NCBI RefSeq assembly: GCF_000381085.1
Contig: NZ_KB905899.1
Span: forward strand, 496,001-560,000
Source of the DNA: Thiomicrorhabdus arctica DSM 13458
GTDB lineage: Bacteria > Pseudomonadota > Gammaproteobacteria > Thiomicrospirales > Thiomicrospiraceae
Direction of reading: 5' to 3'
DNA: 64,000 nt
The position numbers and the translations under genes were made by a program. The stretch's first letter is position 1. The number at the start of each line of letters is the position of its first letter. This document shows positions 1 through 64,000 of this stretch, piece by piece. Under the pieces are notes generated by a model. That model was not told the DNA's origin and did no database searches. It saw only the letters and a program-made list of their open reading frames with translations.

Positions 1-214
1 CCACGTCTGGATGAGCGTGCCCTAAGATGGCTGGCCCCCAAGATGCGACATAATCGATATACACTTTATCATCCACATCGGTTAAATATGCGCCTTTAGC
101 GGTTTTAAAGAAAACAGGATCTCCACCTACGCCTTTAAAAGCTCTAACAGGTGAGTTTACGCCACCTGGAATGTGTTGTTGTGCCGCTTCAAATAGGTCG
201 TGAGATTTGCTCAT
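1..214 (-). CDS. hemL: Glutamate-1-semialdehyde 2,1-aminomutase (N-terminal part only)
   Basis: The enzyme converts glutamate-1-semialdehyde to 5-aminolevulinate in the C5 route to heme. Only the first 71 codons are in the window, because the gene runs off the left edge. The visible protein begins [20 protein letters not shown] and continues through a VRAF segment and a D[12 protein letters not shown] stretch, which is the usual HemL N-terminus. The PLP lysine lies outside. The ATG at 212-214 is preceded by an AAGGA-like site. thiE lies upstream on the same strand, an arrangement common in gammaproteobacteria. Confidence 0.93.
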
Positions 215-309
215 GTGAATTCCTTTTAATCTGCAAGTTTGTTTAGGAGTGAAATAGTAAAACCGAATTATACCGTGAATTTGTTGTTAAATCATTGCCG
301 AATCACCGC

Positions 310-336
310 GGATTAAGGCCGGATTAAGGCCGGATT
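310..336. repeat. 11-bp tandem repeat
   Basis: GGATTAAGGCC occurs twice head to tail (310-320 and 321-331), followed by a partial third copy. It lies between thiE and hemL, roughly 100 bases upstream of the hemL start. It could affect transcription or simply be a slippage product. Confidence 0.8.
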
Positions 337-376
337 GAGTCTGAGGTCTTAGTGATAAGAATACAGATATGATTAT

Positions 377-1018
377 TTAAAATTGTTGGCTGATAGCATG
401 TGCCGCAGCTTTTATATCCGCTTGGCCAAAAACACCTTGAATGACCGCGAGGGAATCTACGCCTGCATCGATGAGTTGTTTGGCATTTATTTGGTTTATT
501 CCGCCAATAGCGACAATGGGAATTCTGAGGTTTTTCTTGGCTTGAATTAAGGTTTGAATACCGGCTTGTGGTGCATTAGGTTTTGTCAACGAGGGGAAAA
601 AACATCCAAATGCGACATAATCAGCACCCAAATTTTGCATCTGTTGAGCGCGTCGTAAATCATTGTAGCAAGTGACTCCTATAATGGCATCAGCGCCAAG
701 AATATCACGTGCAGTTTTCATATCTTCGTCATTTTTACCAAGATGTACCCCATGTGCTTGAGATTGTTTTGCAAGTTGAATATCGTCATTAATAATCAAC
801 CAGGCCTGGTGATTTTCGCACAGAGTTTTCAGTTGCTTAGCTAAGCTGAGTTGTAGCTCATAAGCCGAGTGTTTATCACGGAACTGGACAATCCTCGCTC
901 CGCCTTCTAATGCCAAGGAGACATCTGAGATTAACGTTTCTGGGGTTGAGCAACTCGGATCGGTAATGACGTATAGACCTTGAATGGTTTTATGCGTCAG
1001 GGGTAATGAGTAATCCAT
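377..1018 (-). CDS. thiE: Thiamine-phosphate synthase
   Basis: The enzyme joins HMP-pyrophosphate and thiazole phosphate to make thiamine monophosphate in the cytoplasm. At 213 aa it has normal length for a TIM-barrel ThiE. Visible landmarks are GLYVITD near residue 14, QFRDK, LIINDD, GVHLGKND, IIGVTCYN, the phosphate-binding DYVAFGCFFPSLTKP loop and IPIVAIGGIN. It appears to be a standalone ThiE with no ThiD fusion. hemL follows downstream on the same strand. I found no TPP riboswitch in the roughly 100 bases upstream. A CAGGCCTG element at 801-808 encodes Gln-Ala-Trp in this gene. Confidence 0.95.
   Translation of the reverse strand: MDYSLPLTHKTIQGLYVITDPSCSTPETLISDVSLALEGGARIVQFRDKHSAYELQLSLAKQLKTLCENHQAWLIINDDIQLAKQSQAHGVHLGKNDEDMKTARDILGADAIIGVTCYNDLRRAQQMQNLGADYVAFGCFFPSLTKPNAPQAGIQTLIQAKKNLRIPIVAIGGINQINAKQLIDAGVDSLAVIQGVFGQADIKAAAHAISQQF
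799..810. repeat. CAGGCCTG element 1 (ACCAGGCCTGGT)
   Basis: A 12-bp perfect palindrome inside thiE, read as Gln-Ala-Trp on the gene strand. It is the first of 15 copies of the CAGGCCTG core in the window. Confidence 0.95.
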
Positions 1019-1057
1019 GAGTAAGGTGCTATCTTATTGTTTAAGGAGGACTGTATT

Positions 1058-1093
1058 AAAAAAACGAGAGTGAGCACATTATTGAGTACTCAC
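1058..1093 (-). terminator. Rho-independent terminator after the TlpA-like gene
   Basis: On the minus strand GTGAGTAC pairs with GTGCTCAC (one G-T pair) across an 8-base loop. A run of seven T follows five bases later. It sits 33 bases past the stop codon of the thioredoxin gene at 1126-1629. Confidence 0.75.
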
Positions 1094-1125
1094 CATCAAT
1101 ATGGTCGAAGGAGTCAGTGACTGAA

Positions 1126-1629
1126 TTAAAGTTGTGGACTCATTTGTTTAATGCGCTTTGCGACTAGGTCGAAATGAACTTCACCAATCTGTTTGTAAAC
1201 AATTTTACCGTTCGGTGCAATTAAGAAGCTGGTCGGGGTCAGTAAAATATTACCAAATGCCTTTGCGATCGCACCGTCTGTATCCATTTTAAAGATGAAT
1301 GGGTAGGGGTTATTTTGAATGAAGCTTTGCACCTGACTCACAGGATCATAATTCATAGAAATAGCCACTAATTCAAAGCGATCGCCCAAGGCTAATTTCA
1401 TTTTTGCCAACTCCGGCATCTCTTTAATGCAACCAGGACAAGAGGTTGCCCAGAAGTTCACTAGAATCGGTTTCATCGGCTTGCTGAGGTTAATGCTTTG
1501 ACCTTGTTCCGTTTCAATCGTAATGTTAGGGCCCTTGCCTAAGCCATCTGCAAATACCGTAAAATAAAGTAAAGTGGCTAGTAGGCCAATGACTAATACC
1601 GCAAAGATTTTTCCACCAATATTTTGCAT
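1126..1629 (-). CDS. TlpA/ResA-type thiol-disulfide protein, membrane anchored
   Basis: This is a 167-aa thioredoxin-fold protein that probably acts in the periplasm. One N-terminal hydrophobic segment (about residues 8-27) looks like an uncleaved anchor. The redox motif is ATSCPGC, with Cys64 and Cys67. The cis-proline loop is at TPTSFLIAPNG and the fold ends with a short helix. TlpA/ResA proteins reduce disulfides in periplasmic proteins, often during cytochrome c or oxidase maturation. The actual partner here is not shown by the sequence. It has its own terminator, so it is probably not cotranscribed with thiE. Two GCGATCGC octamers occur at 1265-1272 and 1378-1385. Confidence 0.85.
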   Translation of the reverse strand: MQNIGGKIFAVLVIGLLATLLYFTVFADGLGKGPNITIETEQGQSINLSKPMKPILVNFWATSCPGCIKEMPELAKMKLALGDRFELVAISMNYDPVSQVQSFIQNNPYPFIFKMDTDGAIAKAFGNILLTPTSFLIAPNGKIVYKQIGEVHFDLVAKRIKQMSPQL

Positions 1630-1651
1630 AATTCAGGGCTCTTCTTGTTTT

Positions 1652-1690
1652 GAAAAAAAATAAAAAAGGGTCATTTGTTCATGACCCTTT
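1652..1690 (-). terminator. Rho-independent terminator after rpiA
   Basis: On the minus strand AAAGGGTCAT (complement of 1681-1690) pairs with ATGACCCTTT across a 6-base loop. It is followed by TTTTTATTTTTTTT. It begins about 34 bases past the rpiA stop codon. Confidence 0.92.
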
Positions 1691-1723
1691 AAAAACGCTA
1701 ACAGAGCTTGTTTGTAGCGTGGA

Positions 1724-2389
1724 TTATTTAGCCGTTAGTGTTTCAACGCCATTGGCGGTTCCACATAGGAATATATCTGCGGGACGAGCAGCAAACAAAC
1801 CATTTGTAACAACACCCACAATACTGTTTAATTCGTTTTCCATCGCAACAGGGTCAACTATCTCTAAGCGGTGAACGTCTAAAATTAGATTACCATTGTC
1901 CGTGGTGAATCCTTCGCGGAGAACGGGCTCACCGCGAAAACGCTTTACGATTTCACGCGCAACATAACTGCGTGCCATTGGAATGACTTCGACGGGCAAT
2001 GGAAACTTACCTAAGACCGCGACTTTTTTGCTGTCATCCGCAATACAGACAAATTTTTTGGCGACGGCTAAAACAATCTTTTCACGGGTTAGAGCGCCAC
2101 CGCCACCTTTAATTAGGTTTAGCCCAGCATCGGCTTCATCAGCCCCATCAATATAGACGGAAATTTCAGAAACTGAGTTTAAGTCTAATACGGGAATGCC
2201 ATAACCGCGTAGGCGTTCAGCAGTGGCTTCAGAACTGGCCACGGCACCTTCGATTGAGCCTTTTATTTTCGCTAATTCGTCAATGAAAAAATTTGCTGTA
2301 GAGCCGGTTCCAACACCTATGATGGTATCAGGGACAACGTATTCGATTGCTGCTTGAGCCACTTTTTGTTTTAGTTCATCTTGTGTCAT
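1724..2389 (-). CDS. rpiA: Ribose-5-phosphate isomerase A
   Basis: The enzyme interconverts ribose 5-phosphate and ribulose 5-phosphate in the pentose phosphate pathway, and also in the Calvin cycle in autotrophs. At 221 aa it matches the family. The substrate loop [13 protein letters not shown] begins at residue 26. The acidic catalytic motif DGADEAD and the [13 protein letters not shown] stretch are intact. The gene appears to be a single transcription unit: it has a strong terminator immediately after it and a 180-base spacer before the start. A coding frame on the opposite strand at 1650-1874 is only a shadow. Confidence 0.97.
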
Positions 2390-2506
2390 GCTTTAACTCT
2401 CTATGTAGTTTGTATGGTTTAGCCAGTAATTTTAATCAAAAAGACATCACTTGTATAGTTACAACTGCGTAACAGCAAAAACCAGGCTGAACATTTTAGC
2501 AAAATC

Positions 2507-2518
2507 ACCAGGCCTGGT
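2507..2518. repeat. CAGGCCTG element 2 (ACCAGGCCTGGT), intergenic
   Basis: A 12-bp palindrome between the gene at 2572 and rpiA. A half copy, AAACCAGGC at 2478-2486, lies upstream and could pair with GGCCTGGTTT at 2511-2520. This copy may therefore form alternative hairpins next to the terminator at 2527-2556. Confidence 0.95.
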
Positions 2519-2526
2519 TTGTTTCA

Positions 2527-2556
2527 AAAATCCTTTAGATATCCTAAATGGATTTT
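2527..2556 (-). terminator. Rho-independent terminator after the 2572 gene
   Basis: AAAATCC-TTTA pairs with TAAA-GGATTTT across a 7-base loop with one bulged base. On the minus strand the stem is followed by a short T run. It starts 16 bases beyond the stop codon of the exported protein gene. Confidence 0.8.
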
Positions 2557-2571
2557 GTCTGCATTTGGTGA

Positions 2572-3084
2572 TTATTTAGGTGCGACAGGTGGCGCTTGTA
2601 CCCTTGGTTTTTCAGGGACTAAAGCTGGAGGCATAACGCCTTCTTTACGTTCTAGAATTGCTGTGATCATGCCTGATTGAGTGGTGATATATAAATCATC
2701 ATAAACATGGACCGTTTTAAAGGTTAAAGGCCTAATCTGGCGTGACTTCTCGGCTAACGGCTTACCTTTTGACATATACATGCCACACATGGTCATACTG
2801 TTAGAAACTTTATGCAAAGGAGCCAGTTTGTGATCTTGCTCACTGAGTTGTGAGCGTAAGTCCAATTCTTTGATATGGTTTTGACGTTGCTCTTCTGTTT
2901 TTAAGTCATGGTAATCAACACAAAGGTTTAGGGTGTCTACTTTTGATAGTTCACCTTGACGTTCAATGATTCTTTTTCCAGCTGGGGTACTTGGAGTACT
3001 GTGCGAGCCTGGCGGCATTGAATAACTGGGAGTCGAGACTAGCGTCCCGAAAATTAAGCCGAATGCGATCGTTGTTTTTTTCAT
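2572..3084 (-). CDS. Exported protein of unknown function, next to copper genes
   Basis: I do not recognise this 170-aa protein. It has a clear Sec signal peptide (MKKTTIAFGLIFGTL, cleavage near PSYS-MPPG around residue 22). The mature part is polar, with two separated cysteines (C-V-D-Y and M-C-G-M) and a met-rich patch M-T-M-C-G-M-Y-M. It ends in a proline-rich tail from about residue 150. It is the last gene of a minus-strand run after SCO and PCuAC and is followed by a terminator. The Met/Cys patch and the neighbours make a role in copper handling possible, but this is a guess from context. Confidence 0.7.
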   Translation of the reverse strand: MKKTTIAFGLIFGTLVSTPSYSMPPGSHSTPSTPAGKRIIERQGELSKVDTLNLCVDYHDLKTEEQRQNHIKELDLRSQLSEQDHKLAPLHKVSNSMTMCGMYMSKGKPLAEKSRQIRPLTFKTVHVYDDLYITTQSGMITAILERKEGVMPPALVPEKPRVQAPPVAPK

Positions 3085-3191
3085 GTTTTAAATCTCTGTT
3101 TTAAATTGTGTGCGACATTCTAGCGCATTTGAACAAAAAATTCTGCCATGCTATTTTTGCGGATAACCGAGTGCTTGGTAAAAGGCAAAAC

Positions 3192-3704
3192 TTAGTGCAT
3201 GTGACCCGACATGTCATGCTTCATTTTATGATCCATGCCATTATTCATATTGCCCATCCTGTTTTTAACAGATTTTACAGGCATATCGACTTGTTTTGTA
3301 CTGCCATCTTCAAACTGGAGTTGGACACTCACAGTTTGGCCCACTTTAAGGAGCGTGACGGGATTAATCAGCATGATGTGAAAACCACCTGGGTTTAAAA
3401 CCGTTTGACCATTGGCTGGAATTTCAATAAATTCGACTTTACGCATTCGCATGACACCATTGTCATTCGTATGGACATGTAGCTCTACAATTTTAGAGGC
3501 TTCTGATGTGGCCTGTACGAGTTTAATCGCTTGGTCACTCATATTATCCAATGTCATAAAGCTAGCGCTTGCTGGTGCACCAGGAGGGACTTCGCGTGCA
3601 AATGGATCACTTACAGAGATGTCATCTGCTTGAGTTGCCATGGCTTGAAAAGAGCTGATTGAAGTTAATAAGCCTAGGGAAAAAGCGGTGAGTGTTTTTT
3701 TCAT
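3192..3704 (-). CDS. Periplasmic copper(I) chaperone PCuAC
   Basis: PCuAC proteins carry Cu(I) to the CuA or CuB site of cytochrome c oxidase. The protein has 170 aa and a signal peptide ending near QAMA. The canonical ligand pattern H-x10-M-x21-H-x-M is exactly present as His76, Met87, His109 and Met111. The last 25 residues form a Met/His-rich tail (MGNMNNGMDHKMKHDM), a second metal-binding region seen in some homologues. It lies 62 bases downstream of the SCO gene on the same strand, the usual pairing, so the two are probably cotranscribed and work together. Confidence 0.93.
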   Translation of the reverse strand: MKKTLTAFSLGLLTSISSFQAMATQADDISVSDPFAREVPPGAPASASFMTLDNMSDQAIKLVQATSEASKIVELHVHTNDNGVMRMRKVEFIEIPANGQTVLNPGGFHIMLINPVTLLKVGQTVSVQLQFEDGSTKQVDMPVKSVKNRMGNMNNGMDHKMKHDMSGHMH

Positions 3705-3766
3705 GTTTTTGTCCTTTAATTCTTTAAAAAGTCTTCATTCGAATAATGCATCAGGTTTTTTGATGA

Positions 3767-4378
3767 TCATGAGTGACTCTGATAGTGTCGAATCGTTTTA
3801 ATCAACTGCTTGGGGCTGGTAGCATGCGGCAGTTGGGTTTGCAATTGCCCTTTTTGATCGACAACATAGGTAAAAGCTGAATGGTCGACGGCATAATTTT
3901 TACTATTATCATGTGTGTCCACTTTGGCGTAAATGACCCCATAGCGTTTGGCTATTTCAGCAATCGTTCCAGGTTTGCCTGTTAAACCAACTATGTTTGC
4001 TTCAAAGTAATTTGCATACTTTTGTAGGCGGGCAGGGGTGTCACGAGCAGGATCCACTGAGATAAATAAAATCTGTAAATTGTCTTTTTCAGTTTGAGTT
4101 AGTCCTTGATAAGCCATGGATAAATTCCCCAAGTCGGTTGGGCAAATATCAGGGCAGAAGGTGTAACCAAAATAGATAAGCACTAACTTACCTTTATAAT
4201 CACTTAAGCGGTGTTGACCTTCAGAAGAGGTCAGCTGAAAGTCTCCCCCACTGGGTTTTTCATTAATAATGAGTTGGGAAGAAGTGCCACTTTGCATATT
4301 GAAGGGCGGTGATAATATGAATGCAGTTCCAAGTATGATGCCGAGAGAGATCGCTAAAATAATAGGTTTTGAATTCAT
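3767..4378 (-). CDS. SCO1/SenC copper chaperone
   Basis: SCO proteins are membrane-anchored thioredoxin-fold proteins that deliver copper to, or reduce thiols at, the CuA site of cytochrome c oxidase. This one has 203 aa and an N-terminal membrane anchor (about residues 6-23). The Cu ligands are Cys75 and Cys79 in FCPDICP and the distal His166 in DHSAFTYVVD. It is the first gene of a minus-strand run with PCuAC. No obvious CueR-type operator was found upstream, though this was checked only by eye. Confidence 0.95.
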   Translation of the reverse strand: MNSKPIILAISLGIILGTAFILSPPFNMQSGTSSQLIINEKPSGGDFQLTSSEGQHRLSDYKGKLVLIYFGYTFCPDICPTDLGNLSMAYQGLTQTEKDNLQILFISVDPARDTPARLQKYANYFEANIVGLTGKPGTIAEIAKRYGVIYAKVDTHDNSKNYAVDHSAFTYVVDQKGQLQTQLPHATSPKQLIKTIRHYQSHS

Positions 4379-4939
4379 TCAATGTGTCTCATGTAAAGGG
4401 CTTTAAGGTGAGAAGCACCTAACATGGAATAGTTTACAGTAAGTTAGGTGACACAATGCTTGAGAAAGTTTTGAAATTTTCGGTTTGAAAGAAATTGTTA
4501 ACATGTCACATTGAATAGCACCCAGACGTAACAATCAGATGTATTTTCTTAAATGGAGATGGCTTTAGTCATTAGTCAGTCTTTTAGGCTTGAGTAAGCA
4601 CTAAAGTATAAATTAAGCTCCACACTCTTGTCTCTGCCTATAATCCATAAATGATCGCGCCCTTATTTAGGCAGAGTAGATCATGCCCGTTGTGTTTACT
4701 TTGTCAGTTGGAAGGCCATATTAGTTTTTTAAACTAAAATTGTTAACCATGCCGTAACAGTATCAAACGATCCTGTGAAGTTTAATTCCATTCTTGCGAG
4801 AGGTTGATACCAAGCGGATGGATGTAAGAACGAAGGAAAGTCAGGGTCGTTGAGTGTTATAATTGTAAATTATTATTGATTACGTTCTAACCTTTCCTCC
4901 ACTGCTCGCAATGGATAGCCATCATTTATAGGATCAGGA
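4379..4939. other. 561-base gene-free region between SCO and ilvA
   Basis: This is the shared upstream region of two divergent genes. It holds no convincing open frame. It contains a 9-bp stem (4632-4640 with 4668-4676) and a short inverted repeat TTAGTTT-ttt-AAACTAA at 4728-4744. These may be parts of a leader RNA or promoter region. No riboswitch class was recognised. Confidence 0.6.
4632..4676. repeat. Inverted repeat with 27-base loop
   Basis: CTCTGCCTA (4632-4640) is matched perfectly by TAGGCAGAG (4668-4676). It lies about 265 bases upstream of ilvA. No T run follows on either strand, so it is not a typical terminator. It could be an operator pair or part of a small RNA. Confidence 0.6.
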
Positions 4940-6466
4940 ATGCCAGAAGAAATATTACGCCGTGTTTTAACAGCACCGGTATACGACGTGGCCTCTGAAA
5001 CAGCACTTGAATTAGCACCATTGCTTTCTAAAAGATTGCAAAACCAAGTGTGGTTAAAAAGAGAAGATTTACAGCCGGTATTTTCATTCAAAATACGGGG
5101 TGCATACAACCGTATGGTGCATTTGAGCGAATCTGAGCGTAAAGCAGGTGTGATAACAGCTTCGGCAGGAAATCACGCGCAGGGTGTGGCACTTTCCGCA
5201 AATAAAATGGGGATTGATGCCACTATTGTCATGCCACGAACGACGCCGCCTATAAAAGTCAATGCAGTGAGACGTTTGGGTGGAAATGTCGTGCTTGAAG
5301 GCGACTCATTCGATGAAGCTTCACGTTTTGCCAAAGCGCTTGAAGTCGAAAAAAAGTTAACCTATATTCACCCATATGATGATTTGGATGTTATTGCGGG
5401 TCAAGGTACTATCGCTTTGGAAATATTACGTCAACACAGTAAACCATTTGACGTAATCTTCATTCCTGTTGGGGGAGGTGGGCTTATTTCTGGCATTGCT
5501 TCTGTGATCAAACAGGTCTCGCCCAGCACCCGTATTATTGGAATCGAACCCGAAGATGCTGCATCTATGACTGAGGCTTTAAAAGCCGGAGAGCGTATCG
5601 TACTTGATCAAGTAGGCATTTTTGCTGATGGTGTTGCGGTGGCTCAAGTGGGTGAAATTCCGTTCAGAATTGCACAGACTTGTGTGGATGAAATGTTCAC
5701 AGTGACCACCGATGAGATTTGTGCGGCGGTGAAAGATATTTTTGAAGATACACGTGCTATTGCTGAACCGGCTGGAGCATTATCAGTCGCAGGTATGAAA
5801 AAGTTTGTCGACAAATACGCTGTTTCTGGTTTAGATATGGCCTGTGTTGTCAGTGGCGCGAACATGAACTTCGATCGCCTGCGCCATGTTTCAGAAAGAA
5901 CCGAAATTGGTGAAAAGCGTGAAGCTCTTTTTGCGGTGACGATTCGGGAAACCCCAGGCAGTTTTAAAAAGTTTTGTGAGCTATTAGGCAACCGCCGTTC
6001 TATTACCGAATTTAACTACCGCTATTCTGATAGCAAACAAGCTGTGGTGTTTGTTGGTGTTAGAACAGAAGGTGGACACGCCGAAAAACAAGCAATTCTT
6101 AATAGTTTGCACCAACATACCTACCCCGTTCAGGATATGAGTGATAACGAGATGGCTAAGCTGCATTTACGTTATATGGTCGGTGGACACGCTAAAGGGG
6201 TTAATAATGAGTTGCTGTACCGTTTTGAGTTCCCTGAACGTCCGGGCGCATTATTGAAATTTTTAATTAATATGAGTGAAGAGTGGAATATTAGTCTATT
6301 TCACTATCGTAACCACGGTGCCGCCTATGGCCGTGTTTTGATAGGCGTCCAGGTCCCTCCAGAGCAACAAGCAGACTTTGAAATTTATCTTAAAAGTCTG
6401 GGTTATCCATTTGTGAATGAACAAGAAAATCCAGGTTATCAACTGTTTTTAAGACCGACTCATTAA
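4940..6466 (+). CDS. ilvA: Biosynthetic threonine ammonia-lyase
   Basis: The enzyme deaminates threonine to 2-oxobutanoate, the first step to isoleucine. At 508 aa it has the long biosynthetic form. The PLP domain spans about residues 1-320, with the PLP lysine at Lys51 in FSFKIRGAYN, the SAGNHAQGVA loop and the glycine-rich PVGGGGLISG. Two ACT-like regulatory domains follow at about 330-410 and 425-500, which bind isoleucine or valine in characterised enzymes. An AGGA site precedes the ATG. The gene is followed after 19 bases by a small membrane protein gene. Confidence 0.97.
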   Translation: MPEEILRRVLTAPVYDVASETALELAPLLSKRLQNQVWLKREDLQPVFSFKIRGAYNRMVHLSESERKAGVITASAGNHAQGVALSANKMGIDATIVMPRTTPPIKVNAVRRLGGNVVLEGDSFDEASRFAKALEVEKKLTYIHPYDDLDVIAGQGTIALEILRQHSKPFDVIFIPVGGGGLISGIASVIKQVSPSTRIIGIEPEDAASMTEALKAGERIVLDQVGIFADGVAVAQVGEIPFRIAQTCVDEMFTVTTDEICAAVKDIFEDTRAIAEPAGALSVAGMKKFVDKYAVSGLDMACVVSGANMNFDRLRHVSERTEIGEKREALFAVTIRETPGSFKKFCELLGNRRSITEFNYRYSDSKQAVVFVGVRTEGGHAEKQAILNSLHQHTYPVQDMSDNEMAKLHLRYMVGGHAKGVNNELLYRFEFPERPGALLKFLINMSEEWNISLFHYRNHGAAYGRVLIGVQVPPEQQADFEIYLKSLGYPFVNEQENPGYQLFLRPTH

Positions 6467-6485
6467 AGAGGGTGGGTCTACTTCA

Positions 6486-6758
6486 ATGCCTTCTGATTCA
6501 ACTTTTTTATTCAACTCGTTGCTTAAATGGAGCATTATCTGGAGTATTTCGTTTATCGTCTTATTGTGGCGAATGTTCGATTTTATCGATGAAGCTTTGC
6601 ATGAAGGGTTTCGTTCAACTCGCGCTGGATTGACGATGTTTAATGATCAAGCAGCTGTCTTTCAGTTATTGATTATTATTAGTTTTTTAGCGATCGTCTG
6701 GATAGCAACCAGTAAGATAATCCACCTCATTACACTTTTTCGATCACCTTCTAAATGA
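6486..6758 (+). CDS. Small membrane protein, two predicted transmembrane segments
   Basis: A 90-aa protein that I do not recognise. Hydrophobic stretches at about residues 12-28 (LLKWSIIWSISFIVLL) and 57-80 (VFQLLIIISFLAIVWIA) flank a charged central loop with D-E-A-L-H-E-G and R-S-T-R. A good purine-rich site (GAGGGTGGG) precedes the ATG. It lies 19 bases after ilvA and 61 bases before arfB, so it may be cotranscribed with either. No function is proposed. Confidence 0.7.
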   Translation: MPSDSTFLFNSLLKWSIIWSISFIVLLWRMFDFIDEALHEGFRSTRAGLTMFNDQAAVFQLLIIISFLAIVWIATSKIIHLITLFRSPSK

Positions 6759-6819
6759 ACTCGTTTAGACTCAAAGGGGCGCTTAGCTGTCATCAGCAGT
6801 CCAACGAGGAAAACTAACA

Positions 6820-7233
6820 ATGCTTAAAATTACGCAAAATGTTTCGATAGCCGATGAAGAAATTGAACTCATCGCCATCCGTGCCCAAGGGGCAGGAGGG
6901 CAGAACGTCAATAAGGTTTCTTCAGCGATTCATTTACGCTTTGATATTGTTACCTCCTCTTTACCAGAGGTTTATAAAGAGCGACTACTCGCTTTAAATG
7001 ATAAGCGGGTGACTAAAGAGGGCATTATTGTTATTAAGGCTCAGCAACACCGTACCCAAGAGAAGAACCGTACGGATGCACTTGTTCGATTACAAGAGTT
7101 GGTAAAATCCATTACTGTTGTGCAGAAGATCAGACGGCCGACGAAACCGACAAGAGGCTCACAAAGAAGACGTATGGACAGTAAGACAAAACAGAGCAAA
7201 ACGAAAGCGTTGCGAGGCAAGGTGGTTGATTAG
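6820..7233 (+). CDS. arfB: Alternative ribosome-rescue factor ArfB
   Basis: ArfB (YaeJ) is a small peptidyl-tRNA hydrolase that frees ribosomes stalled on mRNAs without stop codons. The 137-aa protein has the class I release-factor catalytic motif GGQ at residues 26-28, in GAGGQNVNKVSSAIHLRFD. It also has the basic C-terminal tail (RRPTKPTRGSQRRR onward) that enters the empty mRNA channel. It has only the release-factor catalytic domain, which separates it from RF1 and RF2. The gene ends just before a terminator shared with the convergent gene at 7309. Confidence 0.95.
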   Translation: MLKITQNVSIADEEIELIAIRAQGAGGQNVNKVSSAIHLRFDIVTSSLPEVYKERLLALNDKRVTKEGIIVIKAQQHRTQEKNRTDALVRLQELVKSITVVQKIRRPTKPTRGSQRRRMDSKTKQSKTKALRGKVVD

Positions 7234-7250
7234 TATTGATAGAGATACTC

Positions 7251-7288
7251 AGAGGACTATGTCACCAGGCCTGATAACATCGTCCTCT
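7251..7288. terminator. Bidirectional hairpin between convergent genes
   Basis: AGAGGAC-t-ATGT (7251-7262) pairs with ACAT-c-GTCCTCT (7277-7288). A CAGGCCTG element lies in the loop region. TTT follows on the plus strand. It lies 17 bases after arfB and 20 bases before the end of the minus-strand gene at 7309. Confidence 0.7.
7266..7273. repeat. CAGGCCTG element 3, intergenic
   Basis: Core octamer in the context ACCAGGCCTGAT, located in the loop of the hairpin between arfB and the DUF4395 gene. Confidence 0.9.
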
Positions 7289-7308
7289 TTCTGGAGGGTT
7301 GACGATAT

Positions 7309-8070
7309 TTAGTGCTGTTTCATCGAGTCAGAAGCATTGCTCTCTTTTAACGCTTGTTTTGCTTTATGTTTTCTGGCAATTTCATCCCAATCAATATTGT
7401 TACAATCGTAACACTCTTCTTTGATAATCCCCATCCACACGAGTAAAGCATGCACTTTACAGCCTACACAGTAGCCAAAGGTCGCTTCTAACCACATAAA
7501 ACCGATGCAAACCCAGACCATACTGACGGGTATCCAATAAGGAATAAACTGTTCTGTTTCTGATAATAGTTGACTGCCCCAAAGGTTGTTGATCCAAGAG
7601 GCAAAAGTCTCTGGATTAAAAAAAACTAAACAAATCGTCATTAAGGTAACGCCAATACTCCATGCAAAACGTTTAGGCACAAGTGGTTTCCAAACTGGAG
7701 GTATGTTTCTGGCTAAATAGGTGCAGAGTATAATCGTTGGTGAAAAACGCGCAGAAAATACAAACATGCCGGCGAGCATTTCGAACAGGCCATACAGCAA
7801 CAGTGCCGTTTGCACTGAGTATTCATAGGTTCGTTTAACAGCTTCAACGGTATAAAGAATATTTCCATCCCAGTCTGTATCGTAAGTATCTACGGCAGTG
7901 TTGCCATCAACTACCCAACTCGACGAGTAAACCACATCAAGCAGTGTAAAGCCCATATAAAGTGGGATAAACAATAAAATACCCGCACGCATACGCATGG
8001 CCACTTCATTGATATAGAGGGCTGATTCATTAGGGTCTCGAAACCATAATTGCTTCATAAAATCTAACAT
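7309..8070 (-). CDS. DUF4395-like integral membrane protein
   Basis: A 253-aa membrane protein with about four hydrophobic segments. The C-terminal half carries the pattern W-L-E-A-x-F-G-Y-C-V-G-C-K, typical of DUF4395 proteins, and a second Cys pair in EECYDCNN. The function of DUF4395 is unknown. The paired cysteines could be redox active or bind metal. A charged Lys-rich tail (KHKAKQALKE) ends the protein. It appears to be a single gene, with its own upstream region and a terminator hairpin downstream. Confidence 0.72.
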   Translation of the reverse strand: MLDFMKQLWFRDPNESALYINEVAMRMRAGILLFIPLYMGFTLLDVVYSSSWVVDGNTAVDTYDTDWDGNILYTVEAVKRTYEYSVQTALLLYGLFEMLAGMFVFSARFSPTIILCTYLARNIPPVWKPLVPKRFAWSIGVTLMTICLVFFNPETFASWINNLWGSQLLSETEQFIPYWIPVSMVWVCIGFMWLEATFGYCVGCKVHALLVWMGIIKEECYDCNNIDWDEIARKHKAKQALKESNASDSMKQH

Positions 8071-8283
8071 AAGTTTTTCCTCGTTAAAGTCGCTATGAGA
8101 CCTTCGAAATTAAACACCTATAAAATAGTAGTGTGCAGAGTGTTCTCTGAATATAAGAGAACGCTAAAGTGTACATTCTATTTCAAATAAAACAGGAAAC
8201 AACTCGTTCCTTTTTGACCTTGCATTAGTCTGTTTAATGGAGGACGGTCATTGCCAGTTCCAAGCAAAACAAGAAGAGTCTGC

Positions 8284-8715
8284 TTAAGGGGGACTCATAA
8301 TATCACAGATGTTTTGTTTGGCTAAAATGGCAGAGGTTTGTTCCATGAGTGGCATACTGGGTCGCACACCACGCATAGGCTGATTACAACGTTCTATCTC
8401 ATTAAGCGTTTCTGATTGCTGTAAAAACTGAGTAAATCGAATGGCTTCTTGCTGTGCTAAGTCCCGCTTTTTCTGTTGACAAAAACGAGTGATTTTAACA
8501 TGTGCTTGAATCATTGCTTGCTCAGCCTGGTTAAATTTTTCTGGATCAATAGCGGATAAACAATTCTGCATTTGATTCATTTTTAGCATGATATTTTGCA
8601 TTTTCGTAGTGTCCACAGGCGGCATATTGACTGCTTGAGTGGTTGGACTTACGAGTAACAAAATGAGTATGCTCAAGTTAAAAGCCGAACTCAAGTAGAA
8701 GTGATAATGTTTCAT
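8284..8715 (-). CDS. Exported protein of unknown function
   Basis: A 143-aa protein with a signal peptide (hydrophobic core SILILLLVSPTT, likely cleavage after TQA near residue 29). The mature region is largely helical by composition (many Gln, Ala and Met) and has four cysteines (NC, FCQ, RCN, IC) that could form two disulfides. I do not recognise a family. It stands alone between the DUF4395 gene and the START-domain gene, on the same strand as both. Confidence 0.65.
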   Translation of the reverse strand: MKHYHFYLSSAFNLSILILLLVSPTTQAVNMPPVDTTKMQNIMLKMNQMQNCLSAIDPEKFNQAEQAMIQAHVKITRFCQQKKRDLAQQEAIRFTQFLQQSETLNEIERCNQPMRGVRPSMPLMEQTSAILAKQNICDIMSPP

Positions 8716-8823
8716 ATTAGACCTTTATATTTGTATTTTTATCTAACGTGCTGATTGCTTGATTAGGTTTAATGCCTATTGAATACCTCTGATTTTACAA
8801 CTTCAGCAGAGAGCAACGTGCTT

Positions 8824-9486
8824 TTAATTTGATTCGAGTTTTTTTCTTAGATTTCTAAGAGTATAAAATGGCATGTCGATTACCATTGAGTTGGCCAGCC
8901 AGCTCGGAATCTCTCCACCAGGTTCTGCTGCGAGCATAAATTCAACTTGAGTACGACTTGGCGTTATTGGCGTTATTATCCAATACCCCGTTAGTTTTTG
9001 GACACGAATTAAATTTTCTTGCAGAGGGTATTCATCGGGACGGCCTTCCAGCGTGATGGTCACTGTGCCATTTTCGCTAATGGTTTTTGTGCCCATTACC
9101 ACTGAGTCGCGATTAGTCACTGGCCAAGGTGTTTTGGTGACGGTATATTTTAGAAGCTGGTTCGGTTCAGGTGTCTTCAAACGTTTCGCTGTAACCGTAT
9201 TGTAATACCAGTCAGGCAGTTGTTCGGTGTCTTGAATCAGGCTGACAACTTCGTTGATTGGCGCTTCGATTTGAACATTACCCTTGAATTTTTTAAAGTT
9301 AGAGTCTTGGGCGCTTGCTATCCAAATCTGAATGCCTTTATCATCGAGCTGTCGATCCCATTCAGTTGCAGTATTTGCTTGTAATATTTTTAACGCATTC
9401 GCGGCAACGGCAGGTAAGCTCGATAGACCTAATAGACTGAAAATAGCAATTACGGTAATCGAGGGGGTGAGAATGGCTTTTATCAT
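8824..9486 (-). CDS. Exported START-domain protein
   Basis: A 220-aa protein with an N-terminal signal peptide (LTPSITVIAIFSLLGLSSLPAVAA). The rest resembles a bacterial START/SRPBCC lipid-binding domain: KGNVQIEAPINEVVSLIQD, a D-W-Y-Y-N segment, TKTPWPVTNRDSVV, the ITLEGRPDEYP loop, GYWIITPI and a C-terminal helix. Such domains make a hydrophobic pocket for lipids. The bacterial ligands are mostly unknown. The gene lies alone, 123 bases downstream of dcd on the same strand. Confidence 0.82.
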   Translation of the reverse strand: MIKAILTPSITVIAIFSLLGLSSLPAVAANALKILQANTATEWDRQLDDKGIQIWIASAQDSNFKKFKGNVQIEAPINEVVSLIQDTEQLPDWYYNTVTAKRLKTPEPNQLLKYTVTKTPWPVTNRDSVVMGTKTISENGTVTITLEGRPDEYPLQENLIRVQKLTGYWIITPITPSRTQVEFMLAAEPGGEIPSWLANSMVIDMPFYTLRNLRKKLESN

Positions 9487-9529
9487 GACGAGACTCTATT
9501 TCCGATTCATTACGCATTCACTAAAATGC

Positions 9530-9560
9530 AAAAACACCCCCTGGCTAAGGTGAGGTTTTT
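9530..9560 (-). terminator. Probable terminator after dcd
   Basis: On the minus strand CACC pairs with GGTG across a 10-base loop and is followed by TTTTTGCATTTT. A-rich bases before the stem extend the pairing with the T run. The stem is short, so this is only a probable site. It lies about 50 bases after the dcd stop codon. Confidence 0.5.
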
Positions 9561-9609
9561 GCGCCATTAAAACGGAAGTTTTGTTGTATAAAGTTCAAAA
9601 GGGCAAAGG

Positions 9610-10227
9610 CTATTTTAGCAAATCGAGTTGGTCTTCCTGGTGTGATATGTCTTCATTAATTCGGCTTGAGGTCGGGCCACTTTGGTTTTTATACTTTGCA
9701 TCAGCGCGTGTGTTATAAGGCTTTTCTGCTGGGCTTGAAAGTGTTTCAAAGTTAATGGCGCAAATATCCATTCCAGGGCGTAAAGCCAGCGGTAGTTTTC
9801 CGCTATTAAAAACCTCTAATACAATTTGACCATGCCAACCAGGATCGATTCGGTGAGCAGTCACATGCACCATGAGGCCTAAACGTGCCAGACTAGAGCG
9901 ACCATCTAGCCAGCCGACTAAGTCATCGGGAATTGTGACAGACTCCAGTGTGGCTGCCAGAGCGAGCTCACCTGGATGCAAAAAAAATGACTGGTCATCA
10001 GCGATGAGAATTTCATTCCCCATAACGGTGTCCATAATTTTTTGAACTTCGTCTTTAGGACCGCTTAAATCAATATAGGGTGCGGTATGGTCATTAAATA
10101 CGCGAAAGCGGTTGTCGAGTCTTAAATCGACACTAATGCCTTTGATTTTTTCTGGACCAGGCTGTGGTTCGATGGCAATTTTTCCAACTTTTAGATGTTG
10201 AACAATATCTCTATCACTTAGCTTCAT
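9610..10227 (-). CDS. dcd: dCTP deaminase
   Basis: The enzyme deaminates dCTP to dUTP, feeding thymidylate synthesis. The protein has 205 aa. The active-site motif GRSSLARLG begins at residue 109, followed by [11 protein letters not shown] and the catalytic glutamate at position 138 in [18 protein letters not shown], the same number as in the E. coli enzyme. The C-terminal tail ([18 protein letters not shown]) is somewhat longer than usual. It overlaps the DUF3108 gene by the ATGA tetranucleotide, so the two are probably translationally coupled. Confidence 0.97.
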
Positions 10228-11027
10228 AGTATTTTTTGTAGTTCCGCAAGGTTAAGCGTAATCGCTCGGTCATCTTCTTTATGTGTTACGCGTATTTTAC
10301 CTGGAAAATAGTGGTAGTTTGGTAATAACCACAACTCTATTTTAGAATTTTGACTGTCGAAGGTGTAACGCAGTGCATCAATCCACTCTTCAGAAAATTC
10401 AAAGATCAAGGATTCGACCTCATCACTTGATGTCAATGTTAATTTATCCTGAAAGTTGTTGTCTTGAATATAGAGGTCCGTTAATGGTCGGTTATTTAAC
10501 TTGTTGTATTGAATGGCATAAACAATCGACATTAAGTCATAAATATTCGCCTGTATGGGCCAGGCCTTTTGTTTTTCTTTATGCCAGATTTGTCCATGGG
10601 TTTCATCCAGTGTTAAGGTGGTCTGCTTTTGGATTTTTTCACCATCTTTTTCAGAGATGCCTACCTTGTGATAACTTAGCCATTTGAACTCGTTATCTGT
10701 CTGGGTTAGTTTGATTGTTTCAACGGAGGAATCTTTAAAGAATAGCGCCGCTAATCCGCTGGGTTTTGCTATGCTTATTAAAGTACAATCGCTATTTTGA
10801 CAGTTGAAACTTTGTTTTGCTTCACCTAGATCGATGCCATAGGCATTGACATCATACACCGCTGAAAAATTAGGTAGGGTAGCGGCTGAACTGTTGAGAG
10901 AGAAAAACATGATAAACGTCGCTGAGAGTAATCTAAAAAAAATGTTTGAGCGTGTTAGCCACTTTATACCTAAAGATCTACTTGGGCACTTTGAACGATT
11001 GAGCGGACTGGATCGTAGATTAAACAT
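10224..11027 (-). CDS. DUF3108 exported protein
   Basis: DUF3108 proteins are conserved in proteobacteria, are exported, and have no established function. The start at 11027 (MFNLRSS) is preferred to the longer frame from 11054, because it is preceded at good distance by GGAAGG. The product is then 267 aa, with a hydrophobic segment (about residues 31-46, [13 protein letters not shown]) and a likely cleavage near SSAA. The mature part begins [14 protein letters not shown], the hallmark of DUF3108. It is followed by dcd with a 4-base overlap and preceded by purN, an order resembling that in Pseudomonas. Confidence 0.85.
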
Positions 11028-11081
11028 TCTTATTCCTTCCGTGAGCTGAAACATACAAAGGATTCAATTATATTAAATAGC

Positions 11082-11747
11082 CTAGATGATTGTCTTACTT
11101 AATACTTGAGGTTGTATTAATCTTTTCTGATCTAACCAGGCCTGATTATCTTTAAAAGAGAGGCGACCTAATGCAAACCATTCAATGACAATTGGATAAG
11201 CGATGTGCTCTTGCTGGTGAACCTTTTCTCTTAAGCTGGTTTCGGTTTCATTTGGATCAATCTTGACGACGGCTTGCAATATAACGGGACCATTATCAAG
11301 TTCGGGCGTGACAAAGTGAATGCTCAAGCCGTGTTCTTTGTCGCTGGAATCTAAGGCGCGTTGGTGTGTGTGTAGTCCCGTATATTTTGGCAGTAATGAG
11401 GGGTGGATATTAATCATTTTACCCAAAAAATGTTGCGTAAATCCTTTTGTTAAAATGCGCATAAAACCTGCTAGAACAATGAAATCAATCTTAGCTTCTT
11501 CTAGTGCCTGTTGTAGCTTTGCATCAAATGATTCGCGGTCATTATAGTGGGTATGTTCAATCACCATGGTTGGGATATTTGCCTTTTGAGCCCTAACTAA
11601 ACCATAAGCATCGGCTTTGTTAGAAATTACCAGAGCAATTTCATATAAATCCGAGTGCAATTTTTGATGGTCAATAATGGCTTGAAGATTGGATCCGCTG
11701 CCAGAAATGAGAATAGCGATACGGGAAATAGAGTGAGAATTTTGCAT
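11082..11747 (-). CDS. purN: Phosphoribosylglycinamide formyltransferase
   Basis: PurN transfers a formyl group from 10-formyl-THF to GAR, the third step of purine synthesis. At 221 aa it is typical in length. Visible motifs are RIAILISGSGSNLQAIID (phosphate binding), VLAGFMRILT and the catalytic INIHPSLLPKYTGLHTHQRAL, which holds the Asn and His of the active site, with a late conserved aspartate in ELDNGPVI. It lies downstream of purM on the same strand, separated by 138 bases that contain a strong hairpin. A CAGGCCTG element at 11137-11144 encodes Gln-Ala-Trp near the C-terminus. Confidence 0.97.
   Translation of the reverse strand: MQNSHSISRIAILISGSGSNLQAIIDHQKLHSDLYEIALVISNKADAYGLVRAQKANIPTMVIEHTHYNDRESFDAKLQQALEEAKIDFIVLAGFMRILTKGFTQHFLGKMINIHPSLLPKYTGLHTHQRALDSSDKEHGLSIHFVTPELDNGPVILQAVVKIDPNETETSLREKVHQQEHIAYPIVIEWFALGRLSFKDNQAWLDQKRLIQPQVLSKTII
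11137..11144. repeat. CAGGCCTG element 4
   Basis: Core octamer in the context AACCAGGCCTGATT, inside purN and read as Gln-Ala-Trp on the gene strand. Confidence 0.9.
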
Positions 11748-11835
11748 AGGAATTATCTTAAGGGCTTATTGCAATGAAAATAAAAGGGGAGATGAAGCAA
11801 GACATACAAAAGGCGATTGATTTGTAGGTGTCGTA

Positions 11836-11869
11836 TTACTCCTTGAAACCTCAGGGTTTAAGGGAGTAA
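11836..11869. repeat. Strong hairpin between purM and purN
   Basis: TTACTCCTT pairs with AAGGGAGTAA (one G-T pair), then after one mismatch AAACC pairs with GGTTT around the loop TCAG. It lies 17 bases after the purM stop codon. No T run follows, so it is more likely an RNA processing, stability or attenuation element than a simple terminator. Confidence 0.75.
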
Positions 11870-11885
11870 CACAATATGGTTTAAA

Positions 11886-12935
11886 CTAGTTTTTAACCAG
11901 TTTAACCGAAGGCTCAGATTGCTCTGAAGCTTCAATTTTACCAATCACAGAAACCGTTTCACCAGCCGCTGTTAATAGATCAATAGCGTGTTTTTGATTT
12001 TTTTCATCGATGACAATAACAAGACCTATGCCGCAGTTCAGAGTTCGGTGCATCTCTTCAAATTCAACGTTACCATTGGCTTGAATCCAGTCGAATACCG
12101 CAGGGCGTTTCCAACTATTGGTATCAATGTTTGCCATAGTGTTTTTTGGCATAACACGCGGTAGGTTCTCTAAGAGACCACCACCCGTAATATGAGATAC
12201 GGCATGAATTTCGACAGATTTCATTAACTCTAATAAAGACTTAACATAAATGCGAGTAGGGGCCATTAACGCATCAATTAATGGTTGACCATCCATGTCC
12301 ATATTGAGATCGGCACCACTGACTTCAATAATTTTACGAATCAATGAGTAGCCATTTGAGTGTGGACCACTAGAGGCCAAACCAAGCATGACATCCCCGG
12401 CCTTCACCTTAGTGCCATCAATTAAATCTGCTTTTTCCACGATACCAACGCAGAAACCGGCTAGATCATAGTCACCCTTAGGATACATACCTGGCATTTC
12501 AGCGGTTTCGCCACCGATTAACGCACAACCTGCTTGTAAACAACCTTCGCCAATGCCTTTAACGACATCAACGGCTACATCAAGCTCTAGCTTGCCTGTT
12601 GCGTAGTAATCTAAGAAGAATAAAGGCTCAGCACCTTGGACAATCAAGTCGTTAACACACATAGCGACGAGATCAATTCCGACCTTGTCATGTTTACCAC
12701 TGTCAATTGCCAGACGTAGTTTGGTTCCTACGCCGTCTGTTCCTGAGACTAAAATTGGATTTTTGTATTTCGTCATATCCAATTCAAACAAGGCACCAAA
12801 GCCACCTAAAGAAGAAGGGACTTCAGGGCGGGTGGTTGCTTTTGCAATAGGTTTAATGGCTTCAACTAAAGCATTTCCTGCGTCAATATCCACACCTGCG
12901 TCTTTGTAACTAATTGATTGTTTATTTGTTGTCAT
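11886..12935 (-). CDS. purM: Phosphoribosylformylglycinamidine cyclo-ligase
   Basis: PurM closes the imidazole ring of AIR using ATP, the fifth step of purine synthesis. The 349-aa protein is full length. It shows [16 protein letters not shown] at the N-terminus, [47 protein letters not shown] and [13 protein letters not shown], all standard PurM motifs. It is divergent from the DUF2066 gene across 141 bases. This purN-purM/DUF2066-hda layout is seen in other gammaproteobacteria and supports the identities on both sides. Confidence 0.97.
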
Positions 12936-13076
12936 AGTCTCTTTCTAACTTATTGTTTAAACATTTTGGTTTAAAGTCGTGCAAAACCTTGAAAAAGGCT
13001 GACATTACAGGCAAAAGTCTGTACCGACGTAATTAAAAAACATTATGATATTGTAACGAAATTTAAAGGAGCAGAT

Positions 13077-14246
13077 ATGAGAAGTTTTCGCCTATTCACA
13101 CTATTGTTGTTGATGAGTGTGATACAAACGGGTCAAGCGGCTGAAAACTTAGGTGAAAAGACCTCTAGAATTCAGAGCAACGATGCCGATTTTTTTAAGG
13201 TTGTTTTACCTTATGACGATACTGTAGATCGCTCCAGTGCGGCTAAAAACCAACAAGTATTAGAACAAGCCATCACTTTAGGTATGGAAACATTATTAGT
13301 TAAAATGACCGGTCAAACGAGTTTTCTAGAGAGTGCCGTCGCTCGAGGCTATCTTAAGAGTCCCAAATCTTGGTTAGATCGGTACGATATTAAGCCTAGA
13401 ATAGACGAAGGTGTTCAAATTGGTCAAGATATTGTATTGCAGTTTTCAGCGTCACGTTTGAATGCAGCATTTAAAAACCATAGAGTGCCCATTTGGCCTT
13501 TAGAACAACGCCCTAGGACATTAGTGATGGGGAATTTTCTTCAGAAAGGAGAATTATTAAAACTCACACAAGATAAAATGCGTTATCGTGTGGATATTGA
13601 GTTCCGTGACTACCCTGAAAAAATGTCTCTACCGATTGATTTGCCAGTATCAGATCAACTTTGGGTTTTTCCTGTGAGCCCTGAACAGTCTAATTCGACG
13701 ATATCGGAAGTTTTATTAACGACCAATAATGATTATCTTTTGAGTTTTAAGTTGCAAGTGTTGAGCGATTCCACGTATGAGTTATCATGGTATTTGTTTG
13801 CGCCGTCGGCTGTCGTTTTCGCGAAAGGAGAAGGGCGAGGAAATAATCAGCAACAATTGCTACAAACGATGTTTGAGCAGGTTATGCAGCACTATGCGTT
13901 ATTTGCCCAGCAAAACTCTAGTGAGGCAAAGAAAATTACTTTAAACGTTTCTAATATTGTTAAAGCAGATCAGATTCAAATTATCGAGGCACAGCTAAAA
14001 GCCAATCACCCGATGATTAAATCGGCTAGATTATTGTCTTTACAGTCGGGGCTGGCACAGTATGAAATACAGTATCAAGATGATTTTCAAAAGGTCAGTG
14101 ACTGGATTCGTCAGTGGAAATTGACGGACTTTGTGAGTCAGTCAAAGAATTTACATCAAGTGGATGTTAAGTTAAGTCCTCATATTTATGAGTCGTTAGG
14201 TTTGGATAATCCAAGCGCAGATAAAAACCTTCAAGGGGTTCAATAG
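13077..14246 (+). CDS. DUF2066 exported protein
   Basis: A 389-aa protein with a signal peptide (LFTLLLLMSVIQTGQAAE). The mature part begins with DFFKVVLPYDDTVDRSS, followed by AITLGMETLLVKMTGQT and later VPIWPLEQRPRTLV, patterns typical of DUF2066. No function has been established for the family. It overlaps the hda start by one base, so the two genes are probably cotranscribed, an arrangement that recurs in Pseudomonas and relatives. Confidence 0.88.
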   Translation: MRSFRLFTLLLLMSVIQTGQAAENLGEKTSRIQSNDADFFKVVLPYDDTVDRSSAAKNQQVLEQAITLGMETLLVKMTGQTSFLESAVARGYLKSPKSWLDRYDIKPRIDEGVQIGQDIVLQFSASRLNAAFKNHRVPIWPLEQRPRTLVMGNFLQKGELLKLTQDKMRYRVDIEFRDYPEKMSLPIDLPVSDQLWVFPVSPEQSNSTISEVLLTTNNDYLLSFKLQVLSDSTYELSWYLFAPSAVVFAKGEGRGNNQQQLLQTMFEQVMQHYALFAQQNSSEAKKITLNVSNIVKADQIQIIEAQLKANHPMIKSARLLSLQSGLAQYEIQYQDDFQKVSDWIRQWKLTDFVSQSKNLHQVDVKLSPHIYESLGLDNPSADKNLQGVQ

Positions 14247-14953
14247 TGTTTGTACAAATGCCGTTAAAAATCGGTTTACGAGATGATGCCTGCTTTGAGA
14301 CATTTGTAACTGAACAAGAGTCTCAAGCTGTCGCTTTAAATGGATTACAGAGCGCGTTACAACAAACCAATGGCAATGCATTTTATTTATATGGTGAGAG
14401 TGGTGCAGGTAAAACGCATCTATTGCAAGCGTCCTGTCGGTATGTAACTGAAAGAGGGCAGGCCAGTGTTTATTTACCATTTGGTGACCATTCGTTGCCT
14501 TTAATTCCAGATATTTTAATTGGTTTAGAGCAGACACCTTTAGTTTGTTTGGATGATATGGCTGAAATTGTTGGCGACTCTAAGTGGGAACTTGCTTTGG
14601 CTAATTTGATTACCAAGTCAAGCGTTCAAGGACATACCGTAATACTTGCAGGACAAATCAGTATCAATGATTGGTCTATTAAAACCAATGAGTTGGCAAA
14701 AGCATTAATGATGGTATTGCCAATTGAACTGCATGCTGTGATCGAAAAAGAAGAGGTTATCATTGCGCTACAGCGCCATAGTAAACGTTTAGGTTTCGAG
14801 TTGCCGAATGACGTAGGTAATTATTTAGTGAAACAGTTTTCAGCAGACCTTCAAGAATTACTCGCAGTCTTACAGTTATTAGAACAAGCTACGTTAGTCG
14901 AAAAGAGGCGGTTGACCTTACCGTTTGTTAAACAAGTCTTGCAGAGAGCTTAG
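14246..14953 (+). CDS. hda: DnaA regulatory inactivator Hda
   Basis: Hda is a DnaA-like AAA+ protein that, with the DNA clamp, stimulates ATP hydrolysis by DnaA to prevent re-initiation. The protein has up to 235 aa. The Walker A motif is GESGAGKTHLL near residue 50 and Walker B is LVCLDDM. The N-terminus MPLKIGLRDDA fits the clamp-binding motif region of Hda. Two starts are possible: GTG at 14246, overlapping the previous stop codon by one base, or ATG at 14258, which gives the more typical N-terminus. The lack of a DNA-binding domain excludes DnaA itself. Confidence 0.93.
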   Translation: MFVQMPLKIGLRDDACFETFVTEQESQAVALNGLQSALQQTNGNAFYLYGESGAGKTHLLQASCRYVTERGQASVYLPFGDHSLPLIPDILIGLEQTPLVCLDDMAEIVGDSKWELALANLITKSSVQGHTVILAGQISINDWSIKTNELAKALMMVLPIELHAVIEKEEVIIALQRHSKRLGFELPNDVGNYLVKQFSADLQELLAVLQLLEQATLVEKRRLTLPFVKQVLQRA

Positions 14954-15002
14954 AATACAAATTTACATAATTTTTCAAAATTTAGAAAATAGGAACCATT
15001 TT

Positions 15003-15521
15003 ATGAATATATCAGCTTTAAAAATACCTTTTGCCATCGCTTTATTAACGGTTTTCAGTTGGAGTCCCGCGACCTATGCTGAGCCACCTAAAGAAGATAT
15101 TAAGTTTATCGATTTAGATGGTAAAGAATCTATGTTGTCGGATTATAAAGGCAAGTGGGTCATCGTTAATTTATGGGCAACTTGGTGTCCGCCTTGTTTG
15201 GTCGAAATTCCAGACTTAGTGATGTTTCATCAAGCACATAAGGACAAAGATGCCATTGTGATTGGTGTCAATTACGAAACGGTTGACGTCAAAAAAGTAA
15301 AAGCCTTCGCCGACTCCCAAATGATTAATTATCCAATCGTCCGATTTGAAAGCAAAGCAGATGGTAGAACAACCCCTTTTGGACCCTTGCAAGGTTTACC
15401 TACGAGTTATATGGTGGCACCAGATGGTACCGTGGTTGCGGCAAGAACAGGAATGGTTGATCAAGCGATGTTAGAAAACTTTATGAAAACCTACAGTGAG
15501 ATGAAGGCGGCTAAAAAATAA
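15003..15521 (+). CDS. Periplasmic TlpA-type thioredoxin
   Basis: The ATG at 15003 follows an AGGAA site and gives 172 aa with a clean signal peptide (IPFAIALLTVFSWSPATYA). This start is preferred over a longer frame from 14925 that overlaps hda. The thioredoxin fold has NLWATWCPPCLVEIP (Cys62 and Cys65) and a cis-Pro loop GLPTSYMVAPDG. TlpA-like proteins reduce periplasmic disulfides. It is the first of two thioredoxin-fold genes followed by a TolC-like channel and a short adaptor, all on the plus strand, so a shared role in maturing or exporting a substrate is possible. Confidence 0.88.
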   Translation: MNISALKIPFAIALLTVFSWSPATYAEPPKEDIKFIDLDGKESMLSDYKGKWVIVNLWATWCPPCLVEIPDLVMFHQAHKDKDAIVIGVNYETVDVKKVKAFADSQMINYPIVRFESKADGRTTPFGPLQGLPTSYMVAPDGTVVAARTGMVDQAMLENFMKTYSEMKAAKK

Positions 15522-15587
15522 CCAGTCGGAAGGTGGTCTTGCGATCGCATTGGCATGTTCAGCTTATTGGGTTTAAGGAAAATTAAA

Positions 15588-16142
15588 ATGAGAATAACAA
15601 ACGTTAAACGATTTTTAAGGGTGATTTTAGTATCGTCTTTTTTACCTGTTTTAATGGGCTTAAGCTCTCCGGCCTGGTCGGCTAAGGACGTGTTTTTTGA
15701 TGAATCGTTCGGTAATTACCAAGAAGAACTCGAGGTCGCGAAAGAGACCGGCAAAAAAGGCATCTTTATGTTCTTTCACATGGAAGAGTGCCCATTTTGT
15801 CACCGTATGCGTAGCACAATTATGACTGAACCCGATGTGATTTCGCTTTATAAAAATAATTTTTTGACCTTTATGTTTGATATAGAGGGCAGTCAAACAG
15901 TTGTTGATTTTGACGGCACAGAAAGTACCAGTAAGGCATTAGCAAAGAATAAGTATCGCGTCCGAGCGACGCCGGTGATGATGATTTTTGATACGAATGG
16001 TAAGCCATTGGTGAAATACACTGGGCCAACGCGCACTAAAGAAGAGTTTAAATGGCTAGCAGAATATGTCCTTGATGGCAGTTACCAGACACAATCCTTT
16101 ACCGCTTATAAACGAGCTCGTAAATTAGCCGCTAGAGAGTAA
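15588..16142 (+). CDS. Periplasmic thioredoxin-fold protein with CPFC motif (SoxW-like)
   Basis: The start at 15588 is preferred because AAGGAA lies seven bases upstream. The product is 184 aa with a signal peptide (VILVSSFLPVLMGLSSPAWSA). The fold has FMFFHMEECPFCHRM (Cys68 and Cys71), which resembles the thioredoxin_2/SoxW group more than classical thioredoxin, followed by RATPVMMIFDTNGKPLVKYTG. Proteins of this type often keep sulfur-oxidation or cytochrome proteins reduced. The exact partner is unknown. It lies 66 bases after the TlpA-like gene and 10 bases before the TolC-like gene. Confidence 0.8.
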   Translation: MRITNVKRFLRVILVSSFLPVLMGLSSPAWSAKDVFFDESFGNYQEELEVAKETGKKGIFMFFHMEECPFCHRMRSTIMTEPDVISLYKNNFLTFMFDIEGSQTVVDFDGTESTSKALAKNKYRVRATPVMMIFDTNGKPLVKYTGPTRTKEEFKWLAEYVLDGSYQTQSFTAYKRARKLAARE

Positions 16143-16152
16143 TTACATTATT

Positions 16153-17598
16153 ATGAAAGTAATGGGCATTAAAAAATCATCTAATCTCAAAAAGGGTATA
16201 TTGACCACCTTATTTGGTTTAATTGTTGTCTTAGAGGTGCAGAGCACACCAGTATTCGCTCAAGCGATGGACATAAATGAAAAAAAGTCAGTGGCAGCGG
16301 ATTCAGCCATTAAGGGGGACGACAATGATTTGCCGAATCCTTTAACGTTAGAATATTTGTTGAGCGAATATCCTTTGCATACGCCTCAAATACAATTGCA
16401 AAATGCACGACTGCAGCAAGCGAAAGGTGACACTCTTGCGAGCCAGATCACAGCAAATTGGCAAGCGAATATCGAGGGACGATTAGGCTGGAGGGAGTTT
16501 GCTCAAGACACGCAAGATCACCATCAATTAGCGTTACATCTAGGTAAGGTTTTATACGATTTTAACCAAAGTGACTTATCCATTAAATCTGCGCAACAAA
16601 ATGTAGTCGCTGAACAGCTGCTCATCAAGTCGGTATTAAACCAACAAAAATTAGCGGTCATGCAAGCCTTTTTTAATGTTCTACTGTCTGATTTTCAGTT
16701 TCGCGTCGACGATGAAGCTATGGCTGTGGAGTATGTAAATTTTGATAAGATCAAAGATCTTCATGCCATCGGCCAACGTTCAGATGTCGACCTATTGGCA
16801 GCTGACCTAAGCTATCAGAAAATACTCGTCGATCGAACGCGCTCTGAATCACGGCAATTACAGACCCGTGTTCAGTTAGCCAATATTTTACATCAGCCAA
16901 ATGCCAGGCCTGGTGAATTTACGTTCCCCAATCTTAAGAGCTTCTCAAAACGTTCCCTTAAGGATGTGGATTTGCAAGAATTACAGGAACAAGTGTTACG
17001 TGAGAGTCCTAAATTACATGCTGTATCACAACGTTTAGAGAGTCAGAGATTGGCTTTAGAAAGTGCACTTGCTGTGGGCAGCCCAACGTTAAGGGCAGAT
17101 GCTTGGGCTGGAAAACTTTCCAGTTATCCTAATGTTCGAGAAGGCACTTGGCGCGCAGAACTTTCTGTGAATATTCCTTTATATGATGGTGGCACAGAAG
17201 AGGCTGCAGTCGCAACAGCCAAAGCGAATTTTTCTGTAACAGAAGCTGAATATCAACAATCGTCTCAATCCTTACGGAAAGAAGTGACGGAGCTGTATTT
17301 TCAAATTAAACTGCTACAAGCGGAAAAGAAACAACACCAAGCTTTTGGTGATTATGCAGATCTCTATTTAGATTACAGTCGTGCCTTATATGAACATGAG
17401 TCGGCGACTGATTTAGGTGATTCCATGGTGCGTTTATCACAAGCGAATTATGACCTAGTGGCATGGCAATTCAAACAGGCCTTATTGTGGTCGCAAATAG
17501 ATTATTTAATGGGTAAAAAAGTGTGTCTGGATAACGGACAAAAATCGGATGATAGTCCATTCAAACTAAGCTTAAATAAACAGGAAATGCACTCGTGA
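16153..17598 (+). CDS. TolC-family outer membrane channel protein
   Basis: A 481-aa protein with a signal peptide (GILTTLFGLIVVLEVQSTPVFAQA). It has the alternating helical and strand pattern of an outer-membrane efflux protein, including the NPLTLEYLLSEYP start, a repeat-like second half and a SVNIPLYDGGTEEAAVATA segment that matches the family pattern. It ends with four bases overlapping the adaptor gene (GTGA), so the two are coupled. No inner-membrane pump or ATPase gene is adjacent. A second TolC-like gene exists at 50731. A CAGGCCTG element lies at 16905-16912. Confidence 0.88.
   Translation: MKVMGIKKSSNLKKGILTTLFGLIVVLEVQSTPVFAQAMDINEKKSVAADSAIKGDDNDLPNPLTLEYLLSEYPLHTPQIQLQNARLQQAKGDTLASQITANWQANIEGRLGWREFAQDTQDHHQLALHLGKVLYDFNQSDLSIKSAQQNVVAEQLLIKSVLNQQKLAVMQAFFNVLLSDFQFRVDDEAMAVEYVNFDKIKDLHAIGQRSDVDLLAADLSYQKILVDRTRSESRQLQTRVQLANILHQPNARPGEFTFPNLKSFSKRSLKDVDLQELQEQVLRESPKLHAVSQRLESQRLALESALAVGSPTLRADAWAGKLSSYPNVREGTWRAELSVNIPLYDGGTEEAAVATAKANFSVTEAEYQQSSQSLRKEVTELYFQIKLLQAEKKQHQAFGDYADLYLDYSRALYEHESATDLGDSMVRLSQANYDLVAWQFKQALLWSQIDYLMGKKVCLDNGQKSDDSPFKLSLNKQEMHS
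16904..16913. repeat. CAGGCCTG element 5
   Basis: CCAGGCCTGG inside the TolC-like gene. It is read as Ala-Arg-Pro-Gly, a different frame from the Gln-Ala-Trp seen in most coding copies. Confidence 0.9.
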
Positions 17599-18113
17599 AA
17601 TTGCAGCAAAAACTTGGTAGATTATCAATGGTTACGCTGGTTTTAACCGTAGGGTTATACAGCACAACCCTATATGCTGAGACGGTTAAGGTAGGCGCTT
17701 TGGTTGCCGGACAAGTCTCTAAAGTATACGTGCAAGCAGGTCAGATCGTTAAGAAAGGTGATCGTCTACTGACTCTAGACGCCGATCGTTTTCAAGCAAA
17801 ATTAAACAGTTTGCAAGCGATACTGCGTCTGCAAAAAGCCAAATTAGCAGATGCTCAAATTGAGTTGGACCAAGCCTTGGATCTCTATGAGCGAACAGTG
17901 ACATCCAAACGGACTCGCGATGCCGCACAATTAGCATATGACGTTGCCAGTGCCGCTTTTCAGCAAGCAAAGGCTGATGTTGCCTTGCAACAGGCCTGGT
18001 CAAAATATACTTATATTGTCGCTCCAGTGGATGGTAAAGTGCTTAAGATTCATGCGCCATTAGGAACAACGGTTTACAAAGAAAATAGTCCACTGATTGA
18101 TCTAGAAATATAA
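17595..18113 (+). CDS. Short HlyD/RND-type periplasmic adaptor
   Basis: A 172-aa protein with a signal peptide (LSMVTLVLTVGLYSTTLYA). It has the two halves of a biotinyl-lipoyl domain: VGALVAGQVSKVYVQAGQIVKKGDRL near residue 30 and YIVAPVDGKVLKIHAPLGTTVYKENSPLIDLEI at the end. A coiled-coil hairpin of about 80 residues lies between them. The beta-barrel and membrane-proximal domains of a normal 350-450 aa adaptor are missing. It starts with GTG, overlapping the TolC stop codon by four bases. A CAGGCCTG element (17991-17998) encodes Gln-Ala-Trp in the coiled coil. Confidence 0.85.
   Translation: MKLQQKLGRLSMVTLVLTVGLYSTTLYAETVKVGALVAGQVSKVYVQAGQIVKKGDRLLTLDADRFQAKLNSLQAILRLQKAKLADAQIELDQALDLYERTVTSKRTRDAAQLAYDVASAAFQQAKADVALQQAWSKYTYIVAPVDGKVLKIHAPLGTTVYKENSPLIDLEI
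17991..17998. repeat. CAGGCCTG element 6
   Basis: Core octamer in the adaptor gene, context CAACAGGCCTGGTC, read as Gln-Ala-Trp. Confidence 0.9.
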
Positions 18114-18170
18114 ACACGTTTTACAATGTGCTGTGCTGAAAGCATTAACACACACCTTTTGGAGAAAATA

Positions 18171-18431
18171 ATGATATCGACCAGAATAGAGTATGGCTTA
18201 AAATATTGGCGTTTAGCCATTCATCTAGTCTTTAAAACCAAACATTTTGGTGTGAATAATCTTTGGTGGTCCTCACAACCTTCTGCGATTGGATGGCATT
18301 GGTATCAAATTGTCTGGGGGACGCTTGCGGTCATGCCGGTGGTGCGTAATTACCAATCCCTGAAGGTAAGAAGTTGCCTAGGTTGGTTGCCAGAGTCAGA
18401 GTGCTTAGCACTTGGCTTTAAGCAATCTTAA
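18171..18431 (+). CDS. Small protein of unknown function in the TolC/adaptor cluster
   Basis: An 86-aa product from the ATG at 18171, which follows a GGAG site. A longer frame from 18126 has no such site. It is rich in Trp and basic residues (LKYWRLAIHLVF, NNLWWSS, GWHWYQIVWGTLAVMPVV), with one hydrophobic stretch near residues 48-62 and two cysteines in a C-terminal part. It could sit at or near a membrane. I do not recognise a family. It follows the adaptor gene by 57 bases and precedes the PilZ gene by 39. Confidence 0.62.
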   Translation: MISTRIEYGLKYWRLAIHLVFKTKHFGVNNLWWSSQPSAIGWHWYQIVWGTLAVMPVVRNYQSLKVRSCLGWLPESECLALGFKQS

Positions 18432-18470
18432 TAGACGTCGTTTGATAGATGCTGCAGTTGGAGAGTTATT

Positions 18471-19301
18471 ATGATTCAAATGGATCTTGAACAGCGACAA
18501 TCCTCACGATTTCCGCGCTCTTTCTTAGTCACGGATCACGATGATGAAACGTTTTCTGAACCTTTTGAGGGATTTGATGTCAACCTTACCGGCTTAAGTT
18601 TTTGGTTGGATGATGCCGATTTATTTCTACCTGGACAGCAGGTGAGTTTAAGGATTAAAAACACCGAAACCGATGAAATTTACTGTTTAGAAAGGGTTGA
18701 AGTGGTTCATCAAAGAGCATCGGGTGAACGATTATTATGTGGTTGTCACATCACCCAGGTCAGCAGTGCACAACTATTATCTCATCACCGAATTGTGATG
18801 ACTGATGCCAAAAGTGCATTGGTGTCGATGCAGAATTCTGAAATGACAGAGTTTGATTTCATTGATGATGGTTCAGCACTGTCAACGGATGAAGGTGATT
18901 TTCAGGAAGCAAGTATGGCTTTGAATTTGGCCGTCTCTCAGCTTCAGTCGAGCCGCCAATGGGGGTCAACGCTTCTACAAGATCTAGAGGATAGTATCAA
19001 GCATGCACAAGGTGCAAAACAGGGACAAGTCGATATTGAAACCCTGAATGAGGTCTTTCAGCAGTTCTCGCGCTATTATAACCACATGAGTGACACAACG
19101 CTCTCCTTAGGCATGCTTGCAAAGTTATTGGCACACACTCCCGATGACCTGGGTGATCGACAAGGGTGGAAAACGTTAATAGCCGATTTTGAAAATCGCT
19201 TTTTAACCGAGCAACAGCAAGTGGCGTATGATTTTATGCATCAAGGTCTGAGTGCCGATGAAGCCTTGAAGATTGCGACAGAATATTTAAACGAACACTA
19301 A
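18471..19301 (+). CDS. PilZ-domain protein with helical C-terminal extension
   Basis: A 276-aa cytoplasmic protein. The N-terminal region (about 1-120) looks like a PilZ domain, the cyclic-di-GMP receptor fold. The R-x3-R motif is at Arg9 and Arg13 (RQSSR), and the second motif is D36-V-N-L-T-G41, where Asn replaces the usual Ser. Residues 120-276 are predicted helical from composition and match no family I know. With four GGDEF-type proteins in or near the window, a cyclic-di-GMP role is likely, but the target is unknown. Confidence 0.75.
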   Translation: MIQMDLEQRQSSRFPRSFLVTDHDDETFSEPFEGFDVNLTGLSFWLDDADLFLPGQQVSLRIKNTETDEIYCLERVEVVHQRASGERLLCGCHITQVSSAQLLSHHRIVMTDAKSALVSMQNSEMTEFDFIDDGSALSTDEGDFQEASMALNLAVSQLQSSRQWGSTLLQDLEDSIKHAQGAKQGQVDIETLNEVFQQFSRYYNHMSDTTLSLGMLAKLLAHTPDDLGDRQGWKTLIADFENRFLTEQQQVAYDFMHQGLSADEALKIATEYLNEH

Positions 19302-19390
19302 GGAGCTCTGTTTGTTGCATAATTCATGCTTCTGTCGCCATTTTATTCTTCATTCATACGCCTTCGAGACATTACTATTAAGGTATTGAT

Positions 19391-20086
19391 TTACTCTTCG
19401 AGATACCTAAGAAACCACTCTCTTGCTGTTACGGTAACTGCTTTTAAAGTACCTAGTTCCTCAAATAAATGAGTCGCCCCTTCGATAGTGATTAGTTTGC
19501 ATTCACATTTCATGGCCTGTTTAGCGAGTTGGTTGAGGTGTAAAACATCTATATCTCGACTGCCGACAATCAATAAAGTCGGTGCAATCACCTCAGGTAG
19601 AGCGGCTACAGCCAAATCTGGGCGTCCACCCCTTAACACGATGCATTCTATTTCATTTGCCCTGGCTTTGGCGGTCACCAGTGCGGCTGCGGCACCTGTA
19701 CTTGCGCCAAATAAACCAATGGAGAGCTTTTCCAGGGGTTGCTGGTCCGCTATCCAATCAACTGTTGCGATGGTTCTTTGACTGAGTAAATCAATGTTAA
19801 AACGATATTCACGTGTTCTGGTATCGATCGCACTCTCTTCTGAGGTCAGTAAATCAAATAGTAAGGTCGCCAGTCCAGCGCGGTTGAGTCGCTCGGCAAC
19901 ATATTGGTTACGTTCGCTGAATCGACTGCTGCCACTGCCATGGACAAATACAACCAACCCTGTTGCCGATTTTGGTACGGTTAAAAACCCTTCTAACTCA
20001 ACTGTATCAGTATGAATATTAATGGTTTGCATCGTGCTTTGAGATGTGATTTTATCAGTATTTGATTTTTTTGGTTTAAGACTCAT
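19391..20086 (-). CDS. Alpha/beta hydrolase (dienelactone-hydrolase-like)
   Basis: The product is 231 aa from the ATG at 20086 (MSLKPKKSNTDK). The longer frame to 20203 would lie inside the upstream phosphoribosyltransferase gene. Landmarks are the oxyanion loop FVHGSGSSRF, the nucleophile elbow GLFGASTGAAAA (Ser of GxSxG) and the late histidine in ITIEGATHLFEE, with an aspartate in VGSRDIDVLHL. The substrate is not known. It overlaps the phosphoribosyltransferase stop codon by 11 bases. Such a hydrolase/PRTase pair is common in proteobacteria, sometimes as one fused protein. Confidence 0.85.
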   Translation of the reverse strand: MSLKPKKSNTDKITSQSTMQTINIHTDTVELEGFLTVPKSATGLVVFVHGSGSSRFSERNQYVAERLNRAGLATLLFDLLTSEESAIDTRTREYRFNIDLLSQRTIATVDWIADQQPLEKLSIGLFGASTGAAAALVTAKARANEIECIVLRGGRPDLAVAALPEVIAPTLLIVGSRDIDVLHLNQLAKQAMKCECKLITIEGATHLFEELGTLKAVTVTAREWFLRYLEE

Positions 20087-20729
20087 TTGACCAGGCCTGA
20101 TTAAGTAGATTGATAACGGTTGCATCGCTGACTTGGGGAAATTCTGCATACCACTGTCCAATCGATGACAGTCGTGATGGTTGTAACAAGCAGATAACCT
20201 CATCGGCCATTTGGCGTAAGGCCTCGATACTGTCTGGTGAGGCCACAGGAATCGCCACGATTATTTTCTGCGGTGTGAGTTGCTTGACGGCCTCAATTGC
20301 AACAGACATCGTTGCGCCTGTGGCTACCCCGTCATCCACGAGAATGACAATTTTATGGTTAAGGTTGGGAAAAGGGCGCTTGCCACGATAAAGTTGAGCA
20401 CGACGATTAAGTTCTAAACGCTCCCTTTTTTCAACGACATCCAATTCAGGCTGATGAATGCCATAGCGAAGTACGATGTCTTCATTGAAGAATTTAATGC
20501 CGTTGCTCGCGATTGCCCCCATCGCCAATTCAGAATAGCCAGGAGTCCCTAATTTTCTGACCAGCAATAAATCCAGTGGAGCATTGAGCTTTTCAGCGAT
20601 CTCAGAAGCAATCGGTACACCGCCTCTGGGTAAGGCCAGAACAATGACATTTTCTGGGTTCTTATAAGAGGATAACGCTTCTGCAAGTTCATGCCCAGCC
20701 ACAGTTCTATTGGGTATTATGGTTTGCAT
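20076..20729 (-). CDS. Phosphoribosyltransferase-family protein
   Basis: A 217-aa product from the ATG at 20729, which follows GAGGTG at a good distance. A GTG three codons earlier is less likely. The PRPP-binding motif VILVDDGVATGATM and the N-terminal ALPRGGVPIASEIAEKL pattern identify a type I phosphoribosyltransferase fold. The actual base substrate cannot be told from sequence. The last codons contain a CAGGCCTG element (Gln-Ala-Trp at LLNQAWSNES). It is the first gene of a two-gene unit with the hydrolase. Confidence 0.88.
   Translation of the reverse strand: MQTIIPNRTVAGHELAEALSSYKNPENVIVLALPRGGVPIASEIAEKLNAPLDLLLVRKLGTPGYSELAMGAIASNGIKFFNEDIVLRYGIHQPELDVVEKRERLELNRRAQLYRGKRPFPNLNHKIVILVDDGVATGATMSVAIEAVKQLTPQKIIVAIPVASPDSIEALRQMADEVICLLQPSRLSSIGQWYAEFPQVSDATVINLLNQAWSNES
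20092..20099. repeat. CAGGCCTG element 7
   Basis: Core octamer in the last codons of the phosphoribosyltransferase gene, context GACCAGGCCTGATT. It is read as Gln-Ala-Trp and lies just upstream of the hydrolase start codon at 20084-20086. Confidence 0.9.
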
Positions 20730-21350
20730 AATTCGCACCTCTATTCTTTCAAAGCCACTAAATTTTGTCAGCTCATGGCGTTTAAATTAAGCATAAAAAT
20801 ACCCATACGATTTGTCAATTAAGGGATAAGTAAATTAGCGAATTTTTATCCGTTAGTTGTTTAAAATCAATAATATATGATTAAATTATTTAAGTTTGTC
20901 TTAAATTCGACAATCATTATTGATGACAAAATTATATAAGTTAATTGAGGTAGGTTGTTTTGCAGGCAGGAACATCACCAAAGAATGCCGCAATAAGTGT
21001 GAAGAAAAAGGAGAGTAATCTCGCTAAACATTCAAAATCAGTTACTGTCTTCAGCTATTTGTGGCTCTTGATTTGAGATAGATTCTTTGAAGTCGCTGTG
21101 TGATGAGGGGAATATTATAGCCGGTATCATTATGCTAAAAATTTATATGATGATTACCAGACTACACATTAAATGGAAAATAAGACGAAAACAGTAGGAT
21201 TAAAGAAGTAGATTTAAACCATTAATGACGAGACTCAGTCAAGGCGAAGAGGGCATGAATGTTGTCTTAAGCTGATTCAAAATAGATAACGGCTCAGGCA
21301 TTTAGGATAGAGCCGTTAAAGAATGTGTGTGATGTATTGTGGATGTTTGC
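20730..21350. other. 621-base gene-free, A+T-rich region
   Basis: I see no convincing gene. The part at about 20780-20950 is notably A+T rich and includes a hairpin (GGATAA at 20824-20829 pairs with TTATCC at 20846-20851). An open frame of 38 codons on the plus strand (20960-21076, TTG start, AGGTAGG upstream) could be a small gene or chance. The rbgA terminator is at 21287-21318. Confidence 0.5.
21287..21318 (-). terminator. Terminator after rbgA
   Basis: TAACGGCTC pairs perfectly with GAGCCGTTA across a 14-base loop. On the minus strand it is followed by ATCTATTTT. It lies 33 bases after the rbgA stop codon. Confidence 0.75.
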
Positions 21351-22295
21351 TTATTTTTTATTTCTTTTATGACGAGCACGTCTCAACTTTTTATCTTCTT
21401 CTTTGGCTTTAAGTTTCTCGGCTTTTTTTAGCCGCTGGAGATCAACCTGTTCTAACTCGGTTTCCATCATTTTAGGCGTCTCTAACGTAATATTGCCTAA
21501 TACATTATCACGATATTCAACAATTAGGATGCGTGATACTTTATCTAAATCCACCATACCACCCGAACGTAGACAACCTCGTTGGCGACCAATAGCTTCT
21601 AAGAGTTCTATATCTGTTAAAGGGAGTTCCTTGAGGTTAAAACGTTCTTTTAAAAGTTCTGGATAAGCTGACAATAGATATTCGCAGGCATAAGAGGCAA
21701 TGTCTGGCAGCTCAAAAGCGGTCTCTTTAATCCCACCAGTAATCGCTAGACGATAACCGCTGTTCTCATTTTCAATATTGGGCCATAGCATGCCTGGAGT
21801 ATCGATCAACGTAATGCCTTCTTCCAACTTAATACGTTGCTGATTTTTAGTCACGGCGGGTTCATTGCCTGTTTTGGCAATAGTACGTCCGGTAATGTTG
21901 TTAATCAGGGTCGACTTGCCGACATTGGGGATGCCAATAATTAACGCATGAATCGTTTTGACAGAGTTGACTTTTTCAGGCACCAGTTTTTTAATCATGC
22001 TAATAATCTGTTCGCGCTTATCCCCAATTTGGGAATTGAATGCTAGCGTTTTAACACTTTTTTGCTGTTCAAAATAATCCTGCCAGGCCTGGGTATTTTC
22101 AGGGTCAGCCAAATCTGTTTTATTGAGGATTTTAATGGTTGGTTTATCACCACGAATCTCTTCAATCATAGGGTTTTGGCTACTGAATGGAATACGCGCA
22201 TCTAACACTTCAATAAAGACATCAATCTGGCTAAAAATTTCACGAACTTCTTTTTGAGCCTTGTGCATGTGACCCGGATACCATTGAATGGCCAT
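21351..22295 (-). CDS. rbgA: Ribosome biogenesis GTPase YlqF/RbgA
   Basis: A circularly permuted GTPase required for late steps of large-subunit assembly. The 314-aa protein shows the permuted motif order: NKTD (G4) at 58-61, GIPNVGKSTLIN (G1) near 121 and DTPG (G3) at 165-168. The N-terminus MAIQWYPGHMHKA is diagnostic of the YlqF group. A very basic C-terminal tail (KAKEEDKKLRRARHKRNKK) may contact rRNA. It has its own terminator. A CAGGCCTG element lies at 22084-22091. Confidence 0.95.
   Translation of the reverse strand: MAIQWYPGHMHKAQKEVREIFSQIDVFIEVLDARIPFSSQNPMIEEIRGDKPTIKILNKTDLADPENTQAWQDYFEQQKSVKTLAFNSQIGDKREQIISMIKKLVPEKVNSVKTIHALIIGIPNVGKSTLINNITGRTIAKTGNEPAVTKNQQRIKLEEGITLIDTPGMLWPNIENENSGYRLAITGGIKETAFELPDIASYACEYLLSAYPELLKERFNLKELPLTDIELLEAIGRQRGCLRSGGMVDLDKVSRILIVEYRDNVLGNITLETPKMMETELEQVDLQRLKKAEKLKAKEEDKKLRRARHKRNKK
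22083..22092. repeat. CAGGCCTG element 8
   Basis: CCAGGCCTGG inside rbgA, read as Gln-Ala-Trp (ENTQAWQDYF). Confidence 0.9.
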
Positions 22296-22439
22296 AATAT
22301 TTTCCTAACAGATTTGAATAAAAGTATTATAGCATTTGTAGGCTACAAGGCCTCAAAATCATGGGTATTTTGGTTCTGTGAATAGGCATTCAGAAAGCAG
22401 TTGATAGATCAAATTGAGGTTAAATGAAGGCGTCTATTT

Positions 22440-24080
22440 TTAAAGCTCAGTCAAATGCGCATGATACTTAACAGATCGATTTCGCTTGTTATTTTTAGCG
22501 TAATATAACGCTTGATCAGCACCATGTATCAGTTGTTCAATGCTCATATCTTGTTGTATGCAATGAACTCCCAGGCTAGCGGTATTCTTGCCTACTGGCT
22601 CAACATGATAATTTTCGATAGTGGTTCTTAAGCATTCTGCCAACTTATAGGTATCATGTATGTCTGAGTTTGGGCAAATAATTAAAAACTCTTCTCCTCC
22701 CCAGCGACCAACCGTGTCTGTGGTACGGGTTTTGGCTTGGATAATCGAAGCTATTTTTTTAAGAACCGAATCGCCGACTTGATGACCGAAAGAATCATTA
22801 ATTTTTTTAAAGTGATCAATGTCTAGCATAATAATGGAAAAGACCTGTCCATAACGTTGGAATTGATCAAAATTAAGCTGCAACATTTCATGTACTTTAT
22901 GACGAGTATAAAGCTGCGTTAAATAGTCTGTTTTGGCATGTTTTTCCAGTTCAGAGATGTCCTCTAATACCACAATATACTTATAATGGTTGTCCAGAGA
23001 ATAGCGGGTGGCATGCGCTGAGAAAGTGTATTCACAGTCAGACTTCACCATCAGTACCTTATGTGATTGCTCAGGGTTATGTGCCACGTGGGCAACCCAG
23101 TTATGTTTATTTATAGCGGGGTCAAGATAACCCTCTCTTGAGATGAATAGTTCACTAAAACATTTATGTTTGACCTTAAATTCGAGCAAAGTTTTACAGC
23201 CTGTAAAAGCTAGAAATTTACGATTGACCGTGAGGATTTTTTGACCGTCAGTGATAAAGGTGATGTGTGGGTTGACTTCAAAAACCGTGTGCAATTCGGA
23301 AGAGGTTTTCTCTAGTTCAACCTTGAAATTATGCGTCTCGGTTATGTCATACACCGTACCAATCATATGCGAGGGTTCGCCATTATCATCAAAGAAGGGA
23401 ATGCCGGTCTCTTGTACAAAACGAACCCCACCGTCACTTCTAATGACACGGTGAATCACATTGTAGTTTTGTGTCGTCGCGAGTGATTCACTGATGGCGG
23501 ACTCGACGGCGGCGAGCTCATTGATTGGAATATAGGAGGTAAATTTTTCATAAGTCGGTATGAAAGATTGTGGCTGTTCACCAATTATCCGAAAGACTTC
23601 ATCCGACCATGATAATGAATTGTCGACTATATTCCATTCCCAACTTCCTAGGTGGGCTAGTTTCTGAGCATCTTCGAGACGTTTTTTTTCTTTAGTCAGC
23701 TCAAGTTCAAGTTTCTTTTGCACCGTCAAATCGTCAAAGAGTGACATGATGTTTCCATTGGACAGCTTGATAACGTAATTCTTCTTCCAACGATGAGCAT
23801 GCGTATCTTGGTATAACATTAAATCGAGATTTTGGCTTTCACCCGTTTTGTAAACTTCTAAAATGGTGTCAAAGAGTCCTGATGTTTTAGCACTTGGAAA
23901 TTCTTCGAGGAGTTTTTTACCAATAAGTTCGTTTTTATTCAATTTCTCGTTGACCTGTGCGGCCACATTTAAATCAACCAAATAAACATCACCCTCTTTA
24001 ACTTGATAAATTGTAATATGGATTGGTAGGTCATCAATATTAACGACAAAATCGGAGGGATTTATCACTGAGTTACTCAT
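22440..24080 (-). CDS. PAS-domain diguanylate cyclase
   Basis: A 546-aa cytoplasmic sensor that makes cyclic-di-GMP. No transmembrane segment is visible. An N-terminal PAS-like region (about 10-125) is followed by a PAS/PAC domain (about 140-255, with SWEWNIVDNSLSWSDEVFRI and GTVYDITE) and another PAS-like segment (260-380). The GGDEF domain spans about 385-540. The active site is RWGGEEF (461-465), and an inhibitory I-site R452-T-T-D455 lies five residues before it. The enzyme is therefore expected to be active and product-inhibited. It stands as a single gene. Confidence 0.93.
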   Translation of the reverse strand: MSNSVINPSDFVVNIDDLPIHITIYQVKEGDVYLVDLNVAAQVNEKLNKNELIGKKLLEEFPSAKTSGLFDTILEVYKTGESQNLDLMLYQDTHAHRWKKNYVIKLSNGNIMSLFDDLTVQKKLELELTKEKKRLEDAQKLAHLGSWEWNIVDNSLSWSDEVFRIIGEQPQSFIPTYEKFTSYIPINELAAVESAISESLATTQNYNVIHRVIRSDGGVRFVQETGIPFFDDNGEPSHMIGTVYDITETHNFKVELEKTSSELHTVFEVNPHITFITDGQKILTVNRKFLAFTGCKTLLEFKVKHKCFSELFISREGYLDPAINKHNWVAHVAHNPEQSHKVLMVKSDCEYTFSAHATRYSLDNHYKYIVVLEDISELEKHAKTDYLTQLYTRHKVHEMLQLNFDQFQRYGQVFSIIMLDIDHFKKINDSFGHQVGDSVLKKIASIIQAKTRTTDTVGRWGGEEFLIICPNSDIHDTYKLAECLRTTIENYHVEPVGKNTASLGVHCIQQDMSIEQLIHGADQALYYAKNNKRNRSVKYHAHLTEL

Positions 24081-24481
24081 TCATTATTCACTTAAATTAA
24101 GTCAATAATGAATTATAACGAATTAAAAATAGGTAGCTGATTAGTATTTATCACCGTGGTGTATATTTTTTTAATGAGAGCACGCATTTCTGGCGTCTAG
24201 AGCATAGGGATGAGTTTTACAGCAGGGTAGGTCTATAAGTTTAGGTGATTGGACGCCATTAATGAGCGCTTTAAAATGGAATTAAGGACACAAAAAAACC
24301 AACCAGGCCTGGTTGGTTCCTTGAGAAACCCAAGAATCAGTCTAAAATATTTATGTACAATTCTACTTAGAATGAACCAGCATCAGCTTAGCTTAACTAA
24401 CCAAATCGGTGGACATGTAAAAATGCCTTAAAAATAGAAAGCACGGCAATCGATTAAGTTGGTTAGGGCAAAGATGTAACT
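24081..24481. other. 401-base gene-free region
   Basis: Only the yggL terminator built from a CAGGCCTG palindrome (24297-24318) stands out. A 60-codon open frame at 24249 reads across that palindrome and has no coding character. Confidence 0.6.
24297..24318 (-). terminator. Terminator built from CAGGCCTG element 9
   Basis: A perfect 22-bp palindrome: AACCAACCAGG followed by its complement. On the minus strand it is followed by TTTTTTTG (AAAAAAACC on the plus strand), the normal form of an intrinsic terminator except that the stem has no loop bases of its own. It lies 164 bases past the yggL stop codon, so it terminates that transcript. The core is the CAGGCCTG octamer. Confidence 0.8.
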
Positions 24482-24823
24482 TTAAAACTCGTAGACGACA
24501 TCGACTAACTGGCCGACTGCAACATCAGACACTTTAGGTTGAGCCTTTAACCAAGCTTCAATTTTTAAACGATCTTCTTCACTGACTGAGCCATAGCGCT
24601 GGTTAGAACAAACAAACGCATCAAATGCATCGGTACCACCACCCCCTAGTAATAAGTTGTTGCTTTCAACAACTTCTAACAAAGCATCAATAAATTTGTC
24701 GTATTCTTCGCTGTCTTGAATATCAATATTGCATGTCATCTCAAAACCTTTAATGGCAAATTCGCCTAAATAAAGTTTCTTTCTTAATCTTTTGTTTTTG
24801 TTCTCAATTCGCGTCGTGTTCAT
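24482..24823 (-). CDS. yggL: YggL-family (DUF469) ribosome-associated protein
   Basis: A 113-aa protein beginning with a basic, RLRKKLYLGEF-containing N-terminus, followed by GFEMTCNI, FIDALLEVVESNNLLLGGGG and FVCSNQRYGSVSEEDR. These match the YggL family, which binds the 50S ribosome in E. coli. Some family members are encoded beside trmB. That is not the case here, because a 401-base region and a PAS-GGDEF gene follow. A terminator lies downstream. Confidence 0.9.
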   Translation of the reverse strand: MNTTRIENKNKRLRKKLYLGEFAIKGFEMTCNIDIQDSEEYDKFIDALLEVVESNNLLLGGGGTDAFDAFVCSNQRYGSVSEEDRLKIEAWLKAQPKVSDVAVGQLVDVVYEF

Positions 24824-25170
24824 ATAATGGCTTCCTTAGGATTGTGATATCTATTAGTATCTGTGGTGAATATCAGTGGGTAGCGACTGAAAATCAACCT
24901 GGTTTATAGGGTGGAATGATGGCTTGGACAAAAAAGTTAAAAAAGTGATTTAGGTCATTTTGAATCCATCATTCTAATGATCACAATTTGTCGCTGATTT
25001 TACCGATTAATTATATATTTACAATAAGAAATATCCGTAGATGTTCAAACGTGTCCAGGCAAAGTTAGACGCACCAATGAGTACGAAATTTAAATTAAAT
25101 TAATTTGAGTTTGGTAGCGACTCATTGAGATATTTATTAAACCCAAAGGTTCATTATCTAAATGACCGAC
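24824..25170. other. 347-base gene-free region
   Basis: I see no gene, hairpin or repeat of note. It separates yggL from the Bcr/CflA gene. Confidence 0.6.
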
Positions 25171-26367
25171 TCATAAAACTTTAGGATTAACCGCTTTATA
25201 ATGAGTCATCCACAGCAATGCACCCATTAGCCATAGAGCGAACATGCTACCGGCCATTGCAAAAAGTGATGAGTGTACGAAAGGTACGAGCATTATCGAC
25301 ACTAAAGCCGCCATCCCCATTTGCAGCAAGCTCTGCAATGAAGCCGCCATGCCACGTTTTTCGGGCAGACAATCCATGGCGAGAATAGACAGCGCAGGGA
25401 GGCCTAACGACAAAGCAAACGCATAGAGACTGATTGTAGGGATAATGGTTAAGATCGTTGGCGATGTTATAAATAACAACATTAGATTAAGTAGAGCGGC
25501 GAAACCACCTATGCTAACAGACAAGTAGATAATCTGGTTGGGTGCGTTTTTGTTTGAGAGGCGATGCGAGAGCAACGCGCCCAGTATCATGCCGGTAACC
25601 ATTGGAACAAATTGTACCCAGAAGTCTTCTGGCCCAAGTTTTAGATGATCAAAGATTAAACTGGCAGAGCCTGCTATATAGACAAAAAAACCGCCAAAGA
25701 TAAAAGACTGCGCTAAAACCAAGCGTATAAATAATGGATGTTTTAAGCTGTGTAAATAGGAGTTAAATAATTTTTTGAGCGCAATGGATTGAATGTGATC
25801 TGGATGTTGGGTTTCTTTAAGCAGGAGTCCAATAATCAATAGAGTGAAAACGCCATAAGCGCTTAAAAACCAAAAAATACTTTGCCAATCATATTGTTGT
25901 TGTAAATAACCGCCGATAATTGGAGCAATAGCGGGTGCAATTGCAAAAACCATCATAATCAACGACATGGCTTTTTGTGCTTCTTGCGGGGTAAAAAAGT
26001 CTCTTATCATGGCGCGCGCTGCAATAATGACCCCGCCGGCAAATACGCCTTGTAAGACTCTAAATACCATGAAATGGTCAAATGAAAGTGCGAGCGCACA
26101 GCCAATAGATGCCAGTGCAAACCCAGCTAAAGAGATAATCGATATTTTTTGTCGACCAAAACGATCTGCAAGCGGTCCCCAAATAAGTGTGGTTAATGAA
26201 AATGCCAATAAATACGCCCCCATTGAGGTAGAGAGCAGTTCGCGCGAGACATGATAATAATCTTCAATTGCAGGAAAAGAGGGTAGATAAGTATCAATTG
26301 AAAAGGGTGCAATCATATTACTGAGTGCTGCAAATAAAATCAGCCAGAGTGGGGTTCTTCTAGACAT
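25171..26367 (-). CDS. Bcr/CflA-family multidrug exporter (MFS)
   Basis: The product has 398 aa from the ATG at 26367 (MSRRTPLWLILFAALSNM), with AAGGTGAT eight bases upstream. A longer frame would overlap the previous gene by 20 bases. Twelve hydrophobic helices are spread through the protein. IDTYLPSFPAIEDYY at the N-terminus and GPLADRFGRQKISIISL (MFS motif A, loop 2-3) are typical of the Bcr/CflA drug:proton antiporters. The substrate is unknown. It lies 16 bases after the antiporter gene, so the two are probably cotranscribed. Confidence 0.9.
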   Translation of the reverse strand: MSRRTPLWLILFAALSNMIAPFSIDTYLPSFPAIEDYYHVSRELLSTSMGAYLLAFSLTTLIWGPLADRFGRQKISIISLAGFALASIGCALALSFDHFMVFRVLQGVFAGGVIIAARAMIRDFFTPQEAQKAMSLIMMVFAIAPAIAPIIGGYLQQQYDWQSIFWFLSAYGVFTLLIIGLLLKETQHPDHIQSIALKKLFNSYLHSLKHPLFIRLVLAQSFIFGGFFVYIAGSASLIFDHLKLGPEDFWVQFVPMVTGMILGALLSHRLSNKNAPNQIIYLSVSIGGFAALLNLMLLFITSPTILTIIPTISLYAFALSLGLPALSILAMDCLPEKRGMAASLQSLLQMGMAALVSIMLVPFVHSSLFAMAGSMFALWLMGALLWMTHYKAVNPKVL

Positions 26368-26383
26368 TAATGAGATCACCTTT

Positions 26384-27718
26384 TTAGTGTGGAGTATTCG
26401 CAATTAAGTGGGCTTGGCGTAATTTGATCGTGAGCATCATTAAAGGCGAATAAATGAATATGGATAAAATGATATTACCAATGACAATGGCTTCAAATAA
26501 GGTTTTAAATTCGAAAGCGTCCGGAATCATATGGACCATTAAAATAGACAAGCCACCTTTTACGCCTGCAAAAGTCAAAATTATCCACCAATCAGTGGTG
26601 ATGTTTTGCATTTTATCCGTTTTATTAGAGATCCACGCAAACTGACCCATCATCATGCCTCTGATAAAGGTGGTCACGACAAAGACCGATAATATTTCAC
26701 GCCAATAAAGACTTAACAAAGTGAGGTTAATCATTTCAGAAATTGAGACAAATAATATAACGTTGGCAAACAGGGCCGCAAAACCAATAAATCCTAAAAT
26801 AATAGTGCGATTTTTTTTGGTGGCTTTTAAATGTTTTAAACTTAAAAAGTTGGGTAAGTCTGTTGGAGGGTTTTTTTTAAGAGATTGACGTGATGAAAAT
26901 TGCGACATTGGTTTTCTGTCGGCTATATTAGGTTCAGTCTCACCCACGAAAGGTTCATCTGAATTGATTAAGCTATTGGCAAGCACCATTGAAACCACAA
27001 TGGCAAAAATACCGGCAAAATGAAAATGCTCGGCAATCAATAAAGCACTGTAAGCAATAATCAATAAAATGCCAGTTTCAGTAATGGGATCATCAGACAG
27101 TTTAAGCAGATACATCCCAATAATGCCGACAATTACCCCACTTAATAAGGCGCCACCAGTAGAGATTGAAAAGCTGGTGATAATTTCAGAGGTCGTCATC
27201 GGTTGACTCATTAGAGTGATCGCGATGGTAAAAATAGCAAATGCTGAGACGTCATTAAACAAGGATTCAGACTCGGCTAAAAACTTGAGTTTATGAGGCA
27301 ATTTAGTCGTGCTGAAAATAGAAGCAACCGTGACAGGGTCTGTTGCAATAACCATCGACATCAAAGCGATCATTGCAGGGACGCTCAATGCATAATTCGG
27401 CAACATAATCGGTTGTAGCAGCACACCTGCAAAAACGGATAATGTCACGGCAATGCCCGCAGTACTCATAACACTTAACCAATTGTCTTTTAAATCTTCG
27501 GTTTTGAGTTGCATTACATCGCCCATTAAGAGCAATGGCAGTAAGAATAATAATAGGTGATCGAATCCATCATCATTAATATTAATAGGGTGAATATTAA
27601 AATGCGCCAATAACGACACCGTAACAATCAGCGTAATAGGTAAAGGAATACGGATTTTTTCCTGAATGATCAAAGATAAAACCATTAGGGCAATAATCAT
27701 TAAACCAGCTTCTAACAT
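26384..27718 (-). CDS. CPA1-type sodium/proton antiporter
   Basis: A 444-aa membrane protein with about twelve hydrophobic segments. The conserved aspartate-containing motif AESESLFNDVSAFAIF (ND pair) near residue 150 and the VIATDPVTVASIF segment are typical of CPA1 exchangers. A polar cytoplasmic insert of about 50 residues (near 250-305, from DEPFVGETEPNIADRKP to KKN) interrupts the membrane part. Exchange of sodium or potassium for protons is the family role. The exact ion is not known. It is the first gene of a two-gene unit with the MFS exporter. Confidence 0.88.
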   Translation of the reverse strand: MLEAGLMIIALMVLSLIIQEKIRIPLPITLIVTVSLLAHFNIHPININDDGFDHLLLFLLPLLLMGDVMQLKTEDLKDNWLSVMSTAGIAVTLSVFAGVLLQPIMLPNYALSVPAMIALMSMVIATDPVTVASIFSTTKLPHKLKFLAESESLFNDVSAFAIFTIAITLMSQPMTTSEIITSFSISTGGALLSGVIVGIIGMYLLKLSDDPITETGILLIIAYSALLIAEHFHFAGIFAIVVSMVLANSLINSDEPFVGETEPNIADRKPMSQFSSRQSLKKNPPTDLPNFLSLKHLKATKKNRTIILGFIGFAALFANVILFVSISEMINLTLLSLYWREILSVFVVTTFIRGMMMGQFAWISNKTDKMQNITTDWWIILTFAGVKGGLSILMVHMIPDAFEFKTLFEAIVIGNIILSIFIYSPLMMLTIKLRQAHLIANTPH

Positions 27719-28029
27719 GCTATCGGTTCCTTATTTACGCTTAACTACTCTGTTCTTGAGGTTCTATGAGATGCATTGAACGATCGATTATAAGTTAAAT
27801 AAGCGGTTTTATAAGCAAAGTCGTAAAAATAAATAGAGTGGTTTTTGACCAGGCCTGGTCAGTTTTAAATTATTTATAATATGCAGTTAGCGAAGCCTTA
27901 TGATCTAAACCTTGTCGATGAACTGCTTTAAGGTTCTAACGGGTTAAAAAAATGGGGTTTTTGTTTATGGTCAGTGCTTGATTGGATAGGTTAAAATAGT
28001 GGCCTAATTTAATACATAAGTAGAAAATC
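27719..28029. other. 311-base region between divergent genes
   Basis: This region must hold promoters for the antiporter (minus) and the DUF2058 gene (plus). The only clear structure is the 16-bp palindrome at 27846-27861. No certain promoter was identified. Confidence 0.5.
27846..27861. repeat. CAGGCCTG element 10 (16-bp palindrome TGACCAGGCCTGGTCA)
   Basis: A perfect 16-bp palindrome between the divergent antiporter and DUF2058 genes. The identical 16-mer occurs at 56235-56250. No T run follows on either strand, so it is not an obvious terminator. Confidence 0.95.
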
Positions 28030-28581
28030 ATGGCAGGATCCCTATTTGATCAGCTGAAAAAAGCCGGTTTGGTTGATGACAAAAAAGCCCAAAAGGCCAA
28101 GAAAGAAAAGTATCAGCAAACGAAACAGAGTAAAGGCAAGAAGGGTCAGAAACCCGTTGTAAATGAAGTCACCAAGATCGCCGAAGAAGCGGCAAAGCAA
28201 AAAAATGAGCGTGACCTTCAACTAAACCTTGAGCGTAAGCAACAGCAAGAAAAGAAAGCGACTTTAGCCGAGTTACGTCAGATCATTGAGACAAATCGCA
28301 TGAGTGGTTTTGAGGGGGATGTTGTATACAACTTTGCCGATGAGAGCACCGTCAAAACATTGAGCGTGAATAAAAAGATACAACGAGCACTGGTAGCGGG
28401 TACCATTCGCTTAGCGCGTTTTGAAGGCGGTTATGCTCTGATTCCGATCGAAGCGGCGAACAAGGTTGATCAACGTGATCATTCAGTATTGATTTCAATG
28501 GCCGTAGTCGATGAGTCGATCTCGCAAGAAGACCAAGATTACTATGCCCAGTTTGAAGTGCCAGATGATCTGATCTGGTAA
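28030..28581 (+). CDS. DUF2058 (YaiL-like) protein
   Basis: A 183-aa protein with a highly charged, lysine-rich N-terminal half (MAGSLFDQLKKAGLVDDKKA, then long KKE/KQ runs to about residue 90), likely a coiled coil. A small folded C-terminal domain contains YNFADESTVKTLSVN and RLARFEGGYALIP. These are the marks of the DUF2058/YaiL family, thought to act on nucleic acid or in nucleoprotein complexes but without a proven function. It is followed by a strong terminator hairpin shared with the convergent FKBP gene. Confidence 0.85.
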   Translation: MAGSLFDQLKKAGLVDDKKAQKAKKEKYQQTKQSKGKKGQKPVVNEVTKIAEEAAKQKNERDLQLNLERKQQQEKKATLAELRQIIETNRMSGFEGDVVYNFADESTVKTLSVNKKIQRALVAGTIRLARFEGGYALIPIEAANKVDQRDHSVLISMAVVDESISQEDQDYYAQFEVPDDLIW

Positions 28582-28652
28582 AATCAAACGTCATTCATTT
28601 TTCAAATCGACTAGGTCTGATCGATTCGTGTTTAATTTGTTAGGCATAAAAA

Positions 28653-28692
28653 AAGCAACATAAAGTGAGTTTAAACTCACTTTATGTTGCTT
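28653..28692. terminator. Terminator, perfect 40-bp palindrome between convergent genes
   Basis: AAGCAACATAAAGTGAGTTT is followed directly by its exact complement. The minus strand has TTTTTT after the stem, so it terminates the FKBP gene, and on the plus strand it ends the DUF2058 transcript. Convergent genes share it. Confidence 0.93.
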
Positions 28693-28736
28693 AGATTTAT
28701 GGTTTTTTAATGAAACTTAATTCCAACCTTTGAAGG

Positions 28737-29357
28737 TTATGAAATGATATTAAGTAACTCTACGTCAAAAATTAACGCTGAAAATGGAGCTATCTTTGCG
28801 CCAGAACCTTGTGAACCATAGGCGAGCTCTTGAGGCACATACAAACGCCATTTTGACCCTTGAGGCATTATTTGTAATGCTTCCGTCCAACCGGCGATAA
28901 CGCGATTCACTGGAAACTCAGCGGGTTGACCACGTTCAACAGAACTATCAAAAACCGTTCCATCAATTAAGGTCCCGTGGTAATGCGTTGAAACGACAGA
29001 ATCCGCCGTTGGTAAAGCGCCTTCACCGGCGATAATGATTTCATATTGCAGACCTGAATCCGTGACAAAAACGCCATCCTTCTGAGCATTTGCCGCTAAA
29101 AACTCTTCACCTTCAACGCCCGCAACCTTAGCCAACTCGGCTTGCTTTGCTTGCATAATCTCGTTGATTTCTTCAAAAGCCTTCGCAAATGCCTCTTGGC
29201 TAACTGGGCTCTCTGTGCCTTCTAAAGAGTCAATGACACCGGCTGCAACCGCTTGAGCGTTAATTCCTTCAAAAGGGTCAGAAGCCAATTGATCACCCAT
29301 TTGGCGACCAATACCATAGCTTACAATATCAGGGGTAGTCGTAAAGTTGTTAGACAT
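28737..29357 (-). CDS. FKBP-type peptidyl-prolyl isomerase, FklB/FkpA-like
   Basis: The product has 206 aa from the ATG at 29357 (MSNNFTTTPDIVSYGIGRQMG). Fourteen extra residues from a longer frame are hydrophobic and could be mistaken for a signal peptide, but the shorter start matches the FklB family. Residues 1-95 form the helical dimerisation domain. The C-terminal FKBP domain has DSVVSTHYHGTLIDGTVFDSSVERGQPAEFPVNRVIAGWTEAL and YGSQGSGAKIAPFSALIFDVELL. It catalyses proline isomerisation in folding. The location is probably the cytoplasm if the short start is right. Confidence 0.88.
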   Translation of the reverse strand: MSNNFTTTPDIVSYGIGRQMGDQLASDPFEGINAQAVAAGVIDSLEGTESPVSQEAFAKAFEEINEIMQAKQAELAKVAGVEGEEFLAANAQKDGVFVTDSGLQYEIIIAGEGALPTADSVVSTHYHGTLIDGTVFDSSVERGQPAEFPVNRVIAGWTEALQIMPQGSKWRLYVPQELAYGSQGSGAKIAPFSALIFDVELLNIIS

Positions 29358-30099
29358 AATTAGAAATCCAGTAGATAAAAAAAAGAGTAATTTTAGCATA
29401 AAACATAAGTAAAGATAAACGTAAGGGAGTGGACGTATTAAAGGTTCAGAATAGTTTATAAATTTTGGTGGGTTTACTCATGTGAAGCAAATACACGCTT
29501 TTAATGTCAGAGAAGGGAGTTCTCTTCGGCTATGCCAATCCCTGGATTAGGTTTCATGCTAAGACCCTTCCATATTATCAACAGAGGATAGCAATTTTAA
29601 ATAGCTCATAATGTGAAGGAAGGTCTTTTGAATCATTGCTAACGTCTGTTTTTTCAGCTTTGGTTTATAGCAATCTAGGCGGTGGTATAAAAGCCTGCAC
29701 ATCAAGCTGAAGATCTAATGGGATGGATTGGATATTGTTATCCATAAAGCAATCACTGAATGCGTTAATTATCTCCTTTTGCTCGAGATCTGGGCACTCA
29801 ATTACATCCAAATTATTATTTGGCAGAAAATTCGTTAGAATTTTGTCGTGTGCCACGAATATTGCGCCGAGCAACCTGTTCAATATCCCTCTAAATAGAG
29901 TCCACTATCATTATTGAACGTATTGGCAATCAAACCAGCACCATTCTGACGGATGTTGTCATTCAAATTACCTGCCTTCTAGGTTTATATATTAATGTTG
30001 ATGGCATTGTTGTCAGGGAGGTAACAGAAGGCTACCTATTTAAGCGAGAGGGTATACACAGTAAATGAATCAATCAAAAAATATCACCAGGTCGGGTCA
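29358..30099. other. 742-base region with only degraded open frames
   Basis: Open frames here are short and disagree in strand. 29665-29883 (minus, 72 codons, TTG start) has some protein-like composition (IECPDLEQKEIINAFSDC) but no homology I recognise. 29895-30068 (plus, 57 codons) has no start codon. The inverted repeat AAGACC...GGTCTT near 29570-29632 has a long loop. It may be the remains of one or two genes. Confidence 0.45.
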
Positions 30100-30834
30100 T
30101 TATTTTTTAATGTGTAAACGAATGCCAGTGATGATGGTAATCAAAATCAGTAGGGCGAATAGATCCAATAACCATGGTCCGATAGGCCCTATAAAATATC
30201 CATTATGCAGTTCTAGAATAATTTTTTCCAAAGTTAAACCGGAAGGAGCTAGAGCGAGTAGTTTGGTTTTTAAGGTTTCTGGTAAAGGGTTATTAGTCAG
30301 TGCTTCAGTAGTCATCTTAAAGGTTGACGTTGCATTATCTGTATTAAGGACAAATTCACTGTACTCTGCATTTAATGACCATACCTGCTGATCTGTCATG
30401 AGATAAATCTGTTGCTGACTTACAAAAAGTTGAGACTCATTTTGTTTTTGAAGCTTTTCAGGCAAAGGAATTAAGTCAATTAACTCTCCTGCACTGCTCA
30501 AAAAAGCAACCTGGCTCGCTTGCTTGATAAATAGAAACGGTTCATGGGGAAGTATTTGGTAAATTTCTCCTTGCAATGGGAGTAATTTATCATCCCAATA
30601 AAGGTTTTGATTGCTGCGGGTAATCCAATGCTGATTGACCGAAAAAGATTGAGATACTACGGCTGCTGATTGTCCATACCATTTTAGTAATAAAGGGTTT
30701 TTTATGTCAATATTAGGTAAGTCGAGTGCTTTACTGTGGTTGAGCAAAACACCACTTAGTGTGAGGTACACTAAACCAAATGCCATAACCCATGCCAAGG
30801 AACGATGCAGTTTACGTGCGCTAGGTTTATTCAT
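30100..30834 (-). CDS. PepSY-associated transmembrane protein
   Basis: A 244-aa protein with an N-terminal transmembrane segment (about 14-32, WVMAFGLVYLTLSGVLLNH) after a basic KLHRSLAW start, and a C-terminal one (about 217-240, LLDLFALLILITIITGIRL). The pattern of R-x-x-H-x-x-L-x-W and GVLLNH is seen in PepSY-TM proteins. The central part is periplasmic and beta-rich. PepSY-TM proteins often occur with ferric reductase or flavin genes. It lies 11 bases after the FMN-binding gene in a three-gene operon. Confidence 0.82.
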   Translation of the reverse strand: MNKPSARKLHRSLAWVMAFGLVYLTLSGVLLNHSKALDLPNIDIKNPLLLKWYGQSAAVVSQSFSVNQHWITRSNQNLYWDDKLLPLQGEIYQILPHEPFLFIKQASQVAFLSSAGELIDLIPLPEKLQKQNESQLFVSQQQIYLMTDQQVWSLNAEYSEFVLNTDNATSTFKMTTEALTNNPLPETLKTKLLALAPSGLTLEKIILELHNGYFIGPIGPWLLDLFALLILITIITGIRLHIKK

Positions 30835-30845
30835 GCTTTGGGACC

Positions 30846-31493
30846 TTAATGGTTTGTAAGTGAATGCGTTTTAACAGGGGCTGGTGTTAACTGTTTAGCA
30901 CTACCTTGTTTTGTGTCGATATGCTGTTGCAACAGCAAAGCCAGTTTAGACAACTTGGTGACGGCTCGCACCGAAAGGGTTGCGCCACTGATGCCATCAA
31001 TATGCGTGGTTAAATCGATATTATTGAGATCAACGGGAGATTTTAATGCAATTCCATCAAATTGCTGAGTAAATGTTGGCAGTTCGACTTCCCAACCACG
31101 GCTCTCTCTAAATTTGAGAATCCGAAGGCTTTTTATCTGTTGGTTTTGAATGACAATACCTACAGTAATCGGTTTATGTTTGCCGATTTCCTCTAGAATC
31201 CATACCGTTTTACGATTATCATCGCGACCACTTTGCCAATAAGGAACTCTTAACGTGTAGTAGGGGTGGTCAAGTACGAGGGTAACCTGCTTTTTTACCT
31301 CGCCTGTTAACCATTGATACTGTTTGTTCGGGTTCTCTTGTAGGTGAGAAGCTAAAAAAGCCGCACTCTCTTCAGAGAGTGCAGCGGCATGAATTTGTGC
31401 GCTAAAGCTAATCAAGCCAACCAAGAGCAAGGCTCTGATAGGCTTGGATGATATCTGTTTAGCGGAAACCAAAAAAAGTGCTAAATTATTCAT
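30846..31493 (-). CDS. Exported FMN-binding-domain protein
   Basis: A 215-aa protein with a signal peptide (LLLVGLISFSAQIHA). The FMN-binding domain is at the C-terminal half, with the covalent flavinylation motif D-G-I-S-G-A-T-L-S near residue 165: the Ser/Thr after SGAT is where an ApbE enzyme attaches FMN in RnfG/NqrC-like proteins. No apbE gene is seen in the window. Its start overlaps the porin stop codon by one base (TAATG), so it is translationally coupled to the porin. Confidence 0.85.
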   Translation of the reverse strand: MNNLALFLVSAKQISSKPIRALLLVGLISFSAQIHAAALSEESAAFLASHLQENPNKQYQWLTGEVKKQVTLVLDHPYYTLRVPYWQSGRDDNRKTVWILEEIGKHKPITVGIVIQNQQIKSLRILKFRESRGWEVELPTFTQQFDGIALKSPVDLNNIDLTTHIDGISGATLSVRAVTKLSKLALLLQQHIDTKQGSAKQLTPAPVKTHSLTNH

Positions 31494-32680
31494 TAGAAAC
31501 TATAACCAACTCCTAAGTTGATTCCATTTTGTTCAGTACTGCCTACCTTTTTAAGCTGGTAATCCGCTTTAAAGACGACCTGCTTGTGTGGCCAATAGTT
31601 TACACCAAAGTCTGTTTGTGTGTTTTTGTTCGCGTCAATGGTCGTTGTATTCCACTCATTATAGCGAGCAAATACACCCCAATTTTCAGAAATTTTATAA
31701 CTTGGTTCTAGATAATAACCGTATTGTTTGTCAGCATTATTAGACTTAGCGGCATTACCTTCAATATCCCACTGTGCATAAAGTGCTTTGGCGGTGAAAT
31801 TTTCTTTTGAATAGATTATGTGTGTTTCCAATAGTGTAGCGGCACCCGCATCGGTCAACTGACTCTGGCTAATATTGCTTTCATGACGTGCTGTAGCGGC
31901 AAGTTCTAGACCTGGAATCCCTGTGTATTTCAGACGCCCTGTGTAGGCAAGGTCAGAGGCTATGGCTTTGCTACTTTTTTGGCGACCTTTACGAATATTG
32001 AACCCATCAGGTGTATTGAGGCCTTCTGAAACCACCAAATCATAACTTAAACCTGAGTTCGTAATACCATTTAGGGAGGCACCAGCACTCCACCAGGTCG
32101 CTGGAATGATCTCCTTTTCTACAGGGTTTCGTTCAGTCCCATAAAAAGTGTTGGGTTCGTGAGTTTCATTGAGAATACCCACTGGCACTAATGTCATACC
32201 TACTCTGGTTTTCAACTGTTTGGTTAAATCCATTTCAATATAAGCTTGTTCAAGCTCAACTTCACCATTCTGGCCGTCACCGGCGATACTATGCTCTAAT
32301 TCAAACTCTGAAAAGAAACGGATTTTTTCATTAAAATCATGACCAAAGAAAAGTACAAAACGGTGGAAGTCGACCTCTGGTGTTTTACCTTCTATATTAT
32401 TGTAATGCAGTTCGCCATAACCACCAATGTGGGTTTTTGAAGCAACTTGAGAATGAGCAGAGCTTTCTGAACTGACTCTAGTTTGAGTTTCCATTTTGTC
32501 TGCTAATGCATTCATTTGAGATTGCAGCGTGTTAATCTCAGATTGTAATTCAGGCATAGTTGCTGCATGGCTTGATCCTGCAAAAAGTGCGATGGCTACT
32601 GCTGTACTCAAAGCTGTTTTGCGTGGAATAAAATTGGCAGTAAGCTGGTTTTTCAAGTTGGTGTTTATCTTAAGTGACAT
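31493..32680 (-). CDS. Outer-membrane porin (phosphate-selective-porin-like)
   Basis: The product has 395 aa from the ATG at 32680 (MSLKINTNLKNQ); a longer frame from 32722 adds 14 unlikely residues. It has a signal peptide (TALSTAVAIALFAGSSHA) and then a coiled-coil stretch (LQSEINTLQSQMNALADKM) before the barrel. It has many amphipathic strands and ends in LGVGYSF with the terminal phenylalanine needed for barrel assembly. Such porins are often specific for anions or organics, but the substrate is unknown. It is the first gene of an operon with the FMN-binding and PepSY genes. Confidence 0.83.
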   Translation of the reverse strand: MSLKINTNLKNQLTANFIPRKTALSTAVAIALFAGSSHAATMPELQSEINTLQSQMNALADKMETQTRVSSESSAHSQVASKTHIGGYGELHYNNIEGKTPEVDFHRFVLFFGHDFNEKIRFFSEFELEHSIAGDGQNGEVELEQAYIEMDLTKQLKTRVGMTLVPVGILNETHEPNTFYGTERNPVEKEIIPATWWSAGASLNGITNSGLSYDLVVSEGLNTPDGFNIRKGRQKSSKAIASDLAYTGRLKYTGIPGLELAATARHESNISQSQLTDAGAATLLETHIIYSKENFTAKALYAQWDIEGNAAKSNNADKQYGYYLEPSYKISENWGVFARYNEWNTTTIDANKNTQTDFGVNYWPHKQVVFKADYQLKKVGSTEQNGINLGVGYSF

Positions 32681-32739
32681 AAACTTCTCTCTAAAAGTAA
32701 ATTGTAAAAATAGTGCTCTCATAGTTTTTAGTACAAATA

Positions 32740-32825
32740 ATCTAAATGCTAACGATTCGTATTACGTATACTAGTTAAGTTCCTTTCTTAAGTCAAATCT
32801 AAATGTTAATTACTTTCATTTAGAT
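32740..32825. promoter_or_regulatory. Repeated ATCTAAATG elements upstream of the porin operon
   Basis: ATCTAAATG occurs as a direct repeat at 32740-32748 and 32797-32805, and inverted (CATTTAGAT) at 32817-32825. The last two make a perfect 9-bp inverted repeat with an 11-base spacer. TAACGATTCGTATTA follows the first copy and resembles a Fur box only weakly. The group lies 60-145 bases upstream of the porin start codon and also upstream of rimO. It is a candidate operator. Confidence 0.55.
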
Positions 32826-32980
32826 GTGTATTAGAAGGATATAACGGACTTATTTGGGTCGACTTGAGGTGTGAAATCCATGTCCTAAAAGCACTTTGTC
32901 TTAGGAACAGTGTTAAATAGTGTGTGAAGTGTCCTGCATCAGTTAAAATACACGCAATTAAAATGAACGAGAGAAACTTC

Positions 32981-34354
32981 ATGTCTATAGAACAACCAAC
33001 GGTCGGTGTCATCAGCTTAGGCTGTCCAAAAGCAACAGTGGATACAGAGCGGATTTTGACGCAGCTTAGAACCGAAGGATATCAGTTAACCAACAGTTAT
33101 GAAGATGCTGATACGGTCATTGTCAATACCTGTGGCTTTATCGACAGTGCCGTTCAAGAGTCTTTAGATACTATCGGTGAAGCGTTGGCCGAGAATGGGA
33201 AGGTCATCGTCACAGGGTGTTTAGGTGCCAGAGCGGAAGAAATCACTGCGGTGCATCCTAAGGTGTTAGCGGTATCAGGACCTGCAGCTTATGAAGAAGT
33301 GGTTTCTGCCGTGCATAATGTGATTGCACCTCCAGCACATAATCCATTTGTTGATTTAGTACCTCCTCAAGGCATTAAACTGACACCAAAACATTACGCC
33401 TACTTAAAAATATCAGAAGGCTGTAACCACCGTTGTACTTTCTGCATTATACCTTCTATGCGTGGCGATTTAGTAAGTCGCCCAGTGAGTGATGTGCTTA
33501 ATGAAGCCAAACGTCTAAAAGACGCCGGAGTTAAAGAATTATTGGTAGTGTCGCAAGATACGGCCGCTTACGGTGTCGATGTGAAATATAAGACAGAGTT
33601 TGCAGAAGGTCGTCCGACGAAGACGTCCATGACCGGTTTGTCTGAAGCTTTAGGCGAATTAGGGGGGGTAGGTGAGTTCTGGGTGCGTTTGCATTATGTT
33701 TACCCATATCCGAATGTTGAAGAAGTTATACCTTTAATGGCAGAAGGTAAAATATTGCCTTATTTGGACATGCCTTTACAACATGCCAATGCACGTGTCT
33801 TAAAAGCGATGAAACGCCCAGGAAATGTTGAAAAAACGCTTGAACGTATTAAGAAATGGCGTGAAGCAGTTCCAGATTTGACCATTCGTTCGACTTTCAT
33901 TGTGGGCTTCCCAGGGGAAACTGAGGAAGAGTTTCAAGACCTATTGGATTTCTTAGCAGAAGCACAATTAGATCGTGTTGGTTGCTTCCAGTACTCTCCG
34001 GTCACGGGTGCGGTTGCCAATGAGATTGCAGAAGCGATTCCGGATGAGATTAAGCAAGAGCGTTATGATCGTTTTATGCAGACTCAGCAAGTCATCAGTA
34101 CCGCGAAGATGCAAGCTAAAATCGGTAAAGTGATGCAGGTCTTGGTTGATGAAATTGACGATCAAGGTGCAATTGCACGTTCACCGGCAGATGCTCCCGA
34201 AATTGATGGTCTCGTGTTCATTGAAGAGGGTTTCCATTTACAGCCGGGTCAATTTGTCACCGTAGAGATTGTGGCTGCAGATGAATATGATCTGTGGGCG
34301 CGTCCCGTCGTTGAATTTGTTGACCAGGAAACGTCTTATATTGAATTAGGTTAG
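32981..34354 (+). CDS. rimO: Ribosomal protein S12 methylthiotransferase RimO
   Basis: A radical-SAM enzyme that methylthiolates Asp89 of ribosomal protein S12. The product has 457 aa from the ATG at 32981 ([15 protein letters not shown]); a longer frame starting at 32924 has no better site. The N-terminal cluster cysteines are at about 15, 51 and 80. The SAM cluster is CNHRCTFC (Cys148, 152, 155) followed by [17 protein letters not shown] domain ends the protein. A run of seven G occurs at 33662-33668 inside the coding sequence. The gene is convergent with the PhnD-GGDEF-EAL gene. Confidence 0.95.
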
Positions 34355-34398
34355 TCTCTGATTAGATTGATTCGGTAAGGTTAAATGAGGGTACCCTT

Positions 34399-37176
34399 TT
34401 ATGAGAAGATGATTTCTTCGAGGGGTACGGGTCTACCGAGTAGGTAGCCCTGTAGATAATGACATCCCGCATCAATCAAGAACGTTTTCTGTTCTTCAGT
34501 CTCAACACCTTCAGCAACCAGTTTTAATCCGAGTGTTTGTGCCAGTGAGATTATGGTTTGTACAATAGCAGTGCTTTCGGAATTTTCGAACATATCTCTG
34601 ACAAAGGACTGGTCGATTTTAAGTGTCGTGATGGGTAGGCATTTTAAGTAGACCAACGAAGAGTAACCCGTTCCAAAATCATCCAGTGAAAATGCAATGC
34701 CATTTTTTTGGAGTGTTTTCATTTTTTTGACACTATCAGCCATATTTCCCATCAACTGACTTTCTGTTATTTCAATTTCAAGCTGCGCTAAGTTAATCTC
34801 ATATTTATCAACGCTTTGTAAGGTTTGTTTCACAAAGTTATCTTGTTTTAGTTGGTGTTCACTGACGTTGATGGCAATGGTTAAGGCTCGTGTTTTATCC
34901 TCTTTTGCCCACAGATTAAGTTGACGGCAAGCACTTTCAAGCACCCATTGACCAATCTCCAAAATTAATCCAGTTTCTTCTGCAACGGGGATGAAATCAT
35001 CAGGAGAGATCAATCCCTTCTTAGGATGTTGCCACCTAATCAGTGCTTCATAACCGATGATACTGCCGAAGGATGAAAGTTTTGGTTGATAAAAGAGCTT
35101 AAACTGATCTTTAGTAATCGCTATACGTAAATCCTTTTCAAGGGTGCTACGCTGCTCAACGGCCAATTGCATTTCAGGGTCAAAGAAAGTGATGGTGTTT
35201 TTACCTGAATTTTTGGATTGATACATCGCTAAATCCGAGTGTTTCATTAATTCTTCAGCTGTTCTTTGGTGTCCATTGCAAATAGTAATCCCTATGCTTG
35301 CACTGATAGTGTAATAGGTACCGTTTAAGTCGTAGGGTTTAGCAATTTCACTTAATAATTTTTCTGCAATTTTTTGTGAATGGAAGATGGCCAGGTGATA
35401 CTGAGTCGAAATATTGGAAAGAAGCAGAATGAATTCATCTCCTCCTGGACGAGATACAGTATCGCACTCACGAACACAAGCTGATAAGCGTTCCGCTAGT
35501 TGTTGTAGCAACAGATCGCCATAATGATGACCTAACGTATCATTGAGCGTTTTAAAGTTGTCGAGGTCGATAAAGACAATCGCGAAATAAAAATGATCAC
35601 GTTGACTGGTGGCCATAAGTTGCATTAAATGATCTTTTAATAAACGACGATTCGCTAACTGTGTCAGAGGGTCATAAAATGCAAGCTGTAGAATTTTATG
35701 TTCATTTTCTTTATGTAGAGTGATATCGGTAAAGGTGGAGAGATAATGACTGATTTGACCTTGGTCCGTAGTGATGGTTTTAATCGATTGACCCACTGGA
35801 TAAATTTCACCTGACTTACGACGATTCCATATTTCTCCCTGCCAAACCCCTTCTTTTTTAAGCGTGTTCCAAATTTGATTGTAAAATTCAACGGGGTGAT
35901 GCCCCGATTTGAACATTCTAGGAGTCTTGCCAATCACGTCACTGGGCTGATAACCTGTAATGTTTGAAAATGCTTTATTGACCCGAATTATTTTTTCATC
36001 TGGTGTGGTAATTAAAATAGCTTGCTCTGTATTAAAGGCAACAGCGGCAATGGCGAGGGAAGTCGTTTGCTCTTCAAGTCGGTGTTGCTGTGACTTTAGC
36101 CGCTTGTTGGTGGATATTAAAACAAGACTGAACAGCAGTATGATGACAACAATCAATGAAATTCCCATTATTTCTAGCGAATATTGAGCCCAAATATCTT
36201 CAAGAGTAAATGCAGGAATTGCTTCGTATGGGTAGACTCTTAAAGTACGTAATACTTCTCTTATGGGCTCATAGTCTGCAGGAATACTAAATCCGTGAAT
36301 GCCTATTTTTTGAGTCGTTATACTGTCATGTTCTAGTGTTAACAGTAAGCCCGCTATTTTACCTGCGATAACGGTATTTGTATGAGGAAGCGCTGAAAAA
36401 GGCCACTCGGGATAGAGTCTAGTTGAGAGCATAAAAGGAAATCGTTCGGAAGATCGATTAATGACTTGCAACTGATTAAATCCCGAAGGAAATTTATTAT
36501 GCAAAGATTCCAAAACACCCGTGCGTACGAAGGCTGCATCTACCTCTTTATTTAACAGAGCAGTAATGGCGGTATCATGGGGCATCCCGGTTTCTATAAA
36601 TTGTAGATCCTTCTTGAGATCAAGCCCGGCTAATTGAAGTTCATAGGCTTGCATCATATACCCACCAAAAGATTGAAAGCTGGGGGTTGCGACACGTTTC
36701 CCCTTTAAATCAATGAGATTTTGGATAGATGCATTGTCTTTGCGAATAATAATGGCTCCCCCAAACCTAAAAAGAGGGGAGCCATTTGAGTCATTTATTA
36801 AACTTGCTAATGGTGCAGACAGTCCATGTTGATGCGTGAGCTGTATATAATTTGCCGAATTGGTGAGCAAAAAATCAATACTTTTGGTTTCAATTTCCTT
36901 TTGTAACTCAGTGAATGTAAGCACCTTGAGGCTAAGTTGGACATTGGATAAAGATTGGTTGAGGTAGTCCACTAACGGCTGCCATTGGCGTTTGGTCGAT
37001 GCGATTGGTTGGAAAGAGAGTACTCCTATCGTTAGGTGATAGTTTTCCGGTAGAACATGAGAGTGTTCAGTATTTTGCGAGTTACCCTCGGCACCAACCT
37101 GGGAGAGATACCCTAGAAAAATAAGAAATATAAATGGCAGCCATGAAATTAAGAGAAATTGGCGCATTTTTAGCAT
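34399..37176 (-). CDS. PhnD-PAS-GGDEF-EAL sensor protein
   Basis: A 925-aa membrane sensor. A signal or anchor segment (about 8-28) is followed by a PhnD-type substrate-binding domain outside the cytoplasm (about 45-305). A transmembrane segment lies at about 336-355 and a PAS domain at about 380-490. The GGDEF domain has GGDEF at 578-582 with an I-site R569-E-C-D572. The EAL domain has EAL at 710-712 (GYEALIRW). Both catalytic motifs look intact, so it may both make and degrade cyclic-di-GMP in response to a phosphonate-like or other small ligand. It is a single gene. Confidence 0.9.
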
Positions 37177-37521
37177 GTTTTATCCGTCTAGTTGTTTTGT
37201 AACACTATAGTATACCCTTGTTTTTTACCAGGGAATAGTTATTCGGGTATTTAAAATATTGAGGCTTGGAAAGGATATGTGAATCATATTTTGTAGGGAT
37301 AAATAGCTAAATAAACACTGCGTTTTCAGAGTAAAAAGGAGTGTTTTAATGAAATCTCTGAACAAAAAGAGATATTCTCTCCGACCAGGTGAATGGGTTT
37401 GAAAAAGATTGGTTGACGGCTTGATCCGTTGTATGAATTCATTAACCTAAATTAGGTTCACTTGTAAATGCAATTCTCCGACGGAGACGGAGGGTCGCTA
37501 AATCATTTACTCATAATCTAT
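37177..37521. other. 345-base gene-free region
   Basis: No gene is seen. It contains two short inverted repeats: AACCTAA-a-TTAGGTT (37444-37458) and TCTCCG-a-CGGAGA (37475-37487), followed by CGGAGG. These lie downstream of ppsA and may be part of its 3' end, but no T run follows on the minus strand. Confidence 0.55.
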
Positions 37522-39957
37522 TTAATGAACTGAAGATGACATCGATTTTTCAAAATCTAACACGATTTGACTCGTTTTGAGTAAACTGTCGGGATTAAGG
37601 CTAAGTGAATCTACACCTAACTGCACAAAAAACTGTGCCATCTCAGGATAGTCCGATGGGGCTTGTCCGCAAACGCCACTGTGCAGTCCGTTTCTTTTCG
37701 CACCTTCAATGGCCCATTGGATCATTTTCTTGACGCCATTGTCGCGTTCATCGTAATCATAAGCGACCAGTTCGGAATCCCTGTCAACGCCGAGGACCAA
37801 TTGCGTTAAATCATTGGTGCCAATAGAGATGCCGTCAAAGTAGGGCGCAAAGTGATCAATCTCTAGGATGTTATTGGGAATTTCGCACATCATGTAGAGC
37901 TTTAAGTTATTCTCACCGCGTTGAAGACCATACTTGGCAAGCGTGTTAATAACCAATTTGGCTTCATCAACGCGTCTTATAAAGGGCACCATAATAATTA
38001 AATTATTTAATCCCATCTCTTCTCGGACTCTTTTAATTGCATGGCACTCGAGCTCGAAAGCGGGCTCAAATAACTTTGAGCTGTAACGCGAAGCCCCTCG
38101 AAAGCCAATCATTGGATTTTCTTCTGTGGGTTCAAATTGCTCGCCGCCAAGTAAACTGGCGTATTCATTGGATTTAAAATCAGAGAGGCGAATCACCACT
38201 GGTTTCGGGTAAAAGGCAGCCGTGATGGTGCCTATGCCTTCAGAGAGTTTTTGGATAAAAAAATCTGCTCCAGATTTGTGGTTTTTAATCAGTTCAAGAA
38301 TACGGCTTTTCTGAACAGGATCTTTAACCCGTTCTGGGTGGAGTAAAGCCAGAGGGTGCGCTTGAATTGATTGGTTGATAATAAACTCCATTCGGGCCAG
38401 GCCAACGCCTTGATTAGGCATGAAGCTGGTTTGAAAGGCGAGGTCGGGATTCGCTAAGTTGATCATCATCTTTGTCTTAGGGGCTTTTAAATGACTTAAA
38501 TCAGTCTCAATGACTCGATAGGGGATTTTACCAGAATAGACTCTACCGATCTCACCCTGCGCACAAGATACGGTAACGTAGGGGTTGTGTTGTAAAACCT
38601 CGGTGGCATGCCCACAGCCGACAATTGCGGGTATACCAAGTTCTCGCGCAATAATCGCGGCATGGCAAGTTCTGCCGCCTCTATTAGTGACAATCGCTGA
38701 TGCGAGCTTCATAATAGGTTCCCAGTCTGGCGTGGTAATATCAGATACGAGGATTTCGCCCGCTTTAAACTGATCAATGTTATTAGCGTTTTCAATGACG
38801 TGGATTTGGCCTTGAGCGACCTTTTGACCAACCGAGCGACCTTCTATTAAAATCTCAGTGGATTCCGGGATTTCGATTTCATAGGTTTTAAGCGTGGTAC
38901 CGCTGGCTTGTGAGGTAACTGTTTCGGGTCTAGCTTGCACAATATACAGCTTGCCATCTATCCCATCTTTGGCCCATTCTATATCCATCGGCTTGTGATA
39001 TCCGGCGTGTTCAGAGTAATATTTTTCAATCCGAATTGTGTAGTCGGCTAACTGTAAAACCTCTTCATCGGTAATGCAGAACTTCGACTGGTCTTTGAGT
39101 GGGGTTGGTATGTTTAAAACTGGGTTTTTAGCCGTATCCGTCGCATAAACCATCTTGATTTTTTTACGGCCTAAATGACGTTTTAGAATGCAGCGATAAC
39201 CTAACTCAAAGGTCGGTTTGTGCACGTAGAATTCATCAGGTTCAACGGCACCTTGCACGACGTTTTCCCCTAAACCATAAGCGCCGGTAATAAAAGCAGC
39301 ATCTTTAAAGCCGGTTTCGGTGTCTATCGAGAACATGACGCCAGACGCAGCTAGATCTGAACGTACCATCTTCTGTATACCAATGGATAGACCGACACTG
39401 AAGTGATCAAAACCTTTGTCGATTCGATAGTGAATTGCGCGATCCGTAAACAGGCTGGCAAAGCAACGTTTACAGGCATTTAACAGGGCTTGATCACCTG
39501 TCACATTAAGGTAGGTGTCTTGTTGACCAGCAAAACTAGCGGTCGGTAAATCCTCAGCGGTCGCTGAGCTACGGATGGCTAAGCTGATCTCATCTCTAAA
39601 CTCGGCTTTGAGTAGAGCATAGGATTGGAGGATTTCTGTTTCCAATTGCTTGGGAAGCGGGGCATTAAAGACCAGAGCCCTGGCTTGATTGCCTCGATTG
39701 GCCAAATCGGCCATGTCGTTTTCATCCAGTGAATCTAAGATTTGGTGTAATTCATCCCAAAGATTGTTCTCTGTCAATAGTGCTTTATAAGCCTGGGCAG
39801 TAATGGCAAAGCCATTGGGTACTAAAATACCTTGTGGCGTGAGCGCTTGATACATCTCTCCGAGAGAGGCATTTTTACCGCCGACAATAGGGATGTCTTC
39901 TATTCCGACGTGACTGAAAAACTTAATGTATTCAAAGTTTTCTGAGGAAGTGTTCAT
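37522..39957 (-). CDS. ppsA: Phosphoenolpyruvate synthase
   Basis: PpsA makes PEP from pyruvate and ATP for gluconeogenesis. At 811 aa it matches the family. The N-terminal ATP-grasp part has SSATAEDLPTASFAGQQDTYLN. The phosphohistidine is His432 in GGRTCHAAIIARELGIPAIVG. The C-terminal PEP-binding domain has SIGTNDLTQLVLGVDRDS and the cysteine of GVCGQAPSDYPEMA. A tract of eight G (40011-40018) lies about 54 bases upstream of the start, which could tune expression. The gene appears to be a single unit. Confidence 0.97.
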   Translation of the reverse strand: MNTSSENFEYIKFFSHVGIEDIPIVGGKNASLGEMYQALTPQGILVPNGFAITAQAYKALLTENNLWDELHQILDSLDENDMADLANRGNQARALVFNAPLPKQLETEILQSYALLKAEFRDEISLAIRSSATAEDLPTASFAGQQDTYLNVTGDQALLNACKRCFASLFTDRAIHYRIDKGFDHFSVGLSIGIQKMVRSDLAASGVMFSIDTETGFKDAAFITGAYGLGENVVQGAVEPDEFYVHKPTFELGYRCILKRHLGRKKIKMVYATDTAKNPVLNIPTPLKDQSKFCITDEEVLQLADYTIRIEKYYSEHAGYHKPMDIEWAKDGIDGKLYIVQARPETVTSQASGTTLKTYEIEIPESTEILIEGRSVGQKVAQGQIHVIENANNIDQFKAGEILVSDITTPDWEPIMKLASAIVTNRGGRTCHAAIIARELGIPAIVGCGHATEVLQHNPYVTVSCAQGEIGRVYSGKIPYRVIETDLSHLKAPKTKMMINLANPDLAFQTSFMPNQGVGLARMEFIINQSIQAHPLALLHPERVKDPVQKSRILELIKNHKSGADFFIQKLSEGIGTITAAFYPKPVVIRLSDFKSNEYASLLGGEQFEPTEENPMIGFRGASRYSSKLFEPAFELECHAIKRVREEMGLNNLIIMVPFIRRVDEAKLVINTLAKYGLQRGENNLKLYMMCEIPNNILEIDHFAPYFDGISIGTNDLTQLVLGVDRDSELVAYDYDERDNGVKKMIQWAIEGAKRNGLHSGVCGQAPSDYPEMAQFFVQLGVDSLSLNPDSLLKTSQIVLDFEKSMSSSVH

Positions 39958-40010
39958 AACATAGATTCCTTTTTTAAAGCCGTAAAGTTTCTATCTAATC
40001 AGTGAATTTT

Positions 40011-40018
40011 GGGGGGGG
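40011..40018. repeat. G8 homopolymer tract upstream of ppsA
   Basis: Eight consecutive G (C8 on the ppsA strand) lie between the stop codon of the GGDEF gene and the ppsA start. Such tracts can vary in length by slippage. Confidence 0.95.
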
Positions 40019-40028
40019 TGAAGAATGA

Positions 40029-41153
40029 CTAGTTGGGCTGTTCATCAAATAATCGTGTTTGATTATGAGGAACCTCGTCGTATCGACAGACTTGGTTACG
40101 GCCGGATTTTTTGGCTTGATATAACGCATTGTCGGCGCGGGCAATAAAGGCGTTATGTTCGTTGCCTATTTTATATTCGGCGACACCGAAACTTGCCGTA
40201 ATATTGATAGGGGTGTCACATCTATGATGGATGATTTTCTCTCTTATCTCATTACATAATTGCATCGCTGTTTCAATGGATTGATTCGGAAAAATAATTA
40301 AAAACTCTTCGCCGCCCCAGCGTGCAAGAAGTTCTTCTTGTGGCAGATGCAATCTGAGTAAATCCGACACTTCCTGTAAAACATAATCGCCATGGTTATG
40401 ACCGTATTGGTCATTGATTTCCTTAAAATTATCGATATCTAAAATCGCTAGAGAGAGTGGCGTTGTGTTTTGAATTGCGAGATTAATTTCCAATTCGAGT
40501 TTTTTATTAATATAGCGACGATTAAATAGCCCGGTTAGAGAGTCGGTAATCGAAAGTCGTTTAAGCTCATTTAAAGCAGAGTGCTCTTTTTGAATAAGTT
40601 GATTTAATGCAGATTCTTTTACATAAATAATATAGGTGAGGATGAGTGAGGCGATGGCAAAACGTATAAAACTCTGAAAATTCCAAGCTCCATTTTGCCA
40701 TGAGCCAATTCCTTGGTAAACCACAAAAAACAATATGCTATAAAACACCAGCGTAATTATGATTCCTTCTTTATGGCCTTTTAAAGTCATTACAAAGATG
40801 GGAAAGAATATCGTCCAGATTAAAATGAAGTCATTGTTATGTTGAGTGTAGGCTAACCCCAGAAAAAATATAAACAACGTCGCGACACCAATGTTGATCG
40901 ACTTATCAATATTTTGACTGAACCTTAAATCAAGGTATGCATACAGTGCTAAAAATCCAGCCAAAAAATCGATGCTGGCAATCAATGCATTATCAAAGGA
41001 GAGGGCGCTCAGTAGAGCAAAACTAAGCAGTGTTACACTCGTTATCAATAATAAAACATTGACTAACAAAAGTTTTCGATAAGCATTATGGTCTTCAAAA
41101 GCGATGTTACCTACAAATAGCCATAAATAGGTTTTCTGTAAAATGGTTTGCAT
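40029..41153 (-). CDS. Membrane-bound diguanylate cyclase
   Basis: A 374-aa protein. About six hydrophobic segments occupy residues 27-175. They carry no recognised named sensor domain. The GGDEF domain begins near residue 200 (SITDSLTGLFNRRY) with the active site ARWGGEEF (280-284). The usual I-site R-x-x-D is missing: the corresponding residues are P-Q-E-E, so product inhibition at that site is not expected. It lies next to ppsA but with its own orientation-shared strand and a 71-base gap. Confidence 0.92.
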   Translation of the reverse strand: MQTILQKTYLWLFVGNIAFEDHNAYRKLLLVNVLLLITSVTLLSFALLSALSFDNALIASIDFLAGFLALYAYLDLRFSQNIDKSINIGVATLFIFFLGLAYTQHNNDFILIWTIFFPIFVMTLKGHKEGIIITLVFYSILFFVVYQGIGSWQNGAWNFQSFIRFAIASLILTYIIYVKESALNQLIQKEHSALNELKRLSITDSLTGLFNRRYINKKLELEINLAIQNTTPLSLAILDIDNFKEINDQYGHNHGDYVLQEVSDLLRLHLPQEELLARWGGEEFLIIFPNQSIETAMQLCNEIREKIIHHRCDTPINITASFGVAEYKIGNEHNAFIARADNALYQAKKSGRNQVCRYDEVPHNQTRLFDEQPN

Positions 41154-41456
41154 AAAGACCTTGCGGTGAAGTGATTGAAAATTCAGTAACCGTTAATTAA
41201 AACAATTAGTTAGAGTTTATAATTGAAATAATAGCATGGAATGGTTGCTCTTAAAGACTCTTTAATCCTTAATGACTCATTAATTTTTGGGTGGTTTATT
41301 ATCAATATTGTTTTTTTGAATCATAATTCGTTTCAAATTTACATGTGAATAGCCATGCTAAAAGCGCTAAAGTATCATTGGGTATGTGAGGTTATTGTAA
41401 GATAGTTCATCAATTTCTAAAAAAGCATATTTTAGTGAGTAGGAAAACTGTTTGAG
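41154..41456. other. 303-base region between divergent genes
   Basis: A+T-rich and without an open frame. It should hold the promoters of the GGDEF gene (minus) and the DNA glycosylase gene (plus), but none stands out clearly. Confidence 0.5.
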
Positions 41457-41957
41457 ATGAAAGCTTGTGTTGGGTTTAATCCTATTATTCCAAAAGAACC
41501 TAAAATACTTGTTTTAGGCACGATGCCCAGCGTGGTTTCTATGGATCAAACTTTTTATTACGCGCATCCGCGTAATGCTTTTTGGCCCATTATTGAATCA
41601 CTGGTTTCAAAACGTTTGACATCTGTCGATGACAAGCGGCAGGCGTGTGAGGAGAATGGCATTCTTTTATGGGATGTACTGCAAAGTTGCCAGAGATCCG
41701 GTAGTTTGGACAGTGCCATACAAAAACCCTGTGCTAATAACTTTGAACCCCTTTTTCAAACGTTTCCGAGGTTAAAAATAATTGCTTTTAATGGCCAGGC
41801 AGCCGAAAAATTATTTAGAAAAAAGGTGCTTAAAAAACAAATCCTACCAAAAGAGTTAGTCTTTATCTCTTTGCCGTCTACCAGTCCAGCTTATGCTGCA
41901 ATAACTCTTGAAGATAAGCGGTTGTTATGGCAAGAAAAATTATCCAATCTATTGTAG
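41457..41957 (+). CDS. DNA-deoxyinosine glycosylase (family 6 uracil-DNA-glycosylase fold)
   Basis: A 166-aa protein that matches the hypoxanthine-DNA glycosylase group, which removes deamination products from DNA. The motif ILVLGTMPSVVSMDQTFYYAHPRNAFWPII near the N-terminus is diagnostic (G-T-M-P-S, then Y-Y-A-H-P-R-N-x-F-W). The C-terminal LPSTSPAYAA segment corresponds to the second UDG-fold motif. The gene is followed after 69 bases by trhP on the same strand. Confidence 0.9.
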   Translation: MKACVGFNPIIPKEPKILVLGTMPSVVSMDQTFYYAHPRNAFWPIIESLVSKRLTSVDDKRQACEENGILLWDVLQSCQRSGSLDSAIQKPCANNFEPLFQTFPRLKIIAFNGQAAEKLFRKKVLKKQILPKELVFISLPSTSPAYAAITLEDKRLLWQEKLSNLL

Positions 41958-42026
41958 AATACCCAGCTAAATTTTATAACCAAATGCTATAAAAATCTTT
42001 ATCCACTCATTATTAGGAGATTTGCC

Positions 42027-43589
42027 TTGAAAGCAGACAACCTTAAAAACACTGTTACGTCAGAATTATTATCTCCAGCAGGCACCCTTAAAAACATGGA
42101 GTATGCATTTGCTTACGGTGCAGATGCGGTCTATGCAGGTCAGCCGCGTTATAGCTTAAGAGTGCGTAATAATGAGTTTGATGAGGAGAATCTAAAAATA
42201 GGGATTGATCGAGCGCATGCTTTAGGGAAAAAGTTTTATGTGGTGAGTAATATCGCTGCGCACAACTCTAAAGTAAATACCTATATGAAAGACATTGGGC
42301 CGGTGATTGCGATGAAACCCGATGCCTTAATCATGTCTGATCCTGGATTGATTGCCATGGTGCATGAGAAGTATCCAGAACAGGAGATTCACCTTTCTGT
42401 GCAGTCGAATGCGGTTAACTGGGCAACCGTTAAATTTTGGTATAACAATGGCGTGCGTCGTGTGGTGCTTTCACGTGAGCTTTCTATGCAAGAAATCCGT
42501 GAAATCCACGAAAAAGTTCCAGAAATGGAATTAGAAGTCTTTGTACACGGTGCTTTATGTATCGCTTATTCAGGTCGTTGTTTATTGTCAGGTTACATCA
42601 ATAAACGGGATGCCAATCAAGGGACCTGTACCAATGCGTGTCGTTGGAACTACAACACCTATGAAGCCAAAGAAGATGTAACGGGCGATGCTGTCGGTGT
42701 GCCAAGAATTGAAATTGCTAATATTGATAACATCACTGATTTGACCATTGAAACCAATGTACCTCGTGTCGATTCTTATGTAAACCCAGACGTTGAGCAA
42801 GCCGTTGAAAGCCAAGCACCTACTTTGGGTGAAGGGGCAACCACTGAAAAGATGATGCTGCTTGAAGAAGAGGGGCGTCCTGGCGAGTTTATGCCAGCCT
42901 TTGAAGATGAGCATGGTACCTATATTATGAACTCAAAAGATCTACGTGCGGTTGAGTTGATTCCTGAGATGGTTTCAATCGGTGTGCACTCTTTGAAAAT
43001 CGAAGGCCGTACAAAGTCCCACTACTATGTGGCACGTACGGCACAAGTTTACCGTAAAGCGATTGATGATGCCTTAGAAGGTAAGCCTTTTGACACCACT
43101 CTCATGACGGATTTAGAAAGTCTGGCCAGTCGTGGTTATACGGAAGGTTTCTTGCGTCGCCATGTGCATTCTGAATATCAGAATTACGAATATGGTGTGT
43201 CTAAGTCGGATCGTCAGCGTTTTGTGGGAGAAGTGACATGTGTCGGTGAAAAAGATGGCGAAAGCTACTTAGAAGTCGATGTAAAAAATAAATTCTGTGT
43301 TGGTGATTCGTTGGAAATCATGAGTCCGGTTGGTAATGTATCAATCGTACTCCCTAGTTTACGTAATCGCCATGATGAACCTGTCGAATGTGCTTTGGGT
43401 TCTGGGTGGGTCGTGCGTATTCCCAATCCATTTAAAGACGTTTCAGAAGAGATGCTTAAGTTTTGTTTGGTGATGCGTAATGAATCATGGGGCGGTGATG
43501 TTAAGCGTGATTCAGCCGCGCGTAAGGTGAAAAATGAGCAGGATGCTAAAGACCTTGTTAATCGTGCTTCCGCTAAAGTTTCTAGGTAG
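42027..43589 (+). CDS. trhP: Peptidase U32-family tRNA hydroxylation protein TrhP (YegQ)
   Basis: TrhP is needed for hydroxylation of uridine 34 in tRNA, in some organisms with prephenate as donor. The protein has 520 aa. The N-terminus ELLSPAGTLKNMEYAFAYGADAVYAGQPRYSLR and a Cys cluster (ALCIAYSGRCLLSGYINKRD, GTCTNACRWN) match YegQ. The central part has a roughly 50-residue insertion (VPRVDSYVNPDVEQAVESQ). YfhL ferredoxin follows after 6 bases, the usual pairing, and is probably its electron donor. Confidence 0.93.
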   Translation: MKADNLKNTVTSELLSPAGTLKNMEYAFAYGADAVYAGQPRYSLRVRNNEFDEENLKIGIDRAHALGKKFYVVSNIAAHNSKVNTYMKDIGPVIAMKPDALIMSDPGLIAMVHEKYPEQEIHLSVQSNAVNWATVKFWYNNGVRRVVLSRELSMQEIREIHEKVPEMELEVFVHGALCIAYSGRCLLSGYINKRDANQGTCTNACRWNYNTYEAKEDVTGDAVGVPRIEIANIDNITDLTIETNVPRVDSYVNPDVEQAVESQAPTLGEGATTEKMMLLEEEGRPGEFMPAFEDEHGTYIMNSKDLRAVELIPEMVSIGVHSLKIEGRTKSHYYVARTAQVYRKAIDDALEGKPFDTTLMTDLESLASRGYTEGFLRRHVHSEYQNYEYGVSKSDRQRFVGEVTCVGEKDGESYLEVDVKNKFCVGDSLEIMSPVGNVSIVLPSLRNRHDEPVECALGSGWVVRIPNPFKDVSEEMLKFCLVMRNESWGGDVKRDSAARKVKNEQDAKDLVNRASAKVSR

Positions 43590-43595
43590 TCTTTT

Positions 43596-43853
43596 ATGGC
43601 TTTGAAAATCCTTAAAAGCTGTATCAACTGTGATATGTGCGAGCCGGAATGCCCTAATAAAGCAATTTCTTTGGGTGATAAAATTTATGAGATAGACCCC
43701 GATTTATGCACCGAATGCGTCGGTTTTTATGACAAGCCAACGTGTATCAGTGTTTGTCCCATTGATTGTATTATTACCGACCCTGAGCGAATTGAAGATA
43801 AAGAGAGCCTTTATCAAAAATTTGAACAGCTCGTTCAGGATGATAAGATTTAA
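43596..43853 (+). CDS. yfhL: YfhL-type 2[4Fe-4S] ferredoxin
   Basis: An 85-aa ferredoxin with two 4Fe-4S cluster motifs: CINCDMCEPECPNKAI near the start and CTECVGFYDKPTCISVCP, the second with the extended spacing characteristic of the YfhL/Alv-in group. It is likely the electron donor to the adjacent TrhP. It begins 6 bases after trhP ends, so they are probably cotranscribed. A 199-base spacer precedes the next gene. Confidence 0.93.
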   Translation: MALKILKSCINCDMCEPECPNKAISLGDKIYEIDPDLCTECVGFYDKPTCISVCPIDCIITDPERIEDKESLYQKFEQLVQDDKI

Positions 43854-44052
43854 GACTTCTTAAATCTATTCGTGCCTAATCAAATTAATTGAGCTCAAGT
43901 CACTCAATTGACTGAAAGATGGCTTTTTTCTTTTTGGCACTCTGTTTGACTGCTTGCTACAATCACTTAAGTTAAATCTGAGGGGTTCTAAAAAGCGTGG
44001 CTAAAATGTATGATAAAGATGACTTATTTCAATACTTAATAAAGGCTAAATC

Positions 44053-44718
44053 ATGTCACATAAATTGGAACTTATTAGCTTTACACTTTGCCCATTTGTG
44101 CAACGCGCAGTGATTGTTTTAAAGAAAAAAAATGTTGATTTTGATATCACCTACATTGATCTGTCAAACCCGCCAGAGTGGTTTAAATCGATTTCACCTT
44201 TAGGTCAAGTTCCGGTTTTAAAAGTAGGTGATGAGGTACTATTTGAATCCTCTGTAATTCAAGAGTATGTTGATGAAGTTACGCCGCCAAGCCTACAGCC
44301 AAAGGATGCTTTAATTAAGGCTAAAAACCGCGCGTGGATTAGCTTTGGTGGCGATATTTTATTTGCTATGCATGCAATGGTAACCTCTAAAGATGAGCCT
44401 GTGGTCAATGAGAAGAAAGCGATTGTTTTACAGAAATTAGACCAACTTGAAGCAGTGCATTCAGGGCAAGCTTACTTCAATGGTGAACTCTTCAATATGA
44501 TTGATGCGGCTTATACACCTATGTTGATGCGCTTGAGTTTTATCAAGCTACATACCGGTATTGATCTATTAGAAAATACGCCAAAGCTGGCTAAATGGAC
44601 AGAAAATCTATTAGCGTTGGATTTCGTACAAGCTTCCGTCGTAGCTGGTTTCTCAGAGATGTATAAGGGTATGATAACGCATATGGATGGTTTTTTTGCC
44701 ACTCAACTGAGAGATTAA
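44053..44718 (+). CDS. Glutathione S-transferase family protein
   Basis: A 221-aa protein with an N-terminal thioredoxin-like domain (residues 1-80, with SFTLCPFVQRAVIVLKKKNV and SPLGQVPVLKVGDEVLFESSVIQEYVDE) followed by an all-helical C-terminal domain. The Cys in FTLCPF is the likely active-site residue and suggests an omega-like or SspA-related GST. The substrate is unknown. It lies 6 bases before the 44725 gene and may be cotranscribed with it. Confidence 0.9.
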   Translation: MSHKLELISFTLCPFVQRAVIVLKKKNVDFDITYIDLSNPPEWFKSISPLGQVPVLKVGDEVLFESSVIQEYVDEVTPPSLQPKDALIKAKNRAWISFGGDILFAMHAMVTSKDEPVVNEKKAIVLQKLDQLEAVHSGQAYFNGELFNMIDAAYTPMLMRLSFIKLHTGIDLLENTPKLAKWTENLLALDFVQASVVAGFSEMYKGMITHMDGFFATQLRD

Positions 44719-44724
44719 AATTCT

Positions 44725-45612
44725 ATGCGTACACGTGTTTTGAATAAATTATGTTTAAAACACGCTCCCTTGATTTTAGCGCTGGGCTTGGTCATAAGCC
44801 CTGTGGTTAAGTCAAGTTCTTTGACCACTTCCCCCCCCAATTATAAGTTATTTGCTGAGTTACAATCATTAACCCAAGCAGATTACCAATGGATTGGGGA
44901 ACGAATTTATCAAAATGAGTGTGCTGGGAAGCCTAAGTACTTAACCTATTGGGGCAGGGGCGAAACGTTCCCTTCATTTGGTATAGGCCACTTTATCTGG
45001 CATCCTAAACTTGCCGAAAATCGCGCTGAACATAGGTTTACGGAAACGTTCCCCGCGATGGTTGAATTTGTCTCTAAAACACAGAGGCCTCCTGATTGGT
45101 TACAAAAGTTATCTTCCCAAACTGAATTTATGGCTCCTTGGTCTTCAAAAGAAGCGTTTGACCAGGCCTGGTCAAACGCTGAATTGCAACAACTTAGACA
45201 TTGGCTATTAACCACCCAGTCTCAACAAGCTCAGTTTATTGTTGTGGCCTTCCAAAACCGCTGGTTAAGTGAAATCCAATCCCTTACCTTAAATCAGCAA
45301 GTCATTATTCAGCAACGTTTAGATAAGATGATGAGTTTTAAAAAAGGTCTGTTTGCCGTGATTGACTACTTTAACTTCAAAGGTATTGGTCTGAATAAAA
45401 AAGAGCAGTACCAGGGCAGCTCTTGGGGATTGGCTTCGGTGCTGAAGTCTATGGATGTGGCAGAAAAGAGTTCGCAAGATGAATATTTAAAGCAATTTGT
45501 CATCGCAGCAAAAAAACGCCTTCAGTTACGCATCACGTTAGCACCGGCTGAACGTAATGAACTTCGTTGGCTAAAAGGTTGGTATGTTCGTTTAGATCAA
45601 TACTTAAAATAA
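44725..45612 (+). CDS. Exported protein of an uncharacterised conserved family
   Basis: A 295-aa protein with a signal peptide (HAPLILALGLVISPVVKS). The mature part has a recurring motif I-G-E-R-I-Y-x-N-E-C, LTYWGRGETFPSFGIGHFIWHP near residue 75, and FKGIGLNKKEQYQGSSWGL. I recognise the sort of conserved pattern (N-E-C, GxGE-FPSxGIGHF) but not a function. A lysozyme-like or transglycosylase-like role is only a guess. Two features are odd: a C8 tract in the N-terminal coding region (44831-44838) and a 28-bp perfect palindrome (45153-45180). Confidence 0.75.
   Translation: MRTRVLNKLCLKHAPLILALGLVISPVVKSSSLTTSPPNYKLFAELQSLTQADYQWIGERIYQNECAGKPKYLTYWGRGETFPSFGIGHFIWHPKLAENRAEHRFTETFPAMVEFVSKTQRPPDWLQKLSSQTEFMAPWSSKEAFDQAWSNAELQQLRHWLLTTQSQQAQFIVVAFQNRWLSEIQSLTLNQQVIIQQRLDKMMSFKKGLFAVIDYFNFKGIGLNKKEQYQGSSWGLASVLKSMDVAEKSSQDEYLKQFVIAAKKRLQLRITLAPAERNELRWLKGWYVRLDQYLK
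44831..44838. repeat. C8 homopolymer tract inside the 44725 gene
   Basis: Eight consecutive C fall in the early codons (Thr-Ser-Pro-Pro-Asn), just after the signal peptide. A change of one base would shift the reading frame and truncate the protein. Confidence 0.95.
45153..45180. repeat. CAGGCCTG element 11, perfect 28-bp palindrome in a gene
   Basis: The left arm AGCGTTTGACCAGG is followed by its exact complement, all inside the coding sequence (EAFDQAWSNA). It is the longest extension of the CAGGCCTG core in the window. Its core is read as Gln-Ala-Trp. Confidence 0.97.
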
Positions 45613-45657
45613 TTTGACCACCTGCGTAAGCAGTAACCGCTCAAGCCCATCACCATA

Positions 45658-45693
45658 AAAAAAGGCCATCAATCTAAATTGATGGCCTTTTTT
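45658..45693. terminator. Bidirectional terminator
   Basis: AAAGGCCATCAAT pairs with ATTGATGGCCTTT across a 4-base loop CTAA, flanked by A and T runs on both sides. It ends the 44725 gene (plus) and the chemoreceptor gene (minus). Confidence 0.95.
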
Positions 45694-45727
45694 ATTGAGT
45701 TCATTAAAGTAGAGTGTCAGTCTGAGT

Positions 45728-48370
45728 TTAGAAATCTGACCATTCATCACTATCATGAGGTTCAGGCGCTTTAACTGCCGATGGCTCTGGTTTTTTCACG
45801 CTTGCTTGAGTTGGCGTAACTTTGGACGGAGCGGCGGGTGTTTTGTTAATAGCAGGGGCTATTGTTTTATTAACCACGGGTGTGTGAGGAATGCTCACTG
45901 CCGGACTAGTAGGTAATGCAATCGAAGACACTGAATGATTGGTTCTAAAGAATGCCATGTTGTTACTTAACGCGGTTGCTTGTTGGTTCATGTTTTCGGC
46001 AACAGCTGAAGTTCTTTCCACGAGTGTCGCATTTTCTTGTGTAGTGGCATCTATATCACTGATTGCTAGGTGAACTTGATGTACACCTTCAGCCTGCTCT
46101 TTAGAGGCTGATGTGATGTGATGAATCATTTGTGTCACTTGGTCAATCGATGAGGTGATTTCATTAATCGCTGCACCAGATTCACTGGCAAGCTGTGTAC
46201 CTTGACTAATGCGTTGCACACTAGAGTCAATGAGTTTTTTAATGTCCTTAGCCGCATCGGCCGATTTTTGAGCTAAATTTCGAACTTCTCCAGCAACGAC
46301 CGCAAATCCACGACCATGTTCACCCGCACGAGCCGCTTCAACAGCCGCATTCAATGCTAATAGATTGGTTTGGAACGCAATGCCATCAATTAAGCTGACA
46401 ATGCTCGCAATTTGCTGACTTGATGTTTGAATGCTGTCCATGGCTTCAATGGTGCGTTTCATGACGTCACCTGCTTGTATCGCCTCTGTCTGCACCTTCT
46501 CTACAACAAATGAAGCTTGTTGAGCATTTTCAGTATTGTTTTGTACTGCTGAGTTCATCTCCTCCATCGTGGCAGAAGTTTCCTCAATTGCGGCAGCCTG
46601 CTGTTGTACCTGGGCACTTAGATGTGAGGCATCTTTAGACAAACCAAGCGCTTCCGTCTGAACAATCGTTGCAGACTGTACCGCCTGCGAGACGGTGAAT
46701 GCTAATTTTTCGATGGATTGATTAATGGCATTTTTCAGTTGTAATAGGTCGCCTTGATACTCATTGGAAATCGTTTTTGTTAAATCCCCTTCGCTTTGAG
46801 CGGTGACGACATCGGTGATGTCGGTAATGGCTTTATCTAAAGCAATCATCGAGTCATTGATACGCTGCTTAAGGGTATCTAATTCACCCTGTGCTTCAAT
46901 TTCAATGCGCGACTGGAAGATACCTTGTTGCATATCCATCATGACATGGTTGATTTCAGTAATGACATGGTTTGTTTCAGTCATAGCTTGTTGCGCATCG
47001 TGAAGCATTGTTGCGTAACGACCGGAAGCATTATTATTCTGAATAGTAATATCATAAATGCCATCTTTCATGGCTTTCATGACTTTAGCGAGCTCATCCA
47101 TGACACTGGCGATATTGTCTGTACTTTGGTTAATGCCTGATTTTAGAAGTTCTAAATCGCCTTGATAGTCACCTGAAATACGTTGGCTGAAGTCCCCTTC
47201 AGAAATTGCTTTAACCGTACCGTTGGCCTCTTGTAAAGCCAAGCCAATTTGCGTTAACAGTTCATTAATCGCTTTAGCGGTTTGTCCCACTTCATCATTA
47301 GAGTTGACGTCCATCCGCAGAGAGAAATTACCGGTACTGAGAATCTTGGCGGTGACTTTCTGCACGTTTTGTAAAGGGGTGATGACCATTTTACTCATGA
47401 CAATAACGATAATAATAATTAATAACAGAACCCCGCTGAGAATGCCGGCAAGAGAGATCCACGCAGTATTCATTGCAAGCTCTATAGGTGTATCGTGAAC
47501 CGCTTGATCGAGAATAAATAGATGACGTCCCATGATCTTATGCTCTTCATCATGGGCGGGAACGTCAATAAATACTTTACCGTTGTGGAGGTAGATTTTA
47601 TTGTTTTCACCGTCTACGGCTTGAAAACCTGATTTAGCAAAATCAATAACGTCTTTTTTAAACCATTTATTGCTTGCTAATATGTAGTTTTTGCCAAAAG
47701 GTATATTGTTGTCGATAACCGGCATCTTGCCATATTTTTCGGCAACATAACGTTTATCAACCAATAATATCCATTCACCATCTTCCTGTTTGGCAAAATG
47801 TTTGCGAACGGAAGCCAGTCCTTGAATCATGGTGATCATACCCATGAATTCGCCATCATCTATTACGGGTGAAATACCAATAACGGAGACGCCTAAAGCA
47901 CCCAAAGCAAGTGAGCCAGTAGCTTTTTTGTTTTTCATCGCATCTCTAATCAATGGGCTATTGGCAAGGTTTTGACCATAGCTATCAAGGTCCCAGGACT
48001 TAATCAATGCGCGTCCGTCTGCAGTAATGAGCTGAGTCGCGATGTTTTTATAGTTGGTTTGATTGCGGTAGCTGTCCTTAATGCCTGCAAAAATAGGGAT
48101 AAGCTCTTCTCGCTCTTCTACCACTAAGGCGGATGCAACCTGCTTTTGGAGAGAAATGGCTGTAGAGCCAATAATGCTACCTTGAATTTTTAAATCGATT
48201 TGTGACTCAATGTACGTGGTCAAATCTTTAACCATTTTATTCTCTATCTCACCTTTGACAGGCGCAACTGAGGTTTGGTAAATCAAGGCTCCAACCATGA
48301 TCGAAACAATTAAACCAATCAGTGTGGTAATGGACACCACTTTGGCTCTTAATGATAAATTGGCTAGCAT
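45728..48370 (-). CDS. Methyl-accepting chemotaxis protein with several HAMP-like units
   Basis: An 880-aa chemoreceptor. Transmembrane segment 1 is at about 12-31, a dCache-like periplasmic domain at 35-295 and transmembrane segment 2 at 302-327. A HAMP domain at 328-377 is followed by at least three or four further HAMP-like units, shown by repeats such as [23 protein letters not shown] and [23 protein letters not shown] (roughly 391-550). The signalling hairpin is at about 560-830 ([20 protein letters not shown]). A proline-rich tail ends in E-W-S-D-F, similar in form to the W-x-x-F tethering pentapeptide for CheR. The attractant is unknown. Confidence 0.93.
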
Positions 48371-49348
48371 TTAATATTCCTCTTTGAATGACAGGTAAGC
48401 GGTTTCTGTAAACTTTTATTTTAGGAGTTAGAGTATACTTTGTGAAAAGCATTCGTGATTATAATTACTGGTGTTAAGTTGAATAAATGCCGTTGGACAC
48501 CATCTCCTAATAGTGCTTTCTGCTTAAGCATTACCTATGCCACTCATTAAGAAAGGTCAAGGCCCATAAAATGTAAGGCCTCAATAATTTGTCGCAGGTT
48601 CTTACAAAGGACCTATTCGGATTAGTCATTGTGTACTTTAAACGCGCAGAGCGGTCAATGCCACTTTTTACGTTGATTAACGGATAACTTACAAACGACC
48701 TGCTAGTATGGTATTCAGAACACTGATCGCCATTCAGGGACTGATCATCATTTTAGGGTGAGTTCATCTCAATTTATAGGCTGAACATTTTTAAGACTTG
48801 TTGGCTTGCTGGCTTGTTTATGATTTTGACCTACATTTAAAAAATAAACAACCTGTTGGGCGTGGGGTTTTTAAGGCTGCAATATTTGAAATTTGGGGCT
48901 TTGATGACTTTGGGTATCTAATGCGTTTGAACGGCCACTTTCTTAAGAACCATTTTTGAGTGGGTAATTGATTTATTTTAAATAGTTTAATATTATCAAT
49001 AAGATAGGTTGGCAATATGCATGGGGATTTTTAGAAAAGTCTAACTCAAGTGTACTCCTGTTGGTTTTTTGTGAATTTTGTCCTTACAGTATTCGCTCGG
49101 GGGGCATAATTATCATTTTTTAGGCTTCTAAAGTGAGTTTGGGAGGGTTTGCTAAGGATGTTACTTGGGCTACCTATGACTAAAATCGTTTTGCAATCAG
49201 GTGAAAATTTCGATAAATTAATGCCCGCTTTGCGGATGAATGTCATAATAAATCTTTTTACGCTGACTGTTGATTGTCACAGGGCTATTATTTGGTTAAT
49301 CTTCTTTATGAAATGAAGAAATATCCATTGAATGTAAAGAGGACGCTT
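48371..49348. other. 978-base region with no supported gene
   Basis: I see no convincing coding sequence. Open frames of 65-67 codons on the minus strand at 48818-49015 and 49046-49246 have no family resemblance or good ribosome binding site. Small direct repeats (GGCTTG) occur at 48800-48820. The cysM promoter should be in the right part. Compared with the rest of the window it is unusually long for intergenic DNA. Confidence 0.5.
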
Positions 49349-50239
49349 ATGCAATTTAAAACATTAATGGACTTTGTGGGGAATACACCATTGGTACGAC
49401 TGCAACGTCTGGTCAATCCTGCGACGAAGAGTGTGGTGCTGGTCAAGCTAGAGGGTAACAACCCTGCGGGTTCTGTGAAAGATAGACCTGCTTTGTATAT
49501 GATTCAGCAAGCTGAGTTGCGCGGGGAGATTAAGCCGGGTGATACCTTGATTGAGGCGACCAGCGGCAATACAGGAATAGCTCTGGCAATGGCAGCCTCC
49601 TTGATGGGCTATAAAATGAAGTTAGTCATGCCAAATAATATGAGTATGGAGCGTAAAGCATCCATGGCCGCTTATGGTGCCGAGCTTATTGAGGTCAGTA
49701 AAGAAAAAGGTATGGAAGGAGCTCGTGATTTGGCCGATAATATGAAATCTGAAGGACAAGGTTTTGTGCTAGATCAGTTTGCTAATCCTGATAATCCGCT
49801 CTCGCACTATCATTCTACCGGTCCCGAGATTTGGCGGGATACTGAAGGTGAGATTACGCACTTCGTAAGTGCCATGGGCACCACTGGGACGATTATGGGA
49901 ACCTCTATGTTTCTAAAAGAACAGAATTCTCAAATTCAAGTTATCGGTGTGCAGCCTGAAGAGGGTGCTGCGATTCCTGGCATTCGACGCTGGCCGGCAG
50001 AATATATGCCTAAAATTTATGAATCGATTCGAGTGGACCGTACTATAAATATGGCGCAAATTCGTGCAGAAGACACCATGCGTGCCCTCGCTAAAGTTGA
50101 GGGGGTCTTTGGAGGAGTTTCTTCAGGTGGTGCCGTTGCCGCTGCTTTACAGGTCGCCAATGAGGTCGAAAATGCAGTGATTGTCACTATTATTTGTGAT
50201 CGAGGCGATCGTTATCTTTCAACAGGTGTCTACGGGTAA
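49349..50239 (+). CDS. cysM: Cysteine synthase B
   Basis: CysM makes cysteine (or S-sulfocysteine) from O-acetylserine with PLP. The start at 49349 (MQFKTLMDFVGNTPLVRL) follows GAGG and gives 296 aa, the usual length; a longer frame from 49274 adds residues unlike CysM. The PLP lysine is Lys44 in NPAGSVKDRPALY, and SGNTGIALAMAA and GTTGTIMG are the other substrate loops. A tail R-W-P-A-E-Y-M-P supports CysM over CysK. The CYTH gene follows after 7 bases. Confidence 0.95.
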   Translation: MQFKTLMDFVGNTPLVRLQRLVNPATKSVVLVKLEGNNPAGSVKDRPALYMIQQAELRGEIKPGDTLIEATSGNTGIALAMAASLMGYKMKLVMPNNMSMERKASMAAYGAELIEVSKEKGMEGARDLADNMKSEGQGFVLDQFANPDNPLSHYHSTGPEIWRDTEGEITHFVSAMGTTGTIMGTSMFLKEQNSQIQVIGVQPEEGAAIPGIRRWPAEYMPKIYESIRVDRTINMAQIRAEDTMRALAKVEGVFGGVSSGGAVAAALQVANEVENAVIVTIICDRGDRYLSTGVYG

Positions 50240-50246
50240 TTAGAGC

Positions 50247-50744
50247 ATGGCAAGAGAGATTGAAAGAAAGTTTTTAGTGAAGAGCGATGAATGGAAAGCC
50301 TTAGCGTTTAAGCAAACGCATTTCGCACAGGGATATTTGAATGATATTTCAGAAGCCAGTGCCAAGAGTTCTGTGCGTGTGCGTATTGAAGGTGAAAAAG
50401 CCAATATGAACATTAAGAGCTTGGAAATTGGTTTAAGCAGAGATGAGTATGAGTATGCAATTCCTTTAGAGGAAGGTAAGCAAATTCTGCAAACACTGGC
50501 CACAGGCCCCGTGATTGAAAAAATTCGCTATCTGGTGAAAGTCGGGCAGCACACCTGGGAGATTGATGAATTTCTCGGTGCTAACTTAGGGTTAGTGGTC
50601 GCTGAGGTTGAACTGGACTCAGAAGATGAAGAGATTGAGATACCCAATTGGTCTGGCAAGGAAGTGACCAATATCTCGCGATATTATAATGTTAGCCTGA
50701 GTAAGGTGCCTTTTAGTTTCTGGAGTGTAGATGAAAATGTTTAA
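50247..50744 (+). CDS. CYTH-domain phosphohydrolase
   Basis: A 165-aa protein of the CYTH superfamily (adenylate cyclase class IV/thiamine triphosphatase fold). The N-terminal E-I-E-R-K-F motif (ExExK) is the triphosphate- and metal-binding signature. Bacterial CYTH proteins such as YgiF hydrolyse inorganic triphosphate. It overlaps the following TolC gene by 14 bases and lies 7 bases after cysM, so all three are probably cotranscribed. Confidence 0.9.
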   Translation: MAREIERKFLVKSDEWKALAFKQTHFAQGYLNDISEASAKSSVRVRIEGEKANMNIKSLEIGLSRDEYEYAIPLEEGKQILQTLATGPVIEKIRYLVKVGQHTWEIDEFLGANLGLVVAEVELDSEDEEIEIPNWSGKEVTNISRYYNVSLSKVPFSFWSVDENV

Positions 50745-52098
50745 TGGTTCTTTGTCCCGTTTAGGGTTTGTCGTCTCAAGTGGTGTTTTATGCTTGGCGA
50801 CAGTCAATAGTGTTCAGGCTTCTGCTACAGCAGGGTTGATGGATGTTTACCAAATGGCTTCACTGCATGATGCCAAATTGTCGCAAGCTCGTGTGCAGTA
50901 CCAAGCCGATCGCCAGGGTTTAAAAACCGCTAAATCCTATTTGTTACCACAGATACAGGCCGATGGCAGCTATTTCAAGACCGATAGCAGTAATGACTCT
51001 TATGATATGTCTGTGCGGGATTTATCGCTAACCTTGAACCAGCCTCTTTATCAGCATGAGACTTGGGCGGCTTATGAGCAAGTAAAACAGAGCTTGAAAA
51101 CATCAGAGTATGTCATGCAATCTGCTGAACAGGATTTAATCCTACGAGTGACAGAGGCGTATTTTAATGTTTTATTAGCACAGCAAGATCTACAGCTTTT
51201 CAAAGCAAAAGAGAATGCGGATAACACCCAGTTAGAACGCGCACAAGCCTCTTCAGAAGTAGGATTAGCCAGTCGTGTTGATGTGCTGCAGGCTAAGTCG
51301 AGTTATGATCTCTCAAAATCGGACCGTATCACTGGCGAAAATAGTCTAGATATCAGTCTAGAGCAATTGTCCAAATTAACGGGTCAGTCCTTAACACGTT
51401 TGAAAGGTCTATCCATGCAGGTTGCTTTACCTAAAGCAGACCGTAATACGCTTGAGTTGGAATCCAGAGTGGATACACAAAATTTAGCTGTAAAACAAGC
51501 GGCTTCTCAGGTGCTCACTGCAGAACAAGAAATTGAAGTTAAAAAGGGCGGTTATTGGCCGTCTGTAAATTTCCAAGCGAAATATACGGATTCAGCTTAT
51601 TCTGACTTTAATGGAAGACCGAGCTATTTTACGACGGATGCTCAAAAGACCTCTGTTGGAGTAACGGTGACTGTGCCATTGTATTCTGGTGGCGGTACAG
51701 ACTCACAAGTGAGTGCAGCGCGCTATCAATTCACTGTCGCGAAAGAGGCCTTGAGAGATAGCAAGGAGCAAGCTCGCCTAAATGTCAGAATTCAAGCACG
51801 TACGCTTGAAGCTGGTGAATCTTTAATCTCAGCGCTACGTGAAGCCGTTAAGTCAAATGATGCCTTCCTAGCAGCGGCTGAAGAAGGTTATCAGGTAGGC
51901 TTGAAGAGTTTACTTGAAGTCCTTACGGCCCGCTCTAATCAATACGCGGCGCGTAAAAATTTAGTTGCTGCAATTCATAACCAAGTACTGAATACTCTAC
52001 GCCTAGAATCAAGTTTAGGCGATTTAACGATTGATGATTTAATGGTATTTGATAAGTTGTTGCAAGAGCCTGTCAAAGTGGCTAAGCCAAGCGCTTAA
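50731..52098 (+). CDS. TolC-like outer membrane efflux protein
   Basis: A 455-aa protein with a signal peptide (LGFVVSSGVLCLATVNSVQAS). It has the two-repeat TolC pattern: GLMDVYQMASLHDAKLSQARVQYQADRQGL and repeated DILL/RVTEAYFNVLLAQQDL, plus TVPLYSGGGTDSQVSAARYQF in the second half. It acts as an outer-membrane channel for efflux pumps or type I secretion. The gene starts 14 bases before the CYTH stop codon. A second TolC-like gene at 16153 is less similar to classical TolC. Confidence 0.93.
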   Translation: MKMFNGSLSRLGFVVSSGVLCLATVNSVQASATAGLMDVYQMASLHDAKLSQARVQYQADRQGLKTAKSYLLPQIQADGSYFKTDSSNDSYDMSVRDLSLTLNQPLYQHETWAAYEQVKQSLKTSEYVMQSAEQDLILRVTEAYFNVLLAQQDLQLFKAKENADNTQLERAQASSEVGLASRVDVLQAKSSYDLSKSDRITGENSLDISLEQLSKLTGQSLTRLKGLSMQVALPKADRNTLELESRVDTQNLAVKQAASQVLTAEQEIEVKKGGYWPSVNFQAKYTDSAYSDFNGRPSYFTTDAQKTSVGVTVTVPLYSGGGTDSQVSAARYQFTVAKEALRDSKEQARLNVRIQARTLEAGESLISALREAVKSNDAFLAAAEEGYQVGLKSLLEVLTARSNQYAARKNLVAAIHNQVLNTLRLESSLGDLTIDDLMVFDKLLQEPVKVAKPSA

Positions 52099-52150
52099 CT
52101 TGATGATGCAATCTATCAAAAGTTTTACATGTGGTATTTAGGAGCTTGAT

Positions 52151-53680
52151 TTGAAACGACGTTCCTTTATTCAAGCAGGCCTGGTAAGTTTACCAGGACT
52201 GAGTTTTTTGGGTCTCCAGAGTTGTCAGAATGTGTCGAATCATCAAAGCTCTATTCGGGTGGGTATTACTTCTCGCCCACGCATGTTAGACCCGCGTAAA
52301 GCCACTGATGCTCTGTCGAGTCGCATTAATCGTCTGATTTACCGTCAGCTGATTGATTTTGACGAACGTTTCCAAGCCATTCCAGATTTAGCCAGCTGGT
52401 TACAACTCTCCAATACCCATTATCGTTTTACGCTCAATGACTCGTTACCCTTTCATCATGGTAAAAAAATGGCCGCAGAAGATGTGGTTGCGACCTACCA
52501 AAGTGTACTGAATCCGGACCTAGGCTCCGCACACAGGGGTTCGTTGAAAGGTATTAAAGAGATCATTGCGGTGAATGAACGGCAAGTTGATTTTATTCTT
52601 GATAAAGCAGATGCCTTGTTTGTTGGGCGTTTGGTCATTGGTATCTTACCGAAAGACTTGATTGATAAAGAGCATGTTTTTCATGAGACACCGATCGGTT
52701 CGGGACCTTGCCAGTTTATCTCTTTATCTGAACAGAAGCTGGTATTGCAACGTTTATCCGATTTGTCGAAACTTGTTTTTATACCTGTCAAGGACGCTAC
52801 GGTTCGCGTATTGAAATTACGAAAGGGTGAACTGGACATCATTCAAAATGACCTGTCACCAGAGTTAGTCAACTACTGTAGCAAGCAAAAAGGCCTTAAG
52901 GTTGAGTGGCACAGCGGCACCAATTTTGGTTATATCGGTTTTAATTTCGAAGATGAGTTGCTGGCACAAACGGCAATGCGGCAAGCATTGGCTTATGGTA
53001 TAGATCGTCAATCCATTATTGATGCTATGTTTGACGGACGAGCGCGTTTAGCGGGTGGCCTGTTGGTACCTGAACACTGGAGCGGTGTGAAGGATATTCA
53101 CGGTTATGATTATCAGCCTGAGAAAGCCAAAGCCTTGTTAAAGAGAGTGATTGTTCCATCAGAATTAGTTAAAAAAGATTCTAATAATCAACAGTTTATT
53201 GAGTTAAGTTATAAAACTTCTAATGATCCAACCCGGATTCGTTTAGCGACTATTTACCAGTCACAATTGCGGAAAATTGGTATTCACCTGAATATTCAAA
53301 GCTATGATTGGGGCACCTTTTACAGCGATATCAAGAAGGGGCGTTTCCAATTATATAGCTTGGCGTGGGTAGGCGTTAAAAGTCCGGACATTTTCCAATA
53401 TGCTTTTGACTCCAATGCAATTCCTCCCAAAGGGGCTAACCGAGGACGTTATCGAGACGCAACGGCAGATCAGTTAATTAGAGAGGCTGGGCAAACGCAA
53501 TCATTAGAACAACAAGCACTCCTGTATCAAAAATTACAACGTCACTTACAAGATACTCTGGCTGTTATACCGCTTTGGTATGAAGATCAGTATTCGGTAA
53601 TGCGCTCTAATATCAGCGGTTATGTCCTCTATGAAGATGGACGTTTGGATGGATTATTGCAGGTACAGAAGAAAATTTAA
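52151..53680 (+). CDS. ABC-type peptide-binding protein (family 5)
   Basis: A 509-aa extracytoplasmic solute-binding protein for peptides or related compounds. The start is TTG at 52151, with GGAG nine bases upstream. The N-terminus MKRRSFIQAG fits a Tat signal (R-R-x-F), and an LQSC lipobox-like site near residue 25 could make it a lipoprotein. SSRINRLIYRQLIDFD, the FHHGKKMAAEDV segment and DQVSLW-type conserved stretches are family 5 features. The downstream YkuD enzyme and two permease genes point to murein-peptide uptake. Confidence 0.88.
   Translation: MKRRSFIQAGLVSLPGLSFLGLQSCQNVSNHQSSIRVGITSRPRMLDPRKATDALSSRINRLIYRQLIDFDERFQAIPDLASWLQLSNTHYRFTLNDSLPFHHGKKMAAEDVVATYQSVLNPDLGSAHRGSLKGIKEIIAVNERQVDFILDKADALFVGRLVIGILPKDLIDKEHVFHETPIGSGPCQFISLSEQKLVLQRLSDLSKLVFIPVKDATVRVLKLRKGELDIIQNDLSPELVNYCSKQKGLKVEWHSGTNFGYIGFNFEDELLAQTAMRQALAYGIDRQSIIDAMFDGRARLAGGLLVPEHWSGVKDIHGYDYQPEKAKALLKRVIVPSELVKKDSNNQQFIELSYKTSNDPTRIRLATIYQSQLRKIGIHLNIQSYDWGTFYSDIKKGRFQLYSLAWVGVKSPDIFQYAFDSNAIPPKGANRGRYRDATADQLIREAGQTQSLEQQALLYQKLQRHLQDTLAVIPLWYEDQYSVMRSNISGYVLYEDGRLDGLLQVQKKI
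52176..52197. repeat. CAGGCCTG element 12 with overlapping inverted repeat
   Basis: CAGGCCTG at 52176-52183 in the signal-peptide region of the binding-protein gene, read as Ala-Gly-Leu. It overlaps an inverted repeat CCTGGTAA-gt-TTACCAGG at 52180-52197. Confidence 0.9.
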
Positions 53681-53865
53681 TAGCAATGTAGTCCGGTAAG
53701 AAACGACACTCTTGCCTTGATTGATGACTTATAATCACAGCGAAGTTTTACAGAAAGGTGGCTTTTAAAGGCTTCGATTAAAATAGTCCGGAAAGCTTTT
53801 CCTAGTCAAACGAATCAACGTTAGACTAGCCCCCATTATTTATATGTTTTGCAGCAGGTTACACA

Positions 53866-54360
53866 GTGTCTTACTCTATTTTTATTTCCATCTCGCAGCA
53901 GACCTTGAGAGTCATTTCAAATGAACACAATAGCGCTATGCAAACTCGCTGCTATTCGGTCAGTAGTGGATTAAATGGGGGTGGGTGTGAGAAGGATTCA
54001 GGTAAGACACCGTTAGGATTGCATCAAGTTCGGGCTAAAATTGGTCACAACCTGCCCATCAACACGGTGTTTGTTGGGCGACGAGCAACTGGCGAGATCT
54101 TTGATGAACGCTTAGCTCTCAGCCATCCGCAAAGGGATTGGATTCTCAGCCGTATTCTCTGGCTTTCAGGGAAAGAGATCGGTGTGAATCGACTGGGTAA
54201 TGTAGACAGTATGCAGCGTTATATCTATATTCATGGCACGCCGGACAGTGAACCGATGGGGAGACCCTTATCGCATGGCTGTATCCGTATGCGTAATGAC
54301 GATCTAATTGAGTTATTTGATTTGATAGAGCCGGGTACAGAGGTCATGATTACGCCATGA
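53866..54360 (+). CDS. YkuD-domain enzyme without signal peptide
   Basis: A 164-aa protein with the YkuD catalytic motif: His123-Gly124 and S136-HGC-IRM, with Cys139 the nucleophile. It has no signal peptide or anchor, unlike typical L,D-transpeptidases. Cytoplasmic YkuD proteins such as ElsL of Acinetobacter act as L,D-carboxypeptidases in peptidoglycan recycling. Between a peptide-binding protein and permease genes, that role fits well here. The activity itself (carboxypeptidase or transpeptidase) is inference. Confidence 0.85.
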   Translation: MSYSIFISISQQTLRVISNEHNSAMQTRCYSVSSGLNGGGCEKDSGKTPLGLHQVRAKIGHNLPINTVFVGRRATGEIFDERLALSHPQRDWILSRILWLSGKEIGVNRLGNVDSMQRYIYIHGTPDSEPMGRPLSHGCIRMRNDDLIELFDLIEPGTEVMITP

Positions 54361-54409
54361 TTCTTGTCAACATCAAAAAAGTGAGTACGCTGCCGTATGA
54401 GGCCATTTT

Positions 54410-55333
54410 GTGATTAGCTATTTCTTCCGTTTATTAGGCTCAGTTTTATTTGTCTCATGGATTGTCGGCACCTTGGTTTTCTTTTTAATCCATTTAGTAC
54501 CAGGAGATCCAGTTGCCGTCATGTTGGGCGATTGGGCCAGTCCTGCTGATGAAACGGTCTTACGCGAACAATTAGGCTTGAACCTGCCTCTTTGGGCACA
54601 GTACTGGAAATTTATCTCTGGGGTCATACAGTTTGATTTAGGCCAATCGTTGTTTTTTCAGCAACCCGTATCTGAACTGATTGCCGAACGTTTTCCAATG
54701 ACTTTACAGTTGGCCGTCATGGCATTGTTGGTCGCGGTCTTAATCGCTTTTCCGTTAGGGCTTTGGGCGGCTTTAAGAGCGGGTAAATGGCCGGATCATC
54801 TTTCGATGTCAGTTTCACTTGTCGGTGTCTCCATCCCTAACTTTTGGTTAGGACCCATGTTGATTCTTTTGTTCTCTTTATGGCTAGCTTGGTTACCGGT
54901 GAGTGGGGCTGAACAACCGTTTTCATGGATATTGCCAGCCATTACACTGGGCACCGCATTAGCCGCTATTTTAGCGCGCATGTTAAGAGCTTCTTTGTTA
55001 GAAGTGTTGCATGAAGACTACATCAGAACGGCACAAGCGAAAGGGTTGCCTGGACGATTGGTTTACGGTAAACATGCGTTGATGAATGCCTTGTTGCCCG
55101 TGGTCACCATCCTAGGCTTACAGCTAGGGACTTTATTAGGTGGTGCAGTGATTACCGAAGTGGTGTTTGATTGGCCAGGTCTGGGACAACTATTAGTGGA
55201 GTCCATTCAACGTCGCGATTACCCGGTCGTGCAAGGTTGTATCTTAGTCATCAGTGTGGCGTATATTACGATTAATGGATTAACAGAGTTGGCTTATGCT
55301 TGGTTAGATCCGAGAATAAGAGTGGCAAACTAG
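54410..55333 (+). CDS. ABC transporter permease, DppB/OppB type
   Basis: A 307-aa inner-membrane protein with about six transmembrane helices. The N-terminus LLGSVLFVSWIVGTLVFFLIHLVPGDPVAVMLGDWASP is typical for DppB/OppB, with the EAA loop near DYIRTAQAKGLPGRLVYGKHALMNALLPVVT. It starts with GTG. It is the first of two permease genes; the pair forms the membrane channel for peptides taken up by the 52151 binding protein. The 55370 gene follows after 36 bases. No ATPase gene is nearby. Confidence 0.9.
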   Translation: MISYFFRLLGSVLFVSWIVGTLVFFLIHLVPGDPVAVMLGDWASPADETVLREQLGLNLPLWAQYWKFISGVIQFDLGQSLFFQQPVSELIAERFPMTLQLAVMALLVAVLIAFPLGLWAALRAGKWPDHLSMSVSLVGVSIPNFWLGPMLILLFSLWLAWLPVSGAEQPFSWILPAITLGTALAAILARMLRASLLEVLHEDYIRTAQAKGLPGRLVYGKHALMNALLPVVTILGLQLGTLLGGAVITEVVFDWPGLGQLLVESIQRRDYPVVQGCILVISVAYITINGLTELAYAWLDPRIRVAN

Positions 55334-55369
55334 AATGGTTATTAAGTGGATGAATGGGATGTTTGATTA

Positions 55370-56173
55370 GTGTTACGTTATTTAAGTTATAGCATTGTCG
55401 TTGTCTGGTTATTGATGGCTATATTAGGATTTGTCATTGGTGAGAGTGCCAATGAAGTGGTTTTGTCACAATTTTTAACGGGTCCAAATGCCCAGGCCTG
55501 GTTAGGTTCAGATGAGTTGGGTCGTCCAGTGCTTGAACGTCTTGTTTTAGGTGCACAAACTTCGTTGTTTGTTGCAATGGGTGTGGTGTTCTTCTCTGCA
55601 ATTATCGGCACCACCATTGGCATCTATAGTGGTTATATGGGCGGATGGACGGATCGTATTATCACCAAAATAATTGATGTTTTCTTAGCCTTTCCAGGTT
55701 TACTATTGGCAATCGCTTTAGCGGCTATTTTGGGGCCGGGTATTGAAAATGTTGTGTTTGCCTTAGTCGTGGTCGGCTGGGTAGGCTACGCTCGTTTAGC
55801 CAGAGCACAAACCTTAAGCTTACGCCATCGTGAACATATCTTAGCGGCACGTTCACTTGCTGTGCCGATGCCGTGGATATTGTGGCGCCATATCTTACCC
55901 CTTATTCTGGCACCTTTAGGGGTGGAAGCCACTTTTGGTGTGGCGGGTGCCGTGATTTCAGAAGCCGGACTGTCTTTTCTGGGGTTAGGGGTTCAACCAC
56001 CCGATGCTTCATGGGGCAGCATGATTAAAGAGGGTACACGTTATCTTTTGGTGGCACCGCATCTGGTGTTGGCACCTGGTATCGCTTTAATGTTGGTCGT
56101 TTTAGCCGTTAATTTAATTGGTGATCAATGGCGTGATTATCTAGATGTACGATCGCGGAAATCGAATCGTTAA
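55370..56173 (+). CDS. ABC transporter permease, DppC/OppC type
   Basis: A 267-aa membrane protein with about six hydrophobic helices and a GTG start, because a stop codon lies just upstream in frame. The sequence LGSDELGRPVLERLVLGAQTSLFV and the EAA loop REHILAARSLAVPMPWILWRHILP are typical of DppC/OppC. ISEAGLSFLGLGVQPPDASWG is the family end signature. No ATP-binding subunit is encoded here or elsewhere in the window, so the pump must borrow one. A CAGGCCTG element (55493-55500) encodes Gln-Ala-Trp. Confidence 0.92.
   Translation: MLRYLSYSIVVVWLLMAILGFVIGESANEVVLSQFLTGPNAQAWLGSDELGRPVLERLVLGAQTSLFVAMGVVFFSAIIGTTIGIYSGYMGGWTDRIITKIIDVFLAFPGLLLAIALAAILGPGIENVVFALVVVGWVGYARLARAQTLSLRHREHILAARSLAVPMPWILWRHILPLILAPLGVEATFGVAGAVISEAGLSFLGLGVQPPDASWGSMIKEGTRYLLVAPHLVLAPGIALMLVVLAVNLIGDQWRDYLDVRSRKSNR
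55492..55501. repeat. CAGGCCTG element 13
   Basis: CCAGGCCTGG in the DppC-like gene, read as Gln-Ala-Trp (NAQAWLGSD). Confidence 0.9.
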
Positions 56174-56234
56174 TAGGGTGTTAATGACATGTTTAGATGG
56201 TGTTTAGTGAGTCTAGGTTTCATCTATTTTGGGT

Positions 56235-56250
56235 TGACCAGGCCTGGTCA
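56235..56250. repeat. CAGGCCTG element 14 (16-bp palindrome TGACCAGGCCTGGTCA)
   Basis: A perfect 16-bp palindrome in the short gap between the convergent permease and MOSC genes, identical to the one at 27846-27861. Confidence 0.95.
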
Positions 56251-56310
56251 GTTTGAAAGGGTCTTATGGATATTTAATCTGTGCATGTTTAAATTTAGCA
56301 ACGCTATTAA

Positions 56311-56760
56311 CTACAATCTTTTAAGTAAATGAACACTATCTCCCGTCTTGATTACACCTGGCCTCAATACCATACAACGAGCACCGCCACGCCACTCGGG
56401 TGTTAAAGCCAATTTTAATCCAGCATAAACCTCTTCCATTCTTTGACAAGGATCGGTTTCTTGAGTGATTTCCAACAGTACCCCGCCAATTTGAATTTGT
56501 TGACCAATCATGGCCGTATTGAATTCAATATCATCAATCAGTAGATTAGCTCGCCTCAACGTCCAATCCAGAGTGATTCCTAGATCAGCACAACTTTGAT
56601 CCCAACTTTTTTTAGACAGTAATGTCACTTGAGTTTGCCGGTGTTTTTGCCCTTGATAATCATTTTTTAGACCCGTCTCTGTCGTGACGTTGATCTGTTG
56701 GTGTGTCGTGATCTCGCCTCTTGATACCGAGTGTGACGCAATGCCAATTACTTTAGCCAT
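56311..56760 (-). CDS. MOSC-domain protein
   Basis: The product has 149 aa from the ATG at 56760 (MAKVIGIASHSVSRGE); a longer frame has no family fit. It matches small MOSC-domain proteins, with a conserved basic N-terminus (ITTHQQINVTTETGLKNDYQGQKHRQ) and the C-terminal cysteine in WRGGARCMVLRPG that carries sulfur from molybdopterin cofactor chemistry in related enzymes. The substrate is unknown. It is convergent with the permease operon. Confidence 0.88.
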   Translation of the reverse strand: MAKVIGIASHSVSRGEITTHQQINVTTETGLKNDYQGQKHRQTQVTLLSKKSWDQSCADLGITLDWTLRRANLLIDDIEFNTAMIGQQIQIGGVLLEITQETDPCQRMEEVYAGLKLALTPEWRGGARCMVLRPGVIKTGDSVHLLKRL

Positions 56761-57018
56761 ATTAAAATCTCTATTAAAATTTATATTATAGGTATACCTT
56801 TTAAGAATACTTTTTTGCAGTACAACTAGCATAGCCTTTTAATATGACAACTAGATTAAAATTGTATCGTCGTTAAGCGGTTTAGCCGAGATAAAATCCG
56901 CTATAGAGTTCGTAAATGGCTTGGCAAGCCAATGGTTTTTGTTATGATACCGTCATTAAATAATGGCACCAAAATTCGCAACGGTTACGGGTCATTTTTT
57001 CAACGCTTAGGAATTGAA

Positions 57019-58089
57019 ATGCAAAAAATAGATGGGCAGGCGATGTCTTTAGGGTCAGTGATGGTGGATCTGGAAGGTACTTCTCTTCAATCGGTGGATA
57101 TCGAACGATTAATGGATCCCCTGGTTGCTGGTGTAATCCTTTTCAGTCGTAATTTTAAATCAATTGTGCAGATTCAGGCACTAACCAAATCGATTCATGA
57201 TTTACGTCACCCTAAATTGCTTATTGCAATAGACCACGAAGGCGGACGAGTGCAACGCTTTCGACAGGGCTTTACCCACATTCCGTCGATGCGTGTGCTA
57301 GGCGAGCTTTATGAAAAGGATGAAAAACACAGTTATGCCGTTGCCGAGAAAGTAGGTTGGTTACTGGCAGCCGAGCTTTTATCGGTCGGCATTGATTTTA
57401 GCTTTGCACCCGTTGTTGACTTAGATTACGGTGGCAGTAAAGTCATTGGTGATCGTGCATTTCATAGTCATCCGATTGCCGTGGGTAATTTGTCATTCCA
57501 TCTGATGCAGGGTATGCATAAAGCGGGTATGGCCTCGGTGGCCAAACATTTTCCTGGACATGGTTTTATAGAAGCGGATACCCATCTTGAGGTTGCAGTG
57601 GATCAAAGACCATTTGCCGAAATTCAACAGCATGATATGCAACCCTTTTTACGTTTGATCGAACATGGTCTGGATGCGGTTATGCCAGCACATGTTATTT
57701 ATCCGCAGATGGACTCTTTGCCAGCGGGATTCTCTGAAGTGTGGTTGCAAGTGGTCTTACGTAAGCAATGTCATTTTGAAGGCGCGATTATCAGTGATGA
57801 TATGAGTATGAAAGCCGCCACGGAATTCGGTAGCGCAGCTCAGAGAGTTTTAAAAGCACTGCAAGCGGGGTGTGATTTGGTCTTGGTCTGTAACGATTCG
57901 CTGGCTGTGGATGAAGTGCTGAGCAAGGTGAATTGGCATGCCAATGCCTTGTCGCATGCACGCCTAATCCGTTTGCATGCGCATGGTAAGTTCAACTACC
58001 AGAAATTACAATATGATCCCTTATGGCAAGCCGCCGTGACGGTTGTCAATCAATTGAACCAAACGAATGATCAACAGGAGCTAATTTAA
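57019..58089 (+). CDS. nagZ: Beta-N-acetylhexosaminidase
   Basis: NagZ removes GlcNAc from GlcNAc-anhydroMurNAc peptides in cytoplasmic peptidoglycan recycling. The start at 57019 (MQKIDGQAMSLGSV) follows AGGAA and gives 356 aa; a longer frame from 56932 is not supported. The family-3 catalytic region has IDHEGGRVQRF near 71 and KHFPGHGFIEADTHLEVAVD near 176-194, with the catalytic Asp in IISDDMSM. It lies 1.2 kb from the YkuD-permease cluster and overlaps mscS by one base (TAATG). Confidence 0.95.
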   Translation: MQKIDGQAMSLGSVMVDLEGTSLQSVDIERLMDPLVAGVILFSRNFKSIVQIQALTKSIHDLRHPKLLIAIDHEGGRVQRFRQGFTHIPSMRVLGELYEKDEKHSYAVAEKVGWLLAAELLSVGIDFSFAPVVDLDYGGSKVIGDRAFHSHPIAVGNLSFHLMQGMHKAGMASVAKHFPGHGFIEADTHLEVAVDQRPFAEIQQHDMQPFLRLIEHGLDAVMPAHVIYPQMDSLPAGFSEVWLQVVLRKQCHFEGAIISDDMSMKAATEFGSAAQRVLKALQAGCDLVLVCNDSLAVDEVLSKVNWHANALSHARLIRLHAHGKFNYQKLQYDPLWQAAVTVVNQLNQTNDQQELI

Positions 58090-59231
58090 TGGAATTATTC
58101 ACTGAATACTGGAAGTATTTAGTCACCCTTTTTGGCAGTCAAGCCTGGATTTTATGGGTGATCACCATTTTAATGGTGACCGCGATTATCGATATCGTTC
58201 AACGCCGAGTGTTGGGTGTTGCCAGTGACCAGTTTGAGAAGAAAGGACGTATTTGGTCCCACAGTGTCACGGATGCAGCAAAATCTCCTGTGTCATTCTT
58301 TATCTGGGTAACGGGCACGGTATTGGCATTAACCACCCTCATTACGAAAGTTGGAATCTATGTAGAGTTGATTGAATATATCAATGATTTCAAATCGACT
58401 ATTTTGACTCTGTCTTTCGCTTGGTTTGTCATTCGTTTAGTACAACGTTTGGAACTGCATTTAAAAGAATATGCTCGAGAGGATGATCGTCTCGACGCTG
58501 TGACCGTTGAAGCGCTCGCTAAAATCATTAAGTTACTAGCGTTTATACTCACTATTTTATTCTTTCTAAGTGCTTTTGGTGTCAGTCTAACAGGCTTGAT
58601 GGCTTTCGGTGGTGTCGGCGGCATTGCGATTGGTTTTGCAGCTAAAGATCTTTTAGGCAATGTGTTTGGTGGCTTGATGCTCTATATGGATAAGCCTTTT
58701 ACCGTCGGTGAGTGGATTCGTTCCCCTGATAAAGAAATTGAGGGAACGGTTGAAAAAATAGGGTGGCGTATGACGACTGTTCGCACGTTTGATAAACGAC
58801 CGTTATATATTCCAAATGGAATTTTTGCCAATGTTTCGATTGAGAACCCTTCGCGTATGACCAATCGACGTATTAAAGAGACCATGGGGATTCGTTATGC
58901 TGATGTTAATAAGATGCGAAAAATCATCCTTGCGATTAAATCGATGTTAAGAGAACATTCGGATATTGATAACAGTCAAACCATGATTGTGAATTTTAAT
59001 CAGTTTGGCGCCTCATCTCTGGATTTCTTTATTTATACGTTTACTAAAACCACCGATTGGATTCGATATCATGAAATCAAAGAGGATGTCTTGTTAAGGG
59101 TCATTGAAATTGTCGAAGCGCAAGATGCAGAAATGGCCTTTCCAACTCGTACTTTGCATATTGAAACATCTCTTTCAACACCTGAACTGGAAGCGTCATT
59201 AAACACCGAACAGGCTGTTAAACGTAAATGA
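58089..59231 (+). CDS. MscS-family mechanosensitive channel
   Basis: A 380-aa membrane protein. Five hydrophobic segments occupy about residues 10-190, and the last is the pore-lining helix with glycine/alanine repeats (GLMAFGGVGGIAIGFAAKDLLGNVFGG). The soluble beta domain (YMDKPFTVGEWI, EGTVEKIGWRMTTVRTFDKRPLYIPNG) and a final tail complete the MscS pattern. It releases solutes upon osmotic downshock. It overlaps nagZ by one base, so the two are translationally coupled. Confidence 0.93.
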   Translation: MELFTEYWKYLVTLFGSQAWILWVITILMVTAIIDIVQRRVLGVASDQFEKKGRIWSHSVTDAAKSPVSFFIWVTGTVLALTTLITKVGIYVELIEYINDFKSTILTLSFAWFVIRLVQRLELHLKEYAREDDRLDAVTVEALAKIIKLLAFILTILFFLSAFGVSLTGLMAFGGVGGIAIGFAAKDLLGNVFGGLMLYMDKPFTVGEWIRSPDKEIEGTVEKIGWRMTTVRTFDKRPLYIPNGIFANVSIENPSRMTNRRIKETMGIRYADVNKMRKIILAIKSMLREHSDIDNSQTMIVNFNQFGASSLDFFIYTFTKTTDWIRYHEIKEDVLLRVIEIVEAQDAEMAFPTRTLHIETSLSTPELEASLNTEQAVKRK

Positions 59232-59289
59232 TTAACATGCCTAATCCTTGTAGCGATTAAGCCTTAGTTTTCAGTATTTAGAAACCAAA

Positions 59290-59324
59290 AAAAACCTGAC
59301 AGAGTACTCTATCAGGTCTTTTTT
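59290..59324. terminator. Bidirectional terminator between mscS and murB
   Basis: ACCTGA-c-AGAG pairs with CTCT-a-TCAGGT, flanked by A and T runs (AAAAAAA before, CTTTTTT after). It ends mscS (plus) and murB (minus), which converge here. Confidence 0.9.
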
Positions 59325-59372
59325 GTGCATAGGGTGTTGTTATAGCGTTATTTTAATCGCTAAAAGTGATCA

Positions 59373-60395
59373 CTAAAGAATGATTACTTCCGGCTCCAAG
59401 TAAATACCAAATTTATGGTTAACATCCGCTTTTACCATTTGAGAGAGCTCTTCAATTTCACTGCCGGTAGCATTGCCCAGATTGACCAACACCAATGCAT
59501 GTTGCATAGAAACCCCTGCATGTCCGTGCGACTTTCCCTTCCAGTCGGTTTGTTCGATGAGCCAAGCTGCAGGTATTTTAAAATTGCCATCCAACATTCT
59601 ATGGTTAGGAATATCTGGGTATCTGCTCTGCAATTCTTCTAAATACTCAGGGTCTACCACTGGATTTTTAAAGAAACTACCTGCATTACCTTGACGTTGT
59701 GGATCGGGGACCTTATCTTCACGAAGAGCAATAACAGCATCAAACACAATTTTAGGCGTTAACGTTTTACTGGGTGTATCTTGTAGGGATTCTTTCAGTG
59801 GTGCATAGACAAGATTGGCTTGGCCAGCGTGTGCTTTTCGGAGTCTAAAAGTGACTCTGTGAACTAATAATTTGTTGACGTATTCTTGTTTGAAAATACT
59901 GGTTCTGTAACCAAAATTACATTCGGAATTTCTAAATTCAGTACGTTGACCATCATAAATGTTAAGTGTTTGTACCCGGGTAATGCAATCCCTTGCTTCA
60001 GAACCATAAGCCCCAATGTTTTGTACCGGAGCGGCGCCAACGGTTCCAGGGATCAATGCTAAATTTTCCAAACCCCACCAGCCATTGTCAATCGAATATT
60101 TGACCAAGTCATGCCATTCAACCCCTGCACCAACTGAAATCCAGACCTCATCTTGATCTTCTTTCACTATTTTTATTTGCTTAAAAGTGCACCGAATAGT
60201 CACTCCTTCAATATCTTGGGTAAACAGTAAATTGCTGCCATCACCTATGATTTTCCAAGGTAGAGAAGCGAGTTTCATATCGGTACGTAAAATCAAAATA
60301 TCGCTTTGGCGATTGATCTCAACATAATATTGAGTTTTAACGTCAACCTTGAAAGTATTGTGTGGCAGAAGAGAGTAGTTGGCCTGAATATGCAT
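59373..60395 (-). CDS. murB: UDP-N-acetylenolpyruvoylglucosamine reductase
   Basis: MurB reduces the enolpyruvyl group to give UDP-MurNAc for peptidoglycan, using FAD and NADPH. The 340-aa protein is the longer type I form. Landmarks are the FAD-binding IIGDGSNLLF near residue 50, the GLENLALIPGTVGAAPVQNIGAYG stretch, the catalytic serine loop GNAGSFFKNP near 234, and the type I tail with SHGHAGVSMQHALVLVN. It is divergent from the NSS transporter gene. The terminator with mscS lies just past its end. Confidence 0.95.
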   Translation of the reverse strand: MHIQANYSLLPHNTFKVDVKTQYYVEINRQSDILILRTDMKLASLPWKIIGDGSNLLFTQDIEGVTIRCTFKQIKIVKEDQDEVWISVGAGVEWHDLVKYSIDNGWWGLENLALIPGTVGAAPVQNIGAYGSEARDCITRVQTLNIYDGQRTEFRNSECNFGYRTSIFKQEYVNKLLVHRVTFRLRKAHAGQANLVYAPLKESLQDTPSKTLTPKIVFDAVIALREDKVPDPQRQGNAGSFFKNPVVDPEYLEELQSRYPDIPNHRMLDGNFKIPAAWLIEQTDWKGKSHGHAGVSMQHALVLVNLGNATGSEIEELSQMVKADVNHKFGIYLEPEVIIL

Positions 60396-60445
60396 AGGTG
60401 TCTTGTGTATAATTATATTTAAGATTTTATTATAAAGGAAGATGG

Positions 60446-61879
60446 ATGAGCCAACTAAAACTTTCTAAGGATTCATGGTCTTCGCAGACAGTTTTTATTA
60501 TGGCCGCGATTGGTTCTGCCGTTGGATTAGGCAATATTTGGAAGTTTCCCTACATTACGGGTGAAAATGGTGGCGGAGCATTTGTCTTGGTTTACTTAGC
60601 TTGTGTCTTGTTGATTGGTTTACCGGTCTTGATATCGGAAATTGCCCTGGGTAGATCCGGTAAGGCTAACCCCATACAGGGTATGGCGAACTTAGCACGT
60701 GAGAATGGGGCCAGTAAATTATGGGTCTTGTTAGGGTTTAATGGCGTTTTGGCAGGCGCCTTAATTCTCTCGTTTTATACCGTCATTGCGGGTTGGGCAT
60801 TTGCCTATTTTTTCCAAAGTTTATTCGGGGTTTTTGACCGTATAACCGCGACTGAAGTAGGTGCGCATTTTGATCATTTGTTGGCGAATCCTTATGAGTT
60901 AATATTTTGGCACACTTTTGTGACGGTAGTAACGGTCTTGATTGTTTCTAGAGGCGTAAAAAGTGGCTTAGAAAAAGCGATTAATTTTATGATGCCGGGT
61001 CTTTTATTTATTTTATTGGTTCTATTAGGGTATTCGACGACAACGGGTTCTTTTGGACAAAGTTTTGATTTTTTATTCTCCGCCGATTTTTCTAAATTGA
61101 CTTGGGAATCGGTCTTAGTGGCGATGGGACATGCGTTTTTCACTCTCAGCATCGGATTAGGTACCATGATGGTATACGGCTCTTATCTATCTCAAGAGTA
61201 TTCGATTGTGAAGGCCAGTCTCTGGATTGCATTTGCAGATACAGCCGTTGCATTGTTAGCAGGCCTGGTGATTTTTTCAATTGTGTTTGCGAATGGTTTA
61301 GAAGCGAGTTCTGGACCTGGTCTTCTATTTCAGACATTGCCTATCGCATTTTCTCAAATGACGGCAGGGTGGTTTTTTGGCACACTTTTTTTTGCATTGG
61401 TCGTGATGGCCGCATTGAGTTCATCTATCTCTTTAATCGAACCTATTGTGAGTTGGTTTGATCAAAACTGGGGCATAAAAAGAGTAAAAGCGGCCTGTAT
61501 TTTGGGGTTTATTATTTGGTTTGTGGGTTTTGGTACCGTCTTGTCGTTTAATGAGTGGCAAGATATTCACTTTATAGGCGAACGTACATTCTTTGAGTCA
61601 CTCGACTTAATCACAACAAATATTATGCTGCCGTTAGGAGGTTTTCTAATGACGATATTTGTTGCTTGGGTCATGCGTTCAAAAGAAAGGGAGAAGCAAA
61701 TTGAGTTGTCCACGAACAAGATGAAACTCTTTCTATTCGTTCTTAAATGGATTTCACCAGTGGCAGTGATGGTGGTATTCGCTTCTAATTTAGTCGCGGG
61801 AGAAATTGCCATCGCAATGCTTGGCGTTGCATTTCTGATGTATGCGTTTTATGCATGGAATGTGAGTCGTAAAATATAA
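60446..61879 (+). CDS. Sodium-dependent transporter, NSS/SNF family
   Basis: A 477-aa membrane protein with about twelve transmembrane segments, related to LeuT and bacterial neurotransmitter:sodium symporters. Family marks are FIMAAIGSAVGLGNIWKFPYITGENGGGAFVLVYL at the N-terminus (the unwound helix 1 with the Na+ and substrate sites) and a later STSISLIEPIV-like stretch (SSSISLIEPIV). The substrate is probably an amino acid, but the sequence does not specify it. A CAGGCCTG element is at 61260-61267. Confidence 0.93.
   Translation: MSQLKLSKDSWSSQTVFIMAAIGSAVGLGNIWKFPYITGENGGGAFVLVYLACVLLIGLPVLISEIALGRSGKANPIQGMANLARENGASKLWVLLGFNGVLAGALILSFYTVIAGWAFAYFFQSLFGVFDRITATEVGAHFDHLLANPYELIFWHTFVTVVTVLIVSRGVKSGLEKAINFMMPGLLFILLVLLGYSTTTGSFGQSFDFLFSADFSKLTWESVLVAMGHAFFTLSIGLGTMMVYGSYLSQEYSIVKASLWIAFADTAVALLAGLVIFSIVFANGLEASSGPGLLFQTLPIAFSQMTAGWFFGTLFFALVVMAALSSSISLIEPIVSWFDQNWGIKRVKAACILGFIIWFVGFGTVLSFNEWQDIHFIGERTFFESLDLITTNIMLPLGGFLMTIFVAWVMRSKEREKQIELSTNKMKLFLFVLKWISPVAVMVVFASNLVAGEIAIAMLGVAFLMYAFYAWNVSRKI
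61260..61267. repeat. CAGGCCTG element 15
   Basis: Core octamer in the NSS transporter gene, context GCAGGCCTGGTG, read as Ala-Gly-Leu-Val. Confidence 0.9.
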
Positions 61880-61930
61880 CGGTGAATACGCAAAGAAAGT
61901 TATTGATTTGTTACGATTAACATAAATAAA

Positions 61931-61955
61931 AAAAGGGGCTGAAAGCCTCCTTTTC
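61931..61955 (+). terminator. Terminator after the NSS transporter
   Basis: AAAAGGGGC pairs with GCC-t-CCTTTT across a short loop (one bulged T). TTTT follows within the stem end. It lies about 51 bases after the transporter stop codon and is also near the end of the minus-strand gene at 62025. Confidence 0.72.
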
Positions 61956-62024
61956 AAAGAAAAAGACTTAAACATAAGTCTCACTGGGATTTATTGCGTT
62001 TGATAGGATTGTTGGATTGGAACT

Positions 62025-62504
62025 TTAATATGTGGCTGTGTATTGGTTTTGAACCAATCGGTGCATTTCCAAGTACTTGTTATTAATCTTACGTTGGATT
62101 TGGTGAGAGTACCGCAAGATAGAACGCATTACATGATAGGTTAAAAGCGGGTGTTGTTCGACAAGTGCCTCAAATGCACTTTTTTGTAACATTAAGACAT
62201 GTGTGTCTGTTTTAGAGATCAATCGCATAGTGTGGGCAACATTATCGATAAAGCTTAACTCTCCAGTCATTGCTCCTTGCTTTAAAGTGTCGATTGAGAT
62301 GGAATTCTCAGAACCAACCATTTTAAGAACTTCGAGTTTACCTGATATTAAAATGTATAACGTCTCATCAGTCGAACCTTCATCAAAAAGGATTTCACCC
62401 TTCACTAAGTTTTTTTGTGTCACGATCTTAGCGAGTAATTCACACTCTTCGGAAGTTAAGTCTTGTCCTAATAAGGTGTTGGCGATTAATTGTGCTATTG
62501 GCAT
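62025..62504 (-). CDS. Cyclic-nucleotide-binding-domain protein without DNA-binding part
   Basis: A 159-aa protein that is almost entirely a cNMP-binding fold: GEILFDEGSTDETLYILISGKLEVLK, the phosphate-binding cassette region GAMTGELSFIDNVAHTMRLISKTD, and a C-helix ending in SHQIQRKINN. There is no winged-helix DNA-binding domain, so it is not a CRP-type regulator on its own. It may be a ligand-binding module that acts with another protein. It stands alone on the minus strand. Confidence 0.85.
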   Translation of the reverse strand: MPIAQLIANTLLGQDLTSEECELLAKIVTQKNLVKGEILFDEGSTDETLYILISGKLEVLKMVGSENSISIDTLKQGAMTGELSFIDNVAHTMRLISKTDTHVLMLQKSAFEALVEQHPLLTYHVMRSILRYSHQIQRKINNKYLEMHRLVQNQYTATY

Positions 62505-62709
62505 GCGATTCCTTTTGAGATGAGTGACTTTTAAAAGTCTATGAATCCGATTTATTCTACGCGAGGGCTTGTAGAAATTCCAGAGTAAAATATAAGGGAT
62601 GGTTAATATAGAAAACGGAGATGTTAGAGAGCTTCAAATTAATGGGGTACTAAAAAGCTAGAGATGAAGTCTATATTTAAAATCAGCATTGAACCTGGTG
62701 GTGCTCAGT

Positions 62710-62970
62710 TTATTTGACTTGATCTAAACGTTCGATGGGAAAAAAAGCATCAAATAAAGAGCTTAAACCGTAGAGAAATATAAAAATCAATATGAAAACG
62801 ATGATGAGAGACCGTGCTGTTTTGTTCTCAATGAACTTTTCTCGCCACTTCTCTTGGCGAATATAAGGCCAGACTAAATAGATAAATAAACCGACGGCAA
62901 ATAGTTGCACAAAGATGAGCAAATATTGAATATATTCAGGTAAATCCTTTTCAATCATCATTTTATTCAC
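62710..62970 (-). CDS. Small membrane protein next to dapE
   Basis: An 86-aa protein with two hydrophobic segments (about 16-34, YLLIFVQLFAVGLFIYLVW, and 50-66, SLIIVFILIFIFLYGL) separated by a charged loop (RQEKWREKFIENKTA). I do not recognise a family. It lies 26 bases after dapE on the same strand, so it may be cotranscribed. The start may be the second or third methionine (MMIEKDLPEY). Confidence 0.7.
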   Translation of the reverse strand: MNKMMIEKDLPEYIQYLLIFVQLFAVGLFIYLVWPYIRQEKWREKFIENKTARSLIIVFILIFIFLYGLSSLFDAFFPIERLDQVK

Positions 62971-62996
62971 TTATCCTGTATGAATGTTTTTTGAGC

Positions 62997-64000
62997 TTAT
63001 TGCCCGAGCAAGTTAACCAATGTTTGGTAGTAAATATCGGTTAACTTATTCAAATCACTGACACTGACTTGTTCATCAATTTTATGGATTGTGGCATTGA
63101 GTGGACCCAATTCAATTACCTGGGCACCTGTCGGTGCAATAAAACGGCCATCAGAAGTACCACCTGCCGTAGACAGTTTTGGTTCGTAACCGAGTATGGT
63201 ATGGGAAGCTTGTTTCACGGCTTTAATCAGTGCGCCATTCGAGGGTGTGATAAAGGGAATACCAGAGAGGTTCCATTCTAGATCATACTCCAAGTTATGG
63301 TGGTCTAAAATTGCATGTACACTTTCTTGTAAAGACTCTGGGGTATGTTCAGTTGAGAAACGGAAGTTAAACAATACTTCGGTTTTACCAGGAATAATAT
63401 TGGTTGCCCCTGTGCCACTATTGATATTGGATACCTGGAAAGAGGTTGGCGGAAAATATTCATTACCATGGTCCCAATGAACCTGTACCAGTTGCTCTAA
63501 TGCGGGTGCAAAGTTATGGATTGGGTTATCAGCCAACTCAGGGTAGGCAATATGTCCTTGAACACCTTTAATGGTTAAGCGACCACTGAGAGAACCACGA
63601 CGACCATTTTTAATTGAGTCGGCTAATTTATGGCTACTTGAAGGCTCACCGACTAAACAGTATTCAAACTTTTCATTTCTATTTTCTAGGGTTTCAATAA
63701 CTTTAACCGTGCCATCTAAAGCGGGGCCTTCTTCATCGCTGGTAATCAAAAAGGCGATAGAGCCTTTATGGTCAGGATGCGTTTCTACAAAATGTTTACT
63801 GGCGACCATAAAGCAAGCAATACTACTTTTCATATCCGCAGTACCACGACCAAACATGATGTCACCTTCAATATGGGCCGAAAATGGTGGATAAGTCCAT
63901 TCTGAAGCAGGTCCCGTTGGCACTACATCGGTATGACCAGCAAACACTAAACAAGGACTCTCAGTGCCTTTTCGTGCCCATAAATTATCCACGACACCAA
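62997..64000 (-). CDS. dapE: Succinyl-diaminopimelate desuccinylase (C-terminal part)
   Basis: DapE hydrolyses N-succinyl-LL-diaminopimelate in the lysine and peptidoglycan pathway. The N-terminus lies beyond the right edge; about 330 residues are visible. The metal-binding motif [12 protein letters not shown], an aspartate in [20 protein letters not shown] and the C-terminal [34 protein letters not shown] stretch are all intact. The apparent methionine near 63992 is an internal GTG codon ([10 protein letters not shown]), not a start. The gene is followed by a small membrane protein gene. Confidence 0.95.

Follow-up and report, generated by a model that had tools for sequence, protein, structure and literature searches.

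Why should a protein-coding gene of Thiomicrorhabdus arctica DSM 13458 carry a perfect palindrome of 28 bp? The palindrome, AGCGTTTGACCAGGCCTGGTCAAACGCT, is read as E-A-F-D-Q-A-W-S-N-A within the ORF 44725-45612 of a 64,000-nucleotide stretch of DNA that was analysed in full (hereafter the window), and inspection confirmed its description in the initial annotation as perfect, in frame and placed inside a coding sequence. Random sequence is expected to hold only about 0.0002 palindromes of 28 bp per window (64000/4^14). The right null model for the 28-mer is, however, a repeated motif rather than random sequence. The core had been said to be common to other places, and this holds, with 15 copies of CAGGCCTG in the window where 0.43 would be expected (Table 1). 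The larger finding is this motif, which resembles a recognition sequence and recurs across the family in several dialects; the 28-mer is one of its copies.

Table 1. Location in the window of the palindrome, its host gene and the other copies of the motif core
Feature	Position	Strand	Remark
Host gene, 295-aa protein	44725..45612	+	putative export, as read in the initial annotation
28-bp perfect palindrome AGCGTTTGACCAGGCCTGGTCAAACGCT	45153..45180	.	direct sequence inspection
Inner 20 bp TTTGACCAGGCCTGGTCAAA	45157..45176	.	full family motif
Core CAGGCCTG of the 28-mer	45163..45170	.	codons Q-A-W
CAGGCCTG copy	801..808	.	
CAGGCCTG copy	2509..2516	.	intergenic by simple ORF calling
CAGGCCTG copy	7266..7273	.	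intergenic by simple ORF calling
CAGGCCTG copy	11137..11144	.	
CAGGCCTG copy	16905..16912	.	
CAGGCCTG copy	17991..17998	.	
CAGGCCTG copy	20092..20099	.	
CAGGCCTG copy	22084..22091	.	
22-bp perfect palindrome AACCAACCAGGCCTGGTTGGTT	24297..24318	.	on CAGGCCTG core
16-bp palindrome TGACCAGGCCTGGTCA	27846..27861	.	intergenic by simple ORF calling
CAGGCCTG copy	52176..52183	.	
CAGGCCTG copy	55493..55500	.	
16-bp palindrome TGACCAGGCCTGGTCA	56235..56250	.	intergenic by simple ORF calling
CAGGCCTG copy	61260..61267	.	

A motif-free perfect palindrome of 40 bp also lies in the window (28653-28692), between the convergent ORFs 28030-28581 (+) and 28737-29399 (-); it folds at -29.3 kcal/mol and is probably a bidirectional terminator. 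Another word, GAGTACTC, which we take to resemble the core of SlmA sites, is found three times in the window against 0.37 expected (for example, at 59286-59325).

The repeated unit spans about 24 bp, AAAnTGACCAGG joined to CCTGGTCAnTTT. Each half-site reads CCTGGT(C/g)AnTTT, and the information reaches position 12 with little past it, so that a sharp symmetric GC core, ACCAGGCCTGGT, is flanked by A/T tracts that lie 10-12 bp off the centre. Within the 2.55-Mb genome, CCAGGCCTGG occurs 397 times and its reversed control never. A 464-kb sample of this genome, made up of 20 stretches plus the window, contained 104 copies of CAGGCCTG and 80 of CCAGGCCTGG, whereas 29 scrambled palindromes of equal make-up averaged 0.2 copies, the largest count being 3. 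Perfect copies outnumbered those with a single mismatch both in this sample (80 vs 35; G000) and in the relatives G019 (143 vs 58 in 400 kb) and G024 (37 vs 11 for ACCGGCCGGT in 80 kb). The copies are randomly spaced, with a CV of 1.02 over a 320-kb block of this genome.

The history of the site was traced in the host gene, whose only Pfam signal is ZapD, below the cut-off. Orthologues of the 295-aa protein exist in 34 of the 37 genomes, own included; close relatives in genome_contigs could not be confirmed. The alignment took in 30 of the 35 matches; for four further genomes (G011, G024, G025 and G035), 20-kb regions were searched for sites instead. CAG-GCC-TGG stands at the same codons in 14 of the 18 genomes with the CAGGCCTG motif, own included (the exceptions being G002, G009, G010 and G035), and two other genera (G033 and G036) are among those that keep it. 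Thirteen genomes show no enrichment of a GGCC motif, and in none of them does the site stand at these codons. Codon constraint alone as the source of the bases does not agree with this pattern: all 14 site-bearing orthologues use the same three codons, and the 11 orthologues aligned from those 13 genomes have neither the bases nor Q-A-W. Orthologues of G004 and G021 read CAG-GCC-GGG at the site, which in G021 fits that genome's own asymmetric dialect, the G004 sample being too small for such an assignment. The orthologue of G024, a genome of the CCGGCCGG dialect, has three sites of its own dialect elsewhere in the gene and none at the codons of the 28-mer. Elsewhere in the window, the CAGGCCTG copies that start at 52176 and 55493 each have a G019 counterpart at about the same codons.

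The alignment also indicated how the site was born. Eleven of the 14 site-less orthologues are gap-free across it (the gapped ones being G020, G027 and G031), which argues, in the one gene compared, that the site came by substitution and speaks against the duplication by inversion that the initial annotation had suggested. The same kind of insertion-versus-substitution comparison was used by Redfield for USS (PMC1626085). The site is thus old, has been kept as DNA and arose by substitution. The initial annotation had asked whether the arms arose together, and the 28-mer did not originate as a unit. The inner motif is old, since two other genera carry it at the same codons; the outer 4 bp on each side were found, among the 30 aligned loci, in the own genome only, and at the position of the 28-mer the palindrome of the closest relative, G007, measures 22 bp.

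How unusual the full 28 bp are was estimated by re-pairing half-sites at random. Among 51 coding copies in the 464 kb, this null expects 0.55 palindromes of at least 20 bp, against two observed, and 0.01 of at least 28 bp, against the one observed (p ~0.009). The motif consensus thus accounts for the inner 20 bp, and the extra lies in the outermost 4 bp per arm, an excess to be read with the caveat that the locus was picked for being extreme. This rare extension is most likely due to chance as a first reading, and it may also have grown slowly through templated mutation. The 28-mer is not the longest palindrome among the sampled CAGGCCTG copies (n = 104), the longest perfect ones being of 32, 34 (two) and 44 bp, all at intergenic copies.

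As determined with a simple longest-ORF rule rather than a curated annotation, the own genome contains 0.125 copies per kb in coding sequence, 0.89 in codirectional, 1.66 in convergent and 0.47 in divergent intergenic regions, and G019 follows the same order of densities. The motif is therefore densest in gaps at the 3′ ends of genes, yet present in coding sequence, and the poverty of divergent gaps relative to convergent ones argues against a regulator acting on the promoter side. Intergenic palindromes of at least 20 bp occur at 11 of 53 copies against 1.8 expected, and several intergenic copies lie at the tip of hairpins that resemble terminators, with perfect palindromes as long as 44 bp. 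Among the 51 coding copies, the Q-A-W frame leads with 31. In G019, 189 copies were counted in 20 evenly spaced 20-kb samples (mean 9.45, variance 9.52), a Poisson spread, and this sample (400 kb of 2.44 Mb) revealed no trend towards ori or ter. Mobile islands were considered as a source of copy-free gaps and discarded, since the largest gap, read by eye, holds the nuo operon and its neighbours and the second housekeeping genes.

Among the genomes searched, enrichment is limited to the family of Thiomicrospira, Hydrogenovibrio and Thiomicrorhabdus, placed by NCBI in Piscirickettsiaceae and named Thiomicrospiraceae in GTDB. CCAGGCCTGG was counted in 58 genomes, the own one among them: members of the genus have between 0 and 856 copies, and the highest count outside the family is 35 (G048, reversed control 10). 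The 12-mer ACCAGGCCTGGT occurs 333 times in the own genome and 181 times in G035, and at most five times in each of the other 272 of the 274 class members searched, among them the congener G027, with none. The exact 20-mer TTTGACCAGGCCTGGTCAAA was found in 48 stretches of genome_contigs, 47 of them from Hydrogenovibrio, Thiomicrospira or Thiomicrorhabdus records and the remaining one from a MAG assigned to the Gammaproteobacteria but to no named genus. In a weakly resolved RimO tree of 28 genomes, G003, with two copies, falls among motif-rich species and the dialect genome G024 beside G020 and G027.

Stretch sampling and whole-genome counts revealed several dialects: CCAGGCCTGG, ACAGGCCTGT, ACCGGCCGGT and an asymmetric form, AAAACTCAACAGG followed by CCGGGT. 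CCTGGT half-sites characterise G000, G019, G009 and G016, and mixed CCTGCT/CCTGTT half-sites G005, G008, G018 and G026. The CCGGTAAAnTTT dialect belongs to G024, where the pattern ACMGGCCKGT has 1031 copies, compared with 4 for its reversed control and 3 for the pattern itself in the own genome. The asymmetric form was found in G021, at about 20 copies in 60 kb; its 21 oriented sites have the A-tract on one side only (L121, L122 and L216). In G035, CT/GT half-site pairs make up 13 of 28 against 5 GT/GT, hinting that its motif is also asymmetric.

Five genomes without the GGCC motif (G012, G017, G023, G028 and G029; stretches L111, L117, L124, L127 and L129, respectively) carry instead G(7-11) tracts at 0.3-0.8 per kb, compared with 0.02-0.03 per kb in G000 and G019. 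By extrapolation, these tracts amount to hundreds or more per genome, and they lie mostly in coding sequence. In 69 of them, A/T reaches 84-99% at positions +3 to +8 over a background of 58%, with the consensus AnAAATTT, and on the 5′ side it is near background (52-70%) except at -1 (97%). No orientation bias relative to genes was detected (28 vs 32 of the 69, with 9 intergenic). The five genomes are all fragmented drafts, although the conserved tail on one side only makes it unlikely that the tracts are artefacts of assembly.

In a further eight genomes (G003, G011, G013, G014, G020, G025, G027 and G031), 51-131 kb of each contained no comparable enriched word, the best being 10-mers with 6 copies against 0.15-0.23 expected (G011 and G020). 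Repeat arrays also occur in two relatives. G020 has a tandem array of a 60-bp unit (L034, 9920-15632), with AGGCAGCTAAGA repeated 96 times at 59-61-bp steps, and in G019 (L046, 43-3817) GTGGATTGAAAC recurs 38 times, for the most part every 65-67 bp, in an arrangement that resembles a CRISPR array.

What, then, is the motif for? Among the explanations offered in the initial annotation, a recognition site for a protein fares best, and the 28-mer is a candidate site of this kind. More specifically, the anatomy of the motif makes it, on balance, probable that it is a DNA-uptake signal working like the USS and DUS. The strong consensus, the non-coding excess, the origin by substitution, the A/T tract, the association with terminators and the existence of dialects are all recorded for USS and DUS (PMC1626085, PMC3630211). 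An excess of perfect over singly mismatched copies was described as a puzzling mark of these sequences, unlike regulatory sites (Redfield et al., 2006; PMC1626085). According to this reading, a surface or periplasmic receptor of the type IV pilus/ComEC transformation system would bind the motif and prefer DNA that bears it. The imported DNA would recombine into the chromosome and slowly fill the genome with perfect copies, a molecular drive through biased import and recombination (PMC1939737), and a change in the receptor would reset the drive to a new dialect. The motif would merely happen to read D-Q-A-W-S in frame in the host gene, and the mRNA hairpin of the palindrome (predicted to fold at -19.5 kcal/mol, with 12 bp in the stem and 4 nt in the loop) would be a by-product.

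The uptake machinery was searched for in the same 37 genomes. ComEC is encoded in 33 of them, own included, where the comEC ORF (876 aa; L017, 6181-8811) itself contains three in-frame Q-A-W copies of CAGGCCTG (genome positions 346661, 347927 and 348539). ComEC is also present in seven of the eight genomes without a comparable word (G003, G011, G013, G014, G020, G025 and G027, not G031), and the motif thus does not track ComEC. ComP_DUS (PF16732) gave no match above the cut-off in the 37 genomes, nor did it in 14 control genomes, so the sensitivity of this search is unproven; one sub-threshold match came from G020. Two other receptor candidates were set aside: GspH/FimT (PF12019) passed the cut-off in only three of the 37 genomes (G011, G020 and G027), all without the GGCC motif, and a cluster of four to five genes that emerged from a survey of 23 genomes for N_methyl pilins reads by eye as type II secretion GspF-K. 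The receptor of Pasteurellaceae is itself, in the available text of PMC12616744, only predicted. Among the literature matches listed, none reported the motif or transformation in the Thiomicrospira-Hydrogenovibrio-Thiomicrorhabdus family, none of those for CCAGGCCTGG was about bacterial genome repeats, and the accessible part of PMC6501319 contains nothing on the motif.

Of the alternatives to an uptake signal, the one that survives best, although unlikely, is a binding site for an abundant nucleoid or chromosome-organising protein (parS, SlmA/Noc, MatP-like or another dimer). Two-fold symmetry, a length of about 24 bp and A/T tracts at a fixed distance are typical of a dimer site. Against it, the copies in G019 have no ori or ter trend, and it is hard to see how hundreds of sites could switch dialect together, or how a homodimer would accommodate the asymmetric dialect. 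Next, and rather improbable, comes a scheme such as that proposed for GCGATCGC (HIP1) in cyanobacteria, in which an orphan DNA methyltransferase and a bias of methyl-directed repair create and keep the sites (Elhai, 2015; PMC4390886). The palindromic form, the hundreds of copies, the alternate palindromes in relatives and the palindromic extensions agree with that description, and motif-bearing genomes do encode C5-methyltransferases (G002, G006, G007, G008, G009, G019 and G030) or PF01555 enzymes (G005, G008, G030 and G035). In contrast, the own genome lacks both the C5-methyltransferase PF00145, searched for in 37 genomes, and the N4/N6-methyltransferase PF01555, searched for in 25 of those, and neither family was matched in the dialect-bearing G000, G015, G018, G021, G022, G024, G026 and G033. 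These eight genomes led to the rejection of a C5- or N4/N6-methyltransferase as a requirement, the search being confined to these two families. Moreover, the asymmetric G021 dialect and the A/T flanks misfit a symmetric methylase target.

It is very unlikely that the 28-mer is the scar of a local inversion or of a templated quasi-palindrome mutation with no functional link, an explanation that could apply to the outer 4 bp only. It would explain why 28 bp are rarer than re-paired half-sites predict and why position 11 stays paired in both G007 and G000 with different bases; both changes at this position, however, are synonymous third bases, the inner 20 bp belong to a motif found across the genome, with its core at the same codons in two other genera, and 11 of the 14 site-less orthologues show no gap. 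A Chi-like recombination hot spot would likewise be short, very frequent and family-specific, but it is highly improbable, as a palindromic motif cannot be oriented and the asymmetric poly-G tracts are unbiased with respect to the gene strand in the drafts. Least credible of all is a mobile small palindromic repeat (REP/RAYT or MITE-like), which would account for the high copy number and the terminator-like hairpins between genes, but not for the short unit, the unchanged length of the coding sequence across the site in 11 of 14 comparisons, the random spacing and the scant information in the flanks past position 12.

If the motif is an uptake signal, a broader interpretation can be put forward tentatively: one family may use and repeatedly rewrite a self-recognition tag for DNA uptake, with the half-and-half asymmetric form lying between the symmetric GGCC palindrome at one extreme and tracts of 7-11 Gs tailed by AAATTT at the other. 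Were this true, the two-fold symmetric GGCC tag could be read whichever end of a DNA fragment came first, and the hundreds of copies in each genome would track receptor change, writing residues such as Q-A-W into proteins, ComEC included. A tag at the DNA level would then be able to impose amino acids on proteins. The uptake-sequence papers, in the parts available, are about the Pasteurellaceae and the Neisseriaceae; free-living sulfur-oxidising chemolithoautotrophs would supply a third such family, and the 32 congeneric genomes, with palindromic, asymmetric, poly-G or absent tags, would represent a natural experiment on how and why uptake specificity evolves.

Compared with known systems, the motif shares with HIP1 and the alternate HIPs the nature of highly repeated GC-rich palindromes that replace one another in relatives (PMC4390886), and differs from HIP1 in its A/T flanks, its asymmetric dialect, its strong excess at gene 3′ ends and the eight dialect-bearing genomes without a methyltransferase of the two families. 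It differs from DUS in being palindromic, in the larger jumps between dialects and in the lack of ComP_DUS above the cut-off, and resembles them in having several dialects in one family around a common central element and in its association with terminators, also described for DUS (Frye et al., 2013; PMC3630211). Copy density is lower than the approximately one per kb of USS and DUS (0.16 per kb for the 10-mer in G000 and 0.36 in G024). With respect to USS, the core is asymmetric there, whereas here the main dialects are palindromes flanked on either side by A/T tracts; known uptake sequences are described as non-palindromic (Bakkali, 2007; PMC1939737), which characterises them without being a demonstrated requirement. 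The same article, in the text available, states that they are not biased towards sites downstream of genes, where an excess exists here. The likeness to USS nonetheless comprises the short core, the predominance of perfect over one-off copies, the AT-rich tract at a fixed distance, the non-coding excess, the origin by substitution and the subtypes within a family (PMC1626085). It extends to the poly-G genomes, whose AnAAATTT tail is close to the AT-rich segment of USS, in which As come first and three to four Ts last (PMC1626085).
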